64,000 bases of DNA from Cryptosporangium aurantiacum (lineage in GTDB: Bacteria > Actinomycetota > Actinomycetes > Mycobacteriales > Cryptosporangiaceae): contig NZ_FRCS01000004.1 in assembly GCF_900143005.1 (NCBI RefSeq), positions 124,001 to 188,000 on the forward strand, read 5' to 3'. Position numbers and translations under genes: made by a program. Positions 1-64,000 of the stretch are shown in pieces. The notes below the pieces were generated by a model that was given only the letters and a program-made list of their open reading frames with translations, did no database searches and was not told where the DNA came from. How positions within the stretch are numbered: the first letter of the stretch is position 1; each line of letters opens with the position of its first letter.

Positions 1-1
1 C

Positions 2-463
2 CCCGACGACGTCCTCGGCCACGCCCGGATCCGGGAGGCGGTCCGCCCGACCAGAACAGCCACCGGTGAGCACGGCGCCAACCCGGTGCTGTTCAAACAA
101 CTGCTCCAAGCAGGCGCGATCGACGTCGTCCAGATCGACGCCACTCGCGTGGGCGGCGTCAACGACAACATCGCGATCCTGCTGCTGGCCGCGAAGTTCG
201 GCGTCCCGGTGTGCCCGCACGCCGGCGGCGTCGGCCTCTGCGAGATGGTGCAGCACCTCGCGATGTTCGACTACGTGGCGGTCAGCGGCGCTCAGGACGG
301 CCGGATGATCGAGTACGTCGACCACCTGCATCAGCACTTCGTCGACCCGGTCGAGGTGCGCGGCGGACGGTACCGCGCCCCGACGAGCCCCGGCATCGGC
401 GCCCGCATGCATGACGCGTCGCTCACCGAATTCCGCTACCCCGACGGCCCGGCCTGGGCCTGA
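2..463 (+). CDS. fucD: L-fuconate dehydratase, C-terminal part (gene starts before the window)
   Basis: This is the last 153 residues of an enolase-superfamily protein; the frame is already open at base 2 and no start lies in the window. The enzyme dehydrates L-fuconate to 2-keto-3-deoxy-L-fuconate in the cytoplasm. The visible part carries the [16 protein letters not shown] block, a [13 protein letters not shown] strand and a [15 protein letters not shown] segment, whose histidine is the catalytic base position in this family. The tail ([10 protein letters not shown]) also matches bacterial FucD and human ENOSF1 as I recall them, and separates it from plain mandelate-racemase relatives. It ends 26 bp before the transporter lipoprotein gene and should be in the same operon. 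The remaining pathway enzymes downstream (aldo-keto reductase, lactonase) strengthen the fuconate assignment. The N-terminal capping domain cannot be checked. Confidence 0.88.
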
Positions 464-489
464 GCTCCCGCACCGACGAAGGAGTCCCC

Positions 490-1548
490 GTGCGTCGTTC
501 GAGAATGCTTCGTCTTTTAGTAGTGGCCGTCGCGGCGACCGCGCTCGCCGCCTGCAACTCCGCCGAAGGGGGCGCGTCCGGCGATGACCCCGTCATCGGC
601 TCCGACTACCCCCGTTCGGACACCGACTTCTGGAACGCCTACGTCCGCTACACGCCGGACGAGGCCAAGAAGCTCGGCATCACCAACCTCAAGACCACCA
701 ACTCCGAGAACGACATCGCGAAGCTCACCGCGAACGTGCAGACGCTGCTCAGCCAGGGTTCCAAGGGCATCGTGATGGCACCGCAGGACACCGCAGCCGT
801 CGCCCCGACGCTCGCTCAGCTGGAGAGCAAGAAGATCCCGGTCGTCACGATCGACACCCGCCCGGACACCGGCAAGGTGTTCATGGTCGTGCGCGCCGAC
901 AACCGCGCCTACGGCGAGAAGTCCTGCCACTTCCTCGGCACGAAGCTGAAGGGCAAGGGCAAGGTCGTCATGCTGATGGGCGATGTCGCCTCGATCAACG
1001 GCCGCGACCGGACCGAGGCCTTCAACGACTGCATGAAGAAGAACTACCCGGGCATCACGGTCTTCGCGGAACCGTCGAAGTGGGACGGCGCCACCGCAGC
1101 CAACCAGCTGCAGACCCGGCTCGCCGCTCACCCGGACATCAAGGGCATCTACATGCAGGCGAGCTTCGCGCTCTCCGGCACGCTCCAGGTGCTCAAGCAG
1201 CGCGGCCTGCTGGTTCCGCCGACCGACCCGAAGCACGTGTTCATCGTCTCCAACGACGGCATCCCCGAGGAGCTCAAGGACATCGAGGCCGGTCAGATCG
1301 ACGCCACGGTCTCCCAGCCCGCAGACCTCTACGCGAAGTACGGCCTGTACTACGTGCAGCAGGCGATCGCGGGCAAGACGTTCGAGCCCGGCCCGACCGA
1401 CCACGGCAGCACGATCATCAAGGTCCGTGACGGTGTGCTCGAGGACCAGCTCGCCGCCCCGCTGGTGACCCTCGACGGGGCCACCATCAACGGCGAGAAG
1501 ACGCTCCGCTTCGACGACAAGAGCCTCTGGGGCAACAATGTCAGCTGA
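490..1548 (+). CDS. Sugar ABC transporter substrate-binding lipoprotein
   Basis: The 352-residue protein starts at a GTG with an AAGGAG ribosome site about seven bases upstream. It has a lipoprotein signal (positively charged start, hydrophobic stretch, LAAC lipobox ending at Cys22), so the mature protein should be membrane-anchored outside the cell. The rest reads as a type-1 periplasmic-binding fold of the ribose/galactose class: GIVMAPQDTAAVAPTLAQL and IPVVTIDTRPD in lobe one, KGIYMQASFALSGTLQVLKQRG in lobe two. Its 3' end overlaps the ATPase gene by 11 bp, so the two are translationally linked. Because the operon encodes L-fucose oxidation, L-fucose or a fucose-related sugar is the likely ligand; that is inference from context only. 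Confidence 0.9.
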   Translation: MRRSRMLRLLVVAVAATALAACNSAEGGASGDDPVIGSDYPRSDTDFWNAYVRYTPDEAKKLGITNLKTTNSENDIAKLTANVQTLLSQGSKGIVMAPQDTAAVAPTLAQLESKKIPVVTIDTRPDTGKVFMVVRADNRAYGEKSCHFLGTKLKGKGKVVMLMGDVASINGRDRTEAFNDCMKKNYPGITVFAEPSKWDGATAANQLQTRLAAHPDIKGIYMQASFALSGTLQVLKQRGLLVPPTDPKHVFIVSNDGIPEELKDIEAGQIDATVSQPADLYAKYGLYYVQQAIAGKTFEPGPTDHGSTIIKVRDGVLEDQLAAPLVTLDGATINGEKTLRFDDKSLWGNNVS

Positions 1549-3019
1549 GTCCCTCGTCGAGGCGGCTCACGTCACCAAGCGCTACGGAACCACGGTGGCG
1601 CTGCGCGACGCCGGGATCGTCGTCCGGGCCGGCGCCACCCACGCCCTCGTCGGGCGCAACGGCGCCGGTAAGTCCACGCTGGTCAGCATCCTCACCGGGC
1701 TCCAAGCCCCGGACGAGGGCACGGTCACGTTCGAAGGCTCGCCCGCCCCGCCGCTGACCGATCGTGACGCCTGGCGGCGGCGCGTGGCCTGCGTCTATCA
1801 GAAGTCGACGATCATCCCCGAGCTGACCGTCGCGGAGAACCTGTTCCTCAACCGGCACCCGGGACGGCTGATCCGGTGGTCGGCGCTCCGCCGGAACGCC
1901 GCGGAGCTGCTCGCGACCTGGGACGTCGAGGTCGACGTCACCCGGCCGGCCGGCGACCTGACCGTGGAGCAGCGCCAGCTCGTCGAGATCGCCAGGGCGC
2001 TGTCGTACGACGCCCGGCTGATCATCCTCGACGAGCCGACCGCCCAGCTGGACGGCCCGGCGATCAACCGGCTGTTCGACCGGATGCGTGGCCTGCAGGA
2101 ACGCGGCGTCACGTTCCTGTTCATCAGCCACCACCTGGAGGAGATCTACCGGGTCTGCGACGAGGTGACCGTGTTCCGGGACGCCCAGCACATCGTCACC
2201 GGGCCGGTCTCCCAGCTGCCACCGGCCGAGCTGGTCGCGGCGATGACCGGTGACGCCACCGCGCTGACCGAGCGGGCGTCGCGGCCGCCGCTGCCGGACG
2301 GCACCCCGGCCGTCCTCGAGGTCGACGACCTCGACGGCGTCACGTTCACGGTGCGGGCCGGCGAGGTGGTCGGCCTCGCCGGTGGCGGTGGCAGCGGCAA
2401 GAAGGAGATCGCCGAGACGATCGTCGGCCTCCGGCGGCCGCACACCGGCACGGTGAGGATCAGCGGCGCCCCGCTGAAGCCCGGCAGCGTTCCGGCGTCG
2501 CTCGCCGCCGGTGTCGGGCTGGTGCCGCAGGACCGCCACCACCAGGGGTTTGTCCCCGATCTGTCGATCGCGGAGAACCTCACGATGACGGTGCCGCGGC
2601 GGCTCGGCCGGTTCGGGACGATCTCCCGCAAGCGCCGTGACCGGCTCGCCCACACGCTGATCGACGAGCTGGCGGTGAAAACGCCCGGCCCGGAGCTTCC
2701 GGTCTCCGCGCTCTCCGGCGGGAACCAGCAGAAGGTCGTGATGGGCCGTGCGCTGGCCAACGACCCGAAGCTGCTGGTGCTCATCCAGCCGACGGCCGGG
2801 GTCGACGTCCGCTCGAAGGAGACGCTGCTCGGCGTCGTCGACAAGGTGCGCGAGGGCGGCGCCGGCGTGCTCGTCGCGTCCGACGAGCTCGACGACCTCC
2901 GCACCTGCGACCGGGTGCTCGTGCTGTTCCAGGGCCGCCAGGTGGCCGAGTTCGGAAGCGATTGGAGCGACCACGACCTGGTCGCTGCCATGGAAGGGAT
3001 CGCAGTCGATGACCACTGA
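1538..3019 (+). CDS. Sugar ABC transporter ATP-binding protein with two nucleotide-binding domains
   Basis: This 493-residue protein is a tandem ATPase of the RbsA/XylG class that powers sugar import. The first domain is canonical: Walker A GRNGAGKST at residues 39-47, an LTVEQRQLVEIARAL signature and Walker B LIILDEPTAQLD. The second domain is unusual. Its P-loop reads GGGGSGKK (282-289), with Lys where Ser/Thr is expected. It keeps an LSGGNQQK signature, but the Walker B core reads LLVLIQPT (412-419), so the usual Asp-Glu pair is Ile416-Gln417. The second site probably binds but does not hydrolyse ATP. The gene overlaps the lipoprotein gene by 11 bp and the permease gene by 11 bp. Confidence 0.93.
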   Translation: MSAESLVEAAHVTKRYGTTVALRDAGIVVRAGATHALVGRNGAGKSTLVSILTGLQAPDEGTVTFEGSPAPPLTDRDAWRRRVACVYQKSTIIPELTVAENLFLNRHPGRLIRWSALRRNAAELLATWDVEVDVTRPAGDLTVEQRQLVEIARALSYDARLIILDEPTAQLDGPAINRLFDRMRGLQERGVTFLFISHHLEEIYRVCDEVTVFRDAQHIVTGPVSQLPPAELVAAMTGDATALTERASRPPLPDGTPAVLEVDDLDGVTFTVRAGEVVGLAGGGGSGKKEIAETIVGLRRPHTGTVRISGAPLKPGSVPASLAAGVGLVPQDRHHQGFVPDLSIAENLTMTVPRRLGRFGTISRKRRDRLAHTLIDELAVKTPGPELPVSALSGGNQQKVVMGRALANDPKLLVLIQPTAGVDVRSKETLLGVVDKVREGGAGVLVASDELDDLRTCDRVLVLFQGRQVAEFGSDWSDHDLVAAMEGIAVDDH

Positions 3020-4019
3020 CACGGCAGTTCGGCCGGCGGCCGCTGTCGCGCCGCGGAAGCTCCAGCTGGCGCGCCTGCGTGACCTGGCCCTGGTACCGGC
3101 GATCGTGGTGATCGCGATCGTCGGTTACCTGGTCAACCCGGTGTTCCTCAGCTCGGACAACCTGGTCAACATCCTGCAGACGATGGCCGAGATCGGTCTG
3201 CTGGTGCTCGCCCAGACCCTGGTGCTGATCGCCGGCAAGATGGACCTCTCGCTGGAGTCGACGTTCGGCCTGGCGCCGGGGCTCGCGGCGTGGCTGATCG
3301 TCGAGCCGGGTGTCACCCACGGGCTCGGCGCGCTGCCCGGCTGGGCAGGTGTGCCGCTGACGCTCGCGGTCGGCGCGGTGATCGGCCTGATCAACGGTCT
3401 GCTGATCGTCCGGTTCCGGCTGCACGGCTTCGTCGTCACGCTCGGCATGCTGATCGTGCTCCGCGGACTGCTCACCGGCATCTCCGGCGGCCAGACGTTC
3501 TTCGGCCTGCCGGAGTCGATGATGTACCTGGGGTCCACGGTCTGGCTCGGGGTGCCCGTCTCCGTGTACGTCTGCTTCGCGCTGTTCGCGGTGGGTATCG
3601 GCGTGCTGGGGTACACCCGGGTCGGTCGCTCGCTGTACGCGATCGGCGGCAACGCCGACGCGGCCCGGGCCGCCGGTATCCGCACCGACCGCGTGCTGTG
3701 GGTGGTGCTCGTCGTCGCGAGCATGCTCGCCGCGCTCGGCGGCCTGATGCTCTCCGGACGCCTGGCCTCGGTCGCCGCCGCACAGGGCAACGGCGCGATC
3801 TTCACGGTGTTCGCCGCCGCGGTGATCGGCGGCGTCAGCCTCAACGGCGGCAAGGGCACGGTTTTCGGCGCGTTCACCGGCATCCTGCTGCTGTACGTGA
3901 TCCAGAACGTGCTGACGCTGGCCGGCGTCCCGGCCCAGTGGATCGCGGCGCTGAACGGCGCGATCATCCTGTGCGCTTTGATCATCTCCCGGATCACCAG
4001 CGGGAAGGCGCAGGAATGA
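3009..4019 (+). CDS. Sugar ABC transporter permease
   Basis: The 336-residue protein belongs to the RbsC/branched-chain permease family (BPD_transp_2) and forms the membrane channel of the transporter. The ATG at 3009 overlaps the ATPase stop and is preferred over in-frame upstream codons that lie inside the ATPase gene. Multiple hydrophobic helices are visible (DLALVPAIVVIAIVGYLV, WAGVPLTLAVGAVIGLINGL). The family loop VTLGMLIVLRGLLTG and the YAIGGNADAARAAGI motif, which contacts the ATPase in this family, are both present. Only one permease gene is found, consistent with a homodimeric channel. Its stop overlaps the next start as ATGA. Confidence 0.93.
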   Translation: MTTDTAVRPAAAVAPRKLQLARLRDLALVPAIVVIAIVGYLVNPVFLSSDNLVNILQTMAEIGLLVLAQTLVLIAGKMDLSLESTFGLAPGLAAWLIVEPGVTHGLGALPGWAGVPLTLAVGAVIGLINGLLIVRFRLHGFVVTLGMLIVLRGLLTGISGGQTFFGLPESMMYLGSTVWLGVPVSVYVCFALFAVGIGVLGYTRVGRSLYAIGGNADAARAAGIRTDRVLWVVLVVASMLAALGGLMLSGRLASVAAAQGNGAIFTVFAAAVIGGVSLNGGKGTVFGAFTGILLLYVIQNVLTLAGVPAQWIAALNGAIILCALIISRITSGKAQE

Positions 4020-4939
4020 ATTCACTCGGGGGTACCGACCTCGTCGTCAGCCCGATCGGGCTGGGCGCCGCGGGCCTCGGCGGCGAGTACGGCGCGGTCG
4101 AACCGGCGACCGCGCGGGCCACCGTGCGTGCCGCGCTCGACGCCGGAATCACGCTGATCGACGTGTCCCCGTACTACGGGCGTACCACCGCCGAGACGGT
4201 GCTGGGCTCCGCCCTGAAAGGCGTCAACCGAGGCTCGTACGTTCTCGCGACCAAGGTCGGCCGGTACGACGTCGACGAGTTCGACTTCTCCGCCGACCGG
4301 GTGCGGCGCAGCGTCGAGGAGAGCCTGCGCCGGCTCGGCACCGACCACATCGACCTGATCCAGTGCCACGACATCGAGTTCGGGGACCTGGATCAGGTCG
4401 TGGAGGAGACCCTTCCCGCGCTGCGCGCGCTGCAGGAGAAGGGTGTGGTGCGGGCGGTGGGTATCACCGGCTACCCCCTGCCCGCGCTGGTTTCCGTCGC
4501 CGGGCGCGCGCCCGTCGACACGGTCCTCTCCTACTGCCACTACACACTGCAATGTCGGACGCTGGCCGCGCGCATACCGTTCTTCGCCGACCGCGGTATC
4601 GGCGTGCTCAACGCGTCGCCGTTGAGCATGGGCCTGCTCACCGAGGCCGGTCCGCCGGACTGGCACCCCGCGCCGGCCGCGTTGCGGGCAGCCTGCGCGG
4701 AGGCCGCCGCGTTCTGCCGCCGGGAGGGCACGGACCTCGCCCGCCTCGCGCTGCAGTTCGCGGTGACGCTTCCCGGCGTGGCGTCCACGATCGTCGGTGC
4801 GGTCGATCCGGAGAGCGTCACCCGGAACGTGGCGTGGGCTTCCGAGCCGCTCGACACCGAGCTGCTGCGGGCCGTCGAGGCGATCCTCGGCGATGCGCTC
4901 GACGTCGAATGGCCGGTCGGACGCCCGGAGAACTCATGA
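4016..4939 (+). CDS. Aldo-keto reductase, probable L-fucose (D-threo-aldose) 1-dehydrogenase
   Basis: This 307-residue aldo-keto reductase resembles the L-fucose/L-galactose dehydrogenase branch, which oxidises the sugar at C1 to the lactone with NAD(P)+. The catalytic tetrad is visible as Asp49, Tyr54 (DVSPYYGRTTAE), Lys80 (LATKVGRY) and His118 (LIQCHDIEF). The C-terminal cofactor segment includes LPGVASTIVGAVDPESV. The start overlaps the permease stop (ATGA) and the stop overlaps the next gene in the same way, so expression is tightly coupled. Its place between a sugar transporter and a fuconolactonase-like hydrolase suggests it makes L-fuconolactone. Activity on D-arabinose or L-galactose is a plausible alternative or side activity. 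Confidence 0.85.
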   Translation: MNSLGGTDLVVSPIGLGAAGLGGEYGAVEPATARATVRAALDAGITLIDVSPYYGRTTAETVLGSALKGVNRGSYVLATKVGRYDVDEFDFSADRVRRSVEESLRRLGTDHIDLIQCHDIEFGDLDQVVEETLPALRALQEKGVVRAVGITGYPLPALVSVAGRAPVDTVLSYCHYTLQCRTLAARIPFFADRGIGVLNASPLSMGLLTEAGPPDWHPAPAALRAACAEAAAFCRREGTDLARLALQFAVTLPGVASTIVGAVDPESVTRNVAWASEPLDTELLRAVEAILGDALDVEWPVGRPENS

Positions 4940-5772
4940 CGATCGTCGACGCCCACCAGCACCTGTGGAACCCGGCGACCACCGACTACCCGTGGCTCAC
5001 CCCGGACCTGACCGTGCTCGACCGGGTGTTCACGCAGTCCGACGTCGCCGGGGAGCTGCGCGCGGCCGGTGTCGATCTCACCGTGCTGGTGCAGGCGGCG
5101 GACAACGTCGCCGACACCGAGAACATGCTCCGCGAGGCCGCGCTCGACCCGTCGATCGCGGGCGTCGTCGCCTGGGCCCCGCTCACCCGGCCGGACGACG
5201 CCGCCGCGCTGCTCGACCGCTGGGCCGCCACACCGATCGTCGGCATCCGGCACATGATCCACCGGGATCCGGATCCGAAGTGGCTGCTCCGGGCCGACGT
5301 CGCCGACGGGCTTCGGTTGCTCGCCGAGCGCGGTCTGACGTTCGACGTCTGCGCGGAGACGCCGGAGTTGCTGGCGCAGGTCCCGGCGCTCGCCGCGGCC
5401 CACCCGACGCTGACGCTGATCGTCGACCACCTGGGCAAGCCGCCGATCCGCGAGCGCGGCTGGCAACCCTGGGCCTCGTTGCTGCGGGACGCCGCTGCCG
5501 CGCCGAACGTCGTCGCCAAGGTCTCCGGGCTGAACACCGCTGCCGAGGAGGGCTGGAGCGCGGCGAGCTTCCAGCCGTACGTCGACCACGCGCTCGAGGT
5601 GTTCGGGCCGGACCGGCTGATGTACGGCGGTGACTGGCCGTTCGCCCTGCTGGCCGCAGACTCCTACACGCAGATCGCGACGGCCCTGTTCGACGCGATC
5701 CCCGCTACCGCCCGGGACGCCGTCCTCGGCGCCACCGCTGCCCGGATCTACCGCCTCCCACCAGAGCGCTGA
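4936..5772 (+). CDS. Amidohydrolase-family L-fuconolactonase
   Basis: This 278-residue protein is a COG3618 metal-dependent hydrolase (amidohydrolase_2) that opens sugar lactones. The metal-binding start VDAHQHLWNP, the central LIVDHLGKPP strand and the terminal YGGDWPFALL block, with the catalytic Asp, are all present. It follows the aldo-keto reductase with an ATGA overlap. It would hydrolyse L-fuconolactone to L-fuconate, the substrate of the dehydratase at the head of the operon. It ends 14 bp before the convergent aldehyde dehydrogenase gene. L-rhamnonolactone or another aldonolactone cannot be excluded from sequence. Confidence 0.87.
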   Translation: MTIVDAHQHLWNPATTDYPWLTPDLTVLDRVFTQSDVAGELRAAGVDLTVLVQAADNVADTENMLREAALDPSIAGVVAWAPLTRPDDAAALLDRWAATPIVGIRHMIHRDPDPKWLLRADVADGLRLLAERGLTFDVCAETPELLAQVPALAAAHPTLTLIVDHLGKPPIRERGWQPWASLLRDAAAAPNVVAKVSGLNTAAEEGWSAASFQPYVDHALEVFGPDRLMYGGDWPFALLAADSYTQIATALFDAIPATARDAVLGATAARIYRLPPER

Positions 5773-5786
5773 CCACGCGACGGCGG

Positions 5787-7289
5787 TCAGGCGGTCGGGT
5801 GGAGGGTGCCGTTGATGCGGCGTGGGATCGCGCCGTAGGCGTCCCGCAGCTCGGCGGGCAGGACCTCCTGCGGTGCGTTCTGCCACGTGAACGGCCGGAG
5901 GAACCGCCGGATCGCCGCGGTGCCGACCGACGTGTGCTGGGTGTTCGTCGCCGGCCACGGCCCGCCGTGGTGCTGCGCCCAGGACACCGCGACGCCGGTG
6001 GGGTACCCGTCAAAAACCAGCCGCCCGGCCCTCGGACGCAGCCAACCGGCCAGCGCGTCGGGCAGCTCGGTCTCACCCGGGCCGCGGTGCACGGTGGCGG
6101 TGAGCGAGGACGGTAGCCGCTCGATAGCGGTGCGCAGCTCAGCGTCGTCCCGATAACGGGCGAGCACCGCGATCGGACCGAAACACTCCTCGACCACCTC
6201 CGGCGGCAGCGCGCGAGCGCTGGTCGTGAGCAGCACCGGAACCCCACCCGCACGCATCGTCCCGGTCCGCACCACCGACACGCCGGGAGCCTGCGCGAGC
6301 CGCGCCGCACCGGCCGCGTACGACTCCGCGATCCGCTCGTTGAGCAGCACGACCGGGTCGAGAGCCGCGACTGCCCGGCGCGCGGCCTCCACCAGCGCGT
6401 CGCCGTCCGGGCCGGTGGGGACAAAAGCGAGGCCGGGCTTCGTGCAGAACTGGCCACCGCCGAGCGTGAACGACGCGACGAACCCGGCTCCGATGTCGGC
6501 GGCGCGGTCCGCAGCGGCGGCGCGCGTGACGACGAGCGGGTTGAGGCTGCTCAGCTCGCCGTAGAACGGGATCGGGTCGGCGCGCTTCTCGATGATCGCG
6601 AGCAGCGCCCTGGCGCCCGCGGTGGATCCGGTGAAGCCGACCGCACGAACCAGCGGGTGCGCGACGAGGTCGGCGCCCGCCTGCTGCCCGTGGACGATGC
6701 CCAGCGTGCCGGGCGGTGCTCCGAACTGTTCCGCGGCACCGGCCAGGACCTCGTAACACCGCTGCGACGTCGCCGGATGCGAGCCGTGCGCCTTGACCAC
6801 GACCGGGCAGCCCGCGGCCAGCGCCGAAGCGGTGTCGCCGCCGGGCACCGAGAACGCCAGCGGGAAGTTGCTCGCGCCGAACACCGCGACCGGGCCGATC
6901 GGCACCAGCATCCGGCGCAGGTCCGGCCGCGGCCCCATCGGGGTGTCGGCCGGGTGGTCGATCGTGGCTTCGAGGTAACCGCCCTCCCGCAGGACCTCGC
7001 CGAACAGCCGCAGCTGGTAGCAGGTGCGGGCGAGCTCGCCGGTCAGCCGGGTGGTGCCCAGCGCGGTCTCCCGGTCGGCCAGCGCCACGACCTCGGTGGC
7101 GGCGTCTTCCAGTGCCGCGGCGAGGGCGTCCAGCAGCGCGGCGCGCCCGTCCCGGCCGAGGTCTTCGAGGGGGCGAGAGGCCGCGTCCGCCACGCGACAC
7201 AACGCAGCGACCTCGGCCGTCGTGGTCTCCGCCGCGACGATCTCGGCGACATCGCCGGTGCGCGGATCGATGCTCGGCACGTCCGTCAT
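5787..7289 (-). CDS. 2-oxoglutarate semialdehyde (2,5-dioxovalerate) dehydrogenase, NADP-type
   Basis: The 500-residue aldehyde dehydrogenase belongs to the type-III KGSADH group that oxidises 2,5-dioxopentanoate to 2-oxoglutarate, the last step of hexarate degradation. It has the cofactor strands VFGASNFPLAF and VGFTGSTAG, the general base Glu in FYGELSSLNP and the catalytic Cys in GGGQFCTKPG. The start at 7289 overlaps the stop of the upstream dehydratase gene (ATGA), which fixes it. It is the last gene of the LysR-led operon and converges on the fucose operon with a 14-bp gap and no obvious terminator hairpin between them. The product of kdgD is its direct substrate. Confidence 0.9.
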   Translation of the reverse strand: MTDVPSIDPRTGDVAEIVAAETTTAEVAALCRVADAASRPLEDLGRDGRAALLDALAAALEDAATEVVALADRETALGTTRLTGELARTCYQLRLFGEVLREGGYLEATIDHPADTPMGPRPDLRRMLVPIGPVAVFGASNFPLAFSVPGGDTASALAAGCPVVVKAHGSHPATSQRCYEVLAGAAEQFGAPPGTLGIVHGQQAGADLVAHPLVRAVGFTGSTAGARALLAIIEKRADPIPFYGELSSLNPLVVTRAAAADRAADIGAGFVASFTLGGGQFCTKPGLAFVPTGPDGDALVEAARRAVAALDPVVLLNERIAESYAAGAARLAQAPGVSVVRTGTMRAGGVPVLLTTSARALPPEVVEECFGPIAVLARYRDDAELRTAIERLPSSLTATVHRGPGETELPDALAGWLRPRAGRLVFDGYPTGVAVSWAQHHGGPWPATNTQHTSVGTAAIRRFLRPFTWQNAPQEVLPAELRDAYGAIPRRINGTLHPTA

Positions 7290-8389
7290 GTGATCACCGC
7301 CCGATCCACGGTCCAGGCACGAGCCTGCTCGCTGAGCGTCACGCCGAGGCCGGGTCGCTCCGGCACCACGATCCTGCCGTCGCTGATCTCCAACCGTTCC
7401 TCGAACAGCGGATACAACCAGTCGAAGTGCTCGACCCAGGGTTCGTACGGGTACGCGGCCGCGAGGTGGACGTGGAGCTCCATCGCGAAGTGCGGCGCGA
7501 GCGTGAGGTGCGCGTGCTCGGCGAGCGCGGCGAGGCGGAGGAACTGGGTGATGCCGCCGATCCGTGGCGCGTCCGGCTGGATGACGTCGACCGCATCGAG
7601 CATTCCGACGTGCTCCGCGACGCTGGTCAGCATCTCGCCGGACGCGATCGGTGTGTCGAGGGCGGCCGCGAGTTCCGCGTGCCCGGCGGCGTCGTACGCG
7701 TCGAGCGGCTCCTCGATCCAGACCAGACCGAACTCCTCGAGCGCACGGCCCATCCGCAGAGCGGTCGGCCGGTCCCACTGCTGATTCGCGTCGACCATCA
7801 GCGGGACGTCGTCCCCCAGGTGTTCGCGGACCGCAGCGACCCGGGCGAGATCGATCGCCGCAGACGGGTGACCCACCTTGATCTTGACGCCGCCGATCCC
7901 GGCCGCGCGGGCCGCGCTGGTGCTCTCGAGCACCTGCTCGATCGGGGCGTGCAGGAACCCGCCGGACGTGTCGTAGCAGCGGACCGAGCCCCGATACGCG
8001 CCGAGCAGCTTCGCCAGCGACAGGCCGGCGCGTTTGGCTTTCAGGTCCCACAGCGCGACGTCGATCGCCGCGATCGCCTGCGTCGACGCGCCACTGCGGC
8101 CCACCGACGCACCGGCCCAGACCAGCTTGGCCCACAGCCGTCCGATGTCGTTCGGATCCTCGCCGATCAGGTCGGGGGCCACCTCGCGGGCGTGGGCGAA
8201 CTGCGCGGGGCCGCCTGCCCGCTTGCTGTAGCTGAAACCGATGCCCTCGTGGCCGTCGTCGGTGCGGACCTCGGCGAACAGGAACGCGACCTCGGCCATC
8301 GGACGTTGGCGCCCGGTGAACACCTTGGCGTCGCTGATCGGGTTCTTCAGCGGCAGCGTCACCGACGACAGCGCGACTTCGCTGATCAT
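7286..8389 (-). CDS. Galactarate/L-talarate dehydratase (enolase superfamily)
   Basis: This 367-residue protein has the enolase-superfamily barrel with the K-x-K base (GVKIKVG), metal ligands in [20 protein letters not shown] and ASGEML, and the His in [13 protein letters not shown]. The residue pattern closely follows the Salmonella talarate/galactarate dehydratase as I recall it, especially [19 protein letters not shown] and [16 protein letters not shown]. It would dehydrate galactarate or L-talarate to 5-keto-4-deoxy-D-glucarate, converging with the neighbouring glucarate dehydratase. Start and stop both overlap neighbours by four bases, indicating coupled translation. Other mandelate-racemase-subgroup acid sugars are possible substrates. 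Confidence 0.86.
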
Positions 8390-9717
8390 GTCCGCACCAC
8401 CAGACAGGGTCGTTTGGGATCGAACGTCCAACCCGGAACCAGGTACTGCATCGCGACCGTGTCGTCGCGCGCCCCGAGCCCGTGCGCCCGGTAGAGCTCG
8501 TGCGCGGCGGCGAGCGCGTCGCGGTCGATCTCGACGCCGAGTCCGGGCTCGTCCGGCACGGTGATCGCACCGTCGCGAATGCGTAGCGGCGCACGCGTGA
8601 GCCGCTGGCCGTCCTGCCAGATCCAATGCGTGTCCAGCGCGGTGATCTCCCCCGGCGCCGCCGCCCCGACGTGCGTGAACATCGCCAGCGACACGTCAAA
8701 ATGGTTGTTGGAGTGCGAGCCCCAGGTCAGGCCGAAGTCGGCACAGAGCTGTGCGACGCGCACCGAGCCGCGCATCGTCCAGAAATGCGGGTCGGCCAGC
8801 GGGATGTCGACGGCCGCACCCCGCACCGCGTGCGCCAGCTGACGCCAGTCGGTCGCGATCATGTTCGTCGCCGTCCGCAGGCCGGTCGCGCGGCGGAACT
8901 CGGCCATCGTCTCCCGGCCGGACAGGTCACCCTCCGCGCCGACCGGGTCCTCGGCGTACGCGAGCACCCCGCCCCGGTCCCGGCACAGCGCGACCGCGTC
9001 GGCGAGCGGCCAGGCACCGTTCGGGTCGATCGTGATCCGCGCGCGCGGGAACCGGGCCGCGAGCTTCTCGACCGCCGCGATCTCCTCGTCGGCCGCGAAC
9101 ACCCCGCCCTTGAGCTTGAAGTCGGCGAACCCGTAGCGCGCGTGTGCGGCCTCGGCGAGCGCGACGATCGCGTCCGGCGTGAGGGCCGGTTCGCGGCGGA
9201 GCCGCTCCCAGTCGTCGGCCGGATCGCTCTCCGCGTGGTACGGCAGGTCGGTCCGGTTCCGGTCCCCCACATAGAACAAATACCCGAGCATGGGGACGCT
9301 CGACCGCTGCTGTCCGTCGCCGAGTAACTCCGCAACCGGCACCCCGAGGTGCTGGCCGAGCAGGTCGAGCAGCGCGGACTCCAGTGCTGTGACCGCGTGA
9401 ACGGTGGTGCGCAGGTCGTAGGTCTGCGAGCCGCGGCCGGTGGCGTCCAGGTGGGCGTAGGTTGCCGCGATGCGGTTGAGCAGGCTGCCGTAGCGGGCGA
9501 TCGGCTCGTTGATCAGGGTCGCACCGGCCTCGTCGATCAGGCGGCGGATCGCCTCACCACCCGGGACCTCGCCGACGCCCACGTTGCCGCCGCTGTCGGT
9601 GACCAGCACGATCGTGCGGGTGAAGAACGGCCCGTGGGCGCCGCTGAGGTTCAGCAGCATGCTGTCGTGCCCGGCAACCGGCACCGCTTCGACGCGCACC
9701 ACCGTAGGGCTGCCCAT
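8386..9717 (-). CDS. gudD: Glucarate dehydratase
   Basis: This 443-residue enolase-superfamily enzyme dehydrates D-glucarate (and usually L-idarate) to 5-keto-4-deoxyglucarate. Diagnostic segments are the N-terminal [30 protein letters not shown] with the catalytic Lys, [25 protein letters not shown] and the catalytic His block [15 protein letters not shown]. The length matches the family. The start shares one base with the kdgD stop (TGATG), and the stop overlaps the next dehydratase as ATGA. Having separate glucarate- and galactarate-specific dehydratases in one transcript means both hexarates feed one downstream route. Confidence 0.95.
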
Positions 9718-10682
9718 CAGGTGACCTTGTCGACCAGCGCGGCGAGGTCGGTCTGCTCGGCCGGGGTCAGGTCGGTCAGCGGTGGACGGACCCGGCCACC
9801 GTTACGTCCGACCGTGTTCAGGCCGGCCTTGATGATCGAGACCGCGTAGCCGCGGGCGCGGTTACGGATGTCCAGGTACGGGATGACGAAGTCGTTGAGC
9901 ATGCCGTAGACGGCGTCGCGATCCTGGGCGCGGACCGCGTCGAAGAAGCGCAGCGCGAACCGGGGCACGAAGTTGTAGAGCGCCGACGAGTACGTGCTGA
10001 CGCCGAGCTGGAGCAGCGGCAGCGCGAACGTCTCCGCGGTCGGCAGCCCTCCGATGTAGAGGAGGCGCTCGCCGACCTTCGCGTAGGTGCGGGTCATCCG
10101 CTCGATGTCCCCGACGCCGTCCTTCAACCCGACCAGGTTCGGGTGCCGGTCGGCCAGCGCGGCGACCGTGACGTCCTCGAGCACCGCGTTACCCCGGCTG
10201 TAGACGACAACCCCGAGGTCGGTCGCTCGGCACACCGCGCTGACGTGCGCGATCAAGCCCTCCTGGCTGGCTTCGGTGAGGTACGGCGGTAACAGCAGGA
10301 GCCCGGCGGCGCCCGCGCGCTGGGCGGCGATCGCCTGTTCCACGGCCTGCGCGGTGCCGCCGGTGGCCGGTGCGACGACCGGCACGCGCGCGCCGACCTC
10401 GTCGACGGCGGCGCGTACCACGGCGTCGATCTCGCCGGACGTGAGCGAGAAACCCTCGCCGGTGCCCCCACCGGCGAACAGGCCGGCGACGCCGAACTCG
10501 GTCTGCCAGGCCAGGTGGTCCCGGTACCGGGGCTCGTCGAACGCGAGCTGTTCGTCGAAGTGCGTCACCGGGAACGAGAGCAGGCCGGTCCGCAGGCGGG
10601 CGGCCAGTTCGGAAGGGGGCATCAGCGTCACGCGGTCACCGTAAGAAGCGAGGTTGATGCCTGTCCAAGAGTGTTTCCGCAT
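9717..10682 (-). CDS. kdgD: 5-dehydro-4-deoxyglucarate dehydratase (KDG dehydratase)
   Basis: This protein of the dihydrodipicolinate-synthase/aldolase superfamily (321 residues) converts 5-keto-4-deoxyglucarate to 2,5-dioxopentanoate, water and CO2. The GGGTGEG loop, the YSRGNAVL segment and the Schiff-base lysine in [11 protein letters not shown] are present. The ATG at 10682 has an AGAGG ribosome site nine bases upstream. An internal ATG at 10622 ([10 protein letters not shown]) fits the usual family start better but has no visible ribosome site, so the first 20 residues are uncertain. The gene lies 12 bp after the LysR gene on the same strand. Confidence 0.93.
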
Positions 10683-10694
10683 TACGTGATACCT

Positions 10695-11582
10695 CTAGGG
10701 CATTGTTTCTCGCAGTACTCGGAGCGCTCGCCCGAGCGCCGGGTTGCGGGAGTGCCGGGGCCAGAGCAGGTGCAGCTCGACCGGCTCGGCGACCGGAGTG
10801 GCCAGCGGGACGAAAGCGACGTCCGGGATGCGCAGCAGCGTGGCCGACGCGGGGACGAACGCGACGCCCCGGCGGGCGGCGACCAGCCAGAGCATCGTCA
10901 GGATCTGGCTGACCGTGTGCACGACACGTTCCTGGGCCAGCGGCACCATGCTGACGACCAGGTCGTAGAAGTACCGGGCCTTCTGCTGGGAGTGGAAGAT
11001 CAGCGGTTCGGTGGCGAGGTCGGCCGGTTCCACGGCGCGTTCGAGCGTGGTCAGCGGATGGTTCACCGGTACCGCGAGCAGCAGGGCCTCGCGGTGCAGC
11101 AGCACGGAGTCGAACAGCTCGGCGTCGAACGGCGGCCGGGCCAGGCCCAGGTCGAGATCGTCGTTGGCGAGCGCCGCGACCTGTTCGCGGGTGACCATCT
11201 CGAACAGGTCGATCTGTACCTCGGGCAGCTGCCGCTCGAGCTCGTTGAGCAGCTGGCCGAGGATGCCGAACGTCGACGCCGCGGTGAAGCCGAGCCGCAG
11301 CAGGCCACGGGAGCCGGACGAGACCCGCTGGGCGATCTCCGGGGCCGCCTCGGCGAGCGCGAGGATGCGCCGCGCCTCCCGGAGGAACGCCTCACCGGCC
11401 GGGGTCAGCGACACGCGCCGGTTGTCGCGGTCGAGCAGGCGCGCCCCGACCGTGGCCTCCAGTTTCTGGATCTGCCTGCTCAGCGGCGGCTGCGTCATCC
11501 GTAATCGCGCGGCGGCCCGGCCGAAGTGCAGCTCCTCGGCCACGGCGACGAGACCCCGGAGTTGCTCCAGTGTGTACGCCAT
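10695..11582 (-). CDS. LysR-family regulator of the hexarate operon
   Basis: This 295-residue LysR protein has the N-terminal winged helix (LEQLRGLVAVAEELHFGRAAARL, then TQPPLSRQIQKLE) and a periplasmic-binding-like effector domain. It is the first gene of the minus-strand catabolic operon, 12 bp before kdgD, and divergent from tctC across 108 bp. A LysR protein in this position normally binds the shared promoter region and responds to the imported substrate or a pathway intermediate. Glucarate, galactarate or 5-keto-4-deoxyglucarate are therefore likely effectors, by inference. Its co-transcription with the enzymes would make positive autoregulation possible. Confidence 0.9.
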   Translation of the reverse strand: MAYTLEQLRGLVAVAEELHFGRAAARLRMTQPPLSRQIQKLEATVGARLLDRDNRRVSLTPAGEAFLREARRILALAEAAPEIAQRVSSGSRGLLRLGFTAASTFGILGQLLNELERQLPEVQIDLFEMVTREQVAALANDDLDLGLARPPFDAELFDSVLLHREALLLAVPVNHPLTTLERAVEPADLATEPLIFHSQQKARYFYDLVVSMVPLAQERVVHTVSQILTMLWLVAARRGVAFVPASATLLRIPDVAFVPLATPVAEPVELHLLWPRHSRNPALGRALRVLRETMP

Positions 11583-11690
11583 GCTGTGAAGGTATCAATC
11601 AATGCAGTAAGGGAGTTAGACACGCATAAATGCCTGCCCATAGGCTGCCCGAATCCTGAACCGGAACTCCCCATCGTTGAGGAGAAGCCC
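11583..11690. promoter_or_regulatory. Divergent promoter region between lysR operon and tctCBA
   Basis: This 108-bp spacer is the most A/T-rich stretch nearby and must carry both promoters. A GAGGAG ribosome site sits just before the tctC ATG at 11691. A short inverted GCAT/ATGC pair lies around 11622-11631. I cannot confidently assign LysR boxes or -35/-10 elements by eye. Confidence 0.55.
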
Positions 11691-12689
11691 ATGTCTACGA
11701 GGGTTCGGGCGGTGGCAGCGGGCATCACGCTCGTTCTCGTCGCCGCGCTGTCCGGGTGCGGCGGCAACCTGGGTGACGACGGTTCCGACGCGGCCGGTTC
11801 CTATCCGGAGCGTGCGGTGACGTTATTCGTCGGCCAGGACGCCGGTGGCAGCACCGACCTGATCGCCAGGGCCCTCGCCGACGAGGTGAGCGAGGACCTC
11901 GGGAAGCCGGTCACGGTCGTCAACCGGCCCGGGGCCAACGGCGGAGTGGCCGCCAAGCAGCTCGCCGCGGCGAAGCCCGACGGTTACACCGTGATGATCT
12001 TCGTCGGCTCGCTCGCGTACATCACCCCGCTGGCCGTCGCGCCGGAGGAGGCCGTCGACATCACGCAGTACGAGGTCATCACCGGGATCTCCCAGGACGA
12101 CTTCGTGCTCGTGGCCCATCCGAAGACCGGCTTCACCACGGTCAAGGACATCCAGGACGCCAAGCGGCCGATCAAGTACGCGACGACCGGGGTGGGCACC
12201 GGAAGCCAGCTGACCCAGGCCCTGCTGTTCGCGCAGTCGAAGGTGCAGGCCACGGCGGTGCCGTTCGACGGCGGCGCGCCGGCGCTGGCCGCGGTGCTCG
12301 GTGGCCAGGTCGACGTCGCCTCGATCCAGCTCGGCGAGGCGCAGCCCCAGATCAAGGCCGGAAAGCTCACGCCGCTGGTGACGTTCGCCGCGAAGCGCCC
12401 CGCGTACCTGCCGGACAGCCCGACCGCGGTCGAGGCCGGGTTCAACGTGCCGGTGCAGCAGTCGCGGGCGATCGTGGCGCCGGACGGGACGCCGCAGGAG
12501 GTCATCGACCGGCTGCGGAACGCGTTCGCGAAGGCGTTCGAGTCGGAGAAGTACCAGGCGTTCAACGCCGAGCGGCTGCTCACGCCGAACGAGGTGGAGG
12601 GGCCGACGCTGCTGGAGCAGTGGACGAAGGCGCGCGAGACGTACCGAGGGCTCGTCGAGCAGTACAAGATCGACTTGGGTGGCGAGTGA
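11691..12689 (+). CDS. tctC: Tripartite tricarboxylate transporter substrate-binding lipoprotein
   Basis: This 332-residue protein belongs to the TctC/Bug family of extracytoplasmic solute receptors. It has a signal with LSGC lipobox (Cys23), and the family landmarks YPERAVTLFVGQDAGGSTDLIARALA, VVNRPGANGGVAAKQLA, KPDGYTVMI, GGAPALAAVLGGQVD and the C-terminal APDGTPQEVIDRLR. Such receptors bind dicarboxylic or tricarboxylic acids and present them to TctAB. The ATG at 11691 with GAGGAG upstream is chosen. Located divergently from the hexarate LysR operon, it most likely captures glucarate/galactarate. The stop overlaps the tctB GTG start. Confidence 0.92.
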   Translation: MSTRVRAVAAGITLVLVAALSGCGGNLGDDGSDAAGSYPERAVTLFVGQDAGGSTDLIARALADEVSEDLGKPVTVVNRPGANGGVAAKQLAAAKPDGYTVMIFVGSLAYITPLAVAPEEAVDITQYEVITGISQDDFVLVAHPKTGFTTVKDIQDAKRPIKYATTGVGTGSQLTQALLFAQSKVQATAVPFDGGAPALAAVLGGQVDVASIQLGEAQPQIKAGKLTPLVTFAAKRPAYLPDSPTAVEAGFNVPVQQSRAIVAPDGTPQEVIDRLRNAFAKAFESEKYQAFNAERLLTPNEVEGPTLLEQWTKARETYRGLVEQYKIDLGGE

Positions 12690-13285
12690 CACCGCCCGAA
12701 GACGCACCACCGCCGGAGGCGGCGCTGCCCGGTTCGGGCGCGCCGCCGTCCGAGACCGCACCACCGCCAGCGGCTGCCGGGTCGGAGGCCGCTGGGCCGG
12801 AGGCCGCTGGGCCGGAGGCCGCTGGGCCGGAGGCCGCTGGGCCGGAGGCCGCTGGGCCGGTCGCGAACGTGGTGGCAGCGGCCGTCGTGGTCGTCCTCGG
12901 CGCCGCCGCCTTCGCCGGAGCGCTGACCCTCGGCATGGGCAGCGCCGCCGAGCCCGGCCCCGGCCTCTGGCCCGCCCTGGTCAGCGCCGCGCTGGTCGTG
13001 CTCGGCCTGGTGCTCGCGCTCCGGGCCCGCCGGACCGACGACGCCGAACGCTTCAGCCGCACGAGCCTGCTGGTCATCGCTGCGGTGGCGACGATGGCCG
13101 TCTTCGTCGCGGTGATCGGCGTCGTCGGTTTCGAGATTCCGGCCGCGGTGCTGGCGTTCGTCTGGCTGCGGTTCCTCGGCCGGGAGAGCTGGCGCATGTC
13201 GATCGTCGTCAGCCTCGCTCTCACGGTCGTGTTCTACGCGCTGTTCGTCGGCGCGCTCGACGTCACCATTCCGCACCTGTTCTGA
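12686..13285 (+). CDS. tctB: Tripartite tricarboxylate transporter small membrane subunit
   Basis: This 199-residue protein starts at GTG 12686, overlapping the tctC stop (GTGA). The first 60 residues are a Pro/Ala/Glu-rich, probably disordered cytoplasmic tail containing five exact EAAGP units. Four hydrophobic helices follow, beginning VANVVAAAVVVVLGAAAFAG, which is the TctB topology. The MGSAAEPGPGLWPALVSAALVVLGL segment is the family hallmark. The long repetitive N-terminal tail is not typical of TctB as I know it. The protein would form the four-helix subunit that pairs with TctA. Confidence 0.85.
   Translation: MTPPEDAPPPEAALPGSGAPPSETAPPPAAAGSEAAGPEAAGPEAAGPEAAGPEAAGPVANVVAAAVVVVLGAAAFAGALTLGMGSAAEPGPGLWPALVSAALVVLGLVLALRARRTDDAERFSRTSLLVIAAVATMAVFVAVIGVVGFEIPAAVLAFVWLRFLGRESWRMSIVVSLALTVVFYALFVGALDVTIPHLF
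12784..12858 (+). repeat. Five exact tandem copies of a 15-bp unit inside tctB
   Basis: The unit GGAGGCCGCTGGGCC is repeated five times without mismatch. Because 15 is a multiple of three, it encodes the pentapeptide EAAGP five times in the N-terminal tail of TctB. Perfect identity between copies indicates recent slippage expansion. Confidence 0.95.
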
Positions 13286-13297
13286 CCGGGGTAACCA

Positions 13298-14806
13298 GTG
13301 GACGCGCTGCTCGACGGCTTCACCGTCGTCCTCGAGCCGAAGAACCTGCTGTACTGCTTCATCGGCGTCGTCGTCGGCATGCTCATCGGCGTCCTACCGG
13401 GCCTAGGCCCGGCCGCCACCATCGCGATCCTGCTGCCGCTGACGTTCGGCCTAGAGCCGGTGACCGCGATCATTCTGCTGGCGGGCATCTTCTACGGCGC
13501 CCAGTACGGCGGCACGATCACGTCCGTGTTGTTACGCCTGCCCGGCGAGGCGTCGTCGGTCGTCACGGTCTTCGACGGGCACGCGCTCGCCCGGCAGGGC
13601 AGAGCCGGCACCGCGCTCGGCATCGCGGCGATCGGGTCGTTCGTCGGCGGCACGATGTCGGTCGTCGCGCTCAGCCTGGTCGCGCCGTTCGTCGCCGCGT
13701 TCGCGCTGGACTTCGGGCCACCCGAGTACACCGCGCTGGCGCTGCTCGGCATCCTGCTGGTGTCCACGATCTCCACCGGCGGCAAGCTGAAGGCCCTGGT
13801 GGCCGCCGTGCTCGGCCTGCTGCTGGCCGTCGTCGGCCGGGACGGTTTCACCAGCGCCGAGCGGTTCACGTTCGGGAACCTGTCGCTCGCCGACGGGCTG
13901 GACTTCGTCCCGATCGCAATGGGGCTGTTCGGTCTCGGGGAGATCCTCTACAACCTCGAGGAACGGCATCGGGCGGTGAGCCCGCCGACGACCGTGGCCA
14001 ACGTGTGGCCGAGCCGCGCCGACCTGCGGCAGGCCAGCGGCGCGATCGGCCGGGGTGGTGTCCTGGGGTTCGTTCTCGGCATCCTGCCCGGCGGCGGCGC
14101 GGTGCTCTCGTCGCTCGCCGCGTACGCGGTGGAGAAACGCCGCTCCCGCCACCCCGAGCGCTTCGGGCACGGGGCGATCGAGGGCGTCGCCGCACCCGAG
14201 ACCGCGAACAACGCCGCTGCCACGTCGTCGTTCATCCCGTTGCTCTCGCTCGGCCTCCCGGCCAACGCGACGATGGCCGTCATCTTCGGTGCGCTGCTGA
14301 TCCAGGGCGTCACGCCGGGGCCGCAGCTGGTCACCGAGCAGCCCGAGCTGTTCTGGGGCGTCATCAACTCGATGTACCTGGGCAACGTGCTGCTGCTGAT
14401 CATGAGCATCCCGCTGGTCGGGCTGTTCGTGCGCATCCTGCGGGTCCGGCCGGCGATCCTGGCGCCGATCACCACGCTGATCACGCTCGTCGGGGCCTAC
14501 ACGGTCAACAACAGCGTCTTCGACATCGGGCTGGTCATCGTGTTCGGCGTCATCGGCTACCTGATGAAGAAGTTCGGCTTCGACCCCGGCCCGCTGGTGC
14601 TGGCGTTCGTGCTCGGGTCGCTGCTGGAGACGTCGCTACGCCGGTCGTTGCTGCTCTTCGACGGTGATCCGACCGGGTTCCTGACCCGCCCGATCTCGGG
14701 GACGCTGTTCGCGCTCTTCCTCGCCGTGGCGCTGCTGCCGCTCGGCCGAGCTGTGGCGCGCCGGCGACGGTCCGACCAGGCTCCGCGGGAACCGATCGAG
14801 CGCTAA
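13298..14806 (+). CDS. tctA: Tripartite tricarboxylate transporter large membrane subunit
   Basis: This 502-residue polytopic membrane protein carries both TctA signature blocks. These are GVLPGLGPAATIAILLPLTF followed by FYGAQYGGTITSVLLRLPGE in the first half, and the inverted counterpart FVLGILPGGGAVLSSLAAY with ETANNAAATSSFIPLLSLGLP in the second. TctA is the ion-coupled translocating subunit working with TctB and the TctC receptor. It starts at GTG 13298, 12 bp after tctB. Its TAA stop lies at the left edge of a 22-bp palindrome that probably controls the next gene. Hexarate import is inferred from the divergent catabolic operon. Confidence 0.94.
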   Translation: MDALLDGFTVVLEPKNLLYCFIGVVVGMLIGVLPGLGPAATIAILLPLTFGLEPVTAIILLAGIFYGAQYGGTITSVLLRLPGEASSVVTVFDGHALARQGRAGTALGIAAIGSFVGGTMSVVALSLVAPFVAAFALDFGPPEYTALALLGILLVSTISTGGKLKALVAAVLGLLLAVVGRDGFTSAERFTFGNLSLADGLDFVPIAMGLFGLGEILYNLEERHRAVSPPTTVANVWPSRADLRQASGAIGRGGVLGFVLGILPGGGAVLSSLAAYAVEKRRSRHPERFGHGAIEGVAAPETANNAAATSSFIPLLSLGLPANATMAVIFGALLIQGVTPGPQLVTEQPELFWGVINSMYLGNVLLLIMSIPLVGLFVRILRVRPAILAPITTLITLVGAYTVNNSVFDIGLVIVFGVIGYLMKKFGFDPGPLVLAFVLGSLLETSLRRSLLLFDGDPTGFLTRPISGTLFALFLAVALLPLGRAVARRRRSDQAPREPIER

Positions 14807-14827
14807 ACTACACCGTACCGTGTAGTT
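14806..14827. promoter_or_regulatory. Palindromic TetR-type operator
   Basis: The arms AACTACAC and GTGTAGTT are perfect inverted repeats separated by six bases. The site starts at the last base of the tctA stop and ends 22 bp before the TetR start codon, which is the expected place for an autoregulatory operator. Confidence 0.7.
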
Positions 14828-14849
14828 ATCAAGTGTAAGCTGATCCACA

Positions 14850-15500
14850 ATGAGCACTGTCGGCACGGAGAAAGCGGTGCGCGAGGGGTCACCGGCAAAA
14901 CGGACCGCGATCCTCGCCGCCGCCCGCGAACTCTTCCTGCGTCACGGGGTGGACCGCGTCAGCATGGACGCGGTCGCGGCTCGGGCCACAGTGTCGAAAC
15001 GCACCGTGTACGACTACTTCGGCGACAAACGCCGGCTCTTCCTGGCGATCCTCTCGGACGCCTCCGAGTCGATGAACGCCTCGGTGCGCCGAGCGCTCGA
15101 CGATCACCTCTCCGACGACGCGGGCATCACCACCGTGCCCCAGCTGGAGAAGGCGCTCACCGGGTTCGCGATCGACCTCGGCACGACGATCGTCGGCTCG
15201 GCCGACTACACCGCGGCCTTCGCGCTCGTCGCCCAGCAGCGCTGGCAGGAGCCGACGGCCGAGGACGACGTCATGACCGCGGCAGCGGAGGAGGCGTTCA
15301 CCGAACGCCTCGCCCACTTCGTCGCCGTCGGTCTCCTGGACGCGGACGACCCGCGGCTGGCCACCAACCACTTCAACGCGCTGACCGTGCTGCTCGCGTA
15401 CCACGATCAGCCGGACCCCGCGAAGGCCGACCCGGCGCGCGTTCGCCGGACCATGGTCGACGGGGTCCGCGCGTTCATCCGCGCGTACGGCGCCCGCTAG
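14850..15500 (+). CDS. TetR-family transcriptional regulator
   Basis: This 216-residue protein has a canonical TetR N-terminal domain: AKRTAILAAARELFLRHGVDRVSMDAVAARATVSKRTVYDYFGDKRRLF spans the three-helix DNA-binding unit, and the C-terminal part is all-helical ligand domain (AefR-like length). The palindrome 22 bp upstream suggests self-repression. It is convergent with the SDR gene, and the two stop codons overlap in the bases CTAG. Its targets could be itself, the tct genes or the neighbouring SDR/P450 pair, but the latter has its own TetR and different operator, so local autoregulation is the safest reading. Confidence 0.92.
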   Translation: MSTVGTEKAVREGSPAKRTAILAAARELFLRHGVDRVSMDAVAARATVSKRTVYDYFGDKRRLFLAILSDASESMNASVRRALDDHLSDDAGITTVPQLEKALTGFAIDLGTTIVGSADYTAAFALVAQQRWQEPTAEDDVMTAAAEEAFTERLAHFVAVGLLDADDPRLATNHFNALTVLLAYHDQPDPAKADPARVRRTMVDGVRAFIRAYGAR

Positions 15501-16315
15501 CGCTTGTTCAGCAGGCCCGCGTCCACCGGGACGACGGTGCCGGTGACGTACCGCGCGTCGTCGGAGACGAGCCAGGCGATCGCGGCGGAGATGTCCTCCG
15601 GCTCGACCAGGTCGACGGGCATCGCGTTGGTCAGCGCGTTGGCGAGCGCCGGGGCGCGTTCGAGGATGGCCTGGAGGTCACCGTCGGCGGCCATCGGCGT
15701 GCGCACAGCGGTCGGTGCGACGCTGTTCACCCGGATCTTGAACGGCGCGAGGAAGTTCGCCCACGACCGCATCAGCCCGATCACACCGTGCTTGGCCGCG
15801 GTGTAGCCGAGGAATCCCGCGGTCGGGATGCCGACGCCGACCAGGCCGCCGGTCGAGCTGGTCAGCACGATCGATCCGCCCTGGTTGCGTTCGAGCATCG
15901 ACGGGATCGCGACCCGGCCGGTGTTCCACACACCGGTCAGGTTGACGGCCACGACCTCCTCCCACTCCTGCTCCTCGGAGACCGGGGCGCCACCCGCACC
16001 GATGCCCGCGTTGGCCAGGACGATGTCCACCGGCCCTAACGCGGCGACTCCTTCCTCGAACGCCTTGCGCAGCCCGGTGATGTCCCGGACGTCGGCCTGG
16101 CGGGCGATGATCCGCCGGTCGAGCGCCTCGACCGCGCGGACGGTCTCCTCGAGCTCCTCGGCGGTGCCCATCGGATAGCGGACGGATTCCAGCTGGGAAC
16201 AGATGTCGACCGCGATGATGTCCGCGCCCTCCTGCGCCAGCCGGATCGCGTGGCTACGACCCTGGCCGCGGGCGGCTCCGGTGATGAAGGCGACCTTGCC
16301 CTCGAGCTTTCCCAT
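15497..16315 (-). CDS. Mycofactocin-coupled SDR-family oxidoreductase
   Basis: This 272-residue short-chain dehydrogenase has the nucleotide-binding motif TGAARGQG (12-19), NAG at about 102-104, Ser153/154 and the YTAAK catalytic pair Tyr171-Lys175. The RGQGRSHAIRLAQEGADIIAVDIC segment and the insertion after it are the signature of the mycofactocin-coupled subgroup. That subgroup keeps NAD tightly bound and passes electrons to the peptide-derived cofactor mycofactocin. It follows the P450 gene by 17 bp on the same strand, so the pair probably hydroxylates and then oxidises an alcohol. No mycofactocin biosynthesis gene is in the window. Confidence 0.88.
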   Translation of the reverse strand: MGKLEGKVAFITGAARGQGRSHAIRLAQEGADIIAVDICSQLESVRYPMGTAEELEETVRAVEALDRRIIARQADVRDITGLRKAFEEGVAALGPVDIVLANAGIGAGGAPVSEEQEWEEVVAVNLTGVWNTGRVAIPSMLERNQGGSIVLTSSTGGLVGVGIPTAGFLGYTAAKHGVIGLMRSWANFLAPFKIRVNSVAPTAVRTPMAADGDLQAILERAPALANALTNAMPVDLVEPEDISAAIAWLVSDDARYVTGTVVPVDAGLLNKR

Positions 16316-16332
16316 GAGGCTCTCTCTCCTGA

Positions 16333-17526
16333 TTAGTTGACGGTGATCGGAAGGGCTTCCCAGCCGCGGACCGTCGAGGTGGACGACAGCGACAGCGCGT
16401 CCCAGTCGACGTCCCACCGCGGGAACCGCTTCAGGAACTCCTCCATCGCGACCCGAGCCTCCAGCCGGGCCAGCGAGGCACCGAGGCAGAAGTGCGGGCC
16501 GAAGCCGAACGTCCGCAGGTGGCTCACCGAGCGGCGGACGTCGAAGCGGTCGGGGTCGGACCAGCGATCGGAGTCCCGGTTGGCCGACGCGATGATCAGC
16601 GAGATCGCGCTGCCCGCGGGCACGGTGACGCCGTGGAACTCGATGTCGGTGGTGACGTACCGGGCGATCGCGTGGCCGGTCGGCTCGAACCGCAGCGTCT
16701 CCTCGATCGCGTTGGGGATCAGCGACGGGTCGTCGACCAGTTCGGCGCGCTGCTCGGGATACTTGGCCAGCAGGGAGCCCAGCCATCCGAGGAGCCGCGC
16801 GGTGGTCTCGTTGCCCGCGCCGGCCAGGACCGAGACGTAGGTCAGGATCTCGTCGCGGGTCAGCGTGCGCCTGACGTCGTGGATGTCGACGAACTCCGCG
16901 CGCAGCATGTCGGTCATCAAGTCGTCCGACGGGTGATCGACGCGCCAGTCGATGTAGTCGCCAAATAGGTCCGGGTTGCCGATCCCGCGCTCTTCGACGT
17001 TCATCTGCTGGCCGGGTTCGGTGCGCAGGTTCGCGTCCGCGCGGTCGCGGACGGCTTCCTGGTCGGTCTCCGGGATGCCGAGCAGCATCCCGATGACGCG
17101 CATCGGGATCTCCTTGGCGTACTCGGCCATGAAGTCGAACTGATCGACGCCGTCGAGCCGGTCGAGGGAGCGAACGCAGTACGCCCGGATCTGCGGTTCG
17201 AGCATGAGCACGCGCTTCGGGGTGAACACGCGGGAGAGCAGCTTGCGCTGAATGTCGTGCGCCGGCGGGTCTTCCATGATCAGCGTGCCCGGCGGGATCT
17301 CGATATCGGCCTTGATGATCTCCAGGATCGGGCCGCGCGCGGACGAGAACGTCTTCCAGTCCTGGAGCGCCGCGTCGATGTCGCCGTAGCGGCTCAGCGC
17401 GTAAAAATCGTGTTTGTCGTTGTAGTAGAGCGGAGCTTCGGTGCGCAGCCGCTGGTAGACCGGGTAAGGATCGTTGGCGATGTCGCGGTCGTACGGGTCC
17501 CAGTAGACCGGCTCTTGTGGACTCAC
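16333..17526 (-). CDS. Cytochrome P450
   Basis: This 397-residue soluble bacterial P450 has the I-helix oxygen-activation motif AGAGNETT (235-242), the K-helix ExxR (Glu276-Arg279) and the haem-ligand loop FGFGPHFCLGAS with Cys347. The N-terminal YWDPYDRDIANDPYPVYQRLR and the HDIQRKLLSRVFTP segment are typical of actinobacterial CYP families acting on steroids or terpenes. It needs a separate ferredoxin and reductase, neither of which is adjacent. It is divergent from a TetR gene across two palindromes and is followed by the mycofactocin-type SDR. The substrate is unknown. Confidence 0.93.
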   Translation of the reverse strand: MSPQEPVYWDPYDRDIANDPYPVYQRLRTEAPLYYNDKHDFYALSRYGDIDAALQDWKTFSSARGPILEIIKADIEIPPGTLIMEDPPAHDIQRKLLSRVFTPKRVLMLEPQIRAYCVRSLDRLDGVDQFDFMAEYAKEIPMRVIGMLLGIPETDQEAVRDRADANLRTEPGQQMNVEERGIGNPDLFGDYIDWRVDHPSDDLMTDMLRAEFVDIHDVRRTLTRDEILTYVSVLAGAGNETTARLLGWLGSLLAKYPEQRAELVDDPSLIPNAIEETLRFEPTGHAIARYVTTDIEFHGVTVPAGSAISLIIASANRDSDRWSDPDRFDVRRSVSHLRTFGFGPHFCLGASLARLEARVAMEEFLKRFPRWDVDWDALSLSSTSTVRGWEALPITVN

Positions 17527-17569
17527 GGTCGACTCCCTCGGTCGCGGGCGTGCGTGCGAGGGGCCTAGA

Positions 17570-17607
17570 GTAAACTTTGTTTACCGGTCTTGTAAATGTG
17601 CAATTAC
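17570..17607. promoter_or_regulatory. Double palindromic operator between P450 and TetR genes
   Basis: Two related inverted repeats sit side by side. GTAAAC-TTT-GTTTAC (17570-17584) is perfect, and GTAA-N8-TTAC (17592-17607) is a weaker copy with centres about 22 bp apart. The position between divergent genes fits a TetR operator bound by two dimers and controlling both directions. Confidence 0.7.
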
Positions 17608-17657
17608 TTTGTTCGCGGTTCCGCCCTTACGATGCGATCGTGCCCGGAGCTACCTCG

Positions 17658-18188
17658 ATGACCACCGCTGAGGCAATCTATGAGGCAGGCCGTCGGCTGT
17701 TCCTCCGCGACGGCTACGCGACGACCACGGTGCGCGCGATCGCCGCCGAGGCCGGCATCAACCCGGCGCTGGTCATCCGTCACTACGGGTCGAAAGAAGC
17801 GCTGTTCCTGGCGACGATGACCCCGACCAACGGGTTCACGCCGATCCTCGAAGGCCCACTGGAGTCGCTGGGCGAAGCGCTCGTCGAGTTCGTCATCAAC
17901 ACCGCGGGCACCCCCGGCAGCGACACGTTCCAGGCACTCATCATGGCCGCCGACCGCCCGGACGTTCGCGAGCGCATCCTCAGCGCCTCGCGAGAGTTCT
18001 TCGAGCAAGGGCTGGCCGAGCGCCTGTCCGGCGACGATCGGGAGCTGCGCGCACGCCTGGTGTCAGCTCAGGTCTCCGGCCTGATGCTGTCGTACTGGGT
18101 GCTTAAGGATCCGGTCCTCACCCGGAGCGACCGCCGCCGCATGGTCGCGCTGGCAGGGCGAGCGCTGCAACGCCTGATCACGCCCTGA
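17658..18188 (+). CDS. TetR-family regulator of the P450/SDR pair
   Basis: This 176-residue protein begins with a TetR helix-turn-helix (MTTAEAIYEAGRRLFLRDGY, then TTVRAIAAEAGINPALVIRHYGSKEALF). The ATG at 17658 is chosen because GGAG lies eight bases upstream. A GTG at 17640 is an in-frame alternative adding six residues. The C-terminal ligand domain is short. It is divergent from the P450 gene, with two palindromes between them, so it most likely represses the P450-SDR transcript and itself until the P450 substrate or a related lipid appears. Its stop is followed by a convergent nuclease-like gene. Confidence 0.9.
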   Translation: MTTAEAIYEAGRRLFLRDGYATTTVRAIAAEAGINPALVIRHYGSKEALFLATMTPTNGFTPILEGPLESLGEALVEFVINTAGTPGSDTFQALIMAADRPDVRERILSASREFFEQGLAERLSGDDRELRARLVSAQVSGLMLSYWVLKDPVLTRSDRRRMVALAGRALQRLITP

Positions 18189-18287
18189 AGGCGCTTCAGC
18201 TCGACTACGCGTATCCCGGAGACCCACATCCGGCCGAGGAACTCGTGGTCCTCGCTTGGCCAGTCGGCCACCACCGAGCACCGAGAC

Positions 18288-19412
18288 TCAGGCCAGTCGC
18301 CACGCCTTCTCGTCATCGCCCGCCAGCAGCGTGACGCCGACGCCGGCGCAGATGTCGAACCATGCCGGGTCCCGGACACGCGACACCAGCAGCACAGCCT
18401 TCGCGGCCACCCCGCGCGCGGCAAGGCGCTGCCGGTAGTCGAGGACTTGCCCCAGGCCCAGACGCAACCGGTCAGCGTCCGCGCCGGCCAGGCAACTCTT
18501 GACCTCGGCGATCACCTGGCCCCCTGCTCGGTCGCGCCAGGCGAGATCTGCCGGCACGGCGACCAGCTCGCCGGCTGCGATGCCGGCCGCGGCGAGGTGG
18601 TCGCGCAGCTGACGACATAACGCGTCGTGCTCGCCGATTGCCGCCGCGCGGGCAGCAGCGCCCACCGGGATCAGCTCGGGGTAGACCCCGTCGGCCGGCT
18701 TGCCACGATACGGACGGTCAAAACCACGACGTCCTTGGCCGGCGGCCTCGTGAATAGCCCATGCCTCGGCGACCGCGGCCGGTTCGTAGTTCTTCCGGTG
18801 AGGGAAGCGGCCGTCGGCGACGAGTTGGGCGCAGAGGAGACGCGCGGCGGTCAACCCCGCCGGCTGCGCGTACAGCCAGCGGATCGCATCGAGAGTGCCC
18901 TGGTAGGCCACGGCGTCGTACTCGCCCAGCGTCTTGTACGGACGCATCGACTCGATGAGACCTCGCCGTTCCATCTCGTCGGCGCTCAAGGATCCCGAAG
19001 CCAACGCGGCGCGAACAGCACTACCGGACAGGGCGGCCCAGGCGTAGAGGTCCCCATCGCGGGTCGTCAGGTCGAGGACCTCCGGCAGCCCGACGGTCAG
19101 CCGAACACGAGGATCGGGACCGTCCGGTCGCCACACGCTGAGCATCCAGTTCCGTCCAGCGGTCCGCGCGGCCAGCGGCACGGCCGTCCGGATCACCGCA
19201 CCCGCGAAGGTCATCGCCTCGGCGTAGAGGCCGCCCTGTCCGGCCACGCGCAGGGCTATCGGCATCGCCTCCACGGCTGCGGGGAAGTCCTCCAGCGCAG
19301 CCGCCTCCGGATGTTCGGTCAGAATCCACTCGGCCAGCTCTTCGCGGGTGGTCAGCTGCCAGAACTGACCACCCTGCCGGCGAAGCAGCTCAAGTACGAC
19401 GTCGATGTCCAT
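18288..19412 (-). CDS. Uncharacterised protein with C-terminal PD-(D/E)XK nuclease-like domain
   Basis: I do not recognise the full 374-residue protein. Its C-terminal third looks like a restriction-endonuclease fold: helix glutamate at Glu261 (IGEHDALCRQL), then Asp289 (VPADLAWRD), the E-V-K core at 303-305 (VIAEVKSC) and a QxxxY motif at Gln322-Tyr326 (GLGQVLDYRQRL). The QxxxY helix is typical of Cas4/RecB-type nucleases. The first 250 residues have no motif I can name, although Trp/Leu-rich segments suggest an alpha/beta fold. It stands alone on the minus strand with no obvious methylase or helicase partner. A role in DNA repair or defence is possible but unproven. Confidence 0.6.
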   Translation of the reverse strand: MDIDVVLELLRRQGGQFWQLTTREELAEWILTEHPEAAALEDFPAAVEAMPIALRVAGQGGLYAEAMTFAGAVIRTAVPLAARTAGRNWMLSVWRPDGPDPRVRLTVGLPEVLDLTTRDGDLYAWAALSGSAVRAALASGSLSADEMERRGLIESMRPYKTLGEYDAVAYQGTLDAIRWLYAQPAGLTAARLLCAQLVADGRFPHRKNYEPAAVAEAWAIHEAAGQGRRGFDRPYRGKPADGVYPELIPVGAAARAAAIGEHDALCRQLRDHLAAAGIAAGELVAVPADLAWRDRAGGQVIAEVKSCLAGADADRLRLGLGQVLDYRQRLAARGVAAKAVLLVSRVRDPAWFDICAGVGVTLLAGDDEKAWRLA

Positions 19413-19490
19413 CGCGGTCCCCCTCGGCGCCGGAGTCTATATAGGACCTGCGCGCGAGGGCCTAGGTGGGCCTCCACGTGGACGACCTCG

Positions 19491-20285
19491 CTAGGGCCGC
19501 AGGGTCGTGTGGGCTTTCCCCGTCGACGTGTCGACCGGCCAGGAGACGTGCTGGTGCACCATGAGCCACTCCCCCGCGCTACGGCGGAACACCCGCGTGC
19601 CGCGGGACCAGGTCTCGGCTACCGTGCCGTCCGGCTGCGCGGCGGTCATCCGGTTGAGGCCCCACGACACGGCCAGGTCGTCGCGCACCAGGATCCGCAG
19701 GTCCGGTACGTCCCAGGTCACTGTCCCGGTCGAGGAGTCCAGGCCGGTCGCGCACACCGCGCGCACCGCGTCCACGCCCACGTACTCCAGCGGCGCCTCG
19801 TGCTCGTACGACACGACGTCGTCCGCGATGCCGGCCATCATCGTGTCCAGGTCCTTCGCCGCGGTGGCGCCGAACCAGGCCTTGTGTAGCGCCTCGACGC
19901 CCGCCGCGGAATCGGACACGGTGAACGAGTGGTGTTCGTGCGCCACCACCCACCGGCCGTCCTCCCGACGCAGCCCGAGCGTCAGCCGCAATCGGCGATC
20001 AGCGACATCCGCCGGTTGGCCGCACCGCAGCAGCGCCACCGCGAACGCCACGTCCTCCCCCGCGGTGACCTCCAGCGACACCAGCTCGAACACCGCTCCC
20101 GACCGCAGCCACTCGAAGAACGGCGGCCACGTCTGCCGGTACGCGTCGAGGCCACGTACACCGTTCTCCGGCGGCGGCACGTCGAACATCACGATGTCCT
20201 CGGCGTGGTCGGCGACGACGGCGTCCAGATCGCCGGCCCCGACGGCCAGCACCCAGCGTTCGATGAGTTCCTGTATTTCGTCCAT
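19491..20285 (-). CDS. Double SnoaL/NTF2-like protein
   Basis: This 264-residue protein is two NTF2-like (SnoaL/YybH) domains in one chain. The first (about 1-130) begins IQELIERWVLAVGAGDLDAVVADHAEDIVMFDVP and the second (about 135-260) begins VEALHKAWFGATAAKDLDTMMAGIADDVVSYEHE. Both end in a W(V/L)M/VxHxHxS strand (WVVAHEHHSF and WLMVHQHVSW). Such domains bind small hydrophobic ligands or act as isomerases or hydrolases. It lies 29 bp downstream of an ECF sigma factor that has its own SnoaL tail, so the two are likely co-transcribed. Ligand and reaction are unknown. Confidence 0.8.
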   Translation of the reverse strand: MDEIQELIERWVLAVGAGDLDAVVADHAEDIVMFDVPPPENGVRGLDAYRQTWPPFFEWLRSGAVFELVSLEVTAGEDVAFAVALLRCGQPADVADRRLRLTLGLRREDGRWVVAHEHHSFTVSDSAAGVEALHKAWFGATAAKDLDTMMAGIADDVVSYEHEAPLEYVGVDAVRAVCATGLDSSTGTVTWDVPDLRILVRDDLAVSWGLNRMTAAQPDGTVAETWSRGTRVFRRSAGEWLMVHQHVSWPVDTSTGKAHTTLRP

Positions 20286-20314
20286 ACCCCTACAACCCCT
20301 GGGACGAGCCGAAC

Positions 20315-21199
20315 TCATCGCTCCACGGGAAGGTTCTCCGGCAGGCCGAACGCGCTCAGGTCCGCGGTGAGGAACGACACCACCTCGGTGACACGACCGT
20401 CCCGGATCGACAGCACGTCCAGCCCACCCGGCCGGTAGGCGCCGGAGCGCAGCAGATACGTGCCGAACGCGATCTGCCCGTTCGCGGTCGTGGCCCGGAA
20501 CTTCCACCGGAATTTCAGCGGCCCGGCGAGCAGGAACCCGCGGATCGCGTCCGCTCCCGCGTACCACGCCGCTTCCGGCGGCATCGAGTAGCGCGCGTCG
20601 CCCGCCAGCAGTGCGAGGATCGTCTCCACGTCGCCGGCTTCCCACGCCGACGCGTACCGCCGCGCCAGCTCCCGCACGCCCGGATCGCCCGGGCCCGAGG
20701 ACGGCGTCACTGCCGGCAGCGCTGCCCGGGCTCGTTGCAGTGCGCTGTTCACCGCGGGCACGGTGGTATCAAGAAGCGCCGCGACCTCGCTCGCCGGGAA
20801 ACCCTGCGCTTCGCGCAACAACAGCACGGCCCGCTGGAGCGGCGGCAGGTGCTGCAGCGCGGCCACGAACGCCAGCTCCAGGCTCTCCCGCGCCAACACC
20901 GCTCCTTCCGGCGCGGGGTAGGGCTCGATCCAGTGCGGGTCCGACGCCACGCTGAGGTCGGCCGGTAGCTCGCGGCGGGCGCGGCGCTCCAGCAGGGTCA
21001 GGCACCGGTTAGTCGCGATGCGGAAAAGCCAGGGGCGGATTCCGGCGCCCTGGTCCTCGAAGCCGTCGAGTGCCCGCCACGCCCGGAGGAGCGTTTCCTG
21101 GACGGCGTCGTCCGCATCGTGCACGGAGCCGAGCAGCTGGTAGCAGTGGACATGCAGCTCGGTGCGGAGTGGCTCGACGAGCTGCTCGAACCCGGTCAC
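20315..21199 (-). CDS. ECF sigma factor with C-terminal SnoaL domain (SigG/SigX5-like)
   Basis: The protein, about 294 residues from the GTG at 21199, has sigma region 2 (VHCYQLLGSVHDADDAVQETLLRAWRAL, then GIRPWLFRIATNRCL) and region 4 (LPPLQRAVLLLREAQGFPASEVAALLDTT). A roughly 120-residue NTF2/SnoaL domain follows (ELARRYASAWEAGDVETILALLAGDARYSMPP). In this group of ECF factors the tail replaces an anti-sigma factor and modulates activity. The frame stays open upstream to 21391, but the extra residues are not family-like, so GTG is preferred. The downstream SnoaL gene is probably in its operon. Confidence 0.85.
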   Translation of the reverse strand: MTGFEQLVEPLRTELHVHCYQLLGSVHDADDAVQETLLRAWRALDGFEDQGAGIRPWLFRIATNRCLTLLERRARRELPADLSVASDPHWIEPYPAPEGAVLARESLELAFVAALQHLPPLQRAVLLLREAQGFPASEVAALLDTTVPAVNSALQRARAALPAVTPSSGPGDPGVRELARRYASAWEAGDVETILALLAGDARYSMPPEAAWYAGADAIRGFLLAGPLKFRWKFRATTANGQIAFGTYLLRSGAYRPGGLDVLSIRDGRVTEVVSFLTADLSAFGLPENLPVER

Positions 21200-21404
21200 C
21201 GGGCGCCGATCCGTGCCTTGAGTTCCCGGCCCCGACTGTGCGCGGCGGTCCAGCGGCGGATGAGCGGAGGACGGTGAGGCACCTCGAGACCCTAAGCACA
21301 CCGCCCCGTGCGGCTGCAAGGATCGATTCAAGATCGGCTCGACCCACCATCGCAGGGTGGGCACGAATCGCATCTCGATCGTGCGAGTCACGCAGGTGCC
21401 ACGA

Positions 21405-21560
21405 ACCAGCCGGTTCTACGGCGGCGGTGATGGAGTGGTCATGCACCGGAACGAGAGCGCCGTCCACGACCAGCGCGGTGTCCGGCGAATGCCAGCAGCG
21501 CACCGGGGCAAGCTCCAAGAACGGCGCCAGCTGGTCGATAATGCGGGCACCGCGGCCTGC
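21405..21560 (-). pseudogene. Transposase fragment
   Basis: On the minus strand this stretch reads DQLAPFLELAPVRC and then TALVVDGALVPVHDHSITA. That resembles the first catalytic-Asp strand (VVDGTLVPxRDH) of IS5/IS4-type transposases. Nothing before or after continues the family, so it is a scrap. The rest of 21200-21606 holds no supportable gene. Confidence 0.35.
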
Positions 21561-21606
21561 TTGACCCCGACCAGCAGCACCACCAGCAACGGTTACGAGG
21601 CAGCAC

Positions 21607-22150
21607 TCAGGGCGCGGCCTTGCGAGCGTCGGCAGCCGTGAGCTTGGCGCGAAGTGTCTCCCGCTCTCCGGGTTGCCACGGCCCGGAGGCAGCCAGCGGG
21701 ATCTCGGTCATGAACCGCCGCTCGGTTTCCGGAATCGTGGCGACGAGGAGATCGGGATCGTTGGCCGCGGTCGCGTAGAGATTCGGGCCGTCGGCGTAGA
21801 ACAGGTCGGCAGCGACGAGCCGCCCGTCAAAGGTGCGCATGACGTTGGCTGGGTTGTGGTCCAACGGTCCGCACCAAGGCAGCTCTCGCTGGGCCCGACC
21901 TCGAGTACCGGGTGACGGCGATCGGTCGCAGCGGCGGCTCGGCGACCGGACCCTGCTAGCAGCACCGAGACGGACAATCCGGCGCGGAAGTTGGGTTGCG
22001 GGAGAAGAGCGAGACCGAGCGGTGGGCAGCCGGTGTCACGACCCAGATGAAGGCTCTGCTGGACCACGCGCAGACACGCGGCCGAATCCACTGCCAGCCT
22101 CTGGGCTCGGGAGAACTGACGGCTATCGGACAGCCGGGCCTGAACCATCC
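21607..22150 (-). pseudogene. Broken gene of unknown function (frameshifted remnant)
   Basis: The minus strand encodes a coherent C-terminal 85 residues (LDHNPANVMRTFDGRLVAAD, then LFYADGPNLYA and IPETERRFMTEIPLA) from about 21864 down to 21607. No good start exists; the frame only offers a TTG. Upstream, a different frame (beginning about 22148) reads SRAQRLAVDSAACLRVVQQS and LGLALLPQPNFRAGLS, suggesting a frameshift near 21860-21900. The D-H-N-P-A-N-V-M block is reminiscent of the catalytic loop of a phosphotransferase/kinase-like fold, but I cannot identify the family. Confidence 0.4.
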
Positions 22151-22183
22151 ACTGTGTGTAGAACTACCTAGTTGAGCTTTCAC

Positions 22184-22222
22184 CGAAAAGGTTGACTTCG
22201 ACCGTCCGAAGTCAACCTTTCG
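22184..22222 (+). promoter_or_regulatory. Long hairpin / inverted repeat in the leader of the secreted-protein gene
   Basis: Bases 22187-22200 and 22207-22220 form a perfect 14-bp inverted repeat around a six-base loop (ACCGTC), and the stem can be extended with one bulge. It ends 15 bp before the ATG at 22236 and directly abuts the ribosome site GAGGGAG. It could be a dimeric-repressor operator or an RNA structure affecting translation. Confidence 0.7.
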
Positions 22223-22235
22223 AAGAGGGAGCTCC

Positions 22236-23090
22236 ATGAAGGTCATACCAATGTTCGCACTACTCGCGTTCGCCGTCGTGGCGTCGCTGGTCGTGCTGCC
22301 CGCATCGCCGGCCTCGGCGGCGATCCCGGGTCTGCACGATGTCGAGGTCCAGGCGGCGTTCGGCGCGCCGGGCAGGCAGATCTCCGGCAGCGCCCAGTGC
22401 CCGGCGGGCGAGTCGCTGCTGTCGATCGGCGCGGGCAACGCCGACCTGACCGGATTCGGTCACTCGAGCCAAAGCCCCGGAGTGGCCCGCGCTGTGGGCG
22501 CTCCGATCCGCCCGTCACCGCTGAACTTCCTGTTCCTGCAAGCGACTTGTGCTCCGTTCGCGCAGGTCCCCGCCGGTACCGTGACGGTGGTGGCCGTCGC
22601 GCCCGCCTCCACCTCGACGCTGCGCACCGCCACCGCGCGATGCCGGCCCGGGGAGATCGCCTACGGCGGTGGGGGATACCTCGTGCCCGCCCAGTCCACG
22701 AATCCGTCGCTCGGCGGATCCCGGATGGTCGGCAGCATGGTCACCGCCGACGGCACCGGCTGGAGGGTCACCGTGCACACCCGCCAGCTGACCGACACGC
22801 TCCATGTCAGGGCGCTGTGCGCCCGGCTGCCGGGGGCGCTCCTCGCCCCGGCTGTCCAGGCGCCTCGAACCGTGCTCGTCACTACCGCGGGTGGATATCA
22901 CTCCTGCCCGTCGTCGATGCAGCCGCTGAGCGGGGGCGCCTACATCGACAACGGGTCCGGCGGCGACTCGGCGTCGGCGCGCCTGGAGTATTCCAACCGG
23001 GTGCCGCACCCGTCCCGGAACGGGTGGTTCGCCGCGGCGAACAACATGCAGGCGAACGACCGGCTGTTCGTCCGGGTGCTCTGCATCTGA
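22236..23090 (+). CDS. Secreted protein with three two-cysteine repeats
   Basis: This 284-residue protein has a clear Sec signal peptide (hydrophobic core 6-21, cleavage likely after ASA at 26-28). The mature part is three imperfect repeats, each bounded by two cysteines: 55-105, 136-195 and 224-283. Each repeat opens with C-(P)-x-G/S and a glycine-rich turn (CPAGESLLSIGAG, CRPGEIAYGGGGYL, CPSSMQPLSGGAYI). Each closes with a strand ending in Cys (LFLQATC, HVRALC, FVRVLC). Similar C-x-x-G...GG...W...LC units recur in actinobacterial exported proteins of unknown role. Six cysteines suggest three disulfides. It is intact inside a zone of broken genes and has its own leader hairpin and a downstream hairpin. 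Confidence 0.8.
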   Translation: MKVIPMFALLAFAVVASLVVLPASPASAAIPGLHDVEVQAAFGAPGRQISGSAQCPAGESLLSIGAGNADLTGFGHSSQSPGVARAVGAPIRPSPLNFLFLQATCAPFAQVPAGTVTVVAVAPASTSTLRTATARCRPGEIAYGGGGYLVPAQSTNPSLGGSRMVGSMVTADGTGWRVTVHTRQLTDTLHVRALCARLPGALLAPAVQAPRTVLVTTAGGYHSCPSSMQPLSGGAYIDNGSGGDSASARLEYSNRVPHPSRNGWFAAANNMQANDRLFVRVLCI

Positions 23091-23098
23091 GTTCCTGA

Positions 23099-23129
23099 CG
23101 CGGGCGGGGGTGTTTCGCCCCCGCCCGTG
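23099..23129 (+). terminator. Hairpin terminator after the secreted-protein gene
   Basis: A GC-only 10-bp stem (CGGGCGGGGG paired with CCCCCGCCCG around TGTTTCG), extendable to 12 pairs, begins nine bases after the stop. There is no T-run, as is common for actinobacterial terminators. Confidence 0.7.
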
Positions 23130-23292
23130 CGAACGTCGGCCGGGAGTGCTCCCCCGTCGCGTGCTCCGTCCGGCCACGCCGTCGATACGAGTCCGGCGTG
23201 CAGCACATGTGCTGGGGCCGTACGGATGGACACCGGTGGCCGCCATGCACCGACGGCGCGAGCAGAAGGAGTCTGGAGCGGACCCGGCTGTG

Positions 23293-23556
23293 TCACCAGA
23301 GGTCGAGCAGCGCCGGTACGTCGGCGAACGAGTCGACGACGTGATCGGGCGATCCCTCCGGCCGCTCGAGCGCGTCCGCTGTGAACTTGCCGGTCCGGAC
23401 CAACACCCCGGTGACGCCGACGGCCTGTGCCGCGAGGACGTGGAGTCGACGTCGTCTCCGACCATCAGCGCGTTCGCGGGCTCGACGTCGAGGTCGGCCA
23501 GCGCGGATTCGAAGCAGGCGCGGGCTTGCCGACGACCGTGGCCTCAAGGAAGCCTT
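23293..23556 (-). pseudogene. HAD-family hydrolase, C-terminal remnant with frameshifts
   Basis: Three minus-strand frames must be joined to read a HAD phosphatase C-terminus. VVGKP comes first, then ACFESALADLDVEPANALMV with GDDVDS, then VLAAQAVGVTGVLVRTGKF, and finally SPDHVVDSFADVPALLDLW at the stop (23293). GDDxxSD-type motif IV with V(L)xAQAxG is diagnostic for the HAD subgroup that includes LHPP-like phosphatases. At least two single-base shifts break the frame and the N-terminal two thirds are absent; the upstream edge abuts an integrase remnant on the other strand. Confidence 0.7.
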
Positions 23557-23766
23557 CGCCTGGTGTGGGTACGACTGGGTCACCAGCCACGTCTTCCGCA
23601 AGACCGTCGCCACAATCATGAAGGAGGCTGGGCTCACCAGCAGGGCGACGGCCGATCAGCTCGGGCACAACAGGTCAGCATGACCGAAGACAACTACTAC
23701 GGCCGCGACATCACGAACACCGGCGCCGCACCCGTCCTCGAAGCCCTCGACATCGCAGCCGCATGA
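23543..23766 (+). pseudogene. Tyrosine recombinase (phage/ICE integrase), C-terminal remnant
   Basis: The plus strand reads EAFAWCGYDWVTSHVFRKTV, then ATIMKEAGLTSRATADQLGH, and after a one-base shift near 23675 SMTEDNYYGRDITNTGAAPV up to a stop at 23766. This is the catalytic end of a tyrosine recombinase with the H-x-x-R pair (HVFR), the second His (LGH) and the nucleophilic Tyr (NYYGR). The N-terminal domains are missing. The fragment begins exactly where the opposite-strand HAD remnant begins, so the two were brought together by a deletion or recombination. Confidence 0.8.
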
Positions 23767-24127
23767 GTCTTCGTCGTTAAGGGGCGCATTGCCCATCCAG
23801 AGCAGCGCAACGGCTCTCGATCGTCTTCCAGGTGTCACGTTCCACGTCCAACGGTAAGAAGCGCCAACGCGGCTGTGACGGCTCAAACTCAGTGGACCAT
23901 ACTTGCCAAATGAGAATTGCGATTGCAGTTCACGGAGCTGACGTCGCCATCAGCGCGGTACAACGACGCTGGATCTCGCCCAGCATCGGTTAGTCGACCG
24001 CCGCGTTCCGACGCTGCTCCTCAACAGCGTTCTTTTCGCCGACATCATCACAGGGCCTTGCCCCCTGATCTTGGACACCTGAACCATGGGCCTCCGTGGT
24101 CCTGGTGGACAGGAGTCCTTGAGCACG
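23767..24127. other. Intergenic stretch between integrase and transposase remnants
   Basis: No supportable gene lies in these 361 bp. The sequence is lower in GC than the surroundings (for example around 23880-23930), as expected for imported DNA. The final part (about 24070-24127, starting near CTTGGACACCTGAACC) probably holds the left end of the IS3-type element, but I could not pair it with a right end. Confidence 0.5.
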
Positions 24128-24406
24128 ATGGTGAACAAGCACTATCCGGCGCAGTTCAAGGCCGACGCGGTCGCGTTGTACCGGTCTAGGCCCGAGGCGA
24201 CGATCGCCCAGATCGCCGACGACCTAGGCATCAACCGGGAGACACTGCGCAACTGGGTGCGGCTGGATGACCAGCGACGCGGTGAGACCGGCCGTTCGCG
24301 GCCATCAGCAACGGCGCACGGGCCGGCGTCCGGTGCGGTGGAAGAGGAGAACGCCGCGCTGCGCCGACGGGTCCGTGAGTTGGAAGACGAGCGGGAGATC
24401 CTGGCT
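24128..24406 (+). pseudogene. IS3-family transposase OrfA, truncated
   Basis: The ATG at 24128 opens an OrfA-like helix-turn-helix protein. It reads NKHYPAQFKADAVALYRSRP and IAQIADDLGINRETLRNWV, followed by a leucine-zipper-like stretch (EEENAALRRRVRELEDEREIL). Normal OrfA proteins continue with a KAAKYFAGETN-like end and slip into OrfB. Here homology stops at EREIL near 24403 and unrelated sequence follows, with no integrase-core OrfB. The element is therefore dead. Confidence 0.85.
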
Positions 24407-24978
24407 CACCCGATCGGTCGTAGTCGCGATCGTTGTCCAGCAACTCGACCAGACCGGCTGTGCGCCCCTGCTCACGCCGGAAGGCCACGACGCCGCCGAA
24501 CGCACCGCTGCACTACTGCTCATCTCACTTGGCGTTTCTCTGGGCGGGGTACAACGGCCGACCTGAACAGCCCGTCTTCGGTCCCGGCCCGATGACGGGC
24601 GCAAACGCCCTGATCCCGCGCACCCGGTCGCGGCACCAGGGCGGTCGAGGCCGGGCCACCGGAAGACCCGCTTCGGGCGGCCGGGACTTGCCGTAACCGT
24701 CAATTGCCTCGTCCGGGTCTCCGCGCTCTCCATTTGGAAGTGGCATACGCCGTACTCAGCGTCGGCCGACACCGCGAATGGTCGCGGACGCGAAGCTGCG
24801 CTGCCACTCCAAGCCGATATAGGCCAGGCCGGGATGAGGCTAGACAGGCCGCGCCGGTGAAGCGGCTCCCGTCACGTCGAGCGCCGTCGAGGTTCCCGGC
24901 CTCCAGCGCTCGCGGGCCGGCTTCTGGGCGACGTGTCATATTCGCCCTGACGCAACCCAGGAGCAGGCCGTCCGGGGG
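24407..24978. other. Gene-free stretch after the transposase remnant
   Basis: These 572 bp contain only short, unconvincing reading frames on both strands. I see no domain, RNA gene or strong repeat. It is probably decayed DNA belonging to the mobile-element zone. Confidence 0.5.
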
Positions 24979-25908
24979 TCACGCCTCTGCGACGCGCCAG
25001 TCCTGCCGCGCTGCCCACTGCTTGAGTGTCGTGGTGGTCAGACCGTAGCGAGCCGCGTGGTGGGGGCGTGCGGGGTAGCCGACGAGGTCGTCCCAGGTTC
25101 GCGCTTCCTGCGTTGCGCCGCGAATTTGCTCGAACTCTTCCGGGGGAACAAAGACGGCGGTGATCGTGCGGTTGGCGACCGCGGAGATGGTGTCGGCGAT
25201 CTCGGGGTAGGTCAACGTGTCACCGGCGAACTCGATCTCGGCTTCGTGGAACTTGTCGGGGTTGGCCACGGCGGCGGCGACAGCAGCTCCGAAGTCGTCC
25301 GCATTGATGAGTGCCAGCACGGTCCGCGGGATGGTCGTGGCCACCAGCGTGCCCTCAGGCAGCCGATGCAGCTGGGGGTGCATGTCCTCGCGTTTGCCCG
25401 GGAGGAAGTTGTCCATGTAGTAGGCGGGCTTGACGATGGTCCAGCGGTCGATGCCCGACTGCCGGACCGCGGCCTCGGCGGCTTCTTTACCGTCCCAGTA
25501 CGCCTTGAAGAGGTCGGCCTGTTCGTAGCCCGGGTGCTGGCTGCGCCAGCCTGTTCCCGACACGGACGTGTGGATGATCTGGCGGATGCCGGCTCGCTTG
25601 GCCGCAGTGGCGATGTTGCCGGCCTGGCGCTGTTCGGCGCCGGGATCGGCGGGGTCAACGCCTGCTAGCTGAACGGAGAACACGACGTCGTGTCCGGCGC
25701 TGGCAGCCTCCAGGGACGCAAGGTCTTCGAGGTTCCCGGTCGCGAGGGCAACGCCCTGCCGAGCGAGCGCTTGTGCCGCCGCCGATTCGGGATTCCGCAC
25801 GAACGCCGTCACCGAGTGACCTCCGCGAAGTAGCGCCTGGACAACAGCGCCCCCCTGCATTCCGGTTGCCCCGGTAACCAGCACTCTGGTCTTTTTGTCT
25901 TCAGTCAC
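24979..25908 (-). CDS. NmrA/HSCARG-family NAD(P)-binding protein
   Basis: This 309-residue atypical short-chain dehydrogenase has an N-terminal dinucleotide motif VLVTGATGMQGGAVVQALL (residues 9-27) and the substrate-domain segments HTSVSGTGW and WTIVKPAYYMDNFLPG. NmrA-like proteins sense or use NADP(H) and often lack the catalytic Tyr-Lys of true dehydrogenases; no canonical YxxxK is evident here. It is 58 bp downstream of the MDR oxidoreductase gene on the same strand, so the two may be co-transcribed and respond to redox or electrophile stress under the divergent TetR. Confidence 0.85.
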   Translation of the reverse strand: MTEDKKTRVLVTGATGMQGGAVVQALLRGGHSVTAFVRNPESAAAQALARQGVALATGNLEDLASLEAASAGHDVVFSVQLAGVDPADPGAEQRQAGNIATAAKRAGIRQIIHTSVSGTGWRSQHPGYEQADLFKAYWDGKEAAEAAVRQSGIDRWTIVKPAYYMDNFLPGKREDMHPQLHRLPEGTLVATTIPRTVLALINADDFGAAVAAAVANPDKFHEAEIEFAGDTLTYPEIADTISAVANRTITAVFVPPEEFEQIRGATQEARTWDDLVGYPARPHHAARYGLTTTTLKQWAARQDWRVAEA

Positions 25909-25966
25909 TTCAAAGTCCTACTTTCGGTTGATCTCGTTCAGACAGCTCGGGGCGCGAAGAACCCAC

Positions 25967-26914
25967 TTAAAACACCAGTACGGGTCGCCCCCGCACCCCG
26001 CCCTCTTCGACGAGCCGCTGTGCTTCGGCGACCTGGTCGATCGGGTACGTCCCGGCGACGCGGAGCCGGAGCTCCCCGGACTCGGCCTGGTCACGCAGTT
26101 TCGTCAGGGCTGCCGTGTCCCGCATGCGGTCGTATACAGAGACGAACGACCAGCGCACGCCCCGGTCGGTGTCGCCGGTATACCCCTTGAACGTCGCGAT
26201 CCCGCCGCCGTCGCGCACTGCCCCGGCCACCGCCGCGTCCATCGACCCGCCGTCGATGACCCCGTCCGCACCCTCGGGGCGCAGCCGGCGCACCCCGTCG
26301 ACGAATCCGTCCCCACGCGGGACCACGTGATCGGCGCCCAGGCTCGAGACGAGGTCACGGTCCTTGTCCGCCGCATCGGCGATGATCGTCAGCCCGGCCG
26401 CCTTGGCCAGCTGCACGGCGTAACCACCGATCCCGCCGGCGGCACCGGTCACCGCCACCGTCGCTCCCGCGGGCAGGCCCAGCGCGTCCAAGCCCATCTG
26501 CGCGGTCAGCGCGGCCATCAGCAGAGTCGAGGCCGCCGTCAGGTCGACCCCCTTCGGGGCACGGACCACCGACTCCACCGGCACGACCACGTACTCCGCC
26601 TGCCCGCCCAGGTCCAGCTTCGGTTCCGTCACCGCGATCACCTCGGCGCCGAGGGTCAGCTCCGGACGAGCGCCCTCTCCGACCTCATCGATCGTCCCGG
26701 CGACCTCCCAGCCCACGACATAGACCTCCGAGGGCGGGTTCGCCTCGGGGTCGTATTTGGCAGAGATCCCGCGCCGAATGTTGGCGTCGGCCGGGTGGAC
26801 TGCGGCGGCGGCCACCTTGATCCGCACTTTGCCCGGTCCCGCGTGCGGTTCGGGCAGGTCCAGCACCCGCATGACCTCACGGCCGCCGAACTCGGTGAAA
26901 CCTACGGCTTTCAC
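25967..26914 (-). CDS. Zinc-free MDR-family NADPH:quinone oxidoreductase
   Basis: This 315-residue medium-chain reductase has a GroES-like N-terminal part ([20 protein letters not shown], then [11 protein letters not shown]) and a Rossmann part ([22 protein letters not shown]). The catalytic zinc ligands of alcohol dehydrogenases are absent, which places it among quinone oxidoreductases. The GTG at 26914 gives the usual family start ([11 protein letters not shown]); longer readings upstream run through the promoter. It is divergent from a TetR gene across an inverted repeat, a standard electrophile- or antibiotic-inducible arrangement. Confidence 0.88.
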
Positions 26915-26965
26915 TGGGATACCTCGCTGACGAATCGCGCATTCCACAACCCGAGACGCTAATGT

Positions 26966-26996
26966 TCCGGGTATGTAGCGGACAGTAACACCCGGA
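26966..26996. promoter_or_regulatory. Inverted repeat between MDR and TetR genes
   Basis: The arms TCCGGGT and ACCCGGA are perfect inverted repeats 17 bases apart, centred in the 125-bp divergent spacer. This fits a TetR operator controlling both genes. Spacing is wide for a single dimer, so the true footprint may include inner bases. Confidence 0.5.
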
Positions 26997-27039
26997 TAGA
27001 CTCGATACAAGACGGTCCCAGTGCACGAGGAGAGCAGAC

Positions 27040-27669
27040 ATGTCCGAACCCGGCGCGCAACTGCGACGGCCCCCCGGCGTCTCCGGTCCGCCACGCGATC
27101 CCGCCCGGGACGCCAAGATCCTGCGCGCGGCAACGGAGCTTCTCGCCGAGGGCGGCTACCCGGCCTTAACGATGGACAAGGCCGCGGCCCGAGCCGGGGT
27201 GGGCAAGGCGACTGTGTATCGACGCTGGCAGTCCCGCGCCGAACTCGCCGCGGAAGCCCTCGGCAACGCGGGGCTCACCGACGACGTCGTGCCGGTCATC
27301 ATCGGGAGCGGGCAGTTGCGAGAGGAACTCAACGCCACGCTGGTCAGCGCCATCGGGAGCCAGGACACTTCTCGGGTCGACCTGGTCTCGGCCCTGCTGG
27401 ACACGGCTCGCCAGGAGCCGGAGCTGTGCAGCCTCATCCGAGTGCGCTACGTCGAATCCTTGCACCAGGCTCTCGCAGGTGTGCTGGACCACGCGGTGCA
27501 GCGTGGCGACCTGCCCGCCCGACCGAACCTCCCGCAGGATGGAAACGCGATCGCGGTCTCCGCCGCCATCGCCCTTCTCGTCCACTGGGGAGTCGTCCAC
27601 GATCGCCCGATCAGTAGCGATGACATCGCACAGATCGTCGACGGCGTTCTCATGCCCCTGCTCCGATAA
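27040..27669 (+). CDS. TetR-family regulator, divergent from the MDR gene
   Basis: This 209-residue protein has the TetR DNA-binding unit ([20 protein letters not shown], then [32 protein letters not shown]) and a TetR_C_16/AcrR-like ligand domain containing the [14 protein letters not shown] helix. A GAGGAG ribosome site precedes the ATG. It is divergent from the MDR-NmrA pair, with an inverted repeat between. It probably represses that pair until a toxic ligand binds. Confidence 0.92.
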
Positions 27670-27794
27670 CGTCCCGCGGCTGCGGACTCGACCGCCGCCG
27701 CCATCACGGTTCGCATCACCAGGGGCGGCTTCCGGGCTGACCGCCGGGACCGCCCAACGGCGGTGCAAGTTCTAGAGAAAACTGTCAGTAAAAT

Positions 27795-27821
27795 GTCAAA
27801 AACCCACCCGGATGAGGTGGG
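27795..27821 (-). terminator. Rho-independent terminator of the tRNA-Asn gene
   Basis: On the minus strand CCCACC pairs with GGTGGG around a seven-base loop and is followed by five T residues, 26 bp past the tRNA 3' end. It is the only classical hairpin-plus-T-run terminator I found in the window. Confidence 0.85.
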
Positions 27822-27847
27822 CCTGACGGCGTTTCCGCTGGTAGCTG

Positions 27848-27920
27848 CTCCCCCGACTGGACTCGAACCAGTAACCCTTCGATTAACAGTCGAATGCTCT
27901 GCCAATTGAGCTACGGGGGA
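27848..27920 (-). tRNA. tRNA-Asn (anticodon GTT)
   Basis: A complete 73-nt cloverleaf reads on the minus strand. The acceptor TCCCCCG pairs with CGGGGGA, the D-arm is GCTC...GAGC, the anticodon loop CTGTTAA sits between TTCGA/TCGAA stems, and the T-arm ACTGG-TTCGAGT-CCAGT closes it, with discriminator G. CCA is not encoded. tRNA-Asn genes are frequent integrase targets, and an integrase remnant lies 4 kb away, but I found no duplicated tRNA 3' end. Confidence 0.97.
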
Positions 27921-28135
27921 ATACTCCGGCCTGCGCCACCTCTCGGCGACGTGCCTGGGCAAGCCTACAACATGCCGGTTGGTGCTCGCCGACACCGGTC
28001 ACCCACCCGGCGGTGGCCACCACGAGGGAACCACAGGGCTGCACCGGTTTGGTAGGACGGGTGTGGGATAGACACCCGTCGGGCATCACTTGGGAACTAC
28101 TGGCAACCACCCGGAAGCCGACTTCAGGAGTCGAC

Positions 28136-28483
28136 ATGCGCAACAAGCTGCTCTTCCTCACCGGTGTTGGCATCGGCTACGTGCTGGGCACGAAGGCAGG
28201 CCGTGAGCGGTACGAGCAGATCCGCCGCACCGCCGCCAAGGTCAAGGAGAACCCGACCGTGCAGGAAGCGGCCGGCGCGATCCAGGCCCAGGCCGGTGGC
28301 CTGGTCACCAGCGCGAAGGACATCGCGAACGACAAGCTGGGGAACACCGCGATCGGCGCCAAGGTGAACAGCCTGCTCGGCTCGTCGTCGAGCCCGTCGC
28401 CGACCGTGACTGCGGGCCCGGCGACCGGTACGCCGTCGGCTAGCACGCCGCGGCCGGCCGGCTCGAACGGCGCCATCAGCTAA
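28136..28483 (+). CDS. Small YtxH-like membrane-anchored protein
   Basis: This 115-residue protein begins MRNKLLFLTGVGIGYVLGTKAGRERYEQIR-like, an N-terminal hydrophobic helix with a GxGxGYVLG motif followed by AGRERYE. That is the YtxH-domain pattern found in small envelope-associated proteins. An amphipathic helical middle (KENPTVQEAAGAIQAQAGGL) and a Ser/Pro/Thr-rich tail follow. A CAGGAG ribosome site precedes the ATG at 28136. Function is unknown; a stress- or envelope-linked role is typical of relatives. A strong hairpin follows the stop. Confidence 0.75.
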   Translation: MRNKLLFLTGVGIGYVLGTKAGRERYEQIRRTAAKVKENPTVQEAAGAIQAQAGGLVTSAKDIANDKLGNTAIGAKVNSLLGSSSSPSPTVTAGPATGTPSASTPRPAGSNGAIS

Positions 28484-28488
28484 GGCCG

Positions 28489-28534
28489 CACCACGACGAG
28501 GGCCCAGCCGTAAGACGGCTGGGCCCTCGTGGTG
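28489..28534 (+). terminator. Strong hairpin terminator after the YtxH-like gene
   Basis: A 13-bp perfect stem (GAGGGCCCAGCCG pairing with CGGCTGGGCCCTC around TAAGA) continues below a three-base bulge with CACCAC/GTGGTG. No T-run follows. It begins five bases after the stop codon. Confidence 0.8.
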
Positions 28535-28548
28535 TTCCCACGGAAAGC

Positions 28549-28595
28549 GACGACTTTTGGGCCTCTAACGCGCCGTTAGAGGCCCAAAAGTCGTC
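28549..28595. repeat. Perfect 22-bp inverted repeat with 3-base loop
   Basis: Left arm 28549-28570 and right arm 28574-28595 are exact reverse complements around CGC. The core is GGCCTCTAACG...CGTTAGAGGCC flanked by CTTTT/AAAAG. It lies 14 bp after the previous hairpin, outside any gene. On either strand it could act as a bidirectional terminator or be a dispersed palindromic element. Confidence 0.9.
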
Positions 28596-28862
28596 AATCC
28601 GCGACGACCCTGACAGGGACGGGCGGCGCGAGCCAAGCGGACGGCCCGCCCCGAACGGACGGCCCGCCGAGAGGCCCACCCGGACGGACGGCGCACCCCG
28701 GGACGCCCGGCCCACCCCCGGGCTCACGGCCCACCCCCGGACGCACAGCCCGCCCCGGACGGACGGCCCGGCGAGAGGCCCGCCCCGGACGGACGGCGCG
28801 CCCCTAAGGCGCCCCGCCCAAAACCGCCCGCCCAAAAACCGCCCCGCCCAAGAACCGCCTCC
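28596..28862. repeat. GC-rich imperfect tandem-repeat spacer
   Basis: These 267 bp are made of degenerate copies of a motif like CGGACGGCCCGCCCCG (seen around 28640, 28660, 28690, 28755 and 28785), ending in A-runs alternating with CCGCCC (28815-28855). The minus-strand open frame here encodes only repetitive Gly/Arg/Pro sequence and is not a credible gene. Confidence 0.6.
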
Positions 28863-29870
28863 TCAGCGCCCCGAGGTGAACGCCGCGTCGAACGAGGCCT
28901 CCGGCGGCTCGATCGCCACCAGCTTCCGCACGAACGCCAACGCATCCGGCGCCCCGACGAGGCGATCCATCCCGGCGTCTTCCCACTCGATCGAAATCGG
29001 CCCGGAGTACCCGATCGAGTTCAGCATCCGGAACACCGGTTCCCACGGGACGTCCCCGTGCCCCGTCGACACGAAGTCCCAGCCGCGCCGCGGGTCACCC
29101 CACGGCAGGTGCGACCCGAGACGCCCGTTCCGCCCATTGAACTGCTTCACCGACTCCTTGCAGTCCACGTGATAGATCCGATCCTTGAAGTCCCAGAGGA
29201 ACCCGACCGGATCCAAGTCCTGCCAGACGAAGTGCGACGGATCGAAGTTCAGCCCGAACGCCGGCCGGTGGTCCACGGCCTCCAACGCTCGCACCGTCGA
29301 CCAGTAGTCATAGGCGATCTCCGAGGGGTGTACCTCGTGGGCGAAGCGCACCCCCTCGGCGTCGAACACGTCGAGGATCGGGTTCCATCGATCAGCGAAG
29401 TCCTGATACCCGCGATCGATCATCGACTGCGGCACCGGCGGGAACATCGCCACCGTGTGCCAGATCGAGGACCCGGTGAACCCGACGACGGTGTCCACCC
29501 CCAAGGCCCGGGCGGCCCGCGCCGTGTCCTTCAATGCGGAAGCGGCCCGAGAACGCACCCCTTCGGGGTCTCCGTCTCCCCAGATCGCCGGCGACACGAT
29601 CGCCTGGTGACGCTCGTCGATCGGGTGATCACAGACTGCCTGCCCGGTCAGGTGGTTCGAGATCGCCCAGACCTGCAGCCCGTACCGCTTCAGGATCTCC
29701 CGCCGGGAGGCTACGTACGACGGGTCGGAAACCGCCAGGCTGACGTCGAAATGGTCACCCCAGCACGCGATCTCGAGCCCGTCGTACCCCCATCCGGACG
29801 CGAGCTTGCACACCTCCTCGAACGGCAAATCCGCCCACTGACCGGTGAACAGCGTCACGGGCCTCGGCAT
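28863..29870 (-). CDS. Sugar phosphate isomerase/epimerase-family TIM-barrel protein
   Basis: This 335-residue protein belongs to the xylose-isomerase-like TIM barrel (AP_endonuc_2) family. The start [20 protein letters not shown] with [12 protein letters not shown], and metal-ligand segments [34 protein letters not shown] and [12 protein letters not shown], are clear. It is the last gene of the ROK-led sugar operon, one base after the dehydrogenase gene. Paired with a Gfo/Idh/MocA dehydrogenase, such proteins typically isomerise or epimerise an oxidised sugar or inositol derivative; the exact substrate is unknown. Confidence 0.87.
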
Positions 29871-29871
29871 G

Positions 29872-31041
29872 TCAGACCACCACCCATCCAGAACCAGACT
29901 CGGCGCTCAACGAGACCGCCGCCAGGACCTTCTGCACCTGCAGCCCATCGGCGAACGAGGGCGACGGATCAGCATCCTCGGCAACAGCCACCAGGAAATC
30001 CCGGAACTCGTGCGTGAACGTGTGCTCGTACCCCAGCGGGTGCCCGGGCGGCCACCATGCCCCCAGGTACGGGTGCTCCGGTTCGGTCACCAGCACCCGG
30101 CGGTAGCCCGCCTCCTCGGCGGGCTGAGAGCCGTCGAAGAACAGCAGCTCGTTCATCCGCTCGAAGTCGAACCGGATGCCGCCGTCCGACCCGTAGATTT
30201 CCAGCTGCATCGCGTTTTTCCGCCCGGTCGCGAACCGCGTCGCCTCGAACGTCGCGATGCCGCCGCCCACGAACCGGCCGAAGAACACGGCCGCGTCATC
30301 CACGGTCACCTCGCCGACGCCGGAGCCCCCGACCGCCGCCGACAACCCTGAGCCGCCGGAGAGCGGACGGGACCGCACGAACGTCTCGGTCAACCCGCTG
30401 ACCCCGGACAACACGTCACCGACGACGAACTGCGCCGCGTCGACGATGTGCGCCGCGATGTCACCGAGCGCCCCGGACCCCGCCCGCTCCTTCTGCATCC
30501 GCCAGGTCAGCGGCGCCGACGGGTCGACGAGCCAGTCTTGCTGGTAAGCGGCACGGACATGGCGCAACGTCCCGATCCGGCCAGCTTTGACAAGCGACCG
30601 CGCGTACGCCAACGCCGGCACCCGCCGGTAGTTGAAGGCCACCATCGAGCGCACGCCCCGAGTGGCGGCCTCCGCAGCCGCTTCGGCCATCGCGGAGGCC
30701 TCCGACACGGTGTTCGCGAGCGGCTTCTCACAAATGACGTGCTTGCCCGCTCGCAACGCCTCGATGGCGATCGAGGCGTGCGTGTCCCCCGGCGTACAAA
30801 TGTCGACGATCTGCACGTCGTCGCGCGCGATCAGCGTCCGCCAGTCGGTCTCGGCCGCGGACCACCCGTGCCGATCGGCCGCCGCCTTCACCGCCACCGG
30901 GTCGCGCCCGCCGATGGCTGCCATCCGGACCTCGACCGGCAGGTCGAACACGTGGCCGACGGTGCGCCAAGCCTGGGAGTGCACCGCGCCCATGAACGCG
31001 TACCCCACCATGCCGACGCCCAGGTCGAGCTTCCCAGTCAC
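29872..31041 (-). CDS. Gfo/Idh/MocA-family oxidoreductase
   Basis: This 389-residue NAD(P)-dependent sugar or cyclitol dehydrogenase has the Rossmann start [19 protein letters not shown], the family EKPLANT motif ([12 protein letters not shown]) and the catalytic-domain FNYRRVPAL and [13 protein letters not shown] segments, with the D-x-x-x-H pair. It starts at GTG 31041, overlapping the binding-protein stop by four bases (GTGA). It lies between the ABC transporter and the TIM-barrel isomerase, so it probably oxidises the imported sugar or a first metabolite. Substrate cannot be deduced from sequence. Confidence 0.9.
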
Positions 31042-32111
31042 GACCGGAACCCGGTGGACATGTACTGGTCGACGTTCTCCTTCGTCACGGTGGCCGAGGC
31101 CAGCGTGATGTGCGCGGGGACGTCGTTCTCGACCAGGTCGGAGAAGCCCTTCTTCTGGCCGATCAGCCGTGCGATCGAGATCGCCGACGACGCCATGCTC
31201 GGGCTGTACGTCACGGTCGCTTTGAGCACCGAGTTGTCGGCCTTGATCGCCTCCATCGCGTCCAGCGAGCCGGCGCCGCCCACCATGAAGAACTCGCTGC
31301 GGTTGGCCTGCCGGATCGCCGCCAGCACACCGAGGCCCTGGTCGTCGTCGTGGTTCCAGATCGCGTCGATCCTCGGCGCCGCCTGCAGCAGGTTCGAGGT
31401 GACCTGTTGCCCCGAGGCCACCGTGAACTCCGCCGCGACGCGGTTCGTCACCCGGAGTCCGTAGGTGGCCAGCGCGTCCTTGAAGCCCCGGCTGCGGTCC
31501 TGGGTGAGCGGCAACGAGTCGATGCCGGCCACCTCGGCGATCACCGGGTTGGACCTGTTCGCCTGCTTCACCCGCGCTCCGATGTAGTGACCCGCAGAGA
31601 CACCCATGCCGTAATTGTCCCCACCGATCCACGTCCGATACGCGAGCGGGCTGTCGAAGATCCGGTCCAGGTTCACGACCGGGATCCCGGCGTCCATTGC
31701 TTTCCGCGCCACGGCCGTGAGCTGCTTGCCGTCGTTCGGCAGCACGACCAGGACGTTGACCTTCTTGGTGATCAGCGTCTCGATCGCCGCGATCTGCGCC
31801 GCCACGTCGTTGGTCGGCTCCACCGGCTCGAACGTGACGTCCTCGAACTGCTTGGCCTGCGCCTCCGCGTTCTTCGCGATCGCACCGATCCAGCCGTGGT
31901 CGGCCTGCGGCGCCGAGAACCCGATCGTCACCTGGGTGCCCTTGGCGGCGTTGTCCCCGCCGACCGCCTTGGTGTTCGTCTCGTTGTTGTCGTCTCCGGA
32001 GTCGTTCGACGTGCAGCCGGCCGCCAGCACGGTCGCACCCACGGCGGCCCCGCCGAGCAGGAAGCTGCGGCGCCGGAGCCCGCTACGCGGGCCACTGATG
32101 ACGTCACTCAT
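31038..32111 (-). CDS. Sugar ABC transporter substrate-binding lipoprotein (Tat-type signal)
   Basis: This 357-residue type-1 periplasmic-binding protein of the ribose/xylose class shows QVTIGFSAPQADHGWIGAI, LITKKVNVLVVLPNDGKQL, IPVVNLDRIF and the hinge region NHDDDQGLGVLAAI. The signal peptide has a twin-arginine motif (LRRRSFLLGG, residues 12-20) and an AAGC lipobox with Cys33, so it may be exported folded by Tat and then lipidated. It follows the permease gene by 105 bp and overlaps the dehydrogenase gene downstream. The ligand is probably an aldopentose, hexose or cyclitol. Confidence 0.92.
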   Translation of the reverse strand: MSDVISGPRSGLRRRSFLLGGAAVGATVLAAGCTSNDSGDDNNETNTKAVGGDNAAKGTQVTIGFSAPQADHGWIGAIAKNAEAQAKQFEDVTFEPVEPTNDVAAQIAAIETLITKKVNVLVVLPNDGKQLTAVARKAMDAGIPVVNLDRIFDSPLAYRTWIGGDNYGMGVSAGHYIGARVKQANRSNPVIAEVAGIDSLPLTQDRSRGFKDALATYGLRVTNRVAAEFTVASGQQVTSNLLQAAPRIDAIWNHDDDQGLGVLAAIRQANRSEFFMVGGAGSLDAMEAIKADNSVLKATVTYSPSMASSAISIARLIGQKKGFSDLVENDVPAHITLASATVTKENVDQYMSTGFRS

Positions 32112-32216
32112 GGTTCTCTCCTTTGAGAATTACGCGTGCGGGCGAACCACCGTGGGTGTGCTGAACCGCGGTGGGTGAACGGGATTTCGGGTAGAGCCGA
32201 CGTCGAGCGGGGTGCG

Positions 32217-33302
32217 CTAGGTCGAGGTTTCGGCACGGCGCCTCTGCAGCAGCACGGCGCCGATGATGATCAGGCCCTTCGCCAGGTTCTGAACCGGCGT
32301 GGACAGGTTGTTCAGGATGAACAGGTTCGTGATCAGCGTGAACACCAGCACGCCGAGGAACGTGCCGACCAGCGTGCCCCGGCCACCGGTGAGGAGCGTT
32401 CCGCCGATGATGACCGCGGCAATAGCGTCCAACTCGTAGTTCTGGCCGTTCGTGGACGAGCCGGAGGCGGTCTGCGCGGTGAGCATCACCGCGGCCAGGC
32501 CGCAGCAGAGCCCGGACACCCCGTAGAGCAACGCCGTGTGCAGGCGGATGTCGATGCCGGCCAGCCGCGCGGCCTCGGGGTTGCCGCCGACCGCGACCGT
32601 GCGGCGGCCGAACGTGGTCAGGTTGAGTACGACCCAGCCGATCGCGAACGTGCCGAGCAACAACCAGACCAGGTACGGGACGCCGAGCAGTGACCCGTCG
32701 GCGATCCGGTTGAACGACTGCTGGGTGACGACCTGGGTTTGCAGGTTGGCGATCTGCTGGGCCAGTCCGCGGGCGCCGATCAGCATGCCGAGCGTCACGA
32801 TGAACGGCACGAGTCGTCCGTAGGCGATGAGCGCGCCGTTGATCAGGCCGACGATCAGCCCGACGAGCAGCGCGCAGAGCACCATGACGAACGGTCCGTA
32901 GGACTGGGTGGCGACGGTGGTGCACCAGACCGAGGCGAGTCCGACGATCGAACCGACCGAGAGGTCGATGCCGCCGCCGATGATCACGAACGTCATGCCG
33001 ACCGTGACGACGCCGATCACCGAGGCGTTGGTGAGGATCGTGCGGACGTTGCCGGTGGTCGCGAACGTGTCGGCGGTGACCAGACCGACGATGCAGAGGA
33101 TGACCAGCGCGACGATCAACCCGATGTTGCGGGTGGCGCCGCCCTCCGACAGCGCCGCCAGCCAGGTGCGGATCGGGCTGGCCTGGGCCGTCGGTTTGGC
33201 CGCGGCCGCTTCGACCCGGGCGTGCTCGTCGGCGGGCGGTACGGCGGTGGCGGACGCGGTGGCCGACGGGTCGGCCGTTGGTCTCGTAGAGGGATCGGTC
33301 AT
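32217..33302 (-). CDS. Sugar ABC transporter permease
   Basis: This 361-residue RbsC-type permease has a roughly 50-residue Pro/Ala-rich cytoplasmic extension before the first helix. Family segments are GGIDLSVGSIVGLAS, VTLGMLIGARGLAQQI, VAVGGNPEAARLAGI and AVIIGGTLLTGGRGT. It works with the ATPase encoded upstream and the receptor downstream. Spacing of 115 bp to the ATPase gene and 105 bp to the receptor gene is looser than in the fucose operon, leaving room for internal regulation, although I see no hairpin there. Confidence 0.92.
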   Translation of the reverse strand: MTDPSTRPTADPSATASATAVPPADEHARVEAAAAKPTAQASPIRTWLAALSEGGATRNIGLIVALVILCIVGLVTADTFATTGNVRTILTNASVIGVVTVGMTFVIIGGGIDLSVGSIVGLASVWCTTVATQSYGPFVMVLCALLVGLIVGLINGALIAYGRLVPFIVTLGMLIGARGLAQQIANLQTQVVTQQSFNRIADGSLLGVPYLVWLLLGTFAIGWVVLNLTTFGRRTVAVGGNPEAARLAGIDIRLHTALLYGVSGLCCGLAAVMLTAQTASGSSTNGQNYELDAIAAVIIGGTLLTGGRGTLVGTFLGVLVFTLITNLFILNNLSTPVQNLAKGLIIIGAVLLQRRRAETST

Positions 33303-33417
33303 GAGCGCCTCGCTCCAATGCGGTGGCGGCGGATCGTTCTTCAGTAGCGGTGCCGTCGCACACGGTGGTGGCCGGAGGTCGGCCGAGCCGGGTGCGCGCG
33401 GGGACGGTTGGGGCGGG

Positions 33418-35256
33418 TCAGCGGCCGGTGGTGACGCGTTCCCCGGCCATGACGAGGTCGAGAACCTGTGCTTCGGTGAGTTCGGACGCCGGGGCTTCGT
33501 GCACCACGTGTCCTTCCCGCACGACCAGGACGCGGTCGGCGAGGCCGAGTACTTCGGGTACTTCGCTGGAGACCATCAGCACGCCGACGCCCTGGTCGGC
33601 CAGGGACCGGATCAGCGCGTACAGCTCGGCGCGCGCTCCGATGTCGACGCCACGGGTCGGTTCGTCGAGCAACAGCAGGCGGGTCCGGCCCAGCAGCCAG
33701 CGCGAAACGACGGCCTTCTGCTGGTTGCCGCCGGAGAGCGTGCGCATGACGCGGCGCGGATCGGCCGGGCGGAGGTCCAGCGAACTGGTCACCGCACTCA
33801 CTTCCGCGCGTTCCAAGCCGCGTCGCAGGAATCCGAGCCGGGAGAACCGCCGCAGCGACGCCAGCGCGACGTTGCGGTACACCGGCTCGCCGAGCAGCAG
33901 CGCCTGGCTCTTGCGCTCCTCGGGGGCGAGCCCCATCCCCGCGGCGACGGCGGCCTGCACGCTGCCGCGGCGCAGCGTCTTGCCGTCAACCTCGACGGTG
34001 CCGGTGGCGGATTTCCGGGCGCCGTAGACGGCTTCCAGGATCTCCGAGCGACCGGCGCCGACCAGCCCGGCCAACCCGACGATCTCGCCCGCCCGGACGC
34101 TGAACGAGATCCCCTCGAACTCCCCCGGCCGCCCCAGCCCGGTGACGCGCAGCAGCGGCGCAGCCGCCTCCGGCCCGCGCACCACACCGGCACGTACCGC
34201 GGCCGTCTCGACTCGAGGCGTCGCAGCCGTACCATCCCGCGTCGCTGCGGCATCGCGCGCCGCGGCCGTGTCGCCGCGTTCCGCGGAGGCATCCTCCCGC
34301 GCCCCGGTGGAATCGCCGCTCGCCGGAGCTGTATCGCCGGGCGCTGCGGAGGGGGCGTCGGCCCGATCGCCGCGCCGGGCCGGGAAGACGTACTCGACGT
34401 TCCGGCCCGTCATCAGCCGCACCACCTCAGCGGTGGGCGTCGTCCGGGCCGGGAGGTTCACGGCGACGGTCCGGCCGTCCTTGAGGATCGTGACCCGGTC
34501 GCCGATGTCCCGGATCTCGGCCAGCCGGTGCGAGATGTAGATGACCGCGACACCGGCGGAGGTCAGGTCCCGGATGACCCGGAACAGGTTCTCGACCTCG
34601 TCGTGGGCCAGCACCGCGGACGGCTCGTCCATGATGATCAGCCGGGCGTCGTGCGAGAGCGCACGGGCCATGCTGACGATCTGCTTGCCCGCGGCGGGCA
34701 GCCGGCCGACCTCGCGTCCGACCGGGATCTCGCCGTGGCCGAGCCGGGCCAGCAGTTCCCTGGCGCGCCGACGGGCCACCCCGCGGCTGCTGAACCCGAG
34801 CCGGCGCGGCTCGTGCCCGAGGAACACGTTCTCCGCGACCGTGAGGTCGTCGACGAGGTCCAGCTCCTGGTAGATCGTCGCGAGCCCGGCGCGTAACGCA
34901 GCGGTCGGTTTGGTGAACCGCACCGGCTCGCCGAGCCACTCGATCGAGCCCTCGTCCGGCTGGTGCGCGCCGGAGAGCACCTTGATCAGCGTCGACTTGC
35001 CTGCCCCGTTCTGACCGAGCAGGCAGTGCACCTCGCCGGGCAGAACCGTGAGGTCCACCCCGTCCAGCGCGCGGACGCCGGGGAACGTCTTGACGATGCC
35101 GGAGAGTCGCAGCAGCGGCGCGGCTCGATTCTCAGCAACGCTCGCGCCGCCTGTGCCGGTGGCGCCCGCCGCCGGGCTGGCGTCGCGGGCAGTCGTTTCT
35201 GGGGTGAGATCGGGGCCGCGGCCGTTGTCGTCGGGCCGGCCGGTCGCGGGCGTCAT
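33418..35256 (-). CDS. Sugar ABC transporter ATP-binding protein (two domains, long linker)
   Basis: At 612 residues this RbsA/XylG-type ATPase is about 100 longer than usual. Domain one has Walker A GQNGAGKST and Walker B LIIMDEPSAVL, but a degenerate signature (AGKQIVSMARAL). Domain two has the typical family P-loop variant GLVGAGRSE, signature LSGGNQQKAVVSRWL and Walker B LLLLDEPTRGVD. Between them (about residues 295-365) is an Ala/Asp/Arg/Thr-rich linker with recurring GDTA units. There is also a roughly 45-residue low-complexity N-terminal tail. The ATG overlaps the ROK stop (ATGA). Confidence 0.93.
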   Translation of the reverse strand: MTPATGRPDDNGRGPDLTPETTARDASPAAGATGTGGASVAENRAAPLLRLSGIVKTFPGVRALDGVDLTVLPGEVHCLLGQNGAGKSTLIKVLSGAHQPDEGSIEWLGEPVRFTKPTAALRAGLATIYQELDLVDDLTVAENVFLGHEPRRLGFSSRGVARRRARELLARLGHGEIPVGREVGRLPAAGKQIVSMARALSHDARLIIMDEPSAVLAHDEVENLFRVIRDLTSAGVAVIYISHRLAEIRDIGDRVTILKDGRTVAVNLPARTTPTAEVVRLMTGRNVEYVFPARRGDRADAPSAAPGDTAPASGDSTGAREDASAERGDTAAARDAAATRDGTAATPRVETAAVRAGVVRGPEAAAPLLRVTGLGRPGEFEGISFSVRAGEIVGLAGLVGAGRSEILEAVYGARKSATGTVEVDGKTLRRGSVQAAVAAGMGLAPEERKSQALLLGEPVYRNVALASLRRFSRLGFLRRGLERAEVSAVTSSLDLRPADPRRVMRTLSGGNQQKAVVSRWLLGRTRLLLLDEPTRGVDIGARAELYALIRSLADQGVGVLMVSSEVPEVLGLADRVLVVREGHVVHEAPASELTEAQVLDLVMAGERVTTGR

Positions 35257-36446
35257 CGGGTCACCGGTCCGTACGCGAGTTCGCTGACCAGCGCGGCCGC
35301 TCCGGCCACCCCGGCGCGCGACCCCAGCTCGGACAGCACCACCGGCAGGTTGCGGGTGGCCAGCGGCAGCGACCGGCGGTAGATCACCGACCGCACCTCG
35401 GCGAGCAGCAGGTGCCCGAGCCCGGCGAGCCCGCCGCCGATCACGATCATCGACGGGTTGAAGAAACTCACCAGGCTGGCCAGCACACCGCCGAGGCGGC
35501 GCCCACCGTCGCGGATCAGCCCGATGCAGACCGGGTCACCCTCGACGGCGCCCGCACCGACGTCCGCGGCGGTGACCGTGCCGTGGGTCCGCAGGCGCTC
35601 GGCGAGCGACGGTGAGGTGTCGTTGCGCGCCGCGGCTAACGCGTCCCTGGCCAGCGCGGCACCACCGAAGACCGCCTCCAGGCAGCCGGCGTTGCCGCAC
35701 GCGCAGACCGGGCCGTGCGGGTCGACCTGGATGTGCCCGATGTCGCCCGCACACCCGTCGACGCCCCGGTAGACCTGGCCGCCGACCACGATCCCGCAGC
35801 CGATCCCGGTGCCCACCTTGACGAACAGCAGGTCCTCGATCGACCGGGCCACTCCGCCGCGGCGTTCGCCGACGACCATGATGTTGACGTCGTTGTCGAC
35901 GACGACCGGGCAGCCGTGGCGTCCGGCCAGTTCCTCGCGGACCGGGTAGCGATCCCAGCCCGGCATGATCGGCGGCGACACCGGGACGCCGTCCCGGTAG
36001 CTCACCGGCCCGGGGACACCGAGGCCGATCCCGGCGAGCCGGGTGAGGTGACCGTCGGCGCGCACCTTGGCGAGCAGGTCGTCGATGCGGTCGAGCACGG
36101 CTTCCGGCCCGCTCCGGATATCGATCGGCTCCTCCACCGACGCGACCGGCTCGAGCGAGGCGTCGGTGACCTCGACGGTGACCGACGTGGCGCCCAGGTC
36201 GACACCGGCGAACCGCAGCTCGGGGTCGAGTTCGACGAGCGTCGACCGGCGGCCGCCCCGGGACGCGGCCGGACCACCGTCGCGCGCCAAGCCGAGCTCG
36301 GCGAGCCGGCCCAGCTCGGCTGCCAGCCGGGCACGGGGGAGTTCCAGCCGGTCGCCGAGCTCGGCCCGGGACACGGGCCCCTCGTCGCGGAGGGTCAGCA
36401 GGATCTGGGACTGAGCGGTGTTGTCCGGTCTGGGCCGAGGCGTCAT
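35253..36446 (-). CDS. ROK-family transcriptional regulator of the sugar operon
   Basis: This 397-residue protein has a winged-helix DNA-binding part (NTAQSQILLTLRDEGPVSRAELGDRLELPRARLA) and a ROK sugar-kinase-like domain. The latter contains FAGVDLGATSVTVEV, IGLGVPGPV, VDNDVNIMVVGE and the zinc-binding HIQVDPHGPVCACGNAGCLEAVFGG. The ATG at 36446 is preferred over one at 36491. As first gene of the operon, overlapping the ATPase gene, it probably represses the transporter and enzyme genes until it binds the imported sugar. NagC/XylR-type behaviour is typical of the family. Confidence 0.92.
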   Translation of the reverse strand: MTPRPRPDNTAQSQILLTLRDEGPVSRAELGDRLELPRARLAAELGRLAELGLARDGGPAASRGGRRSTLVELDPELRFAGVDLGATSVTVEVTDASLEPVASVEEPIDIRSGPEAVLDRIDDLLAKVRADGHLTRLAGIGLGVPGPVSYRDGVPVSPPIMPGWDRYPVREELAGRHGCPVVVDNDVNIMVVGERRGGVARSIEDLLFVKVGTGIGCGIVVGGQVYRGVDGCAGDIGHIQVDPHGPVCACGNAGCLEAVFGGAALARDALAAARNDTSPSLAERLRTHGTVTAADVGAGAVEGDPVCIGLIRDGGRRLGGVLASLVSFFNPSMIVIGGGLAGLGHLLLAEVRSVIYRRSLPLATRNLPVVLSELGSRAGVAGAAALVSELAYGPVTR

Positions 36447-36556
36447 AACGCAGCCTTCCCGAGCGTCCGAGGCCGGGGTGGCCTCCGTCACAGGGCGTGG
36501 GACGACGGTAGGGCCGCTCAGGGATGCCTGTCCAGACTCTTTTGGATCACAGACGC

Positions 36557-37960
36557 CTAACTTTTGTTCGAGCGAACCGAAAGTTCTTGCACTCCCGTCC
36601 GAAACTGGGCGTAGCGGTCACGGGCCCCGGAGTAGTCCTCGGTGGCCTCGGGGGCACGTTCCGCCTCAACCGTCCACTGCGGCGGTTCTGCGGCACCGGA
36701 CAGTGCCCACGCGGCCTGCCGGGCCGCGCCGAGCGCCACGTACTCCCCCGGCGCCGGGACGTCGACCGGGACGCCGAGGATGCCGGACGCGACCGCGCGC
36801 ACCGCGGGCGAGAGCGCCGCGCCACCGATCAGCAGCGCCCGCCGCACCGGAACGCCGTGCTGCCGGACGGCGTCCAGACCGTCGGCGAGGCCGAGCAGCA
36901 TGCCCTCGACGGCGGCGCGTGCGAGGTTCTCCGGGCGGGCGTTGGCGCGGGTCAGGCCGGTGAGCCGCCCGGTCTCGTCGGGCAGATCGGGGGTGCGCTC
37001 ACCGTCCAGATAAGGCAGTAGGGTCAGCCCGGCAGCGCCGGGCGTGCTCGCGAGGGCCAGCTCCGACAGCCGGTCGAGGTCGACGCCGAGCAGGTCCGCG
37101 GCGGCGGTCAACACCCGGGCTGCGTTCAGCGTGCAGACCAGCGGCAGGAACCGGCCGGTCGCGTCGGCGAAGCCGGCGACGTAACCGCTCGGGTCGGTGG
37201 TCGGCGACTCGGAGACCGCGAACACGGTGCCGCTGGTCCCCAGCGAGACGACGACGTCGCCGGGGCCGGCGCCCAGTCCCAGGGCCGCGGCCATGTTGTC
37301 GCCGGTGCCCGCGGCCAGCGCGATGCCGTCCGGGGTATGGCCGACGATCGCGTCGGGCTTCTTGACCTCCGGCACGCCCAGCTCCCGGCCGAACGCACGT
37401 CGCAGCAGGTCGTGACGGTACTCACCGGTTGCGGCCGACCAGTAGCCGGTGCCGGACGCGTCGCCGCGGTCGGTGGTCGGGTCCGCGTTCGTCGACAGCT
37501 TCCAGGTCAGCCAGTCGTGCGGGAGCACCACCCGCTCGGTGCGGCGGGCCTCGTCCGGTTCGTTCGCGGCGAGCCACCGCAGCTTGGTGACCGTGAAGCT
37601 GGCGACCGGGACGACGCCGACCGCGTCCACCCAGGGCTGGGCGCCGCCGAGTTCGTCGATCAGGTCGGTGGCCGCCCCCGCCGAGCGGGTGTCGTTCCAG
37701 AGCAGCGCCGGGCGGACGACCTCGCCGTTCGCGTCGAGCGTCACCATGCCGTGCTGCTGACCACCGACGGCCAGCGCCTGCACGTCGTCCAGCAGCCCGT
37801 CGGACGCGCTACGCAGCGCGTCCCACCAGACCGCGGGAGCGACCTCGGTCGCGTCCGGATGAGGCGCGCGCCCCTGCCGGACCACCGCCCCGGTCTCGGC
37901 ATCACAGATCAGGACCTTGGTGGATTGCGTCGAGCAGTCGACGCCTGCGACGAGTGCCAT
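36557..37960 (-). CDS. xylB: Xylulokinase
   Basis: This 467-residue FGGY carbohydrate kinase phosphorylates D-xylulose. It has the N-terminal phosphate-1 motif [15 protein letters not shown], the [13 protein letters not shown] and LLWNDTRS segments, the catalytic Asp in [15 protein letters not shown] and the adenosine-site [17 protein letters not shown]. Length and the QQHG block match XylB rather than glycerol or gluconate kinase. It is 110 bp upstream of the ROK gene and nine bases downstream of a MocR gene on the same strand. No xylose isomerase is in the window, so its partner isomerase must be elsewhere or the TIM-barrel protein plays that part. Confidence 0.9.
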
Positions 37961-37969
37961 GCCGACTTC

Positions 37970-39529
37970 CTACCTCGCGGTCGTGCTCCGCACCACAGCG
38001 GCGAGACCGGCGCCCATCCTGCGGGCGGCCTCTTCGAGACGGTTCGGGGGATGTGCGGCATAACCGATCACCAGGCCGGGCGGTCCGGGAACCATCCGGT
38101 GCCAGGACAGCGGATGCACCCGGACGCCGACCTCGGCGACCTTCTCGGCGAGGACCGTGTCGGGGACGTCGCCGGGCAGCGAGATCAACAGGTGCAGGCC
38201 GGCGGCAACCCCTTCGACCCGGGCGTCCGGGAGGTGCCGGGTCAGCGCGGCGTGCAGCGCGTCCCGGCGGCGGCGCTGGCGGACCCGGACCCGTCGCAGG
38301 TGCCGCTCGTACTCGCCGGAGGCCAGGAGGTGCGCGAGGACGAGCTGGGACAACGCCGGGTTGCCCAGGTCGGTCGCGTGCTTCGCCGCGATCAGGTGGT
38401 CCCGCATCGCGCGCGGCGCGACCATCCAGCCCAGGCGCATGCCCGGCGCGAGCGTCTTGGACGTGCTGCCCATGTAGACGACGCGGTCCGCAGCGGACGC
38501 TTGGAGCGCGGCCACCGGCGCTCGGTCGTACCGGTGCTCGGCGTCATAATCGTCCTCGAGGATCAGGCCGCCGTGTGCGTCGGCCCAGCCGAGCAGTTCG
38601 CGCCGCCGCTGCGGGGCCAGCACGACGCCGGTCGGGAACTGGTGAGCCGGGGTCAGCAGCACAATGGGCGCACCGGTCGCGGCCAGCGCGTCGATCCGGA
38701 GCCCGTCGCCGTCCACCGGGACCGGATGTAGGTGCATGCCCCAGTGGATCAGCTGGTCACGCGCGCCGCGGGAACCGGGATCCTCGATCGCGACGGCTCT
38801 ACCGGCGCCGAGGATGCGCGCGACCAGTGCGAGCGCCTGGGCCACGCCGGCCACGACCACGACATCGTCGGGGTCGGCGCGGGTGCCGCGGGTGCGGGCC
38901 AGCCAGGCGGCCAGCTCGGTGCGGAGCGGGAGCGTGCCGCGCGGGTCGCCGTAACCGAGGTCGGTGCTGGTCATCGTGGCCAGCACGGTTCGCTCGGCGC
39001 GGAGCCAGGCGGCGCGCGGGAACGCGGCGAGGTCGGGGCGGCCGGGCGAGAGGTCGAACTCGATCCCGGCCGCCGGGCCCAACGGCAGCCGAAACCCGGT
39101 CGGCGTCGACGCGCCGGCCCTGTCCGGCGGGCCGCCCACCGCGCCGGGGCCGGGCACGGCCTCGGCCGAGCCGGGCGCCGCCGGCCCGGGCGCGACCTCG
39201 GCCGGGTCGGGCGTCGCTGGGCCGGGCGTGGCCGGGCCAGCCCCGGCCGGTCCGGGCGCGGGCGGGGTGAGGAGGGTGGTGATCACGGTGCCGACGCCGG
39301 TCCGGGCCTGGGCGAGTCCCTCGTCGACGAGCCGCTGGTACGCCTCCACCACCACGCCCCGCGAGACGCCGAGATCCGTCGCGAGCACCCGGGTCGCCGG
39401 CAACCGCGCCCCGGCCACGAGGCGCCCGTCAGCGACCGCCGCACGCACCGCGTCGACCAGCCAGGTCGTCAGTCCCTTGGTCGGCGCGGACGCTGCCCGC
39501 AGCTGGAGGAAGTCCGAACCCGACGACAT
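37970..39529 (-). CDS. MocR/PdxR-type regulator (GntR helix fused to aminotransferase fold)
   Basis: This 519-residue protein has an N-terminal GntR winged helix (TWLVDAVRAAVADGRLVAGARL, then ATDLGVSRGVVVEAYQRL) and a class-I aminotransferase-like domain. The latter includes the PLP-binding segments GVAQALALVARIL, LTPAHQFPTGVVL, LEDDYDAEHRYDR and the Lys in YMGSTSKTLAPGMRLGW. The linker (about 85-150) is a Pro/Gly/Ala-rich run with PGPA-type repeats. The ATG at 39529 is chosen over a longer reading. It is divergent from an EamA exporter gene, a common MocR target. Nine bases separate its stop from xylB. Confidence 0.9.
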   Translation of the reverse strand: MSSGSDFLQLRAASAPTKGLTTWLVDAVRAAVADGRLVAGARLPATRVLATDLGVSRGVVVEAYQRLVDEGLAQARTGVGTVITTLLTPPAPGPAGAGPATPGPATPDPAEVAPGPAAPGSAEAVPGPGAVGGPPDRAGASTPTGFRLPLGPAAGIEFDLSPGRPDLAAFPRAAWLRAERTVLATMTSTDLGYGDPRGTLPLRTELAAWLARTRGTRADPDDVVVVAGVAQALALVARILGAGRAVAIEDPGSRGARDQLIHWGMHLHPVPVDGDGLRIDALAATGAPIVLLTPAHQFPTGVVLAPQRRRELLGWADAHGGLILEDDYDAEHRYDRAPVAALQASAADRVVYMGSTSKTLAPGMRLGWMVAPRAMRDHLIAAKHATDLGNPALSQLVLAHLLASGEYERHLRRVRVRQRRRRDALHAALTRHLPDARVEGVAAGLHLLISLPGDVPDTVLAEKVAEVGVRVHPLSWHRMVPGPPGLVIGYAAHPPNRLEEAARRMGAGLAAVVRSTTAR

Positions 39530-39595
39530 TGGTCTACCTTCTCGCGCGTTCAATGGTCCTTCAACCGAACCACGAGGGTCGCCGAGCATGACCGT

Positions 39596-40546
39596 ATGGT
39601 CAACTCCGTACTCGCTCGTCCCGGTCTCGGCACCCGTACCGCCGCGGCGTCCGGCGCCACCGGCATGGTCTTTGTCGGCGGCAGCGTCGCGGTCTCCTCG
39701 CTGCTGGTGAGCAGCCCGCTCTTCACCGTCCAGGCAGTGCGCTACGGGCTGGCGTGCCTACTGCTCGTCGTGTTCGCGCGCCTCGCCCGGCAGCGAATCG
39801 TCGTACCGCGCGGCGTCGAGTGGCTCTGGCTCAGCGGGGTCGCGGTGACCGGCATGGTGATGTTCAACGTCGCGCTGGTCTACGGGTCGGAGCACGCCGA
39901 GCCAGCCGTGCTCGGCGTCGCGGTGGCGAGCGTGCCGGTGGTGATGGCCGCGGTCGGGCCGCTGCTCGAAGGGGCGCGGCCGACCGCGCGGGTGCTGGTC
40001 GCGGCGCTGGTGGTAACCGGCGGGGCGGCGCTGGTCGAGGGACTCGGACGCAGTGACACCCAGGGGCTGGTGTGGGCCGTCGTAGTGTTCGCGTGCGAGG
40101 CCGGCTTCACGCTGCTCGCGGTGCCCGTGCTGGGGCGCCACCGGCCGTGGGGCGTCTCGGTGCACACCACCTGGATCGCCGCGCTGATGTTCCTGGCGAT
40201 CGGCGTCCTGCGCGAGGGGCCGACCGCCGCACTGCACCTGGACCGCACCGAGCTGGTTGCGGTCGGATACCTCGCGGTCGCGGTCACCGCGCTGGCGTTC
40301 GTGCTTTGGTACACGTGCGTGGACCGCCTCGGTTCCGGGCGAGCCGGGCTCCTGACCGGCGTCGCGCCGGTGGCGGCAGCGCTGAGCGGCATCGCTCTCG
40401 GCCAGCCGGTGCCGGGCGTGCTCGTCTGGGTCGGTATCGCGGTCGTCGCGGTCGGCCTGGCACTGGGGTTGAGCCCCGCCGGAGGCGCGCGCCCGCCCCG
40501 CGCTCCCCGGCCCCTCGCCGTGGGTCGACGCGAAGCAGGGCTCTAA
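39596..40546 (+). CDS. EamA-family (DMT superfamily) transporter
   Basis: This 316-residue membrane protein has about ten hydrophobic helices arranged as two EamA repeats: GMVFVGGSVAVSSLLVSSPLF begins the first, and LVWAVVVFACEAGFTLLAVPVLG the second. The last helix pair ends LVWVGIAVVAVGLALG. Such proteins export amino acids, vitamins or small metabolites. It is divergent from the MocR regulator; TGGTC half-sites occur at 39530, 39554 and 39597 in and at the edge of the 66-bp spacer. A MocR-controlled vitamin-B6- or amino-acid-related efflux role is plausible. Confidence 0.87.
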   Translation: MVNSVLARPGLGTRTAAASGATGMVFVGGSVAVSSLLVSSPLFTVQAVRYGLACLLLVVFARLARQRIVVPRGVEWLWLSGVAVTGMVMFNVALVYGSEHAEPAVLGVAVASVPVVMAAVGPLLEGARPTARVLVAALVVTGGAALVEGLGRSDTQGLVWAVVVFACEAGFTLLAVPVLGRHRPWGVSVHTTWIAALMFLAIGVLREGPTAALHLDRTELVAVGYLAVAVTALAFVLWYTCVDRLGSGRAGLLTGVAPVAAALSGIALGQPVPGVLVWVGIAVVAVGLALGLSPAGGARPPRAPRPLAVGRREAGL

Positions 40547-40690
40547 GCAGATGGTCGATCGGGTGACCGGCTTCCACCTCAGGGAGACGCCCCACCGTGC
40601 AGGGTCCCGTCATCCGAGACACATCTCGGATGCCGGGCCCATCGGTCCGATTAGCACGACACTTCAGCCGACACGGCCAGCGCGTGCCCC

Positions 40691-40920
40691 GGAAGCGCGT
40701 GCCTCAGGCGCGGGAGGCGCGCGCGTCGGCGAGGAGTCCTCCGACTCGGAAGCGCGACGTCTCAGGCGCGGGAGGCGCGCGCGTCGGCGAGGAGTCCTCC
40801 GACTCGGAAGCGCGACGTCTCAGGCGCGAGACGCGCGCGCCTCGGCGAGGAGCCCTTCGGCCGACGCGCGGTGCGTCAGGCGCGGGAGGCGCGGGCGTCG
40901 GCGAGGAGTCCTTCGGCCTC
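40691..40920 (-). repeat. Four tandem copies of the 3' end of the gene downstream of dnaG
   Basis: Units of about 57-58 bp begin at about 40691, 40748 and 40806, with a fourth, original copy at about 40868-40920 containing the stop of the 40876-41418 gene. The middle copies are nearly identical. On the minus strand each reads as GLLA-D/E-ARASRA followed by TGA, so the tail of the gene with its stop has been copied three times beyond it. The remaining 40547-40690 holds no gene. Confidence 0.85.
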
Positions 40921-41418
40921 GGCGCGGGCGGCCGGCACCTCGCGGTCGGCGGGGTCGTCGAACCGGAGTTGCCAGGTCAAACCATCAACGCCCGGCACCC
41001 GGCGGGCCAGCACCAGCACAGCGCCACCGGTGCCCAGATCGTGGCGACTGGTGTACGCCACGCTGCGCGTCACCCGGGTCTGCACCTCGGCCGGGAGATC
41101 ACGTGGCTCGGCGAGCCGCACCCGGCGCACGGGCCCGTCCGCGACGACGCCCGGCTCGATCTCGACGCCCGGCGTGACGACGAGCGCCCCGTCCCGCCAC
41201 ACCGCTTTGTGGATCTCCGCCCAGCCGAGCCGATGCCACTCCGCCCCGTCGCCGGTGCCCTTCTTGGGCGGCAACCAGAGTGCCTGCGTGCTGGCCACCG
41301 CCACGGCCTCCGCGGTGTTGGCCCACGCCACCACCCGGTCGTGCGCCTCCAGCGGCGGTGTCACCGGCGGGGCATCCCGGCGCAGTAACCGGTCGAGCAC
41401 TGTCTTGGGATTCAGCAC
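40876..41418 (-). CDS. Conserved hypothetical protein next to dnaG
   Basis: This 180-residue protein of unknown function starts MLNPKTVLDRLLRRDAPPVT and contains WANTAEAVAVASTQALWLPP, HRLGWAEIHKAVW and LTWQLRFDDP. No catalytic motif is evident, and it has no signal peptide or membrane helix. It lies four bases downstream of dnaG, so it should be co-transcribed; small genes of this type often accompany dnaG in actinomycetes. Its C-terminal codons (GLLADARASRA) are repeated in the DNA beyond its stop. Confidence 0.75.
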   Translation of the reverse strand: MLNPKTVLDRLLRRDAPPVTPPLEAHDRVVAWANTAEAVAVASTQALWLPPKKGTGDGAEWHRLGWAEIHKAVWRDGALVVTPGVEIEPGVVADGPVRRVRLAEPRDLPAEVQTRVTRSVAYTSRHDLGTGGAVLVLARRVPGVDGLTWQLRFDDPADREVPAARAEAEGLLADARASRA

Positions 41419-41422
41419 AGAA

Positions 41423-43372
41423 TTACAGGCCTCCGATCGCCTGTTGCCGCAGGCCGTGCAGGTACTGTTCGAGGGCGACCAGCTCGCCGAACAGCTTCAT
41501 GTACTCGTCCGCGGCGTCGACGGGATTCACCCGCTGCAGCCTCGACTTGACGGCGACCACTCGACGGACGATGGCCAGCCGCTGCACCTCGTTGACCTGC
41601 GCGGCGACGTACCGGGGGTCGAGCTCACCGTCGTTGAACAACCGCTCGACCGCCAACTCGACGACCAGTGCCTGGGCGTCACTGCCCTCGCAGTGTGACA
41701 CCAGCGCCTGCACCCACTCCGGGCCGGACGTGCCCGCGACCGCACCACCGACAGCGGCGACCGCGCGCCGCACCGCCCGATACGACGGATGGGTGTACGC
41801 GTCCTCGCCGACCGCGTCGAACAGCGGCCCGGCCAGCACCGGCTCCTGCACCGCGAGCTTCAGCGCTTCCCGCTCGACGAGCAGCGCGCGATCGTGCGGA
41901 TCGGGGCGTCCACCGGCCGCCGGGCTCACCGGCGCGGCCGACTCTGCCTCCGGCGAGGTGCCCTGCCGCGGCGCGCGTCCGGGCTGCGTGCCCCGGCCGG
42001 CCGGCGTGCCTCGCCCGGCCTGCGCGTTCTTGCCTGACTGCGCCTTCCCGGCGGCTTCGTTCACGGCCTTGAGCACCGGCTCGAGGTCCATGCCCAGGTC
42101 ACCGGCGAGCTTGCGCGCGTACTCGGGCCGCATCGCGCGGTCCTTGATGCGGGCGACCAGTGGCGCGGCCGCACGCAGCGCGGCCACCCGGCCCTCCACG
42201 GTGTCGAGGTCGTAGCGCGCGAGGATCGTCCGCAGGACGAACGCGACCAGCGGCTCACGCCGGGCCACCAGGTCGCGGACCGCGGAGTCGCCGTGCGCGA
42301 GCCGCAGGTCGCACGGGTCCATGTTCTGCGGCGACACCGCGATGAACGTCTGGGCGACGAACCGCTGATCGTCCTCGAACGCGCGCACCGCGGCCTTCTG
42401 CCCGGCGGCGTCACCGTCGAACGTGAAGATCACCTCGCCGCGGAACTCGTCCTGGTCCATCAGCAGGCGCCGGAGCACCTGGATGTGGTCGGCGCCGAAC
42501 GCCGTGCCGCAGGTGGCGACCGCGGTGCCCACCCCGGCGAGGTGGCAGGCCATCACGTCGGTGTATCCCTCGACGACAACCGCGCGCTGCTGCTTCGCGA
42601 TGTCCTTCTTCGCAGCCGCGACCCCGTACAGGACGTGCGACTTCTTGTAGATCGGCGACTCGGGCGTGTTGAGGTACTTCGGCCCGTCGTCCCCGTCGAG
42701 CAGGCGGCGGGCACCGAACCCGATCACCTCGCCACCGAGGTCGCGGATCGGCCAGACCAGCCGGCCGCGGAACCGGTCGATCAACGAGCCCGACCGGGCC
42801 GCCTTGGAGATACCGCCGGTGACCAGCTCCTCGTGCGTGAACCCGCGGCCGCGGAGGTGCTTGGTCAGCGCGTCCCAGCCGATCGGCGCGAACCCACAGT
42901 CGAACTGCCGGGCCGCGTCGGGGCCGAACCCGCGGGCGGCCAGGAACTCGCGGGCAGGCAGCGCCTCGCGGGTGCCGAGCTGCTCGGCGTAGAACTCCGC
43001 TGCCGCGGTGTGCGCCGCGATCAGCCGGGCGCGCTGGCCACTGTTGCGCACCGGCGCCGGACCGGCCTCGGTGTAGGTGAGCTGGACGCCGACCCGCGCC
43101 GCCAACCGCTCGACAGCCTCGGCGAACGACAGCACCTCGGTCTTCATCACGAAGCTGAGGACGTCACCGCCCTCGGCGCAGCCGTAGCAGTAGTAGACAC
43201 CTTTGGCAGGATTTACGTTGAATGAGGGGGTCTTCTCGTCATGGAACGGGCACAGGCCCTTGAACGTGCCGCCGCCTGCCGGACGCAGCGTCACCCGCTC
43301 ACCGATGACGTCGACGATCGCCGACCGTTCCCGCACCAGCGCAATGTCGCTGTCCCTGATCCGCCCCGCCAC
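41423..43372 (-). CDS. dnaG: DNA primase
   Basis: This roughly 649-residue primase synthesises RNA primers at the replication fork. It has the CHC2 zinc finger (CPFHDEKTPSFNVNPAKG, then YYCYGC), the primase-core basic motif and the Toprim domain (VVVEGYTDVMACH with the catalytic Glu, and FTFDGDAAGQKA with the Asp cluster). A low-complexity Gly/Ala/Arg linker precedes the C-terminal DnaB-interaction part. The GTG at 43372 gives the usual start VAGRIRDSDIALVRER. A TTG ten codons upstream is the only longer option and looks worse. Confidence 0.96.
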   Translation of the reverse strand: MAGRIRDSDIALVRERSAIVDVIGERVTLRPAGGGTFKGLCPFHDEKTPSFNVNPAKGVYYCYGCAEGGDVLSFVMKTEVLSFAEAVERLAARVGVQLTYTEAGPAPVRNSGQRARLIAAHTAAAEFYAEQLGTREALPAREFLAARGFGPDAARQFDCGFAPIGWDALTKHLRGRGFTHEELVTGGISKAARSGSLIDRFRGRLVWPIRDLGGEVIGFGARRLLDGDDGPKYLNTPESPIYKKSHVLYGVAAAKKDIAKQQRAVVVEGYTDVMACHLAGVGTAVATCGTAFGADHIQVLRRLLMDQDEFRGEVIFTFDGDAAGQKAAVRAFEDDQRFVAQTFIAVSPQNMDPCDLRLAHGDSAVRDLVARREPLVAFVLRTILARYDLDTVEGRVAALRAAAPLVARIKDRAMRPEYARKLAGDLGMDLEPVLKAVNEAAGKAQSGKNAQAGRGTPAGRGTQPGRAPRQGTSPEAESAAPVSPAAGGRPDPHDRALLVEREALKLAVQEPVLAGPLFDAVGEDAYTHPSYRAVRRAVAAVGGAVAGTSGPEWVQALVSHCEGSDAQALVVELAVERLFNDGELDPRYVAAQVNEVQRLAIVRRVVAVKSRLQRVNPVDAADEYMKLFGELVALEQYLHGLRQQAIGGL

Positions 43373-43491
43373 GGCGTCGAGTGTAAAGCTGAGGCCCGAC
43401 AATCGGCGGCGCGGCCGATGGCAGAAAACTTTCGATAGTGGGCGTCTCTGCCACTCGACTGAAGGCCTGCCCGCACGTCATGCTCTGCCCC

Positions 43492-44169
43492 ATGAGTATC
43501 GAGGTGCATGAGCTGCTGGTTTTCCCAGGCCCGGACGGTCGGGCAGGCAACCCGCTCGGTGTGATCCTGGACGGTGCGCGCGTTCCGGACGCCGACCGCC
43601 AGCGCATCGCAGCCGAGCTCAACTACAGCGAGACGGTCTTCGTCGACGACGCCGCCACCGGCGCGATCCGCATCTTCACCCCCGCCGCCGAACTGCCGTT
43701 CGCGGGTCACCCCACGGTGGGCACGGCGTGGCTGCTGGCGCAGGAGGGCACACCGGCCACCGCACTCCGCCCCCCGGCCGGCACCGTGCCCGTGCGGTAC
43801 GAGCCCGAGCTCACCTGGGTCTCCGGACGCCCCGAATGGGCACCGCCGATCAACTTCCGGCAGCTCGCGAGCGCCGCCGAGGTCGACGCCTACCCGCAGC
43901 CCACCGAGGGCAACACGTACGTCTGGGCCTGGATCGACGAGGCCGCAGGCGTGGTCCGGTCCCGCTCGTTCCCGGTCGCGCTCGGGATCAGCGAGGACGA
44001 GGCCACCGGCGCGGCGGCGGTCGCGCTCGTCGGGCAGGTGCAGCGACGGGTCGAGATCCACCAGGGCGTCGGGTCCGTCCTGGTCGCCGGTCCGACCGGC
44101 GAGGGCCTGGTCGAGCTCGGCGGCCGGGTGTCGGCCGTCCGCCGGTTCGCGTTGGACGGCCCCCGATGA
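43492..44169 (+). CDS. PhzF-family protein (short form)
   Basis: This 225-residue protein has the PhzF isomerase hallmarks: FPGPDGRAGNPLGV at the start, the catalytic Glu47 in LNYSETVFV, and the FTPAAELPFAGHPTVGTAW block (GHPT at 72-75). PhzF proteins are usually 260-300 residues; the C-terminal half here is shortened. It retains SEDEATGAAAVALVG, which corresponds to the second-domain active-site glycine motif. The reaction is unknown but would be an epimerase- or isomerase-type proton shift. The stop overlaps the rhodanese start (ATGA). It is divergent from dnaG. Confidence 0.85.
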   Translation: MSIEVHELLVFPGPDGRAGNPLGVILDGARVPDADRQRIAAELNYSETVFVDDAATGAIRIFTPAAELPFAGHPTVGTAWLLAQEGTPATALRPPAGTVPVRYEPELTWVSGRPEWAPPINFRQLASAAEVDAYPQPTEGNTYVWAWIDEAAGVVRSRSFPVALGISEDEATGAAAVALVGQVQRRVEIHQGVGSVLVAGPTGEGLVELGGRVSAVRRFALDGPR

Positions 44170-44573
44170 CCGCGCCCCGCGTGTTACGCGGCCTGGTCAC
44201 CCGCGTCCCTGCGGCGGACCCGACCGAGGCGGTGGCGCGCCTCGCGGAACGGTTCCGCTTCGAAACCGATTGTGCGGACGTTGCGAGCGACCTGGCCCAC
44301 GGCGTCGAAGGGTTCGTCATCGTGGACGCCCGGTCGCCGGAGAAGTTCGCGGCCGGCCACCTCCCCGGAGCGGTCAACCTGCCTACCCGGACGATCAGCG
44401 AGGCGACCACCGCCGGGCTCGACCGCTCGCTCGTTTACGTCACGTACTGCGACGGGCCGCACTGCAACGGGTCGACCCGGTCGGCGCTGCGGCTCGCGGA
44501 GCTGGGTTTCCGGGTCAAAGAGATGATCGGCGGATTCCACTTCTGGACGATCGACGGACATCCGGTCGAGTGA
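44166..44573 (+). CDS. Rhodanese-like sulfurtransferase domain protein
   Basis: This 135-residue single-domain rhodanese has an EGFVIVDARSPEKFAAGHLP entry strand (CDC25-like motif), INLPTRTI-like GAVNLPTRTIS, and an active loop YCDGPHCNGSTRSA with Cys95 and Cys100. The C-terminal strand EMIGGFHFW completes the fold. It overlaps the PhzF gene by four bases, so the two are translationally coupled. Persulfide transfer is the generic activity; the acceptor is unknown. Confidence 0.87.
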   Translation: MTAPRVLRGLVTRVPAADPTEAVARLAERFRFETDCADVASDLAHGVEGFVIVDARSPEKFAAGHLPGAVNLPTRTISEATTAGLDRSLVYVTYCDGPHCNGSTRSALRLAELGFRVKEMIGGFHFWTIDGHPVE

Positions 44574-44576
44574 GGG

Positions 44577-44643
44577 GCCGCGGCTCTGGCCCCGGGCGGT
44601 GGTTCCGCGGGCCGCGGCTTTGCCCCGGGCGGTGGTTCCGCGG
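44577..44643 (+). repeat. Two-copy direct repeat just past the rhodanese stop
   Basis: A unit of 33-34 bp (core CCCCGGGCGGTGGTTCCGCGG) is present twice, starting three bases after the stop codon. The copies differ by one deletion and one substitution. The spacer to 44785 holds nothing else I can support. Confidence 0.8.
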
Positions 44644-44785
44644 GGCCGGCGGTGCCCACCACGGGGGGTACTAACGAGGACGCGAGGGCACCTGCCCGTA
44701 CCGCGACGGCGGAGCGGGACGTCTCGCGACCGGCCGACGGGCGCCGGATGCGAATCCACCCGGCGCCCGCCATGCATGCGTAGAT

Positions 44786-45763
44786 CTAAAAGCCGACGAC
44801 CGAATGGGGGACGTAAGCCTTCTCGAGGGCCTCGAGTTCCTCGGCGGAGAGGTCGAGATCGACCGCAGCCACCGCGTCGTCGATGTGGGTCGGTTTGCTG
44901 GCGCCGATGATCGGCGCGGTCACGCCGGGCCTGGCCAGCACCCAGGCGAGCGCGACCTGCGCGCGGGGGACGCCGCGCTCGGCCGAGACGCGGGCGACCG
45001 CGTCGATCACCGCGCGGTCGGCCGCCTCGGTGGCGTCGTAGAGGGAGCGTCCGAAGCCGTCGTTGGCGCTGCGTGCGGTGGTGACGTCCGGGTCGCGTGT
45101 GAGCCGGCCGCGGGCCAGCGGCGACCAGGGGATGACGCCGATGCCCGCGTCGAGGCAGAGCGGCAGCATCTCCCGCTCCTCCTCGCGATTGAGCAGGTTG
45201 TAGTGATTTTGCATGGAGACGAAGCGGGTCCAGCCGTGCTTTTCGGCGGTGTGCAGGTATTTCGCGAACTGCCACGCCCACATCGAGCTCGCGCCGATGT
45301 AACGAGCCTTTCCTGCCTTGACGACGTCGTGCAGCGCTTCGGCGGTCTCCTCGATCGGGGTGCGCGGGTCGAAGCGGTGGATCTGGTAGAGGTCGACGTA
45401 GTCCGTGCCGAGACGGCGCAGGCTGTTGTCGATTTCGGCGAGAATGGTTTTGCGGGAGAGTCCGGCGCCGTTCGGGCCTTTGTGCATGCGGCCGTGCACC
45501 TTGGTGGCGAGGACGATCTCGTCACGGTTGGCGAAATCGCGTAGTGCGCGGCCGACAATTTCTTCGCTGCTGCCGTCGCTGTAGACGTTCGCCGTATCGA
45601 AGAAGTTGATGCCTCTCTCGAGCGCTTTCTGAATGAATGGGCGGCTCTCGTCCTCGGGCAGGGTCCAGGTGTGGTTGCCGCGGTTCGGATCGCCGTACGT
45701 CATGCAGCCGAGGCTGATCCGGGAGACTTCCAGGCCGGTGTTGCCCAGTCGGGCGTATTTCAT
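44786..45763 (-). CDS. Aldo-keto reductase (YghZ/Kv-beta-like family)
   Basis: This 325-residue aldo-keto reductase has LGNTGLEVSRISLGCMTYGD at the start, the tetrad Asp/Tyr in FFDTANVYSDGSSEEIVG, Lys in LATKVHGR and His in LYQIHRFDP, plus NADP-binding GVTAPIIGASKP. The pattern fits the AKR11/AKR14-like general-stress reductases. It overlaps the dgt stop by four bases (ATGA) and is the last gene of the lipid kinase-dgt-AKR transcript. Substrate is unknown; methylglyoxal and other small aldehydes are typical of relatives. Confidence 0.9.
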   Translation of the reverse strand: MKYARLGNTGLEVSRISLGCMTYGDPNRGNHTWTLPEDESRPFIQKALERGINFFDTANVYSDGSSEEIVGRALRDFANRDEIVLATKVHGRMHKGPNGAGLSRKTILAEIDNSLRRLGTDYVDLYQIHRFDPRTPIEETAEALHDVVKAGKARYIGASSMWAWQFAKYLHTAEKHGWTRFVSMQNHYNLLNREEEREMLPLCLDAGIGVIPWSPLARGRLTRDPDVTTARSANDGFGRSLYDATEAADRAVIDAVARVSAERGVPRAQVALAWVLARPGVTAPIIGASKPTHIDDAVAAVDLDLSAEELEALEKAYVPHSVVGF

Positions 45764-46992
45764 CGAGGCTCCCTCGTGAGGCGGTCGTGCCAGGCGACCG
45801 CGGCCGGATCAGTCAGGCTGGCGACCTGGTCGACGACGACGCGGAGCCGCGCGGCGTCGTCCGGGGCGCTCTTCCACAGCGGGGCGAAGATCGGGTCGAG
45901 GTCGTCCGGCGCCCGGCGCACCAGCGCCTCGACGAGCGTGACCAGGATCTCGCGCTGCCGGTCGTAGCGGGCCTCCGCGCCGGGGCGGTTCATGACGTAC
46001 CGCAGCGCCAGCCCCTTGAGCAGTGCGCACTCAGCGCGGGCCTTCCGGGGGACGATGAGGTCGGTCGCGTAGCCGCGCAGGGGGCCGGGGCCGGCGTTCG
46101 CTCGGGTGGCCCGCACCGCCACCGCCGAGAGGCGACCGACCAGCGCGCTGGTGACGTGCTTGAGCCTGGCCTGGGCGGCGTGGCTCCCGTCGTATCCGGC
46201 CAGGCCGTCCACGACGGGTTGCCTCAGCAGCTCGGCCAGTACTTCCCGCAGGTCATCGGGCGATTCGTCGGAGTAGGCGCCGGCAACGTCGGCGCAGAGT
46301 GCGAGCCGCTCGTCCGGGTCGGCGAGCAGCTCGATCCGGACGTGCCCGGCGTGCACACCGTCCTCCAGGTCGTGCACGGAGTACGCGACGTCGTCGGCCC
46401 AGTCCATGATCTGGGCTTCGAGGCACCGCTGATGCTGCGGCGCTCCCTCGCGGTACCACTGGAAGACCGGCTCGTCGTCGGGGTAGACGCCGAACTTCCG
46501 GGTGCCTGGTTTGCGCGCCCACGGGTATTTGGTGATCGCGTCGAGCGTGGCTCGGGTGAGGTTGAGGCCGGCGTCCGGCACCTTGGCCTCCAGGCGGCTG
46601 ACGACGCGGAGCGTCTGCGCGTTGCCCTCGAAGCCACCGGCGCTCTGTGCGACGACGTCGAGCGCGTCCTCGCCGTTGTGGCCGAACGGGGGGTGGCCCA
46701 GGTCGTGGGCGAGTCCCGCGGTGTCGACGATGTCCGGGTCGGCGCCGAGCGCGACGCCCATCTCGCGGGCGATCTGGGCGACCTCGAGCGAGTGCGTGAG
46801 CCGGGTGCGGAGGAAGTCGTCCTGGCCGGCGGTGATCACCTGGGTCTTGGCGGCGAGTCGCCGGAAGCCCGCGGAGTGCAGGACGCGGGCACGGTCGCGC
46901 TGGAACGGGGTGCGGCCGGTGCCGGGGTCCTTCGCCGGCTCCGCGACGCGGCGCTGTGCGCCCCATTCATCCCAGCCCGCGTCGTCATCCAT
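45760..46992 (-). CDS. dgt: Deoxyguanosinetriphosphate triphosphohydrolase-like protein
   Basis: This 410-residue HD-superfamily hydrolase removes triphosphate from dGTP or other dNTPs. The HD signature is intact: RTRLTHSLEVAQIAREMG, then GLAHDLGHPPFGHNGEDAL with the metal-binding H...HD, and MDWADDVAYSVHDLEDGV with the final Asp. The N-terminal PAKDPGTGRTPFQRDRARVL and LHSAGFRRLAAKTQV match the actinobacterial short dGTPase group. The ATG at 46992 lies five bases after the lipid kinase stop. dgt followed a few genes on by dnaG is a familiar actinomycete arrangement. Confidence 0.94.
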   Translation of the reverse strand: MDDDAGWDEWGAQRRVAEPAKDPGTGRTPFQRDRARVLHSAGFRRLAAKTQVITAGQDDFLRTRLTHSLEVAQIAREMGVALGADPDIVDTAGLAHDLGHPPFGHNGEDALDVVAQSAGGFEGNAQTLRVVSRLEAKVPDAGLNLTRATLDAITKYPWARKPGTRKFGVYPDDEPVFQWYREGAPQHQRCLEAQIMDWADDVAYSVHDLEDGVHAGHVRIELLADPDERLALCADVAGAYSDESPDDLREVLAELLRQPVVDGLAGYDGSHAAQARLKHVTSALVGRLSAVAVRATRANAGPGPLRGYATDLIVPRKARAECALLKGLALRYVMNRPGAEARYDRQREILVTLVEALVRRAPDDLDPIFAPLWKSAPDDAARLRVVVDQVASLTDPAAVAWHDRLTREPR

Positions 46993-46997
46993 GGTGG

Positions 46998-47918
46998 CTA
47001 CCAGACCGCCCGAGCGGACCCCGACACGAGCACTGACCACACGCCCTGGTGGACCTCCCACGAGCGATGGTGCACCAGGTCGCTGACCTCGCCGTCGGTG
47101 TTCACCCGAAAACCTTCGGCGCCCTCCGGCACCGACAGCGAGACGTGCCGGCCGCGATGTACCCGAACGTCTTCACGCCTGATGTGGACGCCGTCCCGCA
47201 GGGCCATTCCGTACGCATAGCGGTTGCGCGGACCATGCACCGCAGCCACCACCACGTCCAGCAGCCCGTCGTCCGGCTCCGCGTTCGGGGCCAGCGGCGT
47301 TCCTCCGCCGATCGACCGCCCGTTGCCGACCCCCAGCATCAGGATCGGCTGGCCGGCATCGTGTACCCGCACACCGTCCACTTCGACGTCCATCGCCCAG
47401 CCCTCGCTGGAGAACCCGGCGACCAGCCCACCGAGCGGGTACGCCGCCACCCCCAGTGTGGGCTTCCAGCCACTGGCCAGCCGGCCCGCTTCCGCGCCGA
47501 CGCCCGCGTGCGCGGCGTTGACCAGCACTTCGCCGGTGTCGTCGACGGCGATGTCGAGGGTCCGTGGACGGCCGTCCAGTACGGTCTCGGCGGCGCTGAC
47601 CGGGTCGAGCGGAATGCCCAGCGTCCGGGCGAGGTCGTTGCCGGTGCCGAGCGGGAGCAGCCCGAACGGACGCCCGGGGTCGAGCAGGTGCGCGTTGAAG
47701 AGCAACTGCACCGCCGCGTGCAACGACCCGTCACCGCCGGCCAGCACGGTCAACCGCTCCCGGTGGACGCGGAGCGCGGCGCCGAGAGCGTCCAGGTCGG
47801 CCGTGCGGACCACGATGACATCGGCGACCCGCCGCAGGACCTCCACCGCCTTGTCGACAGCGGCAAGCTCGGTACTGCCAGCACCCTCGTTCACGACCAC
47901 CAGCAGCTCTTGCGGCAT
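46998..47918 (-). CDS. Diacylglycerol kinase-family lipid kinase
   Basis: This 306-residue protein has the DAGK catalytic domain (LLVVVNEGAGS, VLAGGDGSLHAAVQLL, GLLPLGTGNDLARTLG) and a DgkB/YegS-type C-terminal beta domain ending in FRVNTDGEVSD. These enzymes phosphorylate diacylglycerol or related lipids at the inner membrane face. The spacing to dgt is five bases. Sphingosine-kinase-like relatives share the motifs, so the precise lipid is not certain. Confidence 0.88.
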   Translation of the reverse strand: MPQELLVVVNEGAGSTELAAVDKAVEVLRRVADVIVVRTADLDALGAALRVHRERLTVLAGGDGSLHAAVQLLFNAHLLDPGRPFGLLPLGTGNDLARTLGIPLDPVSAAETVLDGRPRTLDIAVDDTGEVLVNAAHAGVGAEAGRLASGWKPTLGVAAYPLGGLVAGFSSEGWAMDVEVDGVRVHDAGQPILMLGVGNGRSIGGGTPLAPNAEPDDGLLDVVVAAVHGPRNRYAYGMALRDGVHIRREDVRVHRGRHVSLSVPEGAEGFRVNTDGEVSDLVHHRSWEVHQGVWSVLVSGSARAVW

Positions 47919-48038
47919 GCGTCGACCCTAACCAGGGCGGTTGTCCACAGCGACTCCGGCCGTCGCAGCGGAAGGTCGTCGTGGGCTGTCAAAGTTCTCG
48001 TTGTCATCCGCACGAGCGCGCTACCAGGAGAGTTTCCG

Positions 48039-48779
48039 ATGTCCGCTTCCGAAGCCAAGCTCGCGACGATCCGCAAGCTGCTTGCCCAGGCCGAGGACGC
48101 AGCCGCCAGTCCGGCCGAGGCCGAAACGTTCACCGCGAAAGCCGCCGAGTTGATGGCTCGGTACGGCGTCGACCGCGCGATGCTCGCCGACGGCGACGAG
48201 ACCGTCGACGCGATCGCCGACCGGGTGATCGACCTCGATCCGCCCTATGCGCTGGACAAGATCGGGCTGCTCAGCGGCATCGCGCGGGCGCTCGGCCTGC
48301 AGGTGGTCCAGCGCACCGGGTTCGGCGCGCGGGGCAAGGAGCTCTCCGCGCTGCTGTTCGGGTACTCGTCTGACATCGAGCGCACCGAGATCCTGTTCAC
48401 TTCGCTGCTCGTGCAGGCCGCCCGTGGACTTGCCGCCGCACGCGTGCCCGCGCGGGAGAACAAGGCCGCGTACCGGCGTGCGTGGCTGGCCGGGTTCAGC
48501 GCGACCGTGCACGTCCGGCTCGCGGACGCCGAGTACCGGGCGCGGGCGGAAGCCACCGCGACGGCGTCCACCAGTGCGACGGGCCGCTCGGCCGAGTTGG
48601 TGCTCGCCGACCGGCAACGCACCGTCGACCAGCGGTTCGCCGAGGCGTTCCCGAAGCTTCGCTCGGCACCGCGCCGGGTGCTCACCGGCAGCGGGCACGG
48701 CGCCGGCGTCGCGGCCGGCGCCCGCGCGGACCTCGGCGGAGCAGCACTGGGTAGCCGCCGACGGGCCCTGGGCGGCTGA
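48039..48779 (+). CDS. DUF2786 family protein
   Basis: This 246-residue protein begins with the DUF2786 domain: EAKLATIRKLLAQAEDAAAS, then PAEAETFTAKAAELMARYGV. The middle has KIGLLSGIARALGLQVVQRT and ENKAAYRRAWLAGFSATVHV, with a helical end. Function is unknown; related proteins occur in phages and actinomycetes. CAGGAG precedes the ATG at 48039. Its TGA stop falls inside the first copy of a 13-bp tandem repeat, so the last codons (GG) and stop belong to the repeat. Confidence 0.82.
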   Translation: MSASEAKLATIRKLLAQAEDAAASPAEAETFTAKAAELMARYGVDRAMLADGDETVDAIADRVIDLDPPYALDKIGLLSGIARALGLQVVQRTGFGARGKELSALLFGYSSDIERTEILFTSLLVQAARGLAAARVPARENKAAYRRAWLAGFSATVHVRLADAEYRARAEATATASTSATGRSAELVLADRQRTVDQRFAEAFPKLRSAPRRVLTGSGHGAGVAAGARADLGGAALGSRRRALGG

Positions 48780-48888
48780 CCTGCGCGGCTGACCTGCGCG
48801 GCTGACCTGCGCGGCTGACCTGCGCGGCTGACCTGCGCGGCTGACCTGCGCGGCTGACCTGGGCGGCTGACCTGGGCGGCTGACCTGG
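48772..48888 (+). repeat. Nine tandem copies of a 13-bp unit spanning a stop codon
   Basis: The unit GCGGCTGACCTGC/G occurs nine times back to back. The first six end in C and the last three in G, so the array evolved by block duplication. Copy one supplies the TGA stop of the DUF2786 gene. Thirteen is not a multiple of three, so read-through would meet stops in shifting frames. Confidence 0.95.
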
Positions 48889-49582
48889 GCGGGGCGGCCC
48901 CGGCGGCTTCGGGCACCCGGTGGATGTCCGTACGTCCAGCCCGCGGGGGCCGATCTTTGGATGGTTGTCGGATCGTGGGGGTGTGCGGTGAATGGTTGAC
49001 CGGTAGTGGGTGTGGGGGCACCCACGCGGGGACATCCATCTGCGAGCGGGCAGCCAAAGAATAGGACTCAGGTGACGAATCGGGCTCCGGTACGCGGGTT
49101 TCGGACCTGGCCGCTCGAATGCCGAGACGCGGCGCCCGACTGCTGACGCGCCGGTAGCCAGGTCCGAACGATGCGGTCCAGGGCACGCGGTAACGCGCCC
49201 TGCTGCCGCAACACCGGTGGCTCTCGGGCGGGCGGCGTGGCGCTCCCGGGGAAGCGGACCCACCTGGGCCAGTTCTAGCTCGCCCAAGTGGGGCCAGTTG
49301 CCTCGTCAACGGTTGTCGAACCCGACAGCGGTGACGAAAGCGGCACCACGTTCGCGGGAAACGGACGGCCCGTCCCGATCTCTGGGACGGGGCACCGCTC
49401 CAATGGGAGCTGCCGCGCACAGCGGGTGCCGCGCACAGCGGGTGCCGCGGGCAGCGCGCTGGCGGGCGGGCGGGGCGGGGCGGGGCGGCCGGGGCGGGGC
49501 GGGTGCGCGCGGTGCGCGGTTTGTGCTCGTTGAGCGTTGACCTACAGTTCCGGCCATCCGCCCCACGACGAAAGAGTCGCGC
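48889..49582. other. Gene-free spacer with GC-rich simple repeats
   Basis: I see no credible gene in these 694 bp; long open frames here and through the 13-bp array are composition artefacts. A direct repeat of AGCGGGTGCCGCG lies around 49416-49450, and (GGGGC)n-type simple sequence at about 49468-49505. The promoter of the 49583 gene must be in the last 100 bp. Confidence 0.5.
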
Positions 49583-50431
49583 ATGGCCCCCGTGGTTGAT
49601 GCACACCAGCATTTCTGGGACATCGACGCGCTCGAATATGCCTGGCTCACCCCGGACGCCGGTCCGATCTACCGGACGTTCGAGTACGCCGAGCTGGAAC
49701 CGCAGCTCGACGAGTGCGGTGTCAACGTCACCGTGCTCGTGCAGTCCGAAGGAAGCTTCGCGGACACCGACTCGATGCTCGCGCTGGCCGACCGGCATCC
49801 CCGGCTCGCCGCGGTCGTCGGATGGGTGCCGCTGCTCGACCCCGAGGAGACAGCACAAGCGCTCGACCGGTACGCGAAGGACCCGCGCTACGTCGGAGTG
49901 CGGCACCTGGTCCACGACGAACCCGACCCGGGCTGGATCCTGCGGCCGGCCGTCCAGGAGTCGCTCGGGATCGTCGCCGCGCGCGGCCTGACCTGGGACC
50001 AGATCTCCACGCTCCCCCGGCACCTCGAACACGTACCGAGGCTCGCCGAGAACCACCCTGACCTGCGGATCGTCATCGACCACCTCGCGAATCCGCCGAT
50101 CGCCGACGGGGGCTGGGAACCCTGGGCAGGGTTGCTGGCGCGCGCGGCCGAGTACCCGAACGTCTTCGCGAAGCTCTCCGGCCTCGGCACCGCCGCCGCG
50201 CCCGGCTGGACCGCCGACGACCTGCGGCGTTACGTCGATCACGGGCTGACGGTCTTCGGTCCCCGCCGGCTGATGTGGGGTAGCGACTGGCCCGTGTCGG
50301 TGCTGGCCGGCGGCTATCGCCGGGCTTGGGACGCGATGCAAGAGCTGCTCGCACCTCTGGACGACGCTGACCGCGACGCGATTCTCGGCGGCACCGCGAT
50401 CGACTTCTACCGCATCCCCGGCCTGAGCTAG
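49583..50431 (+). CDS. Amidohydrolase-family lactonase, paralogue of the fuconolactonase
   Basis: This 282-residue COG3618 protein has VDAHQHFWDIDALEYAWLTP at the start, the central IVIDHLANPPIADGG and the end motif LMWGSDWPVSVL with the catalytic Asp. It is clearly similar to the 4936-5772 product along its full length. It is a single-gene unit here, with no sugar genes beside it. It could act on another aldonolactone such as L-rhamnonolactone or L-fuconolactone; the sequence does not decide. Confidence 0.85.
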   Translation: MAPVVDAHQHFWDIDALEYAWLTPDAGPIYRTFEYAELEPQLDECGVNVTVLVQSEGSFADTDSMLALADRHPRLAAVVGWVPLLDPEETAQALDRYAKDPRYVGVRHLVHDEPDPGWILRPAVQESLGIVAARGLTWDQISTLPRHLEHVPRLAENHPDLRIVIDHLANPPIADGGWEPWAGLLARAAEYPNVFAKLSGLGTAAAPGWTADDLRRYVDHGLTVFGPRRLMWGSDWPVSVLAGGYRRAWDAMQELLAPLDDADRDAILGGTAIDFYRIPGLS

Positions 50432-50650
50432 GCCGCCGCGAGCCCGCTCGGCGTCGTCTGCCTCTCCGACGACGACGCGGTCCGCCGCACCCTGGGCGAC
50501 GCCGATCTCGACGGCCGGGCGCTGGTCACTGACGTCGGGCACTCCGCAGGACGCCTGCGAGCGGAGCGCTCAACGACTTCCTGCACGCCACGGCAGTGGC
50601 CGGGGCGGCCGCGGAGGGCTACCCGGTGCTGATCGAGCAGTTCCGTTCGG
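50432..50650 (+). pseudogene. Remnant of an NAD(P)-binding oxidoreductase (6PGDH/imine-reductase-like)
   Basis: One plus-strand frame reads VVCLSDDDAVRRTLGDADLD and GRALVTDVGHSAG, like the second half of an NAD(P)-binding domain of the 3-hydroxyisobutyrate-dehydrogenase/imine-reductase class. After a shift near 50560, another frame reads LNDFLHATAVAGAAAEGYPV and LIEQF, like the C-terminal helical domain of that class. There is no start, the two parts are joined by a large deletion, and the gene begins directly after the preceding stop. Confidence 0.45.
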
Positions 50651-50653
50651 AGA

Positions 50654-50683
50654 GACCTACCGCCGTGAACACGGCGGTAGGTC
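50654..50683. terminator. Bidirectional hairpin terminator between convergent genes
   Basis: A perfect 13-bp stem (GACCTACCGCCGT with its complement) surrounds GAAC, 12 bp past the ppdK stop. It should end ppdK transcription and can serve the opposite strand too. Confidence 0.8.
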
Positions 50684-50695
50684 ATTCCCGAAACC

Positions 50696-53395
50696 TCAGC
50701 GGCTGTCCGAGCCGCCCTCCTGAACCACGGTGGCGCGGGCCGCTTCCAGCCGCGCCACCGGCACGCGGAACGGCGAGCACGACACGTAATCCAGCCCGAC
50801 CTTGTTGAAGAAGTGCACCGAATCCGGGTCGCCGCCGTGTTCACCGCAGACGCCGACCTTGAGGTCCGGACGGGTCGCCCGGCCCTTCTCGGTGCCGATC
50901 CGCACCAGCTCGCCGACGCCGTCCGCGTCGATCGTCTCGAACGGGCTGACGCCGAAGATCCCGACCTCCAGGTACGTGGAGAAGAACGCCGCCTCCACGT
51001 CGTCGCGGGAGAAGCCCCACGTCGTCTGGGTCAGGTCGTTGGTGCCGAACGAGAAGAATTGCGCGGCCTCGGCGATCTGGTCGGCGGTGAGCGCCGCACG
51101 GGGCAACTCGATCATCGTCCCGATCAGGATCTGCAGGTCGACGCCGGTCAGCTCGGCGACCTCCGCGAGGACCTTCTTCGCGTCGGCCTGGATGATCTCC
51201 AGCTCCTGGACCGACCCGACCAGCGGGATCATGATCTCCGGCTTCGGGTCCTTGCCGAGCTTGACCAGCTGGGCCGCCGCCTCCGCGATCGCCCGCACCT
51301 GGAGGTCGAACAGGCCCGGCACGACCAGCCCGAGCCGGACGCCACGCAGACCCAGCATCGGGTTCTGCTCGTGCAGCCGGTGGACGGCCTGCATGAGCCG
51401 CAGGTCGTTCTCGTTCTTCTCGCCCCGGGACTCGGCCAGCGCCACCCGGACCGACAGCTCGGTGATGTTCGGCAGGAACTCGTGCAGCGGCGGGTCGAGC
51501 AGCCGGATCGTCGTCGGCAACCCGTCCATCGCGGTGAGCAACTGGAGGAAGTCCCAGCGCTGCAACGGAAGCAGTGCCTCCAACGCAGCGTCCCTCTGCT
51601 CCTCGTCCTCGGCCAGGATCAGCCGCTCGACGTGCTGACGCCGCTCGCCGAGGAACATGTGCTCGGTCCGGCACAGCCCGATGCCCTCGGCACCGAACCG
51701 GCGTGCCCGTTCCGCGTCCTCGGCGGTGTCGGCGTTGGCCCGGACGCCCATCCGGCGGGTGCCGTCCGCGTGCTTCATGATGCGGTCGACGGCCTGGACC
51801 AAGTCGTCCGGATTCTCGATCTGACCTTCGAAGTACTCGACGACCGGCGAATCCACCACCGGTACCTCACCGAGGTAGACGCGCCCGGTCGAGCCGTCGA
51901 TCGAGATCACGTCGCCCTCGTGCACCTCGGTGCCGTCCGGGGCGGTGAGGAACCGCCGCTTCGTGTTGACCTGCAGCTCCTCGGCACCACAGACACAGGT
52001 CTTGCCCATGCCACGCGCGACCACCGCCGCGTGTGAGGTCTTGCCACCGCGGCTGGTCAGGATGCCCTCGGCGGCGATCATGCCGTTCAGGTCATCCGGG
52101 TTGGTCTCCCGGCGAACCAGGATGACCTTCTCCCCCGACCGCGACCACTTGACCGCGGTGTACGAGTCGAAGACCGCCTTGCCGACCGCCGCACCCGGCG
52201 ACGCGGACATACCCCGGCCGAGCTGGTGCGTCTTCGCCGACGTGTCGAACTGCGGGAACATCAGGTGGACGAGTTGCTCACCGGTGACCCGCTGGATCGC
52301 CTCGTCCAGATCGATGACGCCTTCGTCGACCAGCTGCGACGCGATCCGGAACGCGGCGGCCGCGGTGCGCTTCCCGACCCGGGTCTGCAGCATCCAGAGC
52401 TGACCGGCTTCGATCGTGAACTCGATGTCACACAGGTCGCGGTAGTGCCCCTCCAGCGTCGCCATGATCTCGAGGAGGCGGTCGTAGGAGGTCTTGTCGA
52501 TCTTCTCCAGGTCCTGGAGCGGCACCGTGTTCCGGATGCCCGCGACGACGTCCTCACCCTGGGCGTTCTGCAGGTAGTCGCCGTAGACGCCCTGCTCGCC
52601 GGTGCCCGGGTCGCGGGTGAACGCCACGCCGGTGCCGGAGTCCATGCCCATGTTGCCGAAGACCATCGCGACAACGTTGACCGCGGTACCGAGATCGGCC
52701 GGGATGCGCTCCTGCCGCCGGTACAGCACGGCGCGGTCGGAGTTCCAGGACTCGAACACCGCGTTGATCGCCGCGGTCATCTGCTCCCGCGGGTCCTGCG
52801 GGAAGTCCGCCCCGGTGTGCTCCCGCACGATGCGCTTGTAGACGTCGACCAGCTGCCGTAAGTCGTCGGCGTCCAGATCGAGGTCGTTGTTCGTGCCCTT
52901 CGCGCGCTTGATCTCTTCCAGCGCGTCCTCGAAGGCCTCGCCACCGATGTTCTGGACGGTCTTGCCGAACATCTGGATCAGCCGGCGGTAGGAGTCCCAG
53001 GCGAACCGCTCGTTGTCGGCCTGGCGGGCCAGGCCCTCGACCGACCGGTCGTTGAGGCCGACGTTGAGGACGGTCTCCATCATCCCGGGCATCGAGAACT
53101 TCGCTCCGGACCGGACGCTGACCAGCAGCGGGTCGTCCGGGTCGCCGAGCGTCTTGCCGCGGGCCTTCTCCAGCGTCGCCAGGTGGGTCGCGATCTCGTC
53201 GTCGAGGCCGTCCGGGGTGGCGCCGGTGTCGAGGTAGATCGTGCACGCCTCGGTGGTGATCGTGAACCCGGGAGGCACCGGCAGCCCGAGGTTGGTCATC
53301 TCGGCGAGGTTGGCGCCCTTGCCGCCGAGGAGGTCCTTCAGCTCTTTATTGCCCTCGGCGAAGTCGTAGACGTACTTGGTGCGATCGTCCTTCAA
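50696..53395 (-). CDS. ppdK: Pyruvate, phosphate dikinase
   Basis: This 899-residue enzyme interconverts pyruvate, ATP and Pi with phosphoenolpyruvate, AMP and PPi. The N-terminal nucleotide-binding domain starts YVYDFAEGNKELKDLLGGKG and includes VSVRSGAKFSMPGMMETVLN. The swivelling His domain has LTSRGGKTSHAAVVARGMGK with the phospho-accepting His. The PEP/pyruvate barrel has GIGLCRTEHMF and the proton-donor Cys in VGVCGEHGGDP. Length and order match bacterial PPDK. It allows gluconeogenic flux from pyruvate, useful when growing on acids such as glucarate. It is divergent from the kinase-receptor gene. Confidence 0.97.
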   Translation of the reverse strand: MKDDRTKYVYDFAEGNKELKDLLGGKGANLAEMTNLGLPVPPGFTITTEACTIYLDTGATPDGLDDEIATHLATLEKARGKTLGDPDDPLLVSVRSGAKFSMPGMMETVLNVGLNDRSVEGLARQADNERFAWDSYRRLIQMFGKTVQNIGGEAFEDALEEIKRAKGTNNDLDLDADDLRQLVDVYKRIVREHTGADFPQDPREQMTAAINAVFESWNSDRAVLYRRQERIPADLGTAVNVVAMVFGNMGMDSGTGVAFTRDPGTGEQGVYGDYLQNAQGEDVVAGIRNTVPLQDLEKIDKTSYDRLLEIMATLEGHYRDLCDIEFTIEAGQLWMLQTRVGKRTAAAAFRIASQLVDEGVIDLDEAIQRVTGEQLVHLMFPQFDTSAKTHQLGRGMSASPGAAVGKAVFDSYTAVKWSRSGEKVILVRRETNPDDLNGMIAAEGILTSRGGKTSHAAVVARGMGKTCVCGAEELQVNTKRRFLTAPDGTEVHEGDVISIDGSTGRVYLGEVPVVDSPVVEYFEGQIENPDDLVQAVDRIMKHADGTRRMGVRANADTAEDAERARRFGAEGIGLCRTEHMFLGERRQHVERLILAEDEEQRDAALEALLPLQRWDFLQLLTAMDGLPTTIRLLDPPLHEFLPNITELSVRVALAESRGEKNENDLRLMQAVHRLHEQNPMLGLRGVRLGLVVPGLFDLQVRAIAEAAAQLVKLGKDPKPEIMIPLVGSVQELEIIQADAKKVLAEVAELTGVDLQILIGTMIELPRAALTADQIAEAAQFFSFGTNDLTQTTWGFSRDDVEAAFFSTYLEVGIFGVSPFETIDADGVGELVRIGTEKGRATRPDLKVGVCGEHGGDPDSVHFFNKVGLDYVSCSPFRVPVARLEAARATVVQEGGSDSR

Positions 53396-53737
53396 CGCGA
53401 CCTCCCTGGGTGTCCGTCAACCGGTGAGTTACCGAGCGCGCCGTCGCGGAGAGTCACGGGTTCAGGCACGAATCGTTCTCCCTCGTCACCGGCGCTGGGA
53501 TGGCCAGAGGTTAATGAGGCCCTCCCCCTGCTGGTGCCCGTTGTGAGCAGACGCACCCGAGTTGGTCAGACTGTTCCGATTCAGACGCGACGGGTTACCC
53601 GGAAACCTCTAAAACCGCACGTGAGAAGGGTCGCACGTAGTCTCTCCGACATCGAGCGGTAACCCGTTGAGCGGAAGCCTGGCGGAGGATCGCTACGCTG
53701 CGCGCGGGATCGAGCGGCCCATCGGAGAGAGGTACGC
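53396..53737. promoter_or_regulatory. Divergent intergenic region between ppdK and the receptor kinase gene
   Basis: These 342 bp hold both promoters. ACGGGTTACC at 53590-53599 is inverted as GGTAACCCGT at 53658-53667, and GCACGT occurs at 53617 and 53632 between the arms. A GGAGAGAGG ribosome site precedes the GTG at 53738. I see no small gene here. Confidence 0.5.
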
Positions 53738-56545
53738 GTGAGCACGGCGCAGCCCCTTCGGAAGAACGATCCGCGACAACTCGGTCGGTATCGCCTGACC
53801 GGACGCCTGGGTTCCGGCGGGATGGGAATCGTCTACGCCGGCCTCGACGAGCTGCCGGACGGACGCGAGCGCAAGGTCGCGGTGAAGGTCATCCACCCGC
53901 ACCTGGCGGATGCCCCCGAATTCCGGACCCGGTTCCGGTCCGAGGCGACCCTCGCGGCCCGGGTGGCCCGCTTCAGCACGGCTGCTGTCCTCGATGTGGA
54001 CGTCGAGAGCGAGCAGCCGTTCCTCGTCACGGAGTTCGTCGACGGACCGACGCTGCAGGAGGTCGTCGAGGATCAGGGACCGCTGACCGGTGGGGCGCTC
54101 GACGCGGTGGCGATCGGGATCGCGACCGCGCTGGTGGCGATCCACGAAGCCGGCATCGTGCACCGCGACCTGAAGCCGAGCAACGTGATCCTGTCCCGGT
54201 TCGGGCCGCGGGTGATCGACTTCGGCATCGCCAGGGCCGCCGACGCGATGAGCGGGCTGACGAGCGGGGCGATCGGGTCGCCGCCGTACATGGCACCGGA
54301 ACAGTTCCGCGGCGAGGCGATCACCCCGGCGACCGACATCCACGCGTGGGGCGCGGCGGTGTGCTTCGCCGGCACCGGCAAACCGCCGTTCGGGATCGGC
54401 GCACCCGAGGTGATGCTCTACCGGACGCTGGAGCAGGCGCCGGAGCTGTCCGCGCTGGACGAGACGCTGCGCGACCTCGCCGGCGCGGCGCTGCGCAAGG
54501 CGCCCGGCGAGCGGCCCAGCGCGCGTGACCTGCTCGCGGCGCTGACGCTGCGGCGCCCGGACGCCGCACCGTCGATCCCGGTGCCCCCGCTGCCCGCGGG
54601 CGCGTCCGCGGCGGCCGGAACCGCCGGAGCCGGAACCACCGGGGCCGGGGCCGGAACCGCCGGGGCCGGAACCGCCGGGGCCGGGGACGCCGGGGCCGGG
54701 GACGCCGGGGTGACCGACGTCGGCGCCGGCGATACCACCGTCCGGGTGGCGTCCGACGGATCCCCGCAGCCTCCGATCCCGGCGAAGAAGACCCGGCGGC
54801 GCACGGTCGTGCTCCGGACGGCCGCCGCCGCGGTGGTCCTCGCGGTGCTGGCCGGCGCCGCGGTCCTCTGGGTGGGCCAACGCGGCTCGGACACCCAAAG
54901 GTCGGACTCGTCCCCACCGGCCGCGGCCTCCGACAGCACCGTCCGGCAGTTCTCCGCCGACGACGACGCCACCGGCCCCGCCCCGGCCGTCCCCGGTGCG
55001 GTGCGCGGCGGCACCGTCGAGCTCTACGCCGCAGCGGACTTCTGGGAACTCGACCCGGTCCAGAACCAGTACACCGACGGCATGATGGCCAGCTCGCGGC
55101 TGCTGGCCCGCACGCTCACCGCGTACCGGGAGAACGGCTCGAAGGAGCCGACGCTGGTCGGTGACCTCGCCACCGACACCGGCCGCAGCACGGACGGCGG
55201 CCGCACCTGGGAGTTCACGATCCGGTCTGGGGTGACGTTCGCGGACGGCACGCCGGTGACCGCGCAGGACGTCGCACACGGCATCGCCCGGGCGTTCAGC
55301 ACCCGGGCGAAGGGAATGACGTACCTGCAGGAGTGGCTGACCGGCCGGACCGACTTCCGCGCCGTCTACTCCGGCCCGACCAGCGACGCACCGTACCCAC
55401 CCGGCGTCGAGGCGCCCAACGCGCAGACCCTCCGGCTGCGGTTCCCCGCGCCGCACCCGGATCTTCCGGCCGTCGCCGCGCTGCCGTTCACCGCGGCGGT
55501 CGCGGCGACCTGGAAGCCGAGGGAGAACGACCCGGTCCCGATCACCGGCCCCTACCGAATCGCCTCGGTCGCACCCGACCGCACGCTGACGCTCACCCGG
55601 AACCCGGCCTGGAAGCCCGAGACCGACCCTGTGCGCACCAACTACCCGGACCGGTACGTCGTCCGCTTTGGGGCGGAACGCACGGACGTCACCCGCCTGA
55701 TGATGCGCGACGAGGCCCCGGCCGGCGTCCAGCTCAGCACGATCGACTCGAGCCAGGCCGACGAGGCCTACCAGATGGGGCTCGACAACCGGCTCGTGGA
55801 CGGCGTCGGATCCGGCCACCGCGACCTCTGCTTCAATACCCAGCGCGTCCCGGACGTCAAGCAGCGCCGGGCACTGAGCCTGGCGTTCAACCCGGAGTCG
55901 GCACTGGCCGCGCTCGGTGGCAACTACGTGGGTGACTTCACGACCAGCCTGCTCTCGCCCCGCTTACCGGGGTATCCGGAGGACCAGTCCCGCGCCCTGC
56001 GCTCCGGTAACCCCGCTGCCGCGTCCGAGGCGCTGGACGGTGCCGAGGTGACGCTGGTGTTCGCCCACAAGGACACTGGCGAACACCGGCGGCTGGCCAC
56101 GGCCGTCGTCACGGCGTTCGCCCGCGCCGGCGTCACCGTCGTGCCTCGCCCGGTGAAGGAGAACTTCCTGGCGGCGATCGGACGCGCGGACAACCCGTAC
56201 GACCTCTACCTCTGCGAGTGGACGCCGGACTACCTGGACGGCAACGCGATGCTGCCGCACCTCTACTCCAGCCGAGTCCTGCGCACCGACGGCAACACGA
56301 ACATGAGCTACCTGCGCGTCGAGGCCGTCGACGCCGAGCTGGACCGGATCGCTGCGCTGCCCGACCGCACCCGGGCCGCGCGGGAGTACGCGGCGTTCGC
56401 CAACCGCCTCCGCACCGAGTGGGCGCCCGCGATCCCGTTCTTCGACCAGCGGCGCTGGACGCTGACCGGCTCGAACGTCCGCGGAGTGTTCGTCAGCAAG
56501 CTCTGGGCGGTGCCCGACCTGGCGCGGGTCTGGGTGCAGGCCTGA
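53738..56545 (+). CDS. Membrane Ser/Thr protein kinase fused to an extracellular family-5 solute-binding domain
   Basis: This 935-residue protein has a full PknB-type kinase at its N-terminus. The glycine loop is GSGGMGIV (25-32), the ATP lysine is Lys50 (VAVKV), the catalytic loop is HRDLKPSN (142-149), and DFG (161-163) and APE (186-188) are intact. A Gly/Ala/Thr-rich linker with AGAGT-type repeats (about 285-335), a basic KKTRRR stop and one membrane helix (about 357-379) follow. From about residue 420 the outside part is a complete OppA/DppA-type SBP_bac_5 domain (GGTVELYAAADFWELDPVQN, WEFTIRSGVTFADGTPVTAQ, GPYRIASV, LYLCEWTPDYLDGNAML). It should sense a peptide, sugar or metal-chelate outside and phosphorylate proteins inside. 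Confidence 0.93.
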   Translation: MSTAQPLRKNDPRQLGRYRLTGRLGSGGMGIVYAGLDELPDGRERKVAVKVIHPHLADAPEFRTRFRSEATLAARVARFSTAAVLDVDVESEQPFLVTEFVDGPTLQEVVEDQGPLTGGALDAVAIGIATALVAIHEAGIVHRDLKPSNVILSRFGPRVIDFGIARAADAMSGLTSGAIGSPPYMAPEQFRGEAITPATDIHAWGAAVCFAGTGKPPFGIGAPEVMLYRTLEQAPELSALDETLRDLAGAALRKAPGERPSARDLLAALTLRRPDAAPSIPVPPLPAGASAAAGTAGAGTTGAGAGTAGAGTAGAGDAGAGDAGVTDVGAGDTTVRVASDGSPQPPIPAKKTRRRTVVLRTAAAAVVLAVLAGAAVLWVGQRGSDTQRSDSSPPAAASDSTVRQFSADDDATGPAPAVPGAVRGGTVELYAAADFWELDPVQNQYTDGMMASSRLLARTLTAYRENGSKEPTLVGDLATDTGRSTDGGRTWEFTIRSGVTFADGTPVTAQDVAHGIARAFSTRAKGMTYLQEWLTGRTDFRAVYSGPTSDAPYPPGVEAPNAQTLRLRFPAPHPDLPAVAALPFTAAVAATWKPRENDPVPITGPYRIASVAPDRTLTLTRNPAWKPETDPVRTNYPDRYVVRFGAERTDVTRLMMRDEAPAGVQLSTIDSSQADEAYQMGLDNRLVDGVGSGHRDLCFNTQRVPDVKQRRALSLAFNPESALAALGGNYVGDFTTSLLSPRLPGYPEDQSRALRSGNPAAASEALDGAEVTLVFAHKDTGEHRRLATAVVTAFARAGVTVVPRPVKENFLAAIGRADNPYDLYLCEWTPDYLDGNAMLPHLYSSRVLRTDGNTNMSYLRVEAVDAELDRIAALPDRTRAAREYAAFANRLRTEWAPAIPFFDQRRWTLTGSNVRGVFVSKLWAVPDLARVWVQA

Positions 56546-56559
56546 TCGGGCGATACCGT

Positions 56560-56874
56560 ATGCGGGTGACAACCGTGTACAAAGTTCTCCGCGCCGACGA
56601 GTGGGCGGCCGCGCAGGCCACCGAGCAGTACGAGGGGTCTCCGGACGACCTGCGCGACGGCTTCGTCCACCTCTCCACCGCCACCCAGCTGCCCGGGACG
56701 CTCGACCGGCACTTCGGCGGCGAGACCGGGCTGATGTTGCTGGCCGTCGACGCGGAGACGCTCGGCGACGCGCTGCGGTGGGAGACGAGCACCGGCGGCG
56801 AGGCGTACCCGCACTACTACGGCGCGCTGCCGATGTCCGCCGTCACCGAGGCCACCCCGGTCCGCTCGGAGTAA
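56560..56874 (+). CDS. DUF952 family protein
   Basis: This 104-residue protein matches DUF952, with TVYKVLRADEWAAAQATEQY, DGFVHLSTATQLPGTLDRHF and the end YPHYYGALPMSAV. Relatives are small cytosolic proteins, sometimes annotated as glutathione S-transferase-like, with no proven activity. It lies 14 bp after the receptor kinase gene and may be co-transcribed. The ATG at 56560 gives the family start. Confidence 0.85.
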   Translation: MRVTTVYKVLRADEWAAAQATEQYEGSPDDLRDGFVHLSTATQLPGTLDRHFGGETGLMLLAVDAETLGDALRWETSTGGEAYPHYYGALPMSAVTEATPVRSE

Positions 56875-56901
56875 CCCACACCTCGATCACCGGGAACTCA
56901 C

Positions 56902-56919
56902 ATCCGATTCCCATCGGAT
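56902..56919. terminator. Small hairpin after the DUF952 gene
   Basis: ATCCGAT and ATCGGAT form a perfect 7-bp stem around TCCC, 27 bp past the stop. It could be a weak terminator or an operator for the next gene. Confidence 0.35.
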
Positions 56920-56984
56920 CCGGACGCCGTTGCCGAGTTCGTTCGCGAGCATCGCCGGACATGCCGAGGCAATCGGAGGTCCCG

Positions 56985-58127
56985 ATGTGGAAGCGCAGCC
57001 TGCTCGCGGTCGTCGTCCTGTTGGCCGCAGCGTGCTCCGGTGACGGCGCTGCCGACGACACGCGCTCGGCGCCGACCACCGGTCACACGCACGCCAACGC
57101 ACCGTCACCCGAACCGTTGCGGCCGGGCGAGCGGTTCCTGACGCTCGAGATGCCGGAGCCCTACTCGCCGGCCGCGCCGAGCGGCGGTACCGACGACTAC
57201 CGCTGCTTCCTCGTCGACCCGAAGCTGACCGCCGAGACCTTCCTGACCGGTAGTCAGTTCATGCCTGAGAACACCGATCTCGTCCACCACGCGATCTTCT
57301 TCCGGCTGAAGCCTGCCGACCTGTCGAAAGCCCACAAAGCCGACGCGGCGACGCCGGGCGTGGGATGGACCTGCTTCGGTAACGCCGGTATCGACGCCGC
57401 CGGCTGGGTCGCGTCCTGGGCGCCGGGCGCCAACGAGAAGCTGCTCGACCCGACGCTGGGTTTCCCCCTGCCGCCGGGCACCCAACTCGTCATGCAGGTC
57501 CACTACAACCTGCTCGGCGTGGACGGTGCCGCGCCCTCGGACCAGAGCTCGATCCGGCTGCGCCTCAACGACGACGTCTCCGGGATGAAGCGGCTGGGCG
57601 CCAGGCTGGTCGCGGCGCCGGTGGAGCTGCCCTGCACCGCCGCGGAATCCGGTCCGCTCTGCGATCGGAAGGCCGCCGTCGCCGACGTCACGAAGCGGTT
57701 CGGCCCGAAGGCGCCGCGCCGGGTGGCCGGCCTCAACCAGCTCTGCCGCAGCGGTAAGCCACCCGTCGCCGGCGCGACCCAGCAGTGCGACTTCCGTGCC
57801 AAGAAGAACGCCACGGTGTACGCGGCGGCCGGGCACATGCACCTGCTCGGCCGGTCGATCAAGATCGAGCTCAACCCCGGCACGCCGACCGCGAAGACGC
57901 TGCTCGACGTCCCGGCCTACGATTTCGACGACCAGTCGATCCGGCCGCTCGCGACGCCCGTCCAGGTCAAGGCCGGCGACACGTACCGCGTCACGTGCAC
58001 GCACGACGCGAGCCTCCGCGGACAGTTGCCGCAGCTGAAGGGCCAGCCCGCGCGGTACGTGGTCTGGGGCGAGGGCACCAGCGACGAGATGTGCCTCGGC
58101 ATGGTGCTCCAGGTGCCGACTACATAG
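56985..58127 (+). CDS. Lipoprotein resembling copper type II ascorbate-dependent monooxygenases
   Basis: This 380-residue exported protein has a lipoprotein signal (LLAAAC, Cys17) and a perfect GGAGGT ribosome site before the ATG at 56985. The body resembles the peptidylglycine/dopamine-type copper monooxygenase fold. Copper-ligand-like motifs are the HH pair in DLVHHAIFF, the His in QLVMQVHYNLLG, the HxH in AAAGHMHLLG, TCTHD, and a Met in the final DEMCLGMV. Several cysteines could form the conserved disulfides. The substrate is unknown. It is immediately upstream of a two-component system whose promoter repeats begin two bases after its stop. Confidence 0.75.
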   Translation: MWKRSLLAVVVLLAAACSGDGAADDTRSAPTTGHTHANAPSPEPLRPGERFLTLEMPEPYSPAAPSGGTDDYRCFLVDPKLTAETFLTGSQFMPENTDLVHHAIFFRLKPADLSKAHKADAATPGVGWTCFGNAGIDAAGWVASWAPGANEKLLDPTLGFPLPPGTQLVMQVHYNLLGVDGAAPSDQSSIRLRLNDDVSGMKRLGARLVAAPVELPCTAAESGPLCDRKAAVADVTKRFGPKAPRRVAGLNQLCRSGKPPVAGATQQCDFRAKKNATVYAAAGHMHLLGRSIKIELNPGTPTAKTLLDVPAYDFDDQSIRPLATPVQVKAGDTYRVTCTHDASLRGQLPQLKGQPARYVVWGEGTSDEMCLGMVLQVPTT

Positions 58128-58129
58128 GA

Positions 58130-58159
58130 CTCTCATCGAACTCTCATCCCGCTCTGATC
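58130..58159 (+). promoter_or_regulatory. Three direct repeats at 11-bp period before the response regulator gene
   Basis: CTCTCATC at 58130 and 58141 and CTCTGATC at 58152 are spaced by exactly 11 bp, one helical turn. This is the classic arrangement for tandem OmpR/PhoB-family dimers. The array ends 11 bp before the ATG at 58171, so it probably mediates autoregulation. Confidence 0.75.
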
Positions 58160-58170
58160 TGATCGAGCGG

Positions 58171-58866
58171 ATGAGCGGACAGCCGAGCGTCCTCATCGTC
58201 GACGATCAGGCCAACATCGTCGATATGGTCGCGACCGTCCTGCGGTTCCACGGGTTCGCGGTCACGACAGCGGGCACCGCCGCCGAGGCGTTACGCCGCG
58301 CGGCGGCTGATCGGCCGGACATCGTCGTGCTCGACGTCCTGCTGCCCGACGGTGACGGGTTCCAGGTGTGCCGCACGCTGCGCGCGGACGGGCACGACGT
58401 CGGCATCGTCTTTCTCACCGCGCGCGACGGCACCGGGGAGAAGGTCGCCGGGCTCTCGTTCGGCGGCGACGACTACCTGACCAAACCGTTCTCGGTGGAC
58501 GAGCTGGTGGCGCGGGTGCGGGCGGTGTTGCGGCGCGTGCGACCCGCTGCGGCCGGGGCTTCGTCCAGCGTATTGGTCTTCGCCGACGTCGAGCTGGACG
58601 ACGACGCCTGCCAGGTCCGGCGCGGCGGGCGCCTCGTCCCGCTCTCGCCGACCGAGTTCAAGCTCCTGCGGTACCTGATGCAGAACCCCAACCGCGTGCT
58701 GTCCCGCGGGCAGATCCTCGACGCGGTGTGGAGTTACGACTTCGCCGGGACGTCCAACGTGGTCGATACCTACGTCGGTTACCTGCGGCGCAAGCTGGAG
58801 CAACTCGGCCCGCCGGTGATCTCGACCCGGCGCGGCTTCGGGTACGTCCTCGAGGCGCCTCGATGA
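58171..58866 (+). CDS. OmpR/PhoB-family response regulator
   Basis: This 231-residue protein has a receiver domain with acidic pocket Asp11-Asp12, phospho-acceptor Asp55 (VVLDVLLPDGDG), Thr in FLTARDG and Lys in YLTKPFS. A winged-helix output domain follows (LSPTEFKLLRYLMQNPNRVL, then TYVGYLRRKLE and RGFGYVLEAP). It is the partner of the overlapping histidine kinase. Three 11-bp-spaced repeats upstream are its likely binding sites. The pattern resembles TcrA/TrcR/PrrA-type actinobacterial regulators; the signal is unknown. Confidence 0.95.
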   Translation: MSGQPSVLIVDDQANIVDMVATVLRFHGFAVTTAGTAAEALRRAAADRPDIVVLDVLLPDGDGFQVCRTLRADGHDVGIVFLTARDGTGEKVAGLSFGGDDYLTKPFSVDELVARVRAVLRRVRPAAAGASSSVLVFADVELDDDACQVRRGGRLVPLSPTEFKLLRYLMQNPNRVLSRGQILDAVWSYDFAGTSNVVDTYVGYLRRKLEQLGPPVISTRRGFGYVLEAPR

Positions 58867-60230
58867 CGCGCCTGCCGCTGTGGTCGTCGCTGCTGATCGG
58901 TTTGCTCGTGCTGACGGCGGTGGCGCTCGGGATCGCCGGCGCCACCAACCTGGTCGCGCTGCGCGGTGACCTGGTGGCCCGGACCGACGTCCAGTTGCGG
59001 CTCGCCGCGTCCTACGTCGAGCAGCGCATGAACACGCCGGGGACCCGGCTCGGCGCGCAGCAGATGCTCGCGCCGACCGACTATCTGCTGGAGATCCGCG
59101 CCCCCGGCGGCAGGCTCGTGCGCCGCGCGGGCCTCGAACCACTGCCGGAAGAGCTGCTGATCGACGCCGCTCCGGCGCCCCGGCCGGACACCACGGTGTC
59201 CCGACCGGCGACCGTGCTCGACGGGCGGTACCGGGTCCTCACCGTCCGTGGCGCGTCCGCGGTCGTGGTGGTCGCTCTTTCGCTCAGCCCGGTGGAGGAG
59301 ACCGTGCGCCGCCTCGCCCTCGTTCAGATCGCGGCGGGCGCGGCGGTGCTGCTGCTCCTGGGTCTGTTCGCGCTGCTGCTGGTCCGCCGTGGGTTGCGCC
59401 CGCTGGAGGCGGTCACTCGCACGGCGTCCGCGATTGCCGGTGGTGACCTCGATCGGAGGGTCCCGGCCCGGAAGGGCGCCGACCGAACCGAGGTCGGTCG
59501 GCTGACCGCCGCCGTCAACGGCATGCTCGCGCGCATCGAGGACGCCGTCGCGGCCCGGAGCCGTTCGGAGGACCAGCTGCGCCGGTTCGTGGCGGACGCG
59601 TCCCACGAGCTACGGACGCCGCTGACCTCGATCCGGGGGTACGTGCAGATGCTGCGCCAGGGCATCGTCGACGAGCGCCGCCGGCCGGACGTGCTGCGCC
59701 GCACCGACGAGGAAGCCGTCCGGATGAGCGCGATCGTCGACGACCTGCTGTACCTCGCGCGGCTCGACGTGCAACCGCTGCTGCGGGCCGACCGAGTGGA
59801 TCTGGTCGCGCTCGTCCGGGACGCGGTGTCGGACGCCCTCGCCGCGCAGCCCGGGCGCCCTACCGAACTCGACCTGCCGCAACGCTGCGAGGTGTCCGGC
59901 GACACCGACGCCCTGCGTCAGGTGATGGCCAACTTGCTCGGCAACGTCCGCGTGCACACGCCGCCGGACGCACCGGTCCGGATCTCACTCACCGCCGACG
60001 AGACAACCGTGCGTCTCGAGGTCGCCGACCGCGGACCAGGGATGAGCGAACGGACCGCCGCGCGGGCGTTCGACCGGTTCGCGCGCGGGGCGTCCGCGAC
60101 GGCGGGGAGCGGGCTGGGGCTGGCGATCGTCGCCGAGATAGTCGAGGCGCACGGCGGCACGGCAACGGTGCGCTCCGAGCCCCAAACCGGCACCACCGTC
60201 GCAGTGCACCTACCCGCCGGAGACGTCTAG
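58863..60230 (+). CDS. Sensor histidine kinase
   Basis: This 455-residue membrane kinase overlaps the regulator gene by four bases (ATGA). Helix one (about 8-30) and helix two (about 152-174) flank a roughly 120-residue extracellular sensor. HAMP (175-227) and the dimerisation helix follow, with His248 in DASHELRTPLTS. The ATPase domain has the N-box NLLGNVRVH (the usual NA replaced by NV), G1 DRGPGMSER and G2 GSGLGLAIV. The sensor domain has no identifiable fold. The last 21 bp overlap the convergent dusB gene. Confidence 0.94.
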   Translation: MTRLPLWSSLLIGLLVLTAVALGIAGATNLVALRGDLVARTDVQLRLAASYVEQRMNTPGTRLGAQQMLAPTDYLLEIRAPGGRLVRRAGLEPLPEELLIDAAPAPRPDTTVSRPATVLDGRYRVLTVRGASAVVVVALSLSPVEETVRRLALVQIAAGAAVLLLLGLFALLLVRRGLRPLEAVTRTASAIAGGDLDRRVPARKGADRTEVGRLTAAVNGMLARIEDAVAARSRSEDQLRRFVADASHELRTPLTSIRGYVQMLRQGIVDERRRPDVLRRTDEEAVRMSAIVDDLLYLARLDVQPLLRADRVDLVALVRDAVSDALAAQPGRPTELDLPQRCEVSGDTDALRQVMANLLGNVRVHTPPDAPVRISLTADETTVRLEVADRGPGMSERTAARAFDRFARGASATAGSGLGLAIVAEIVEAHGGTATVRSEPQTGTTVAVHLPAGDV

Positions 60231-61352
60231 TTCGGCGTCGGTGGGCGTGGTGAGCGCGTCGGGGTCGTCGAGCCATCCCTCGGGCAGCACCACGCGCCGG
60301 GCGCCGGTGGTGCGTCCGCGGGGCTCGCCGACCTCCGCTGCCGGGAACGGTGCCGCCGGATCGAGACGCGCCAGCAGGTCGTCGAGCTCGGCCAGGCTGC
60401 TCACCATGCCCATCTCCCGGCGCAGCGTCGACCCGACCGGATAACCCTTCAGGTACCAGGCGACGTGTTTGCGGAAGTCCGGCAAACCGCGGTCCTCCCC
60501 CATCCACTCCGCCAGCAACTCCGCGTGCCGTCGCATCGTCACCGCGACCTCGCCCAGGCGGGGGCGCACCCGCTCCGGACGCCCGGCGAACGCCGCCGCC
60601 AAGTCCGCGAACAACCACGGGCGGCCCAGGCAGCCCCGTCCGACGACCACGCCGGCGCAGCCGGTCTCGGCCACCATGCGGACCGCGTCGTCGGCCTCCC
60701 AGATATCGCCGTTCCCCAGCACCGGCACCTGCAGTGTCGCCGCCAGCTCCGCGATCGGCTCCCAGTTCGCGCGGCCGCCGTAGAACTGCGCGGCGGTGCG
60801 GCCGTGCAGCGCGACCGCGGCCACCCCGGCGTCCTCGGCCGCGCGTCCAGCGTCGCGGAACGTGACGTGGTTCTCGTCGATGCCGATGCGCAGCTTCACG
60901 GTGACCGGCACGTCGGTGCCTCGAGTGGCCCGAACCGCCCGCTCCACGATCTTTGCGAACAGTTTGCGCCGGAACGGCAGCGCCGAGCCGCCCCCACGGC
61001 GGGTCACCTTGGGCACCGGGCAGCCGAAGTTCAGGTCGACGTGGTCGGCCAGGTTTTCCTGCACGACCATCTCGACGGCCCGCCCGACGATGTCCGGGTC
61101 GACGCCGTAGAGCTGGATCGAGCGGGGCTGCTCGTCCGGCGAGAACGTGATCAGGTTCATCGTCTTCTGGTTGCGCTCGACCAGCGCCCGGGTCGTGATC
61201 ATCTCGCTGACGTAGAGCCCGGCGCCGTGCTCGCGGCAGAGCCGGCGGAACGCGACGTTCGTGATCCCGGCCATCGGCGCCAGCACCACCGGCGGGTCGA
61301 CGAGGTGCGGGCCGACGGTGAGCGGACGAGCGGCGGTCAGAGCAGAAGACAC
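60210..61352 (-). CDS. dusB: tRNA-dihydrouridine synthase
   Basis: This roughly 380-residue flavoenzyme reduces uridine to dihydrouridine in the tRNA D-loop. The FMN barrel starts PPVVLAPMAGITNVAFRRLC. The catalytic Cys is in HVDLNFGCPVPKVTRRGGGS, and LRIGIDENHVTF, ALHGRTAAQFYGG and VLGNGDIWEADDAVRM match the NifR3/DusB type. GTG 61352 is the best start; upstream in-frame sequence runs through a palindrome and has no family residues. A DusB C-terminal helical domain is present. It converges on the histidine kinase with overlapping ends. Confidence 0.93.
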   Translation of the reverse strand: MSSALTAARPLTVGPHLVDPPVVLAPMAGITNVAFRRLCREHGAGLYVSEMITTRALVERNQKTMNLITFSPDEQPRSIQLYGVDPDIVGRAVEMVVQENLADHVDLNFGCPVPKVTRRGGGSALPFRRKLFAKIVERAVRATRGTDVPVTVKLRIGIDENHVTFRDAGRAAEDAGVAAVALHGRTAAQFYGGRANWEPIAELAATLQVPVLGNGDIWEADDAVRMVAETGCAGVVVGRGCLGRPWLFADLAAAFAGRPERVRPRLGEVAVTMRRHAELLAEWMGEDRGLPDFRKHVAWYLKGYPVGSTLRREMGMVSSLAELDDLLARLDPAAPFPAAEVGEPRGRTTGARRVVLPEGWLDDPDALTTPTDAELDVSGG

Positions 61353-61433
61353 GCCCTCCAGCGTCTCACGCGCGCGGAGTAACCCGCCGCGCTCCCGTCG
61401 CGGATAGCCTCGCGGTCGGCGGTCCTCCCGGGC

Positions 61434-61481
61434 ATGAAACGCGGATCGGTCCAGCCAGCGCTGGACCGATCCGCGTTTCAT
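61434..61481. terminator. Perfect 21-bp hairpin between the XdhC-like gene and dusB
   Basis: Arms 61434-61454 and 61461-61481 are exact reverse complements around CCAGCG. It lies 30 bp past the stop of the XdhC-like gene and 82 bp before dusB on the same strand, so it probably ends the glyS-XdhC transcript and insulates dusB. No T-run follows, apart from GCGTTTC. Confidence 0.8.
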
Positions 61482-61510
61482 CGCGGACGCCGAGCGCGAG
61501 CGGAGCTGCG

Positions 61511-62481
61511 TCAGTGGATGGCGGCGTCCGACGAGCGCAATGCCGCGCCCGCCCGGCCGGAGCGGGTGGCGAGCACCTCGGCGACGATGCTCACCGCGGT
61601 CTCGGCGGGGCTGCGCGCGCCCAGATCCAGCCCTACCGGGCCATGAATGCGGTCGAGCTGCTCGGACGGCACCCCCGCCGCCAGCAAGCGCTGACGCCGA
61701 GTGGCCTGGGTGCGGCGGGACCCCAGCGCACCGAGGAACCCGCGGCCGTGGGCCAACCCCACCCGCAGCACCTCGTCCATCGCCGGATCGTGGTCGAGCA
61801 GCACGAGCACGTCCGCCGCCCAGAACGCGGAGACCGCGGCCACCGCGTCCTCGACCGAGGACACGTCCCGCGCAGACCACCCCAGCAGCGAAGCCTGCGC
61901 GGCCAGCGCTGATGCCAGCAACCCACCGCCGACGGTCACCACGGTCGGCGTCGGCACCCACGCGTCCACCAAGACGTTGTCGTTGACCACCGACCGGCTG
62001 CTCGCACCCGCCGCGAGCAGCCGGGACGCCTCGTCGATAGCAGAAGCGTCCCGGTCGGCGGCGCCGAGCGAACCGGTGACGCCGGACTCCTCCACCGCCA
62101 GCCACGAACCCGAGTCGAGGTCCGTTGCCAGCGCCACCGGCGAACCGGCTGCCAGCGCTTCCCACACCGCTCGGTCGGACACCGCGTGCACCAGCACCCG
62201 CGCGGACCCGGCGCACGCGAGGCCGGCCGCCACAGCGTCCGACTCGCTGACGGGAGCACGCACGACCGACGAGGAACCGGACAGCGCAGCCGGAACCACC
62301 CCGTCGACGACGGGGTCGGCGACCCCGCGGAGAACGCCTCCCACGCGCGCGCCGTCGTCACGGACCGCCAGCATTTCGCCGGCGGGCACCGCGCCGAACC
62401 CGCGCACGTCCACGACCCGGGCGACGGCAACCCGGTGGCCGCCGTCCAGCCACTCCACAACCGTCCGCCCGAGCTCGCGCA

Positions 62482-62482
<1 letters not shown>
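61511..62482 (-). CDS. XdhC-family protein
   Basis: This 323-residue protein has the two parts of XdhC/CoxI proteins, which insert or sulfurate the molybdenum cofactor of xanthine or CO dehydrogenases. The N-terminal piece has VVEWLDGGHRVAVARVVDVR, GAVPAGEMLAV and GVVEGGV-like GGVLRGVADP. The C-terminal Rossmann piece has VVTVGGGLLASALAAQASLL, LLDHDPAMDEVLR, GFLGALGSRRTQATRRQRLL and IHGPVGLDLGARSPAETAVS. No molybdenum hydroxylase subunits are in the window. Its start shares one base with the glyS stop (TGATG), an unusual but tight coupling to a tRNA synthetase gene. Confidence 0.9.
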
Positions 62483-63864
<1,382 letters not shown>

Positions 63865-64000
63865 CGGGATTCTCCATCCGGACTGGCAGTTCGGCGGCTA
63901 TGACGAGCCAGGCTACCCCGCCGACGCCGGGCACCCGCCACCCCATTACGCCCTGGCCAATCCCGGTGTGTCGGCTTTCGTCCGGATCAGCGGGGACAGA
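63865..64000. other. Upstream region of glyS at the window edge
   Basis: This carries the glyS promoter. An open plus-strand frame from an ATG at 63900 runs to the window end without a stop, but its 33 residues are Pro/Thr-rich and match no family I know, so I do not call a gene. Confidence 0.4.

Follow-up and report, generated by a model that had tools for sequence, protein, structure and literature searches.

Can a bacterial protein kinase take over the receptor of a nutrient importer and use it as a sensor, without the importer itself? This question is raised by a gene of Cryptosporangium aurantiacum, located in the 64,000-nucleotide stretch of DNA analyzed here (hereafter the window), whose product joins a Ser/Thr kinase to a solute-binding protein (SBP) of the SBP_bac_5 family. 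The activation of bacterial Ser/Thr kinases is described as an outstanding question in the excerpts consulted of PMC6069109, and a kinase and a whole peptide-binding protein in one gene constitute a rare sensor type. Since the binding protein belongs to a well-studied type, the likely ligands are few, and a single residue (D831) offers a control, the control of a Hanks-type kinase by a ligand becomes testable with this receptor.

The original prediction described a continuous frame with intact kinase motifs, joined by a single membrane helix to a complete SBP_bac_5 domain of about 500 residues, and each of these features was recovered (Table 1). The reading frame has 935 codons without an internal stop, a GC3 of 0.89-0.97 in the five segments examined (5/5), and a GTG start codon that, as read from the sequence, has GGAGAGAGG shortly 5' of it. 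A scan of positions 53300-56900 found neither a terminator nor a sigma-70-like promoter, the only promoter type included. The frame is unbroken between the two halves in all five Cryptosporangiaceae genomes examined, including that of the window, which excludes an assembly error and rules out a merging of two neighboring genes by assembly or annotation. With the same architecture also present in 11 sequences from other families, and nothing speaking for an artefact, we regard the probability of an artefactual joining of two neighbors as negligible. In the kinase half, the Pfam Pkinase match (E 3.6e-34) lies well above the cut-off, and the catalytic Lys (K50), Glu (E69), HRD (142-144), Asn (N149), DFG (161-163), and APE (186-188) are all there.

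Outside the kinase domain, the hydropathy scan shows a sole strong hydrophobic segment, residues 362-380, with six Lys or Arg in the preceding 15 residues and two in the next 15; this positive-inside topology, assigned by hydropathy only, places the SBP domain outside the cell. The scan also flagged residues 117-135, which lie inside the kinase domain and were not counted as a membrane helix. The linker preceding the helix is long, of low complexity, and variable, so that it is not evident how it could provide a strictly mechanical coupling. The full-length structure model was poor (mean pLDDT 51.9, alignment of 6 rows) and was set aside. The receptor shares the single-pass Hanks-type plan of the PASTA receptor kinases (PknB, Stk1, PrkC), but a profile search of the protein found no PASTA repeats at E 0.001, and the Stk1 model NF033483 reaches 201 bits against a cut-off of 450.

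Table 1 Features of the receptor gene and its neighbors (positions in the window).
Feature	Position	Strand	Remarks
ppdK (pyruvate phosphate dikinase, name presumed), divergent neighbor	50696..53395	-	context, outside the receptor
Likely ribosome-binding site (GGAGAGAGG) 5' of GTG	53724..53732	+	inferred from sequence
Kinase-TM-SBP_bac_5 receptor gene	53738..56545	+	935 aa; ORF and Pfam
Cytoplasmic Hanks-type kinase domain	53789..54538	+	residues 18-267; Pfam, motifs
Ala/Gly/Thr-rich juxtamembrane linker, partly imperfect repeats	54587..54802	+	length differs among orthologues
Single membrane helix, KKTRRR before the helix (inside)	54821..54877	+	residues 362-380; hydropathy
Joint, resembling a mature SBP lipoprotein N-terminus (DDDATGPAPAVPGAVRGGT)	54938..55027	+	same kind follows the lipobox of free relatives
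Extracytoplasmic SBP ectodomain	54968..56542	+	residues ~411-935; Pfam core 473-845 = 55154-56272
D831 codon	56228..56230	+	aligns with the Asp of the 'W-x-x-D' motif in OppA2 and MppA
DUF952 gene	56560..56874	+	14 nt 3' of the receptor gene; start codon chosen by us

The ectodomain, which spans about residues 411 to 935, matches SBP_bac_5 with an E value of 2.5e-47 (162.2 bits, cut-off 32.4), and its model is confident (pLDDT 94.9), showing a whole two-lobed SBP fold. Structure prediction had been proposed as a check for a binding pocket; at the level of the fold, the model displays a binding-protein fold with a putative Asp for the amine of a peptide. The top structural matches are 2wop and 2wok (TM 0.85), the latter with a Z score of 38.6 at 2.8 Å over 510 aligned residues. 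By sequence too, the nearest solved structure is that of OppA2 from the clavulanic acid cluster of Streptomyces clavuligerus (E 5.8e-34), whose structures (2wok, 2wol, 2wop) were solved with arginine or bradykinin. OppA2 shares the W-x-x-D motif with the receptor ectodomain, but its deposited chain (562 residues) has no kinase and corresponds to the SBP part alone. In the excerpts consulted of PMC12136057, a DppA double mutant in the carboxyl- and amino-binding pair (R383D+D436R) bound no dipeptide. We infer that D831 is the equivalent of D436 in DppA and would form the site for the amino group of a peptide. This Asp is found in 71 of the 72 free relatives and in all five Cryptosporangiaceae fusions.

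Peptides are not the only ligands bound by this fold, as binders of nickel, haem, opines, and sialic acid are also among the structural matches, together with the murein-peptide binders MppA and DppE. Among the sub-threshold NCBIfam matches of the SBP domain, nickel-binding NikA models rank first (39.9 bits, cut-off 600). We nevertheless favor peptides over nickel as ligands, given that the solved structures nearest in sequence and in fold belong to oligopeptide binders and that the Asp is retained.

An origin from an importer is suggested by the junction between the two halves. A lipobox (loose pattern) occurs in 69 of 72 free SBP relatives, while the receptor carries neither a lipoprotein signal nor a lipobox, their place being occupied by the kinase and the helix. 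The claim that an importer receptor was recruited without its importer is supported by the whole family-5 SBP serving as sensor and by the window, which contains none of the 111 BPD_transp_1 matches of the genome, this being the only permease family searched. Among the 14 other SBP_bac_5 matches of the genome, free paralogues are 35-36% identical to the sensor. One of them (G000:C5) lies amid ABC transporter genes, and for another, the free lipoprotein paralogue G000:C14:51554-53092, the only BPD_transp_1 match listed on its contig is about 114 kb away. Because this second paralogue also has no BPD_transp_1 match nearby, the absence of a permease is, taken alone, weak evidence.

The domain search proposed with the original prediction yielded at least 16 kinase-SBP_bac_5 fusions, 5 from Cryptosporangiaceae and 11 from other families. 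The survey, confined to the phylum of the window, scored no more than 4 candidates in each genome at E 1e-80 and no more than 5 at E 1e-120, and these counts are thus lower bounds; frames shorter than 780 aa, assumed to be too short for both domains, were excluded. Three of the 695 matching plasmid records were examined, two of which are fusions and one (L049) a free SBP. A search of genome contigs with the complete alignment, seeded by two kinase motifs, gave no kinase-SBP_bac_5 frame at any of its 80 loci, which were therefore used as kinase relatives only. All 16 fusions have intact catalytic motifs, whereas the amine-site Asp is lost in 7 of them, all outside the Cryptosporangiaceae group, indicating that peptide binding is not constant for this architecture.

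The fusions probably have more than one origin. In a quick tree of 9 fused and 59 free SBPs, which omitted the long-branched free row L098, a single origin was rejected (AU p 2.9e-103, log-likelihood lower by 191.8). The SBP tree places the fusions in four distinct groups, and the kinase tree alone needs three changes and forces two, so that importer receptors were probably captured by kinases more than once. The Streptomyces-type group is separated from the Cryptosporangiaceae group on the evidence of trees in which several long branches were flagged, and loss of the kinase half, rather than gain, could in principle explain the counted changes. Such seemingly recurrent fusions point to a general path for the conversion of importer receptors into signaling receptors.

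We consider it fairly probable that the protein is a single-pass receptor Ser/Thr kinase whose captured oligopeptide SBP senses a peptide and switches the kinase without import. The N-terminal Hanks-type kinase would lie in the cytoplasm, one helix would cross the membrane, and the C-terminal SBP_bac_5 ectodomain would be exposed outside. During the capture, the signal peptide and lipobox of an ABC-importer-type lipoprotein would have been exchanged for the kinase and the helix. The binding of a peptide or amino-acid-like ligand from outside the cell, with D831 holding its amino group, might then close both lobes, and this closure might alter the spacing of the membrane helices or the dimerization of the receptor, thereby switching autophosphorylation of the kinase. 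The availability of peptides would in this way be reported to the cytoplasm without their import. Alternatively, the SBP might have retained its role in import, the tethered protein feeding an Opp/Dpp-type permease in trans while the kinase senses or adjusts transport. The numerous SBP_bac_5 and BPD_transp_1 matches of the genome and the similarity of the free paralogues, one of which is itself away from any permease match, would fit this reading, but the window has no permease match, about 163 kb separate its edge from the closest one on that contig, and the lipobox has given way to the kinase and helix, making it quite improbable. Another alternative is that the ectodomain binds no small ligand and docks onto cell-wall material or a protein, the kinase being controlled by its localization, as proposed for PASTA kinases. 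This would agree with the loss of the Asp in some fusions, with the presence of murein-peptide binders within the same fold, and with the faster evolution of the SBP half within the same proteins, the fusions of the four other Cryptosporangiaceae genomes being 57-86% identical to the window protein in the kinase but 37-68% in the SBP. Nevertheless, the Cryptosporangiaceae fusions retain the Asp along with a whole two-lobed fold, and we consider docking rather unlikely.

The gene context suggests a possible target, since the receptor gene is, as predicted, divergent from a gene for a presumed pyruvate phosphate dikinase (PPDK), with homologues elsewhere in the class that are up to 76% identical. 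This arrangement is found in 5/5 family genomes, none of which contains the PPDK regulator family PF03618. No kinase match was found in the flanks of 29 ppdK loci outside the family, which makes the pairing family-specific in that sample (30 of 47 ppdK matches, including that of the window, with flanks of at most about 1.5 kb, shorter where a contig ended). The kinase could thus specifically control PPDK, extracellular peptides switching it by Ser/Thr phosphorylation in replacement of the regulatory protein. However, the absence of PF03618 is common, this family being found in just 3 of 14 control genomes, and the ppdK region is broadly syntenic with further neighbors also conserved, so that the pair may merely have been retained passively. 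The inverted repeat predicted between the two genes does exist, with 10-bp arms at 53590-53599 and 53658-53667, but it is not significant, as arms at least as long occurred in 23 of 300 dinucleotide shuffles, and poorly conserved, being visible by eye in one of four aligned relatives (L052, with one mismatch; absent from L050, L051, and L053). Near chance level and present in 1/4 relatives, it was ruled out as a shared operator and given no weight. Regulation of PPDK by the receptor kinase is an unproven neighborhood argument in a syntenic region, and we find specific control of PPDK unlikely. On the other side of the receptor gene, the DUF952 gene is found downstream in 4/4 genomes of the genus and is possibly a co-transcribed partner.

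More tentatively, we hypothesize that actinomycetes harbor a hidden class of peptide-sensing receptor kinases, derived from up to four captures of an oligopeptide-binding lipoprotein according to the SBP tree. As some lineages keep the peptide site and others lose the Asp, its members may include peptide or pheromone receptors as well as receptors of different ligand specificity. Under this hypothesis, the Cryptosporangiaceae receptor would report extracellular peptides, which may represent a nutrient, a muropeptide, or a developmental signal, and it might influence central carbon metabolism via the neighboring ppdK.

Binding domains of the Glu/Gln type are about half the size of a family-5 ectodomain. 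It is a Glu/Gln binder that is described, in the excerpts consulted of PMC1262709, for a protein of Streptomyces coelicolor (gi|21223285), which was listed in 2005 (Krupa and Srinivasan) as a kinase with an extracellular solute-binding protein and which likewise combines a Hanks-type kinase and a periplasmic-type solute-binding domain in one chain. The receptor is thus not the first kinase-SBP fusion, such fusions being known since 2005, but its SBP, of the family-5 oligopeptide type with about 525 residues, differs in class from the published Glu/Gln type, as compared by description. A kinase fused to SBP_bac_5 was not found described among the open-licence papers screened, and PMC2877116 contains no solute-binding terms. 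The GlnH-GlnX-PknG system of mycobacteria and corynebacteria is a proposed route from an SBP to a Ser/Thr kinase through three proteins (PMC6069109, excerpts). It resembles the receptor in the proposed control of an intracellular Ser/Thr kinase by an extracellular SBP, matching metabolism to nutrients (PMC6069109, PMC9769921, excerpts), but it consists of a separate amino-acid SBP lipoprotein, the membrane protein GlnX, and a soluble kinase, whereas here kinase, helix, and SBP form a single chain. Two Streptomyces plasmid proteins, WP_168720682.1 and WP_329468636.1, show the same order of kinase, helix, and SBP_bac_5, but are 32-33% identical, belong to a different branch of both trees, and have lost the amine-site Asp. 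Both are annotated 'ABC transporter substrate-binding protein', so these two annotated public relatives carry names of transporter parts only.

Both domains that the original prediction assigned to the receptor gene, detected with Pfam as Pkinase (3.6e-34) and SBP_bac_5 (2.5e-47), lie in a single 935-aa open reading frame with a GTG start, so kinase and solute-binding protein (SBP) do belong to one real gene. The protein matched 22 NCBIfam families, every one under its own cut-off; those hitting the SBP half were NikA-like and other SBPs, and the rest were kinases. No PASTA domain was found with Pfam at E 0.001. The frame looks coding from end to end, since the third-position GC content is 0.89-0.97 in all segments (kinase, linker, helix, joint, and SBP). 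The continuity between the two halves also holds throughout the host's family: a search with the SBP half recovered unbroken joined frames in all five genomes, its own included (960, 922, 970, 961, and 920 aa between stops), which rules out an artefact. The kinase-to-membrane linker varies in length among orthologues, and imperfect GC-rich tandem repeats make up part of its coding sequence.

Coordinates of the receptor, its neighbours, and related frames (L-numbers are fetched loci)
Feature	Location	Strand
Receptor gene	window 53738-56545	+
Receptor, Pkinase	residues 18-267	
Receptor, weaker hydrophobic segment	residues 117-135	
Receptor, membrane helix	residues 362-380	
Receptor, SBP_bac_5	residues 473-845	
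Linker repeats	window 54613-54710	
ppdK (pyruvate phosphate dikinase)	window 50696-53395	-
DUF952 gene	window 56560-56874	+
Likely lipoprotein gene	window 56982-58124	
Free SBP_bac_5 lipoprotein paralogue, host genome (contig G000:C14)	L055:5046-6791	
Fusion pair	L202:5743-8733 and 12684-15923	
Kinase frame between this pair	L202:10501-12603	
Fusion pair, second genome	L203:6036-9278 and 9445-12519	
Streptomyces plasmid fusion WP_168720682.1	L047:5977-8787	
Streptomyces plasmid fusion WP_329468636.1	L048:5992-8649	
Same kinase subfamily, Sphaerimonospora mesophila, glycosyl hydrolase family 6 attached (E 6.5e-51)	L118:3-2315	
Same kinase subfamily, Nonomuraea sediminis, nSTAND1 region and beta-propeller repeats attached	L128:5992-9474	

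The single membrane helix proposed to join the domains was recovered by a hydropathy scan as the sole strong hydrophobic segment beyond the kinase domain; the weaker segment within that domain was discounted. A KKTRRR stretch lies N-terminal to the helix, and Lys and Arg make up 6 of the 15 residues before it versus 2 of the 15 after, which orients the protein with its kinase in the cytoplasm and its SBP outside the cell. Eight other fusions showed the same pattern, with 3-7 such residues before the helix and 1-2 after.

The ectodomain model, built from an alignment of 66 SBP halves, has a mean pLDDT of 94.9 and a pTM of 0.91. Its top Foldseek matches (TM 0.85) were two structures of oligopeptide-binding protein 2 from the clavulanic acid cluster, 2wop with bound arginine and 2wok with bound bradykinin; 2wok was also the best match from sequence only (5.8e-34; 3.7e-151 with a profile). 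VIA-align gave Z 38.6 at 2.8 A over 510 residues, and the predicted model thus agrees with a complete outer domain of oligopeptide-binding fold. D831 of the receptor (motif WTPDY) lines up with the Asp of the matching motifs in 2wok (WGADF) and MppA (WVGDY). In DppA, the R383/D436 pair is described as touching the carboxyl and amino groups of the dipeptide, and its charge-reversal double mutant as abolishing binding (PMC12136057); from the common motif, D831 would be equivalent to D436. This amine-site Asp is kept in 71 of 72 free relatives (SBP_bac_5 proteins without kinase) and in 9 of 16 fusions, among them all five of the host's family.

We infer that the receptor is gated by a peptide or amino-acid-like ligand; in the best reading, this ligand would shut the SBP lobes, and closure would be relayed to the kinase via the one helix, probably by dimerisation. 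The closest experimental precedent for such signalling is GlnH-GlnX-PknG, where an amino-acid SBP was proposed to activate a kinase via a membrane protein, a model which, as its authors noted, would assign a new role to SBPs (PMC6069109). A kinase with an extracellular solute-binding protein of Glu/Gln type was listed for Streptomyces coelicolor in 2005 (PMC1262709). In a 2026 table of siderophore-cluster SBP genes, by our own reading of its columns, a Pkinase partner accompanies 5 of 55 SBP_bac_3 and 0 of 221 SBP_bac_5 (PMC13293324), and we found no published account of a kinase fused to a family-5 SBP in the open-licence literature. The Glu/Gln-type fusion is therefore known already, and the family-5 SBP as kinase sensor appears to be new here. 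The receptor is of moderate interest because the stimulus of a kinase becomes testable.

As predicted, no importer permease accompanies the receptor gene, 0 of the genome's 111 BPD_transp_1 permease matches falling within the window. One free paralogue in this genome, 36% identical to the sensor, adjoins oligopeptide-type permease and ATPase genes. The paralogue on G000:C14, 35% identical, has no BPD_transp_1 match nearby, so a missing permease is not in itself a sign of signalling; this lipoprotein could also be a sensor part. A loose lipobox pattern occurs in 69 of 72 free relatives, and those of the genus carry a stretch such as NSDGPAPEVPGAKKGGT about 30 residues past it. Because DDDATGPAPAVPGAVRGGT, C-terminal to the receptor's helix, resembles this stretch, the mature SBP seems to have been retained almost from its start, with signal peptide and lipobox swapped for kinase, linker, and helix.

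The divergent arrangement with ppdK, noted originally in the host, is found in all five family genomes. The DUF952 gene follows the receptor gene in 4/4 genomes of the genus; in the family member from the other genus it was not found on the 11.5-kb contig. Compared with the four other genomes, identities are 57-86% for the kinase, 37-68% for the SBP, and 81-94% for ppdK; the sensor half therefore evolves fastest. That PPDK is the kinase's target is a guess, and the argument from adjacency is weakened because further neighbours are likewise conserved. The PPDK regulator PF03618 is absent from all five family genomes, in which PPDK is present, but also from 11 of 14 control genomes, and no kinase match occurs in the flanks of 29 ppdK loci checked from outside the family. 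Downstream of DUF952, the likely lipoprotein has a copper type II monooxygenase C-terminal domain and gave no 1e-8 match in the regions fetched from the four relatives.

The domain search suggested with the original prediction yielded at least 16 distinct fusions across all surveys, with catalytic motifs intact in 16/16. In the class survey (SBP match threshold 1e-80), 84 of 296 genomes had a match, and at least 16 matches sat in frames no shorter than 780 aa; each of these 16 long frames was read and 3 contain a kinase. Among 35 genomes of another family, that of G233, 7 of the 9 long frames read contain a kinase, spread over 5 genomes, two of which hold two fusions close together. The L202 and L203 pairs each include one member without the amine-site Asp. 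Matches at 1e-120 were found in 2 of 297 genomes of the Streptomyces-type family, both fusions, and 2 of 3 plasmid records opened hold one. The two Streptomyces plasmid proteins are annotated solely as 'ABC transporter substrate-binding protein' despite their kinase half.

In the SBP tree (88 rows), the fusions fall into four groups, with 4 changes forced by well-supported branches; a single clade for the first nine fusions found was rejected by tree test. In the kinase tree (104 rows, sampled largely by similarity to fusion kinases), the host family's five fusions lie among 86 kinases without SBP_bac_5, and the other 11 lie apart, grouped with two other kinases; by itself this tree needs 3 changes, of which 2 are forced. 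Long branches were flagged in both trees. Provided that changes are gains, the SBP tree would imply four fusion events, with two as the conservative count because the kinase tree alone forces only two.

No kinase-SBP_bac_5 fusion was present in 80 kinase loci, and SBP_bac_5 was found in 0 of the ten picked by hand for a domain scan. Since these ten bear varied or no extra domains (one glycosyl hydrolase 6, one nSTAND1 with WD40-like beta-propeller repeats, one sub-threshold lectin-like match, and seven with kinase-type matches alone), the receptor's kinase subfamily seems to swap its ectodomain freely.
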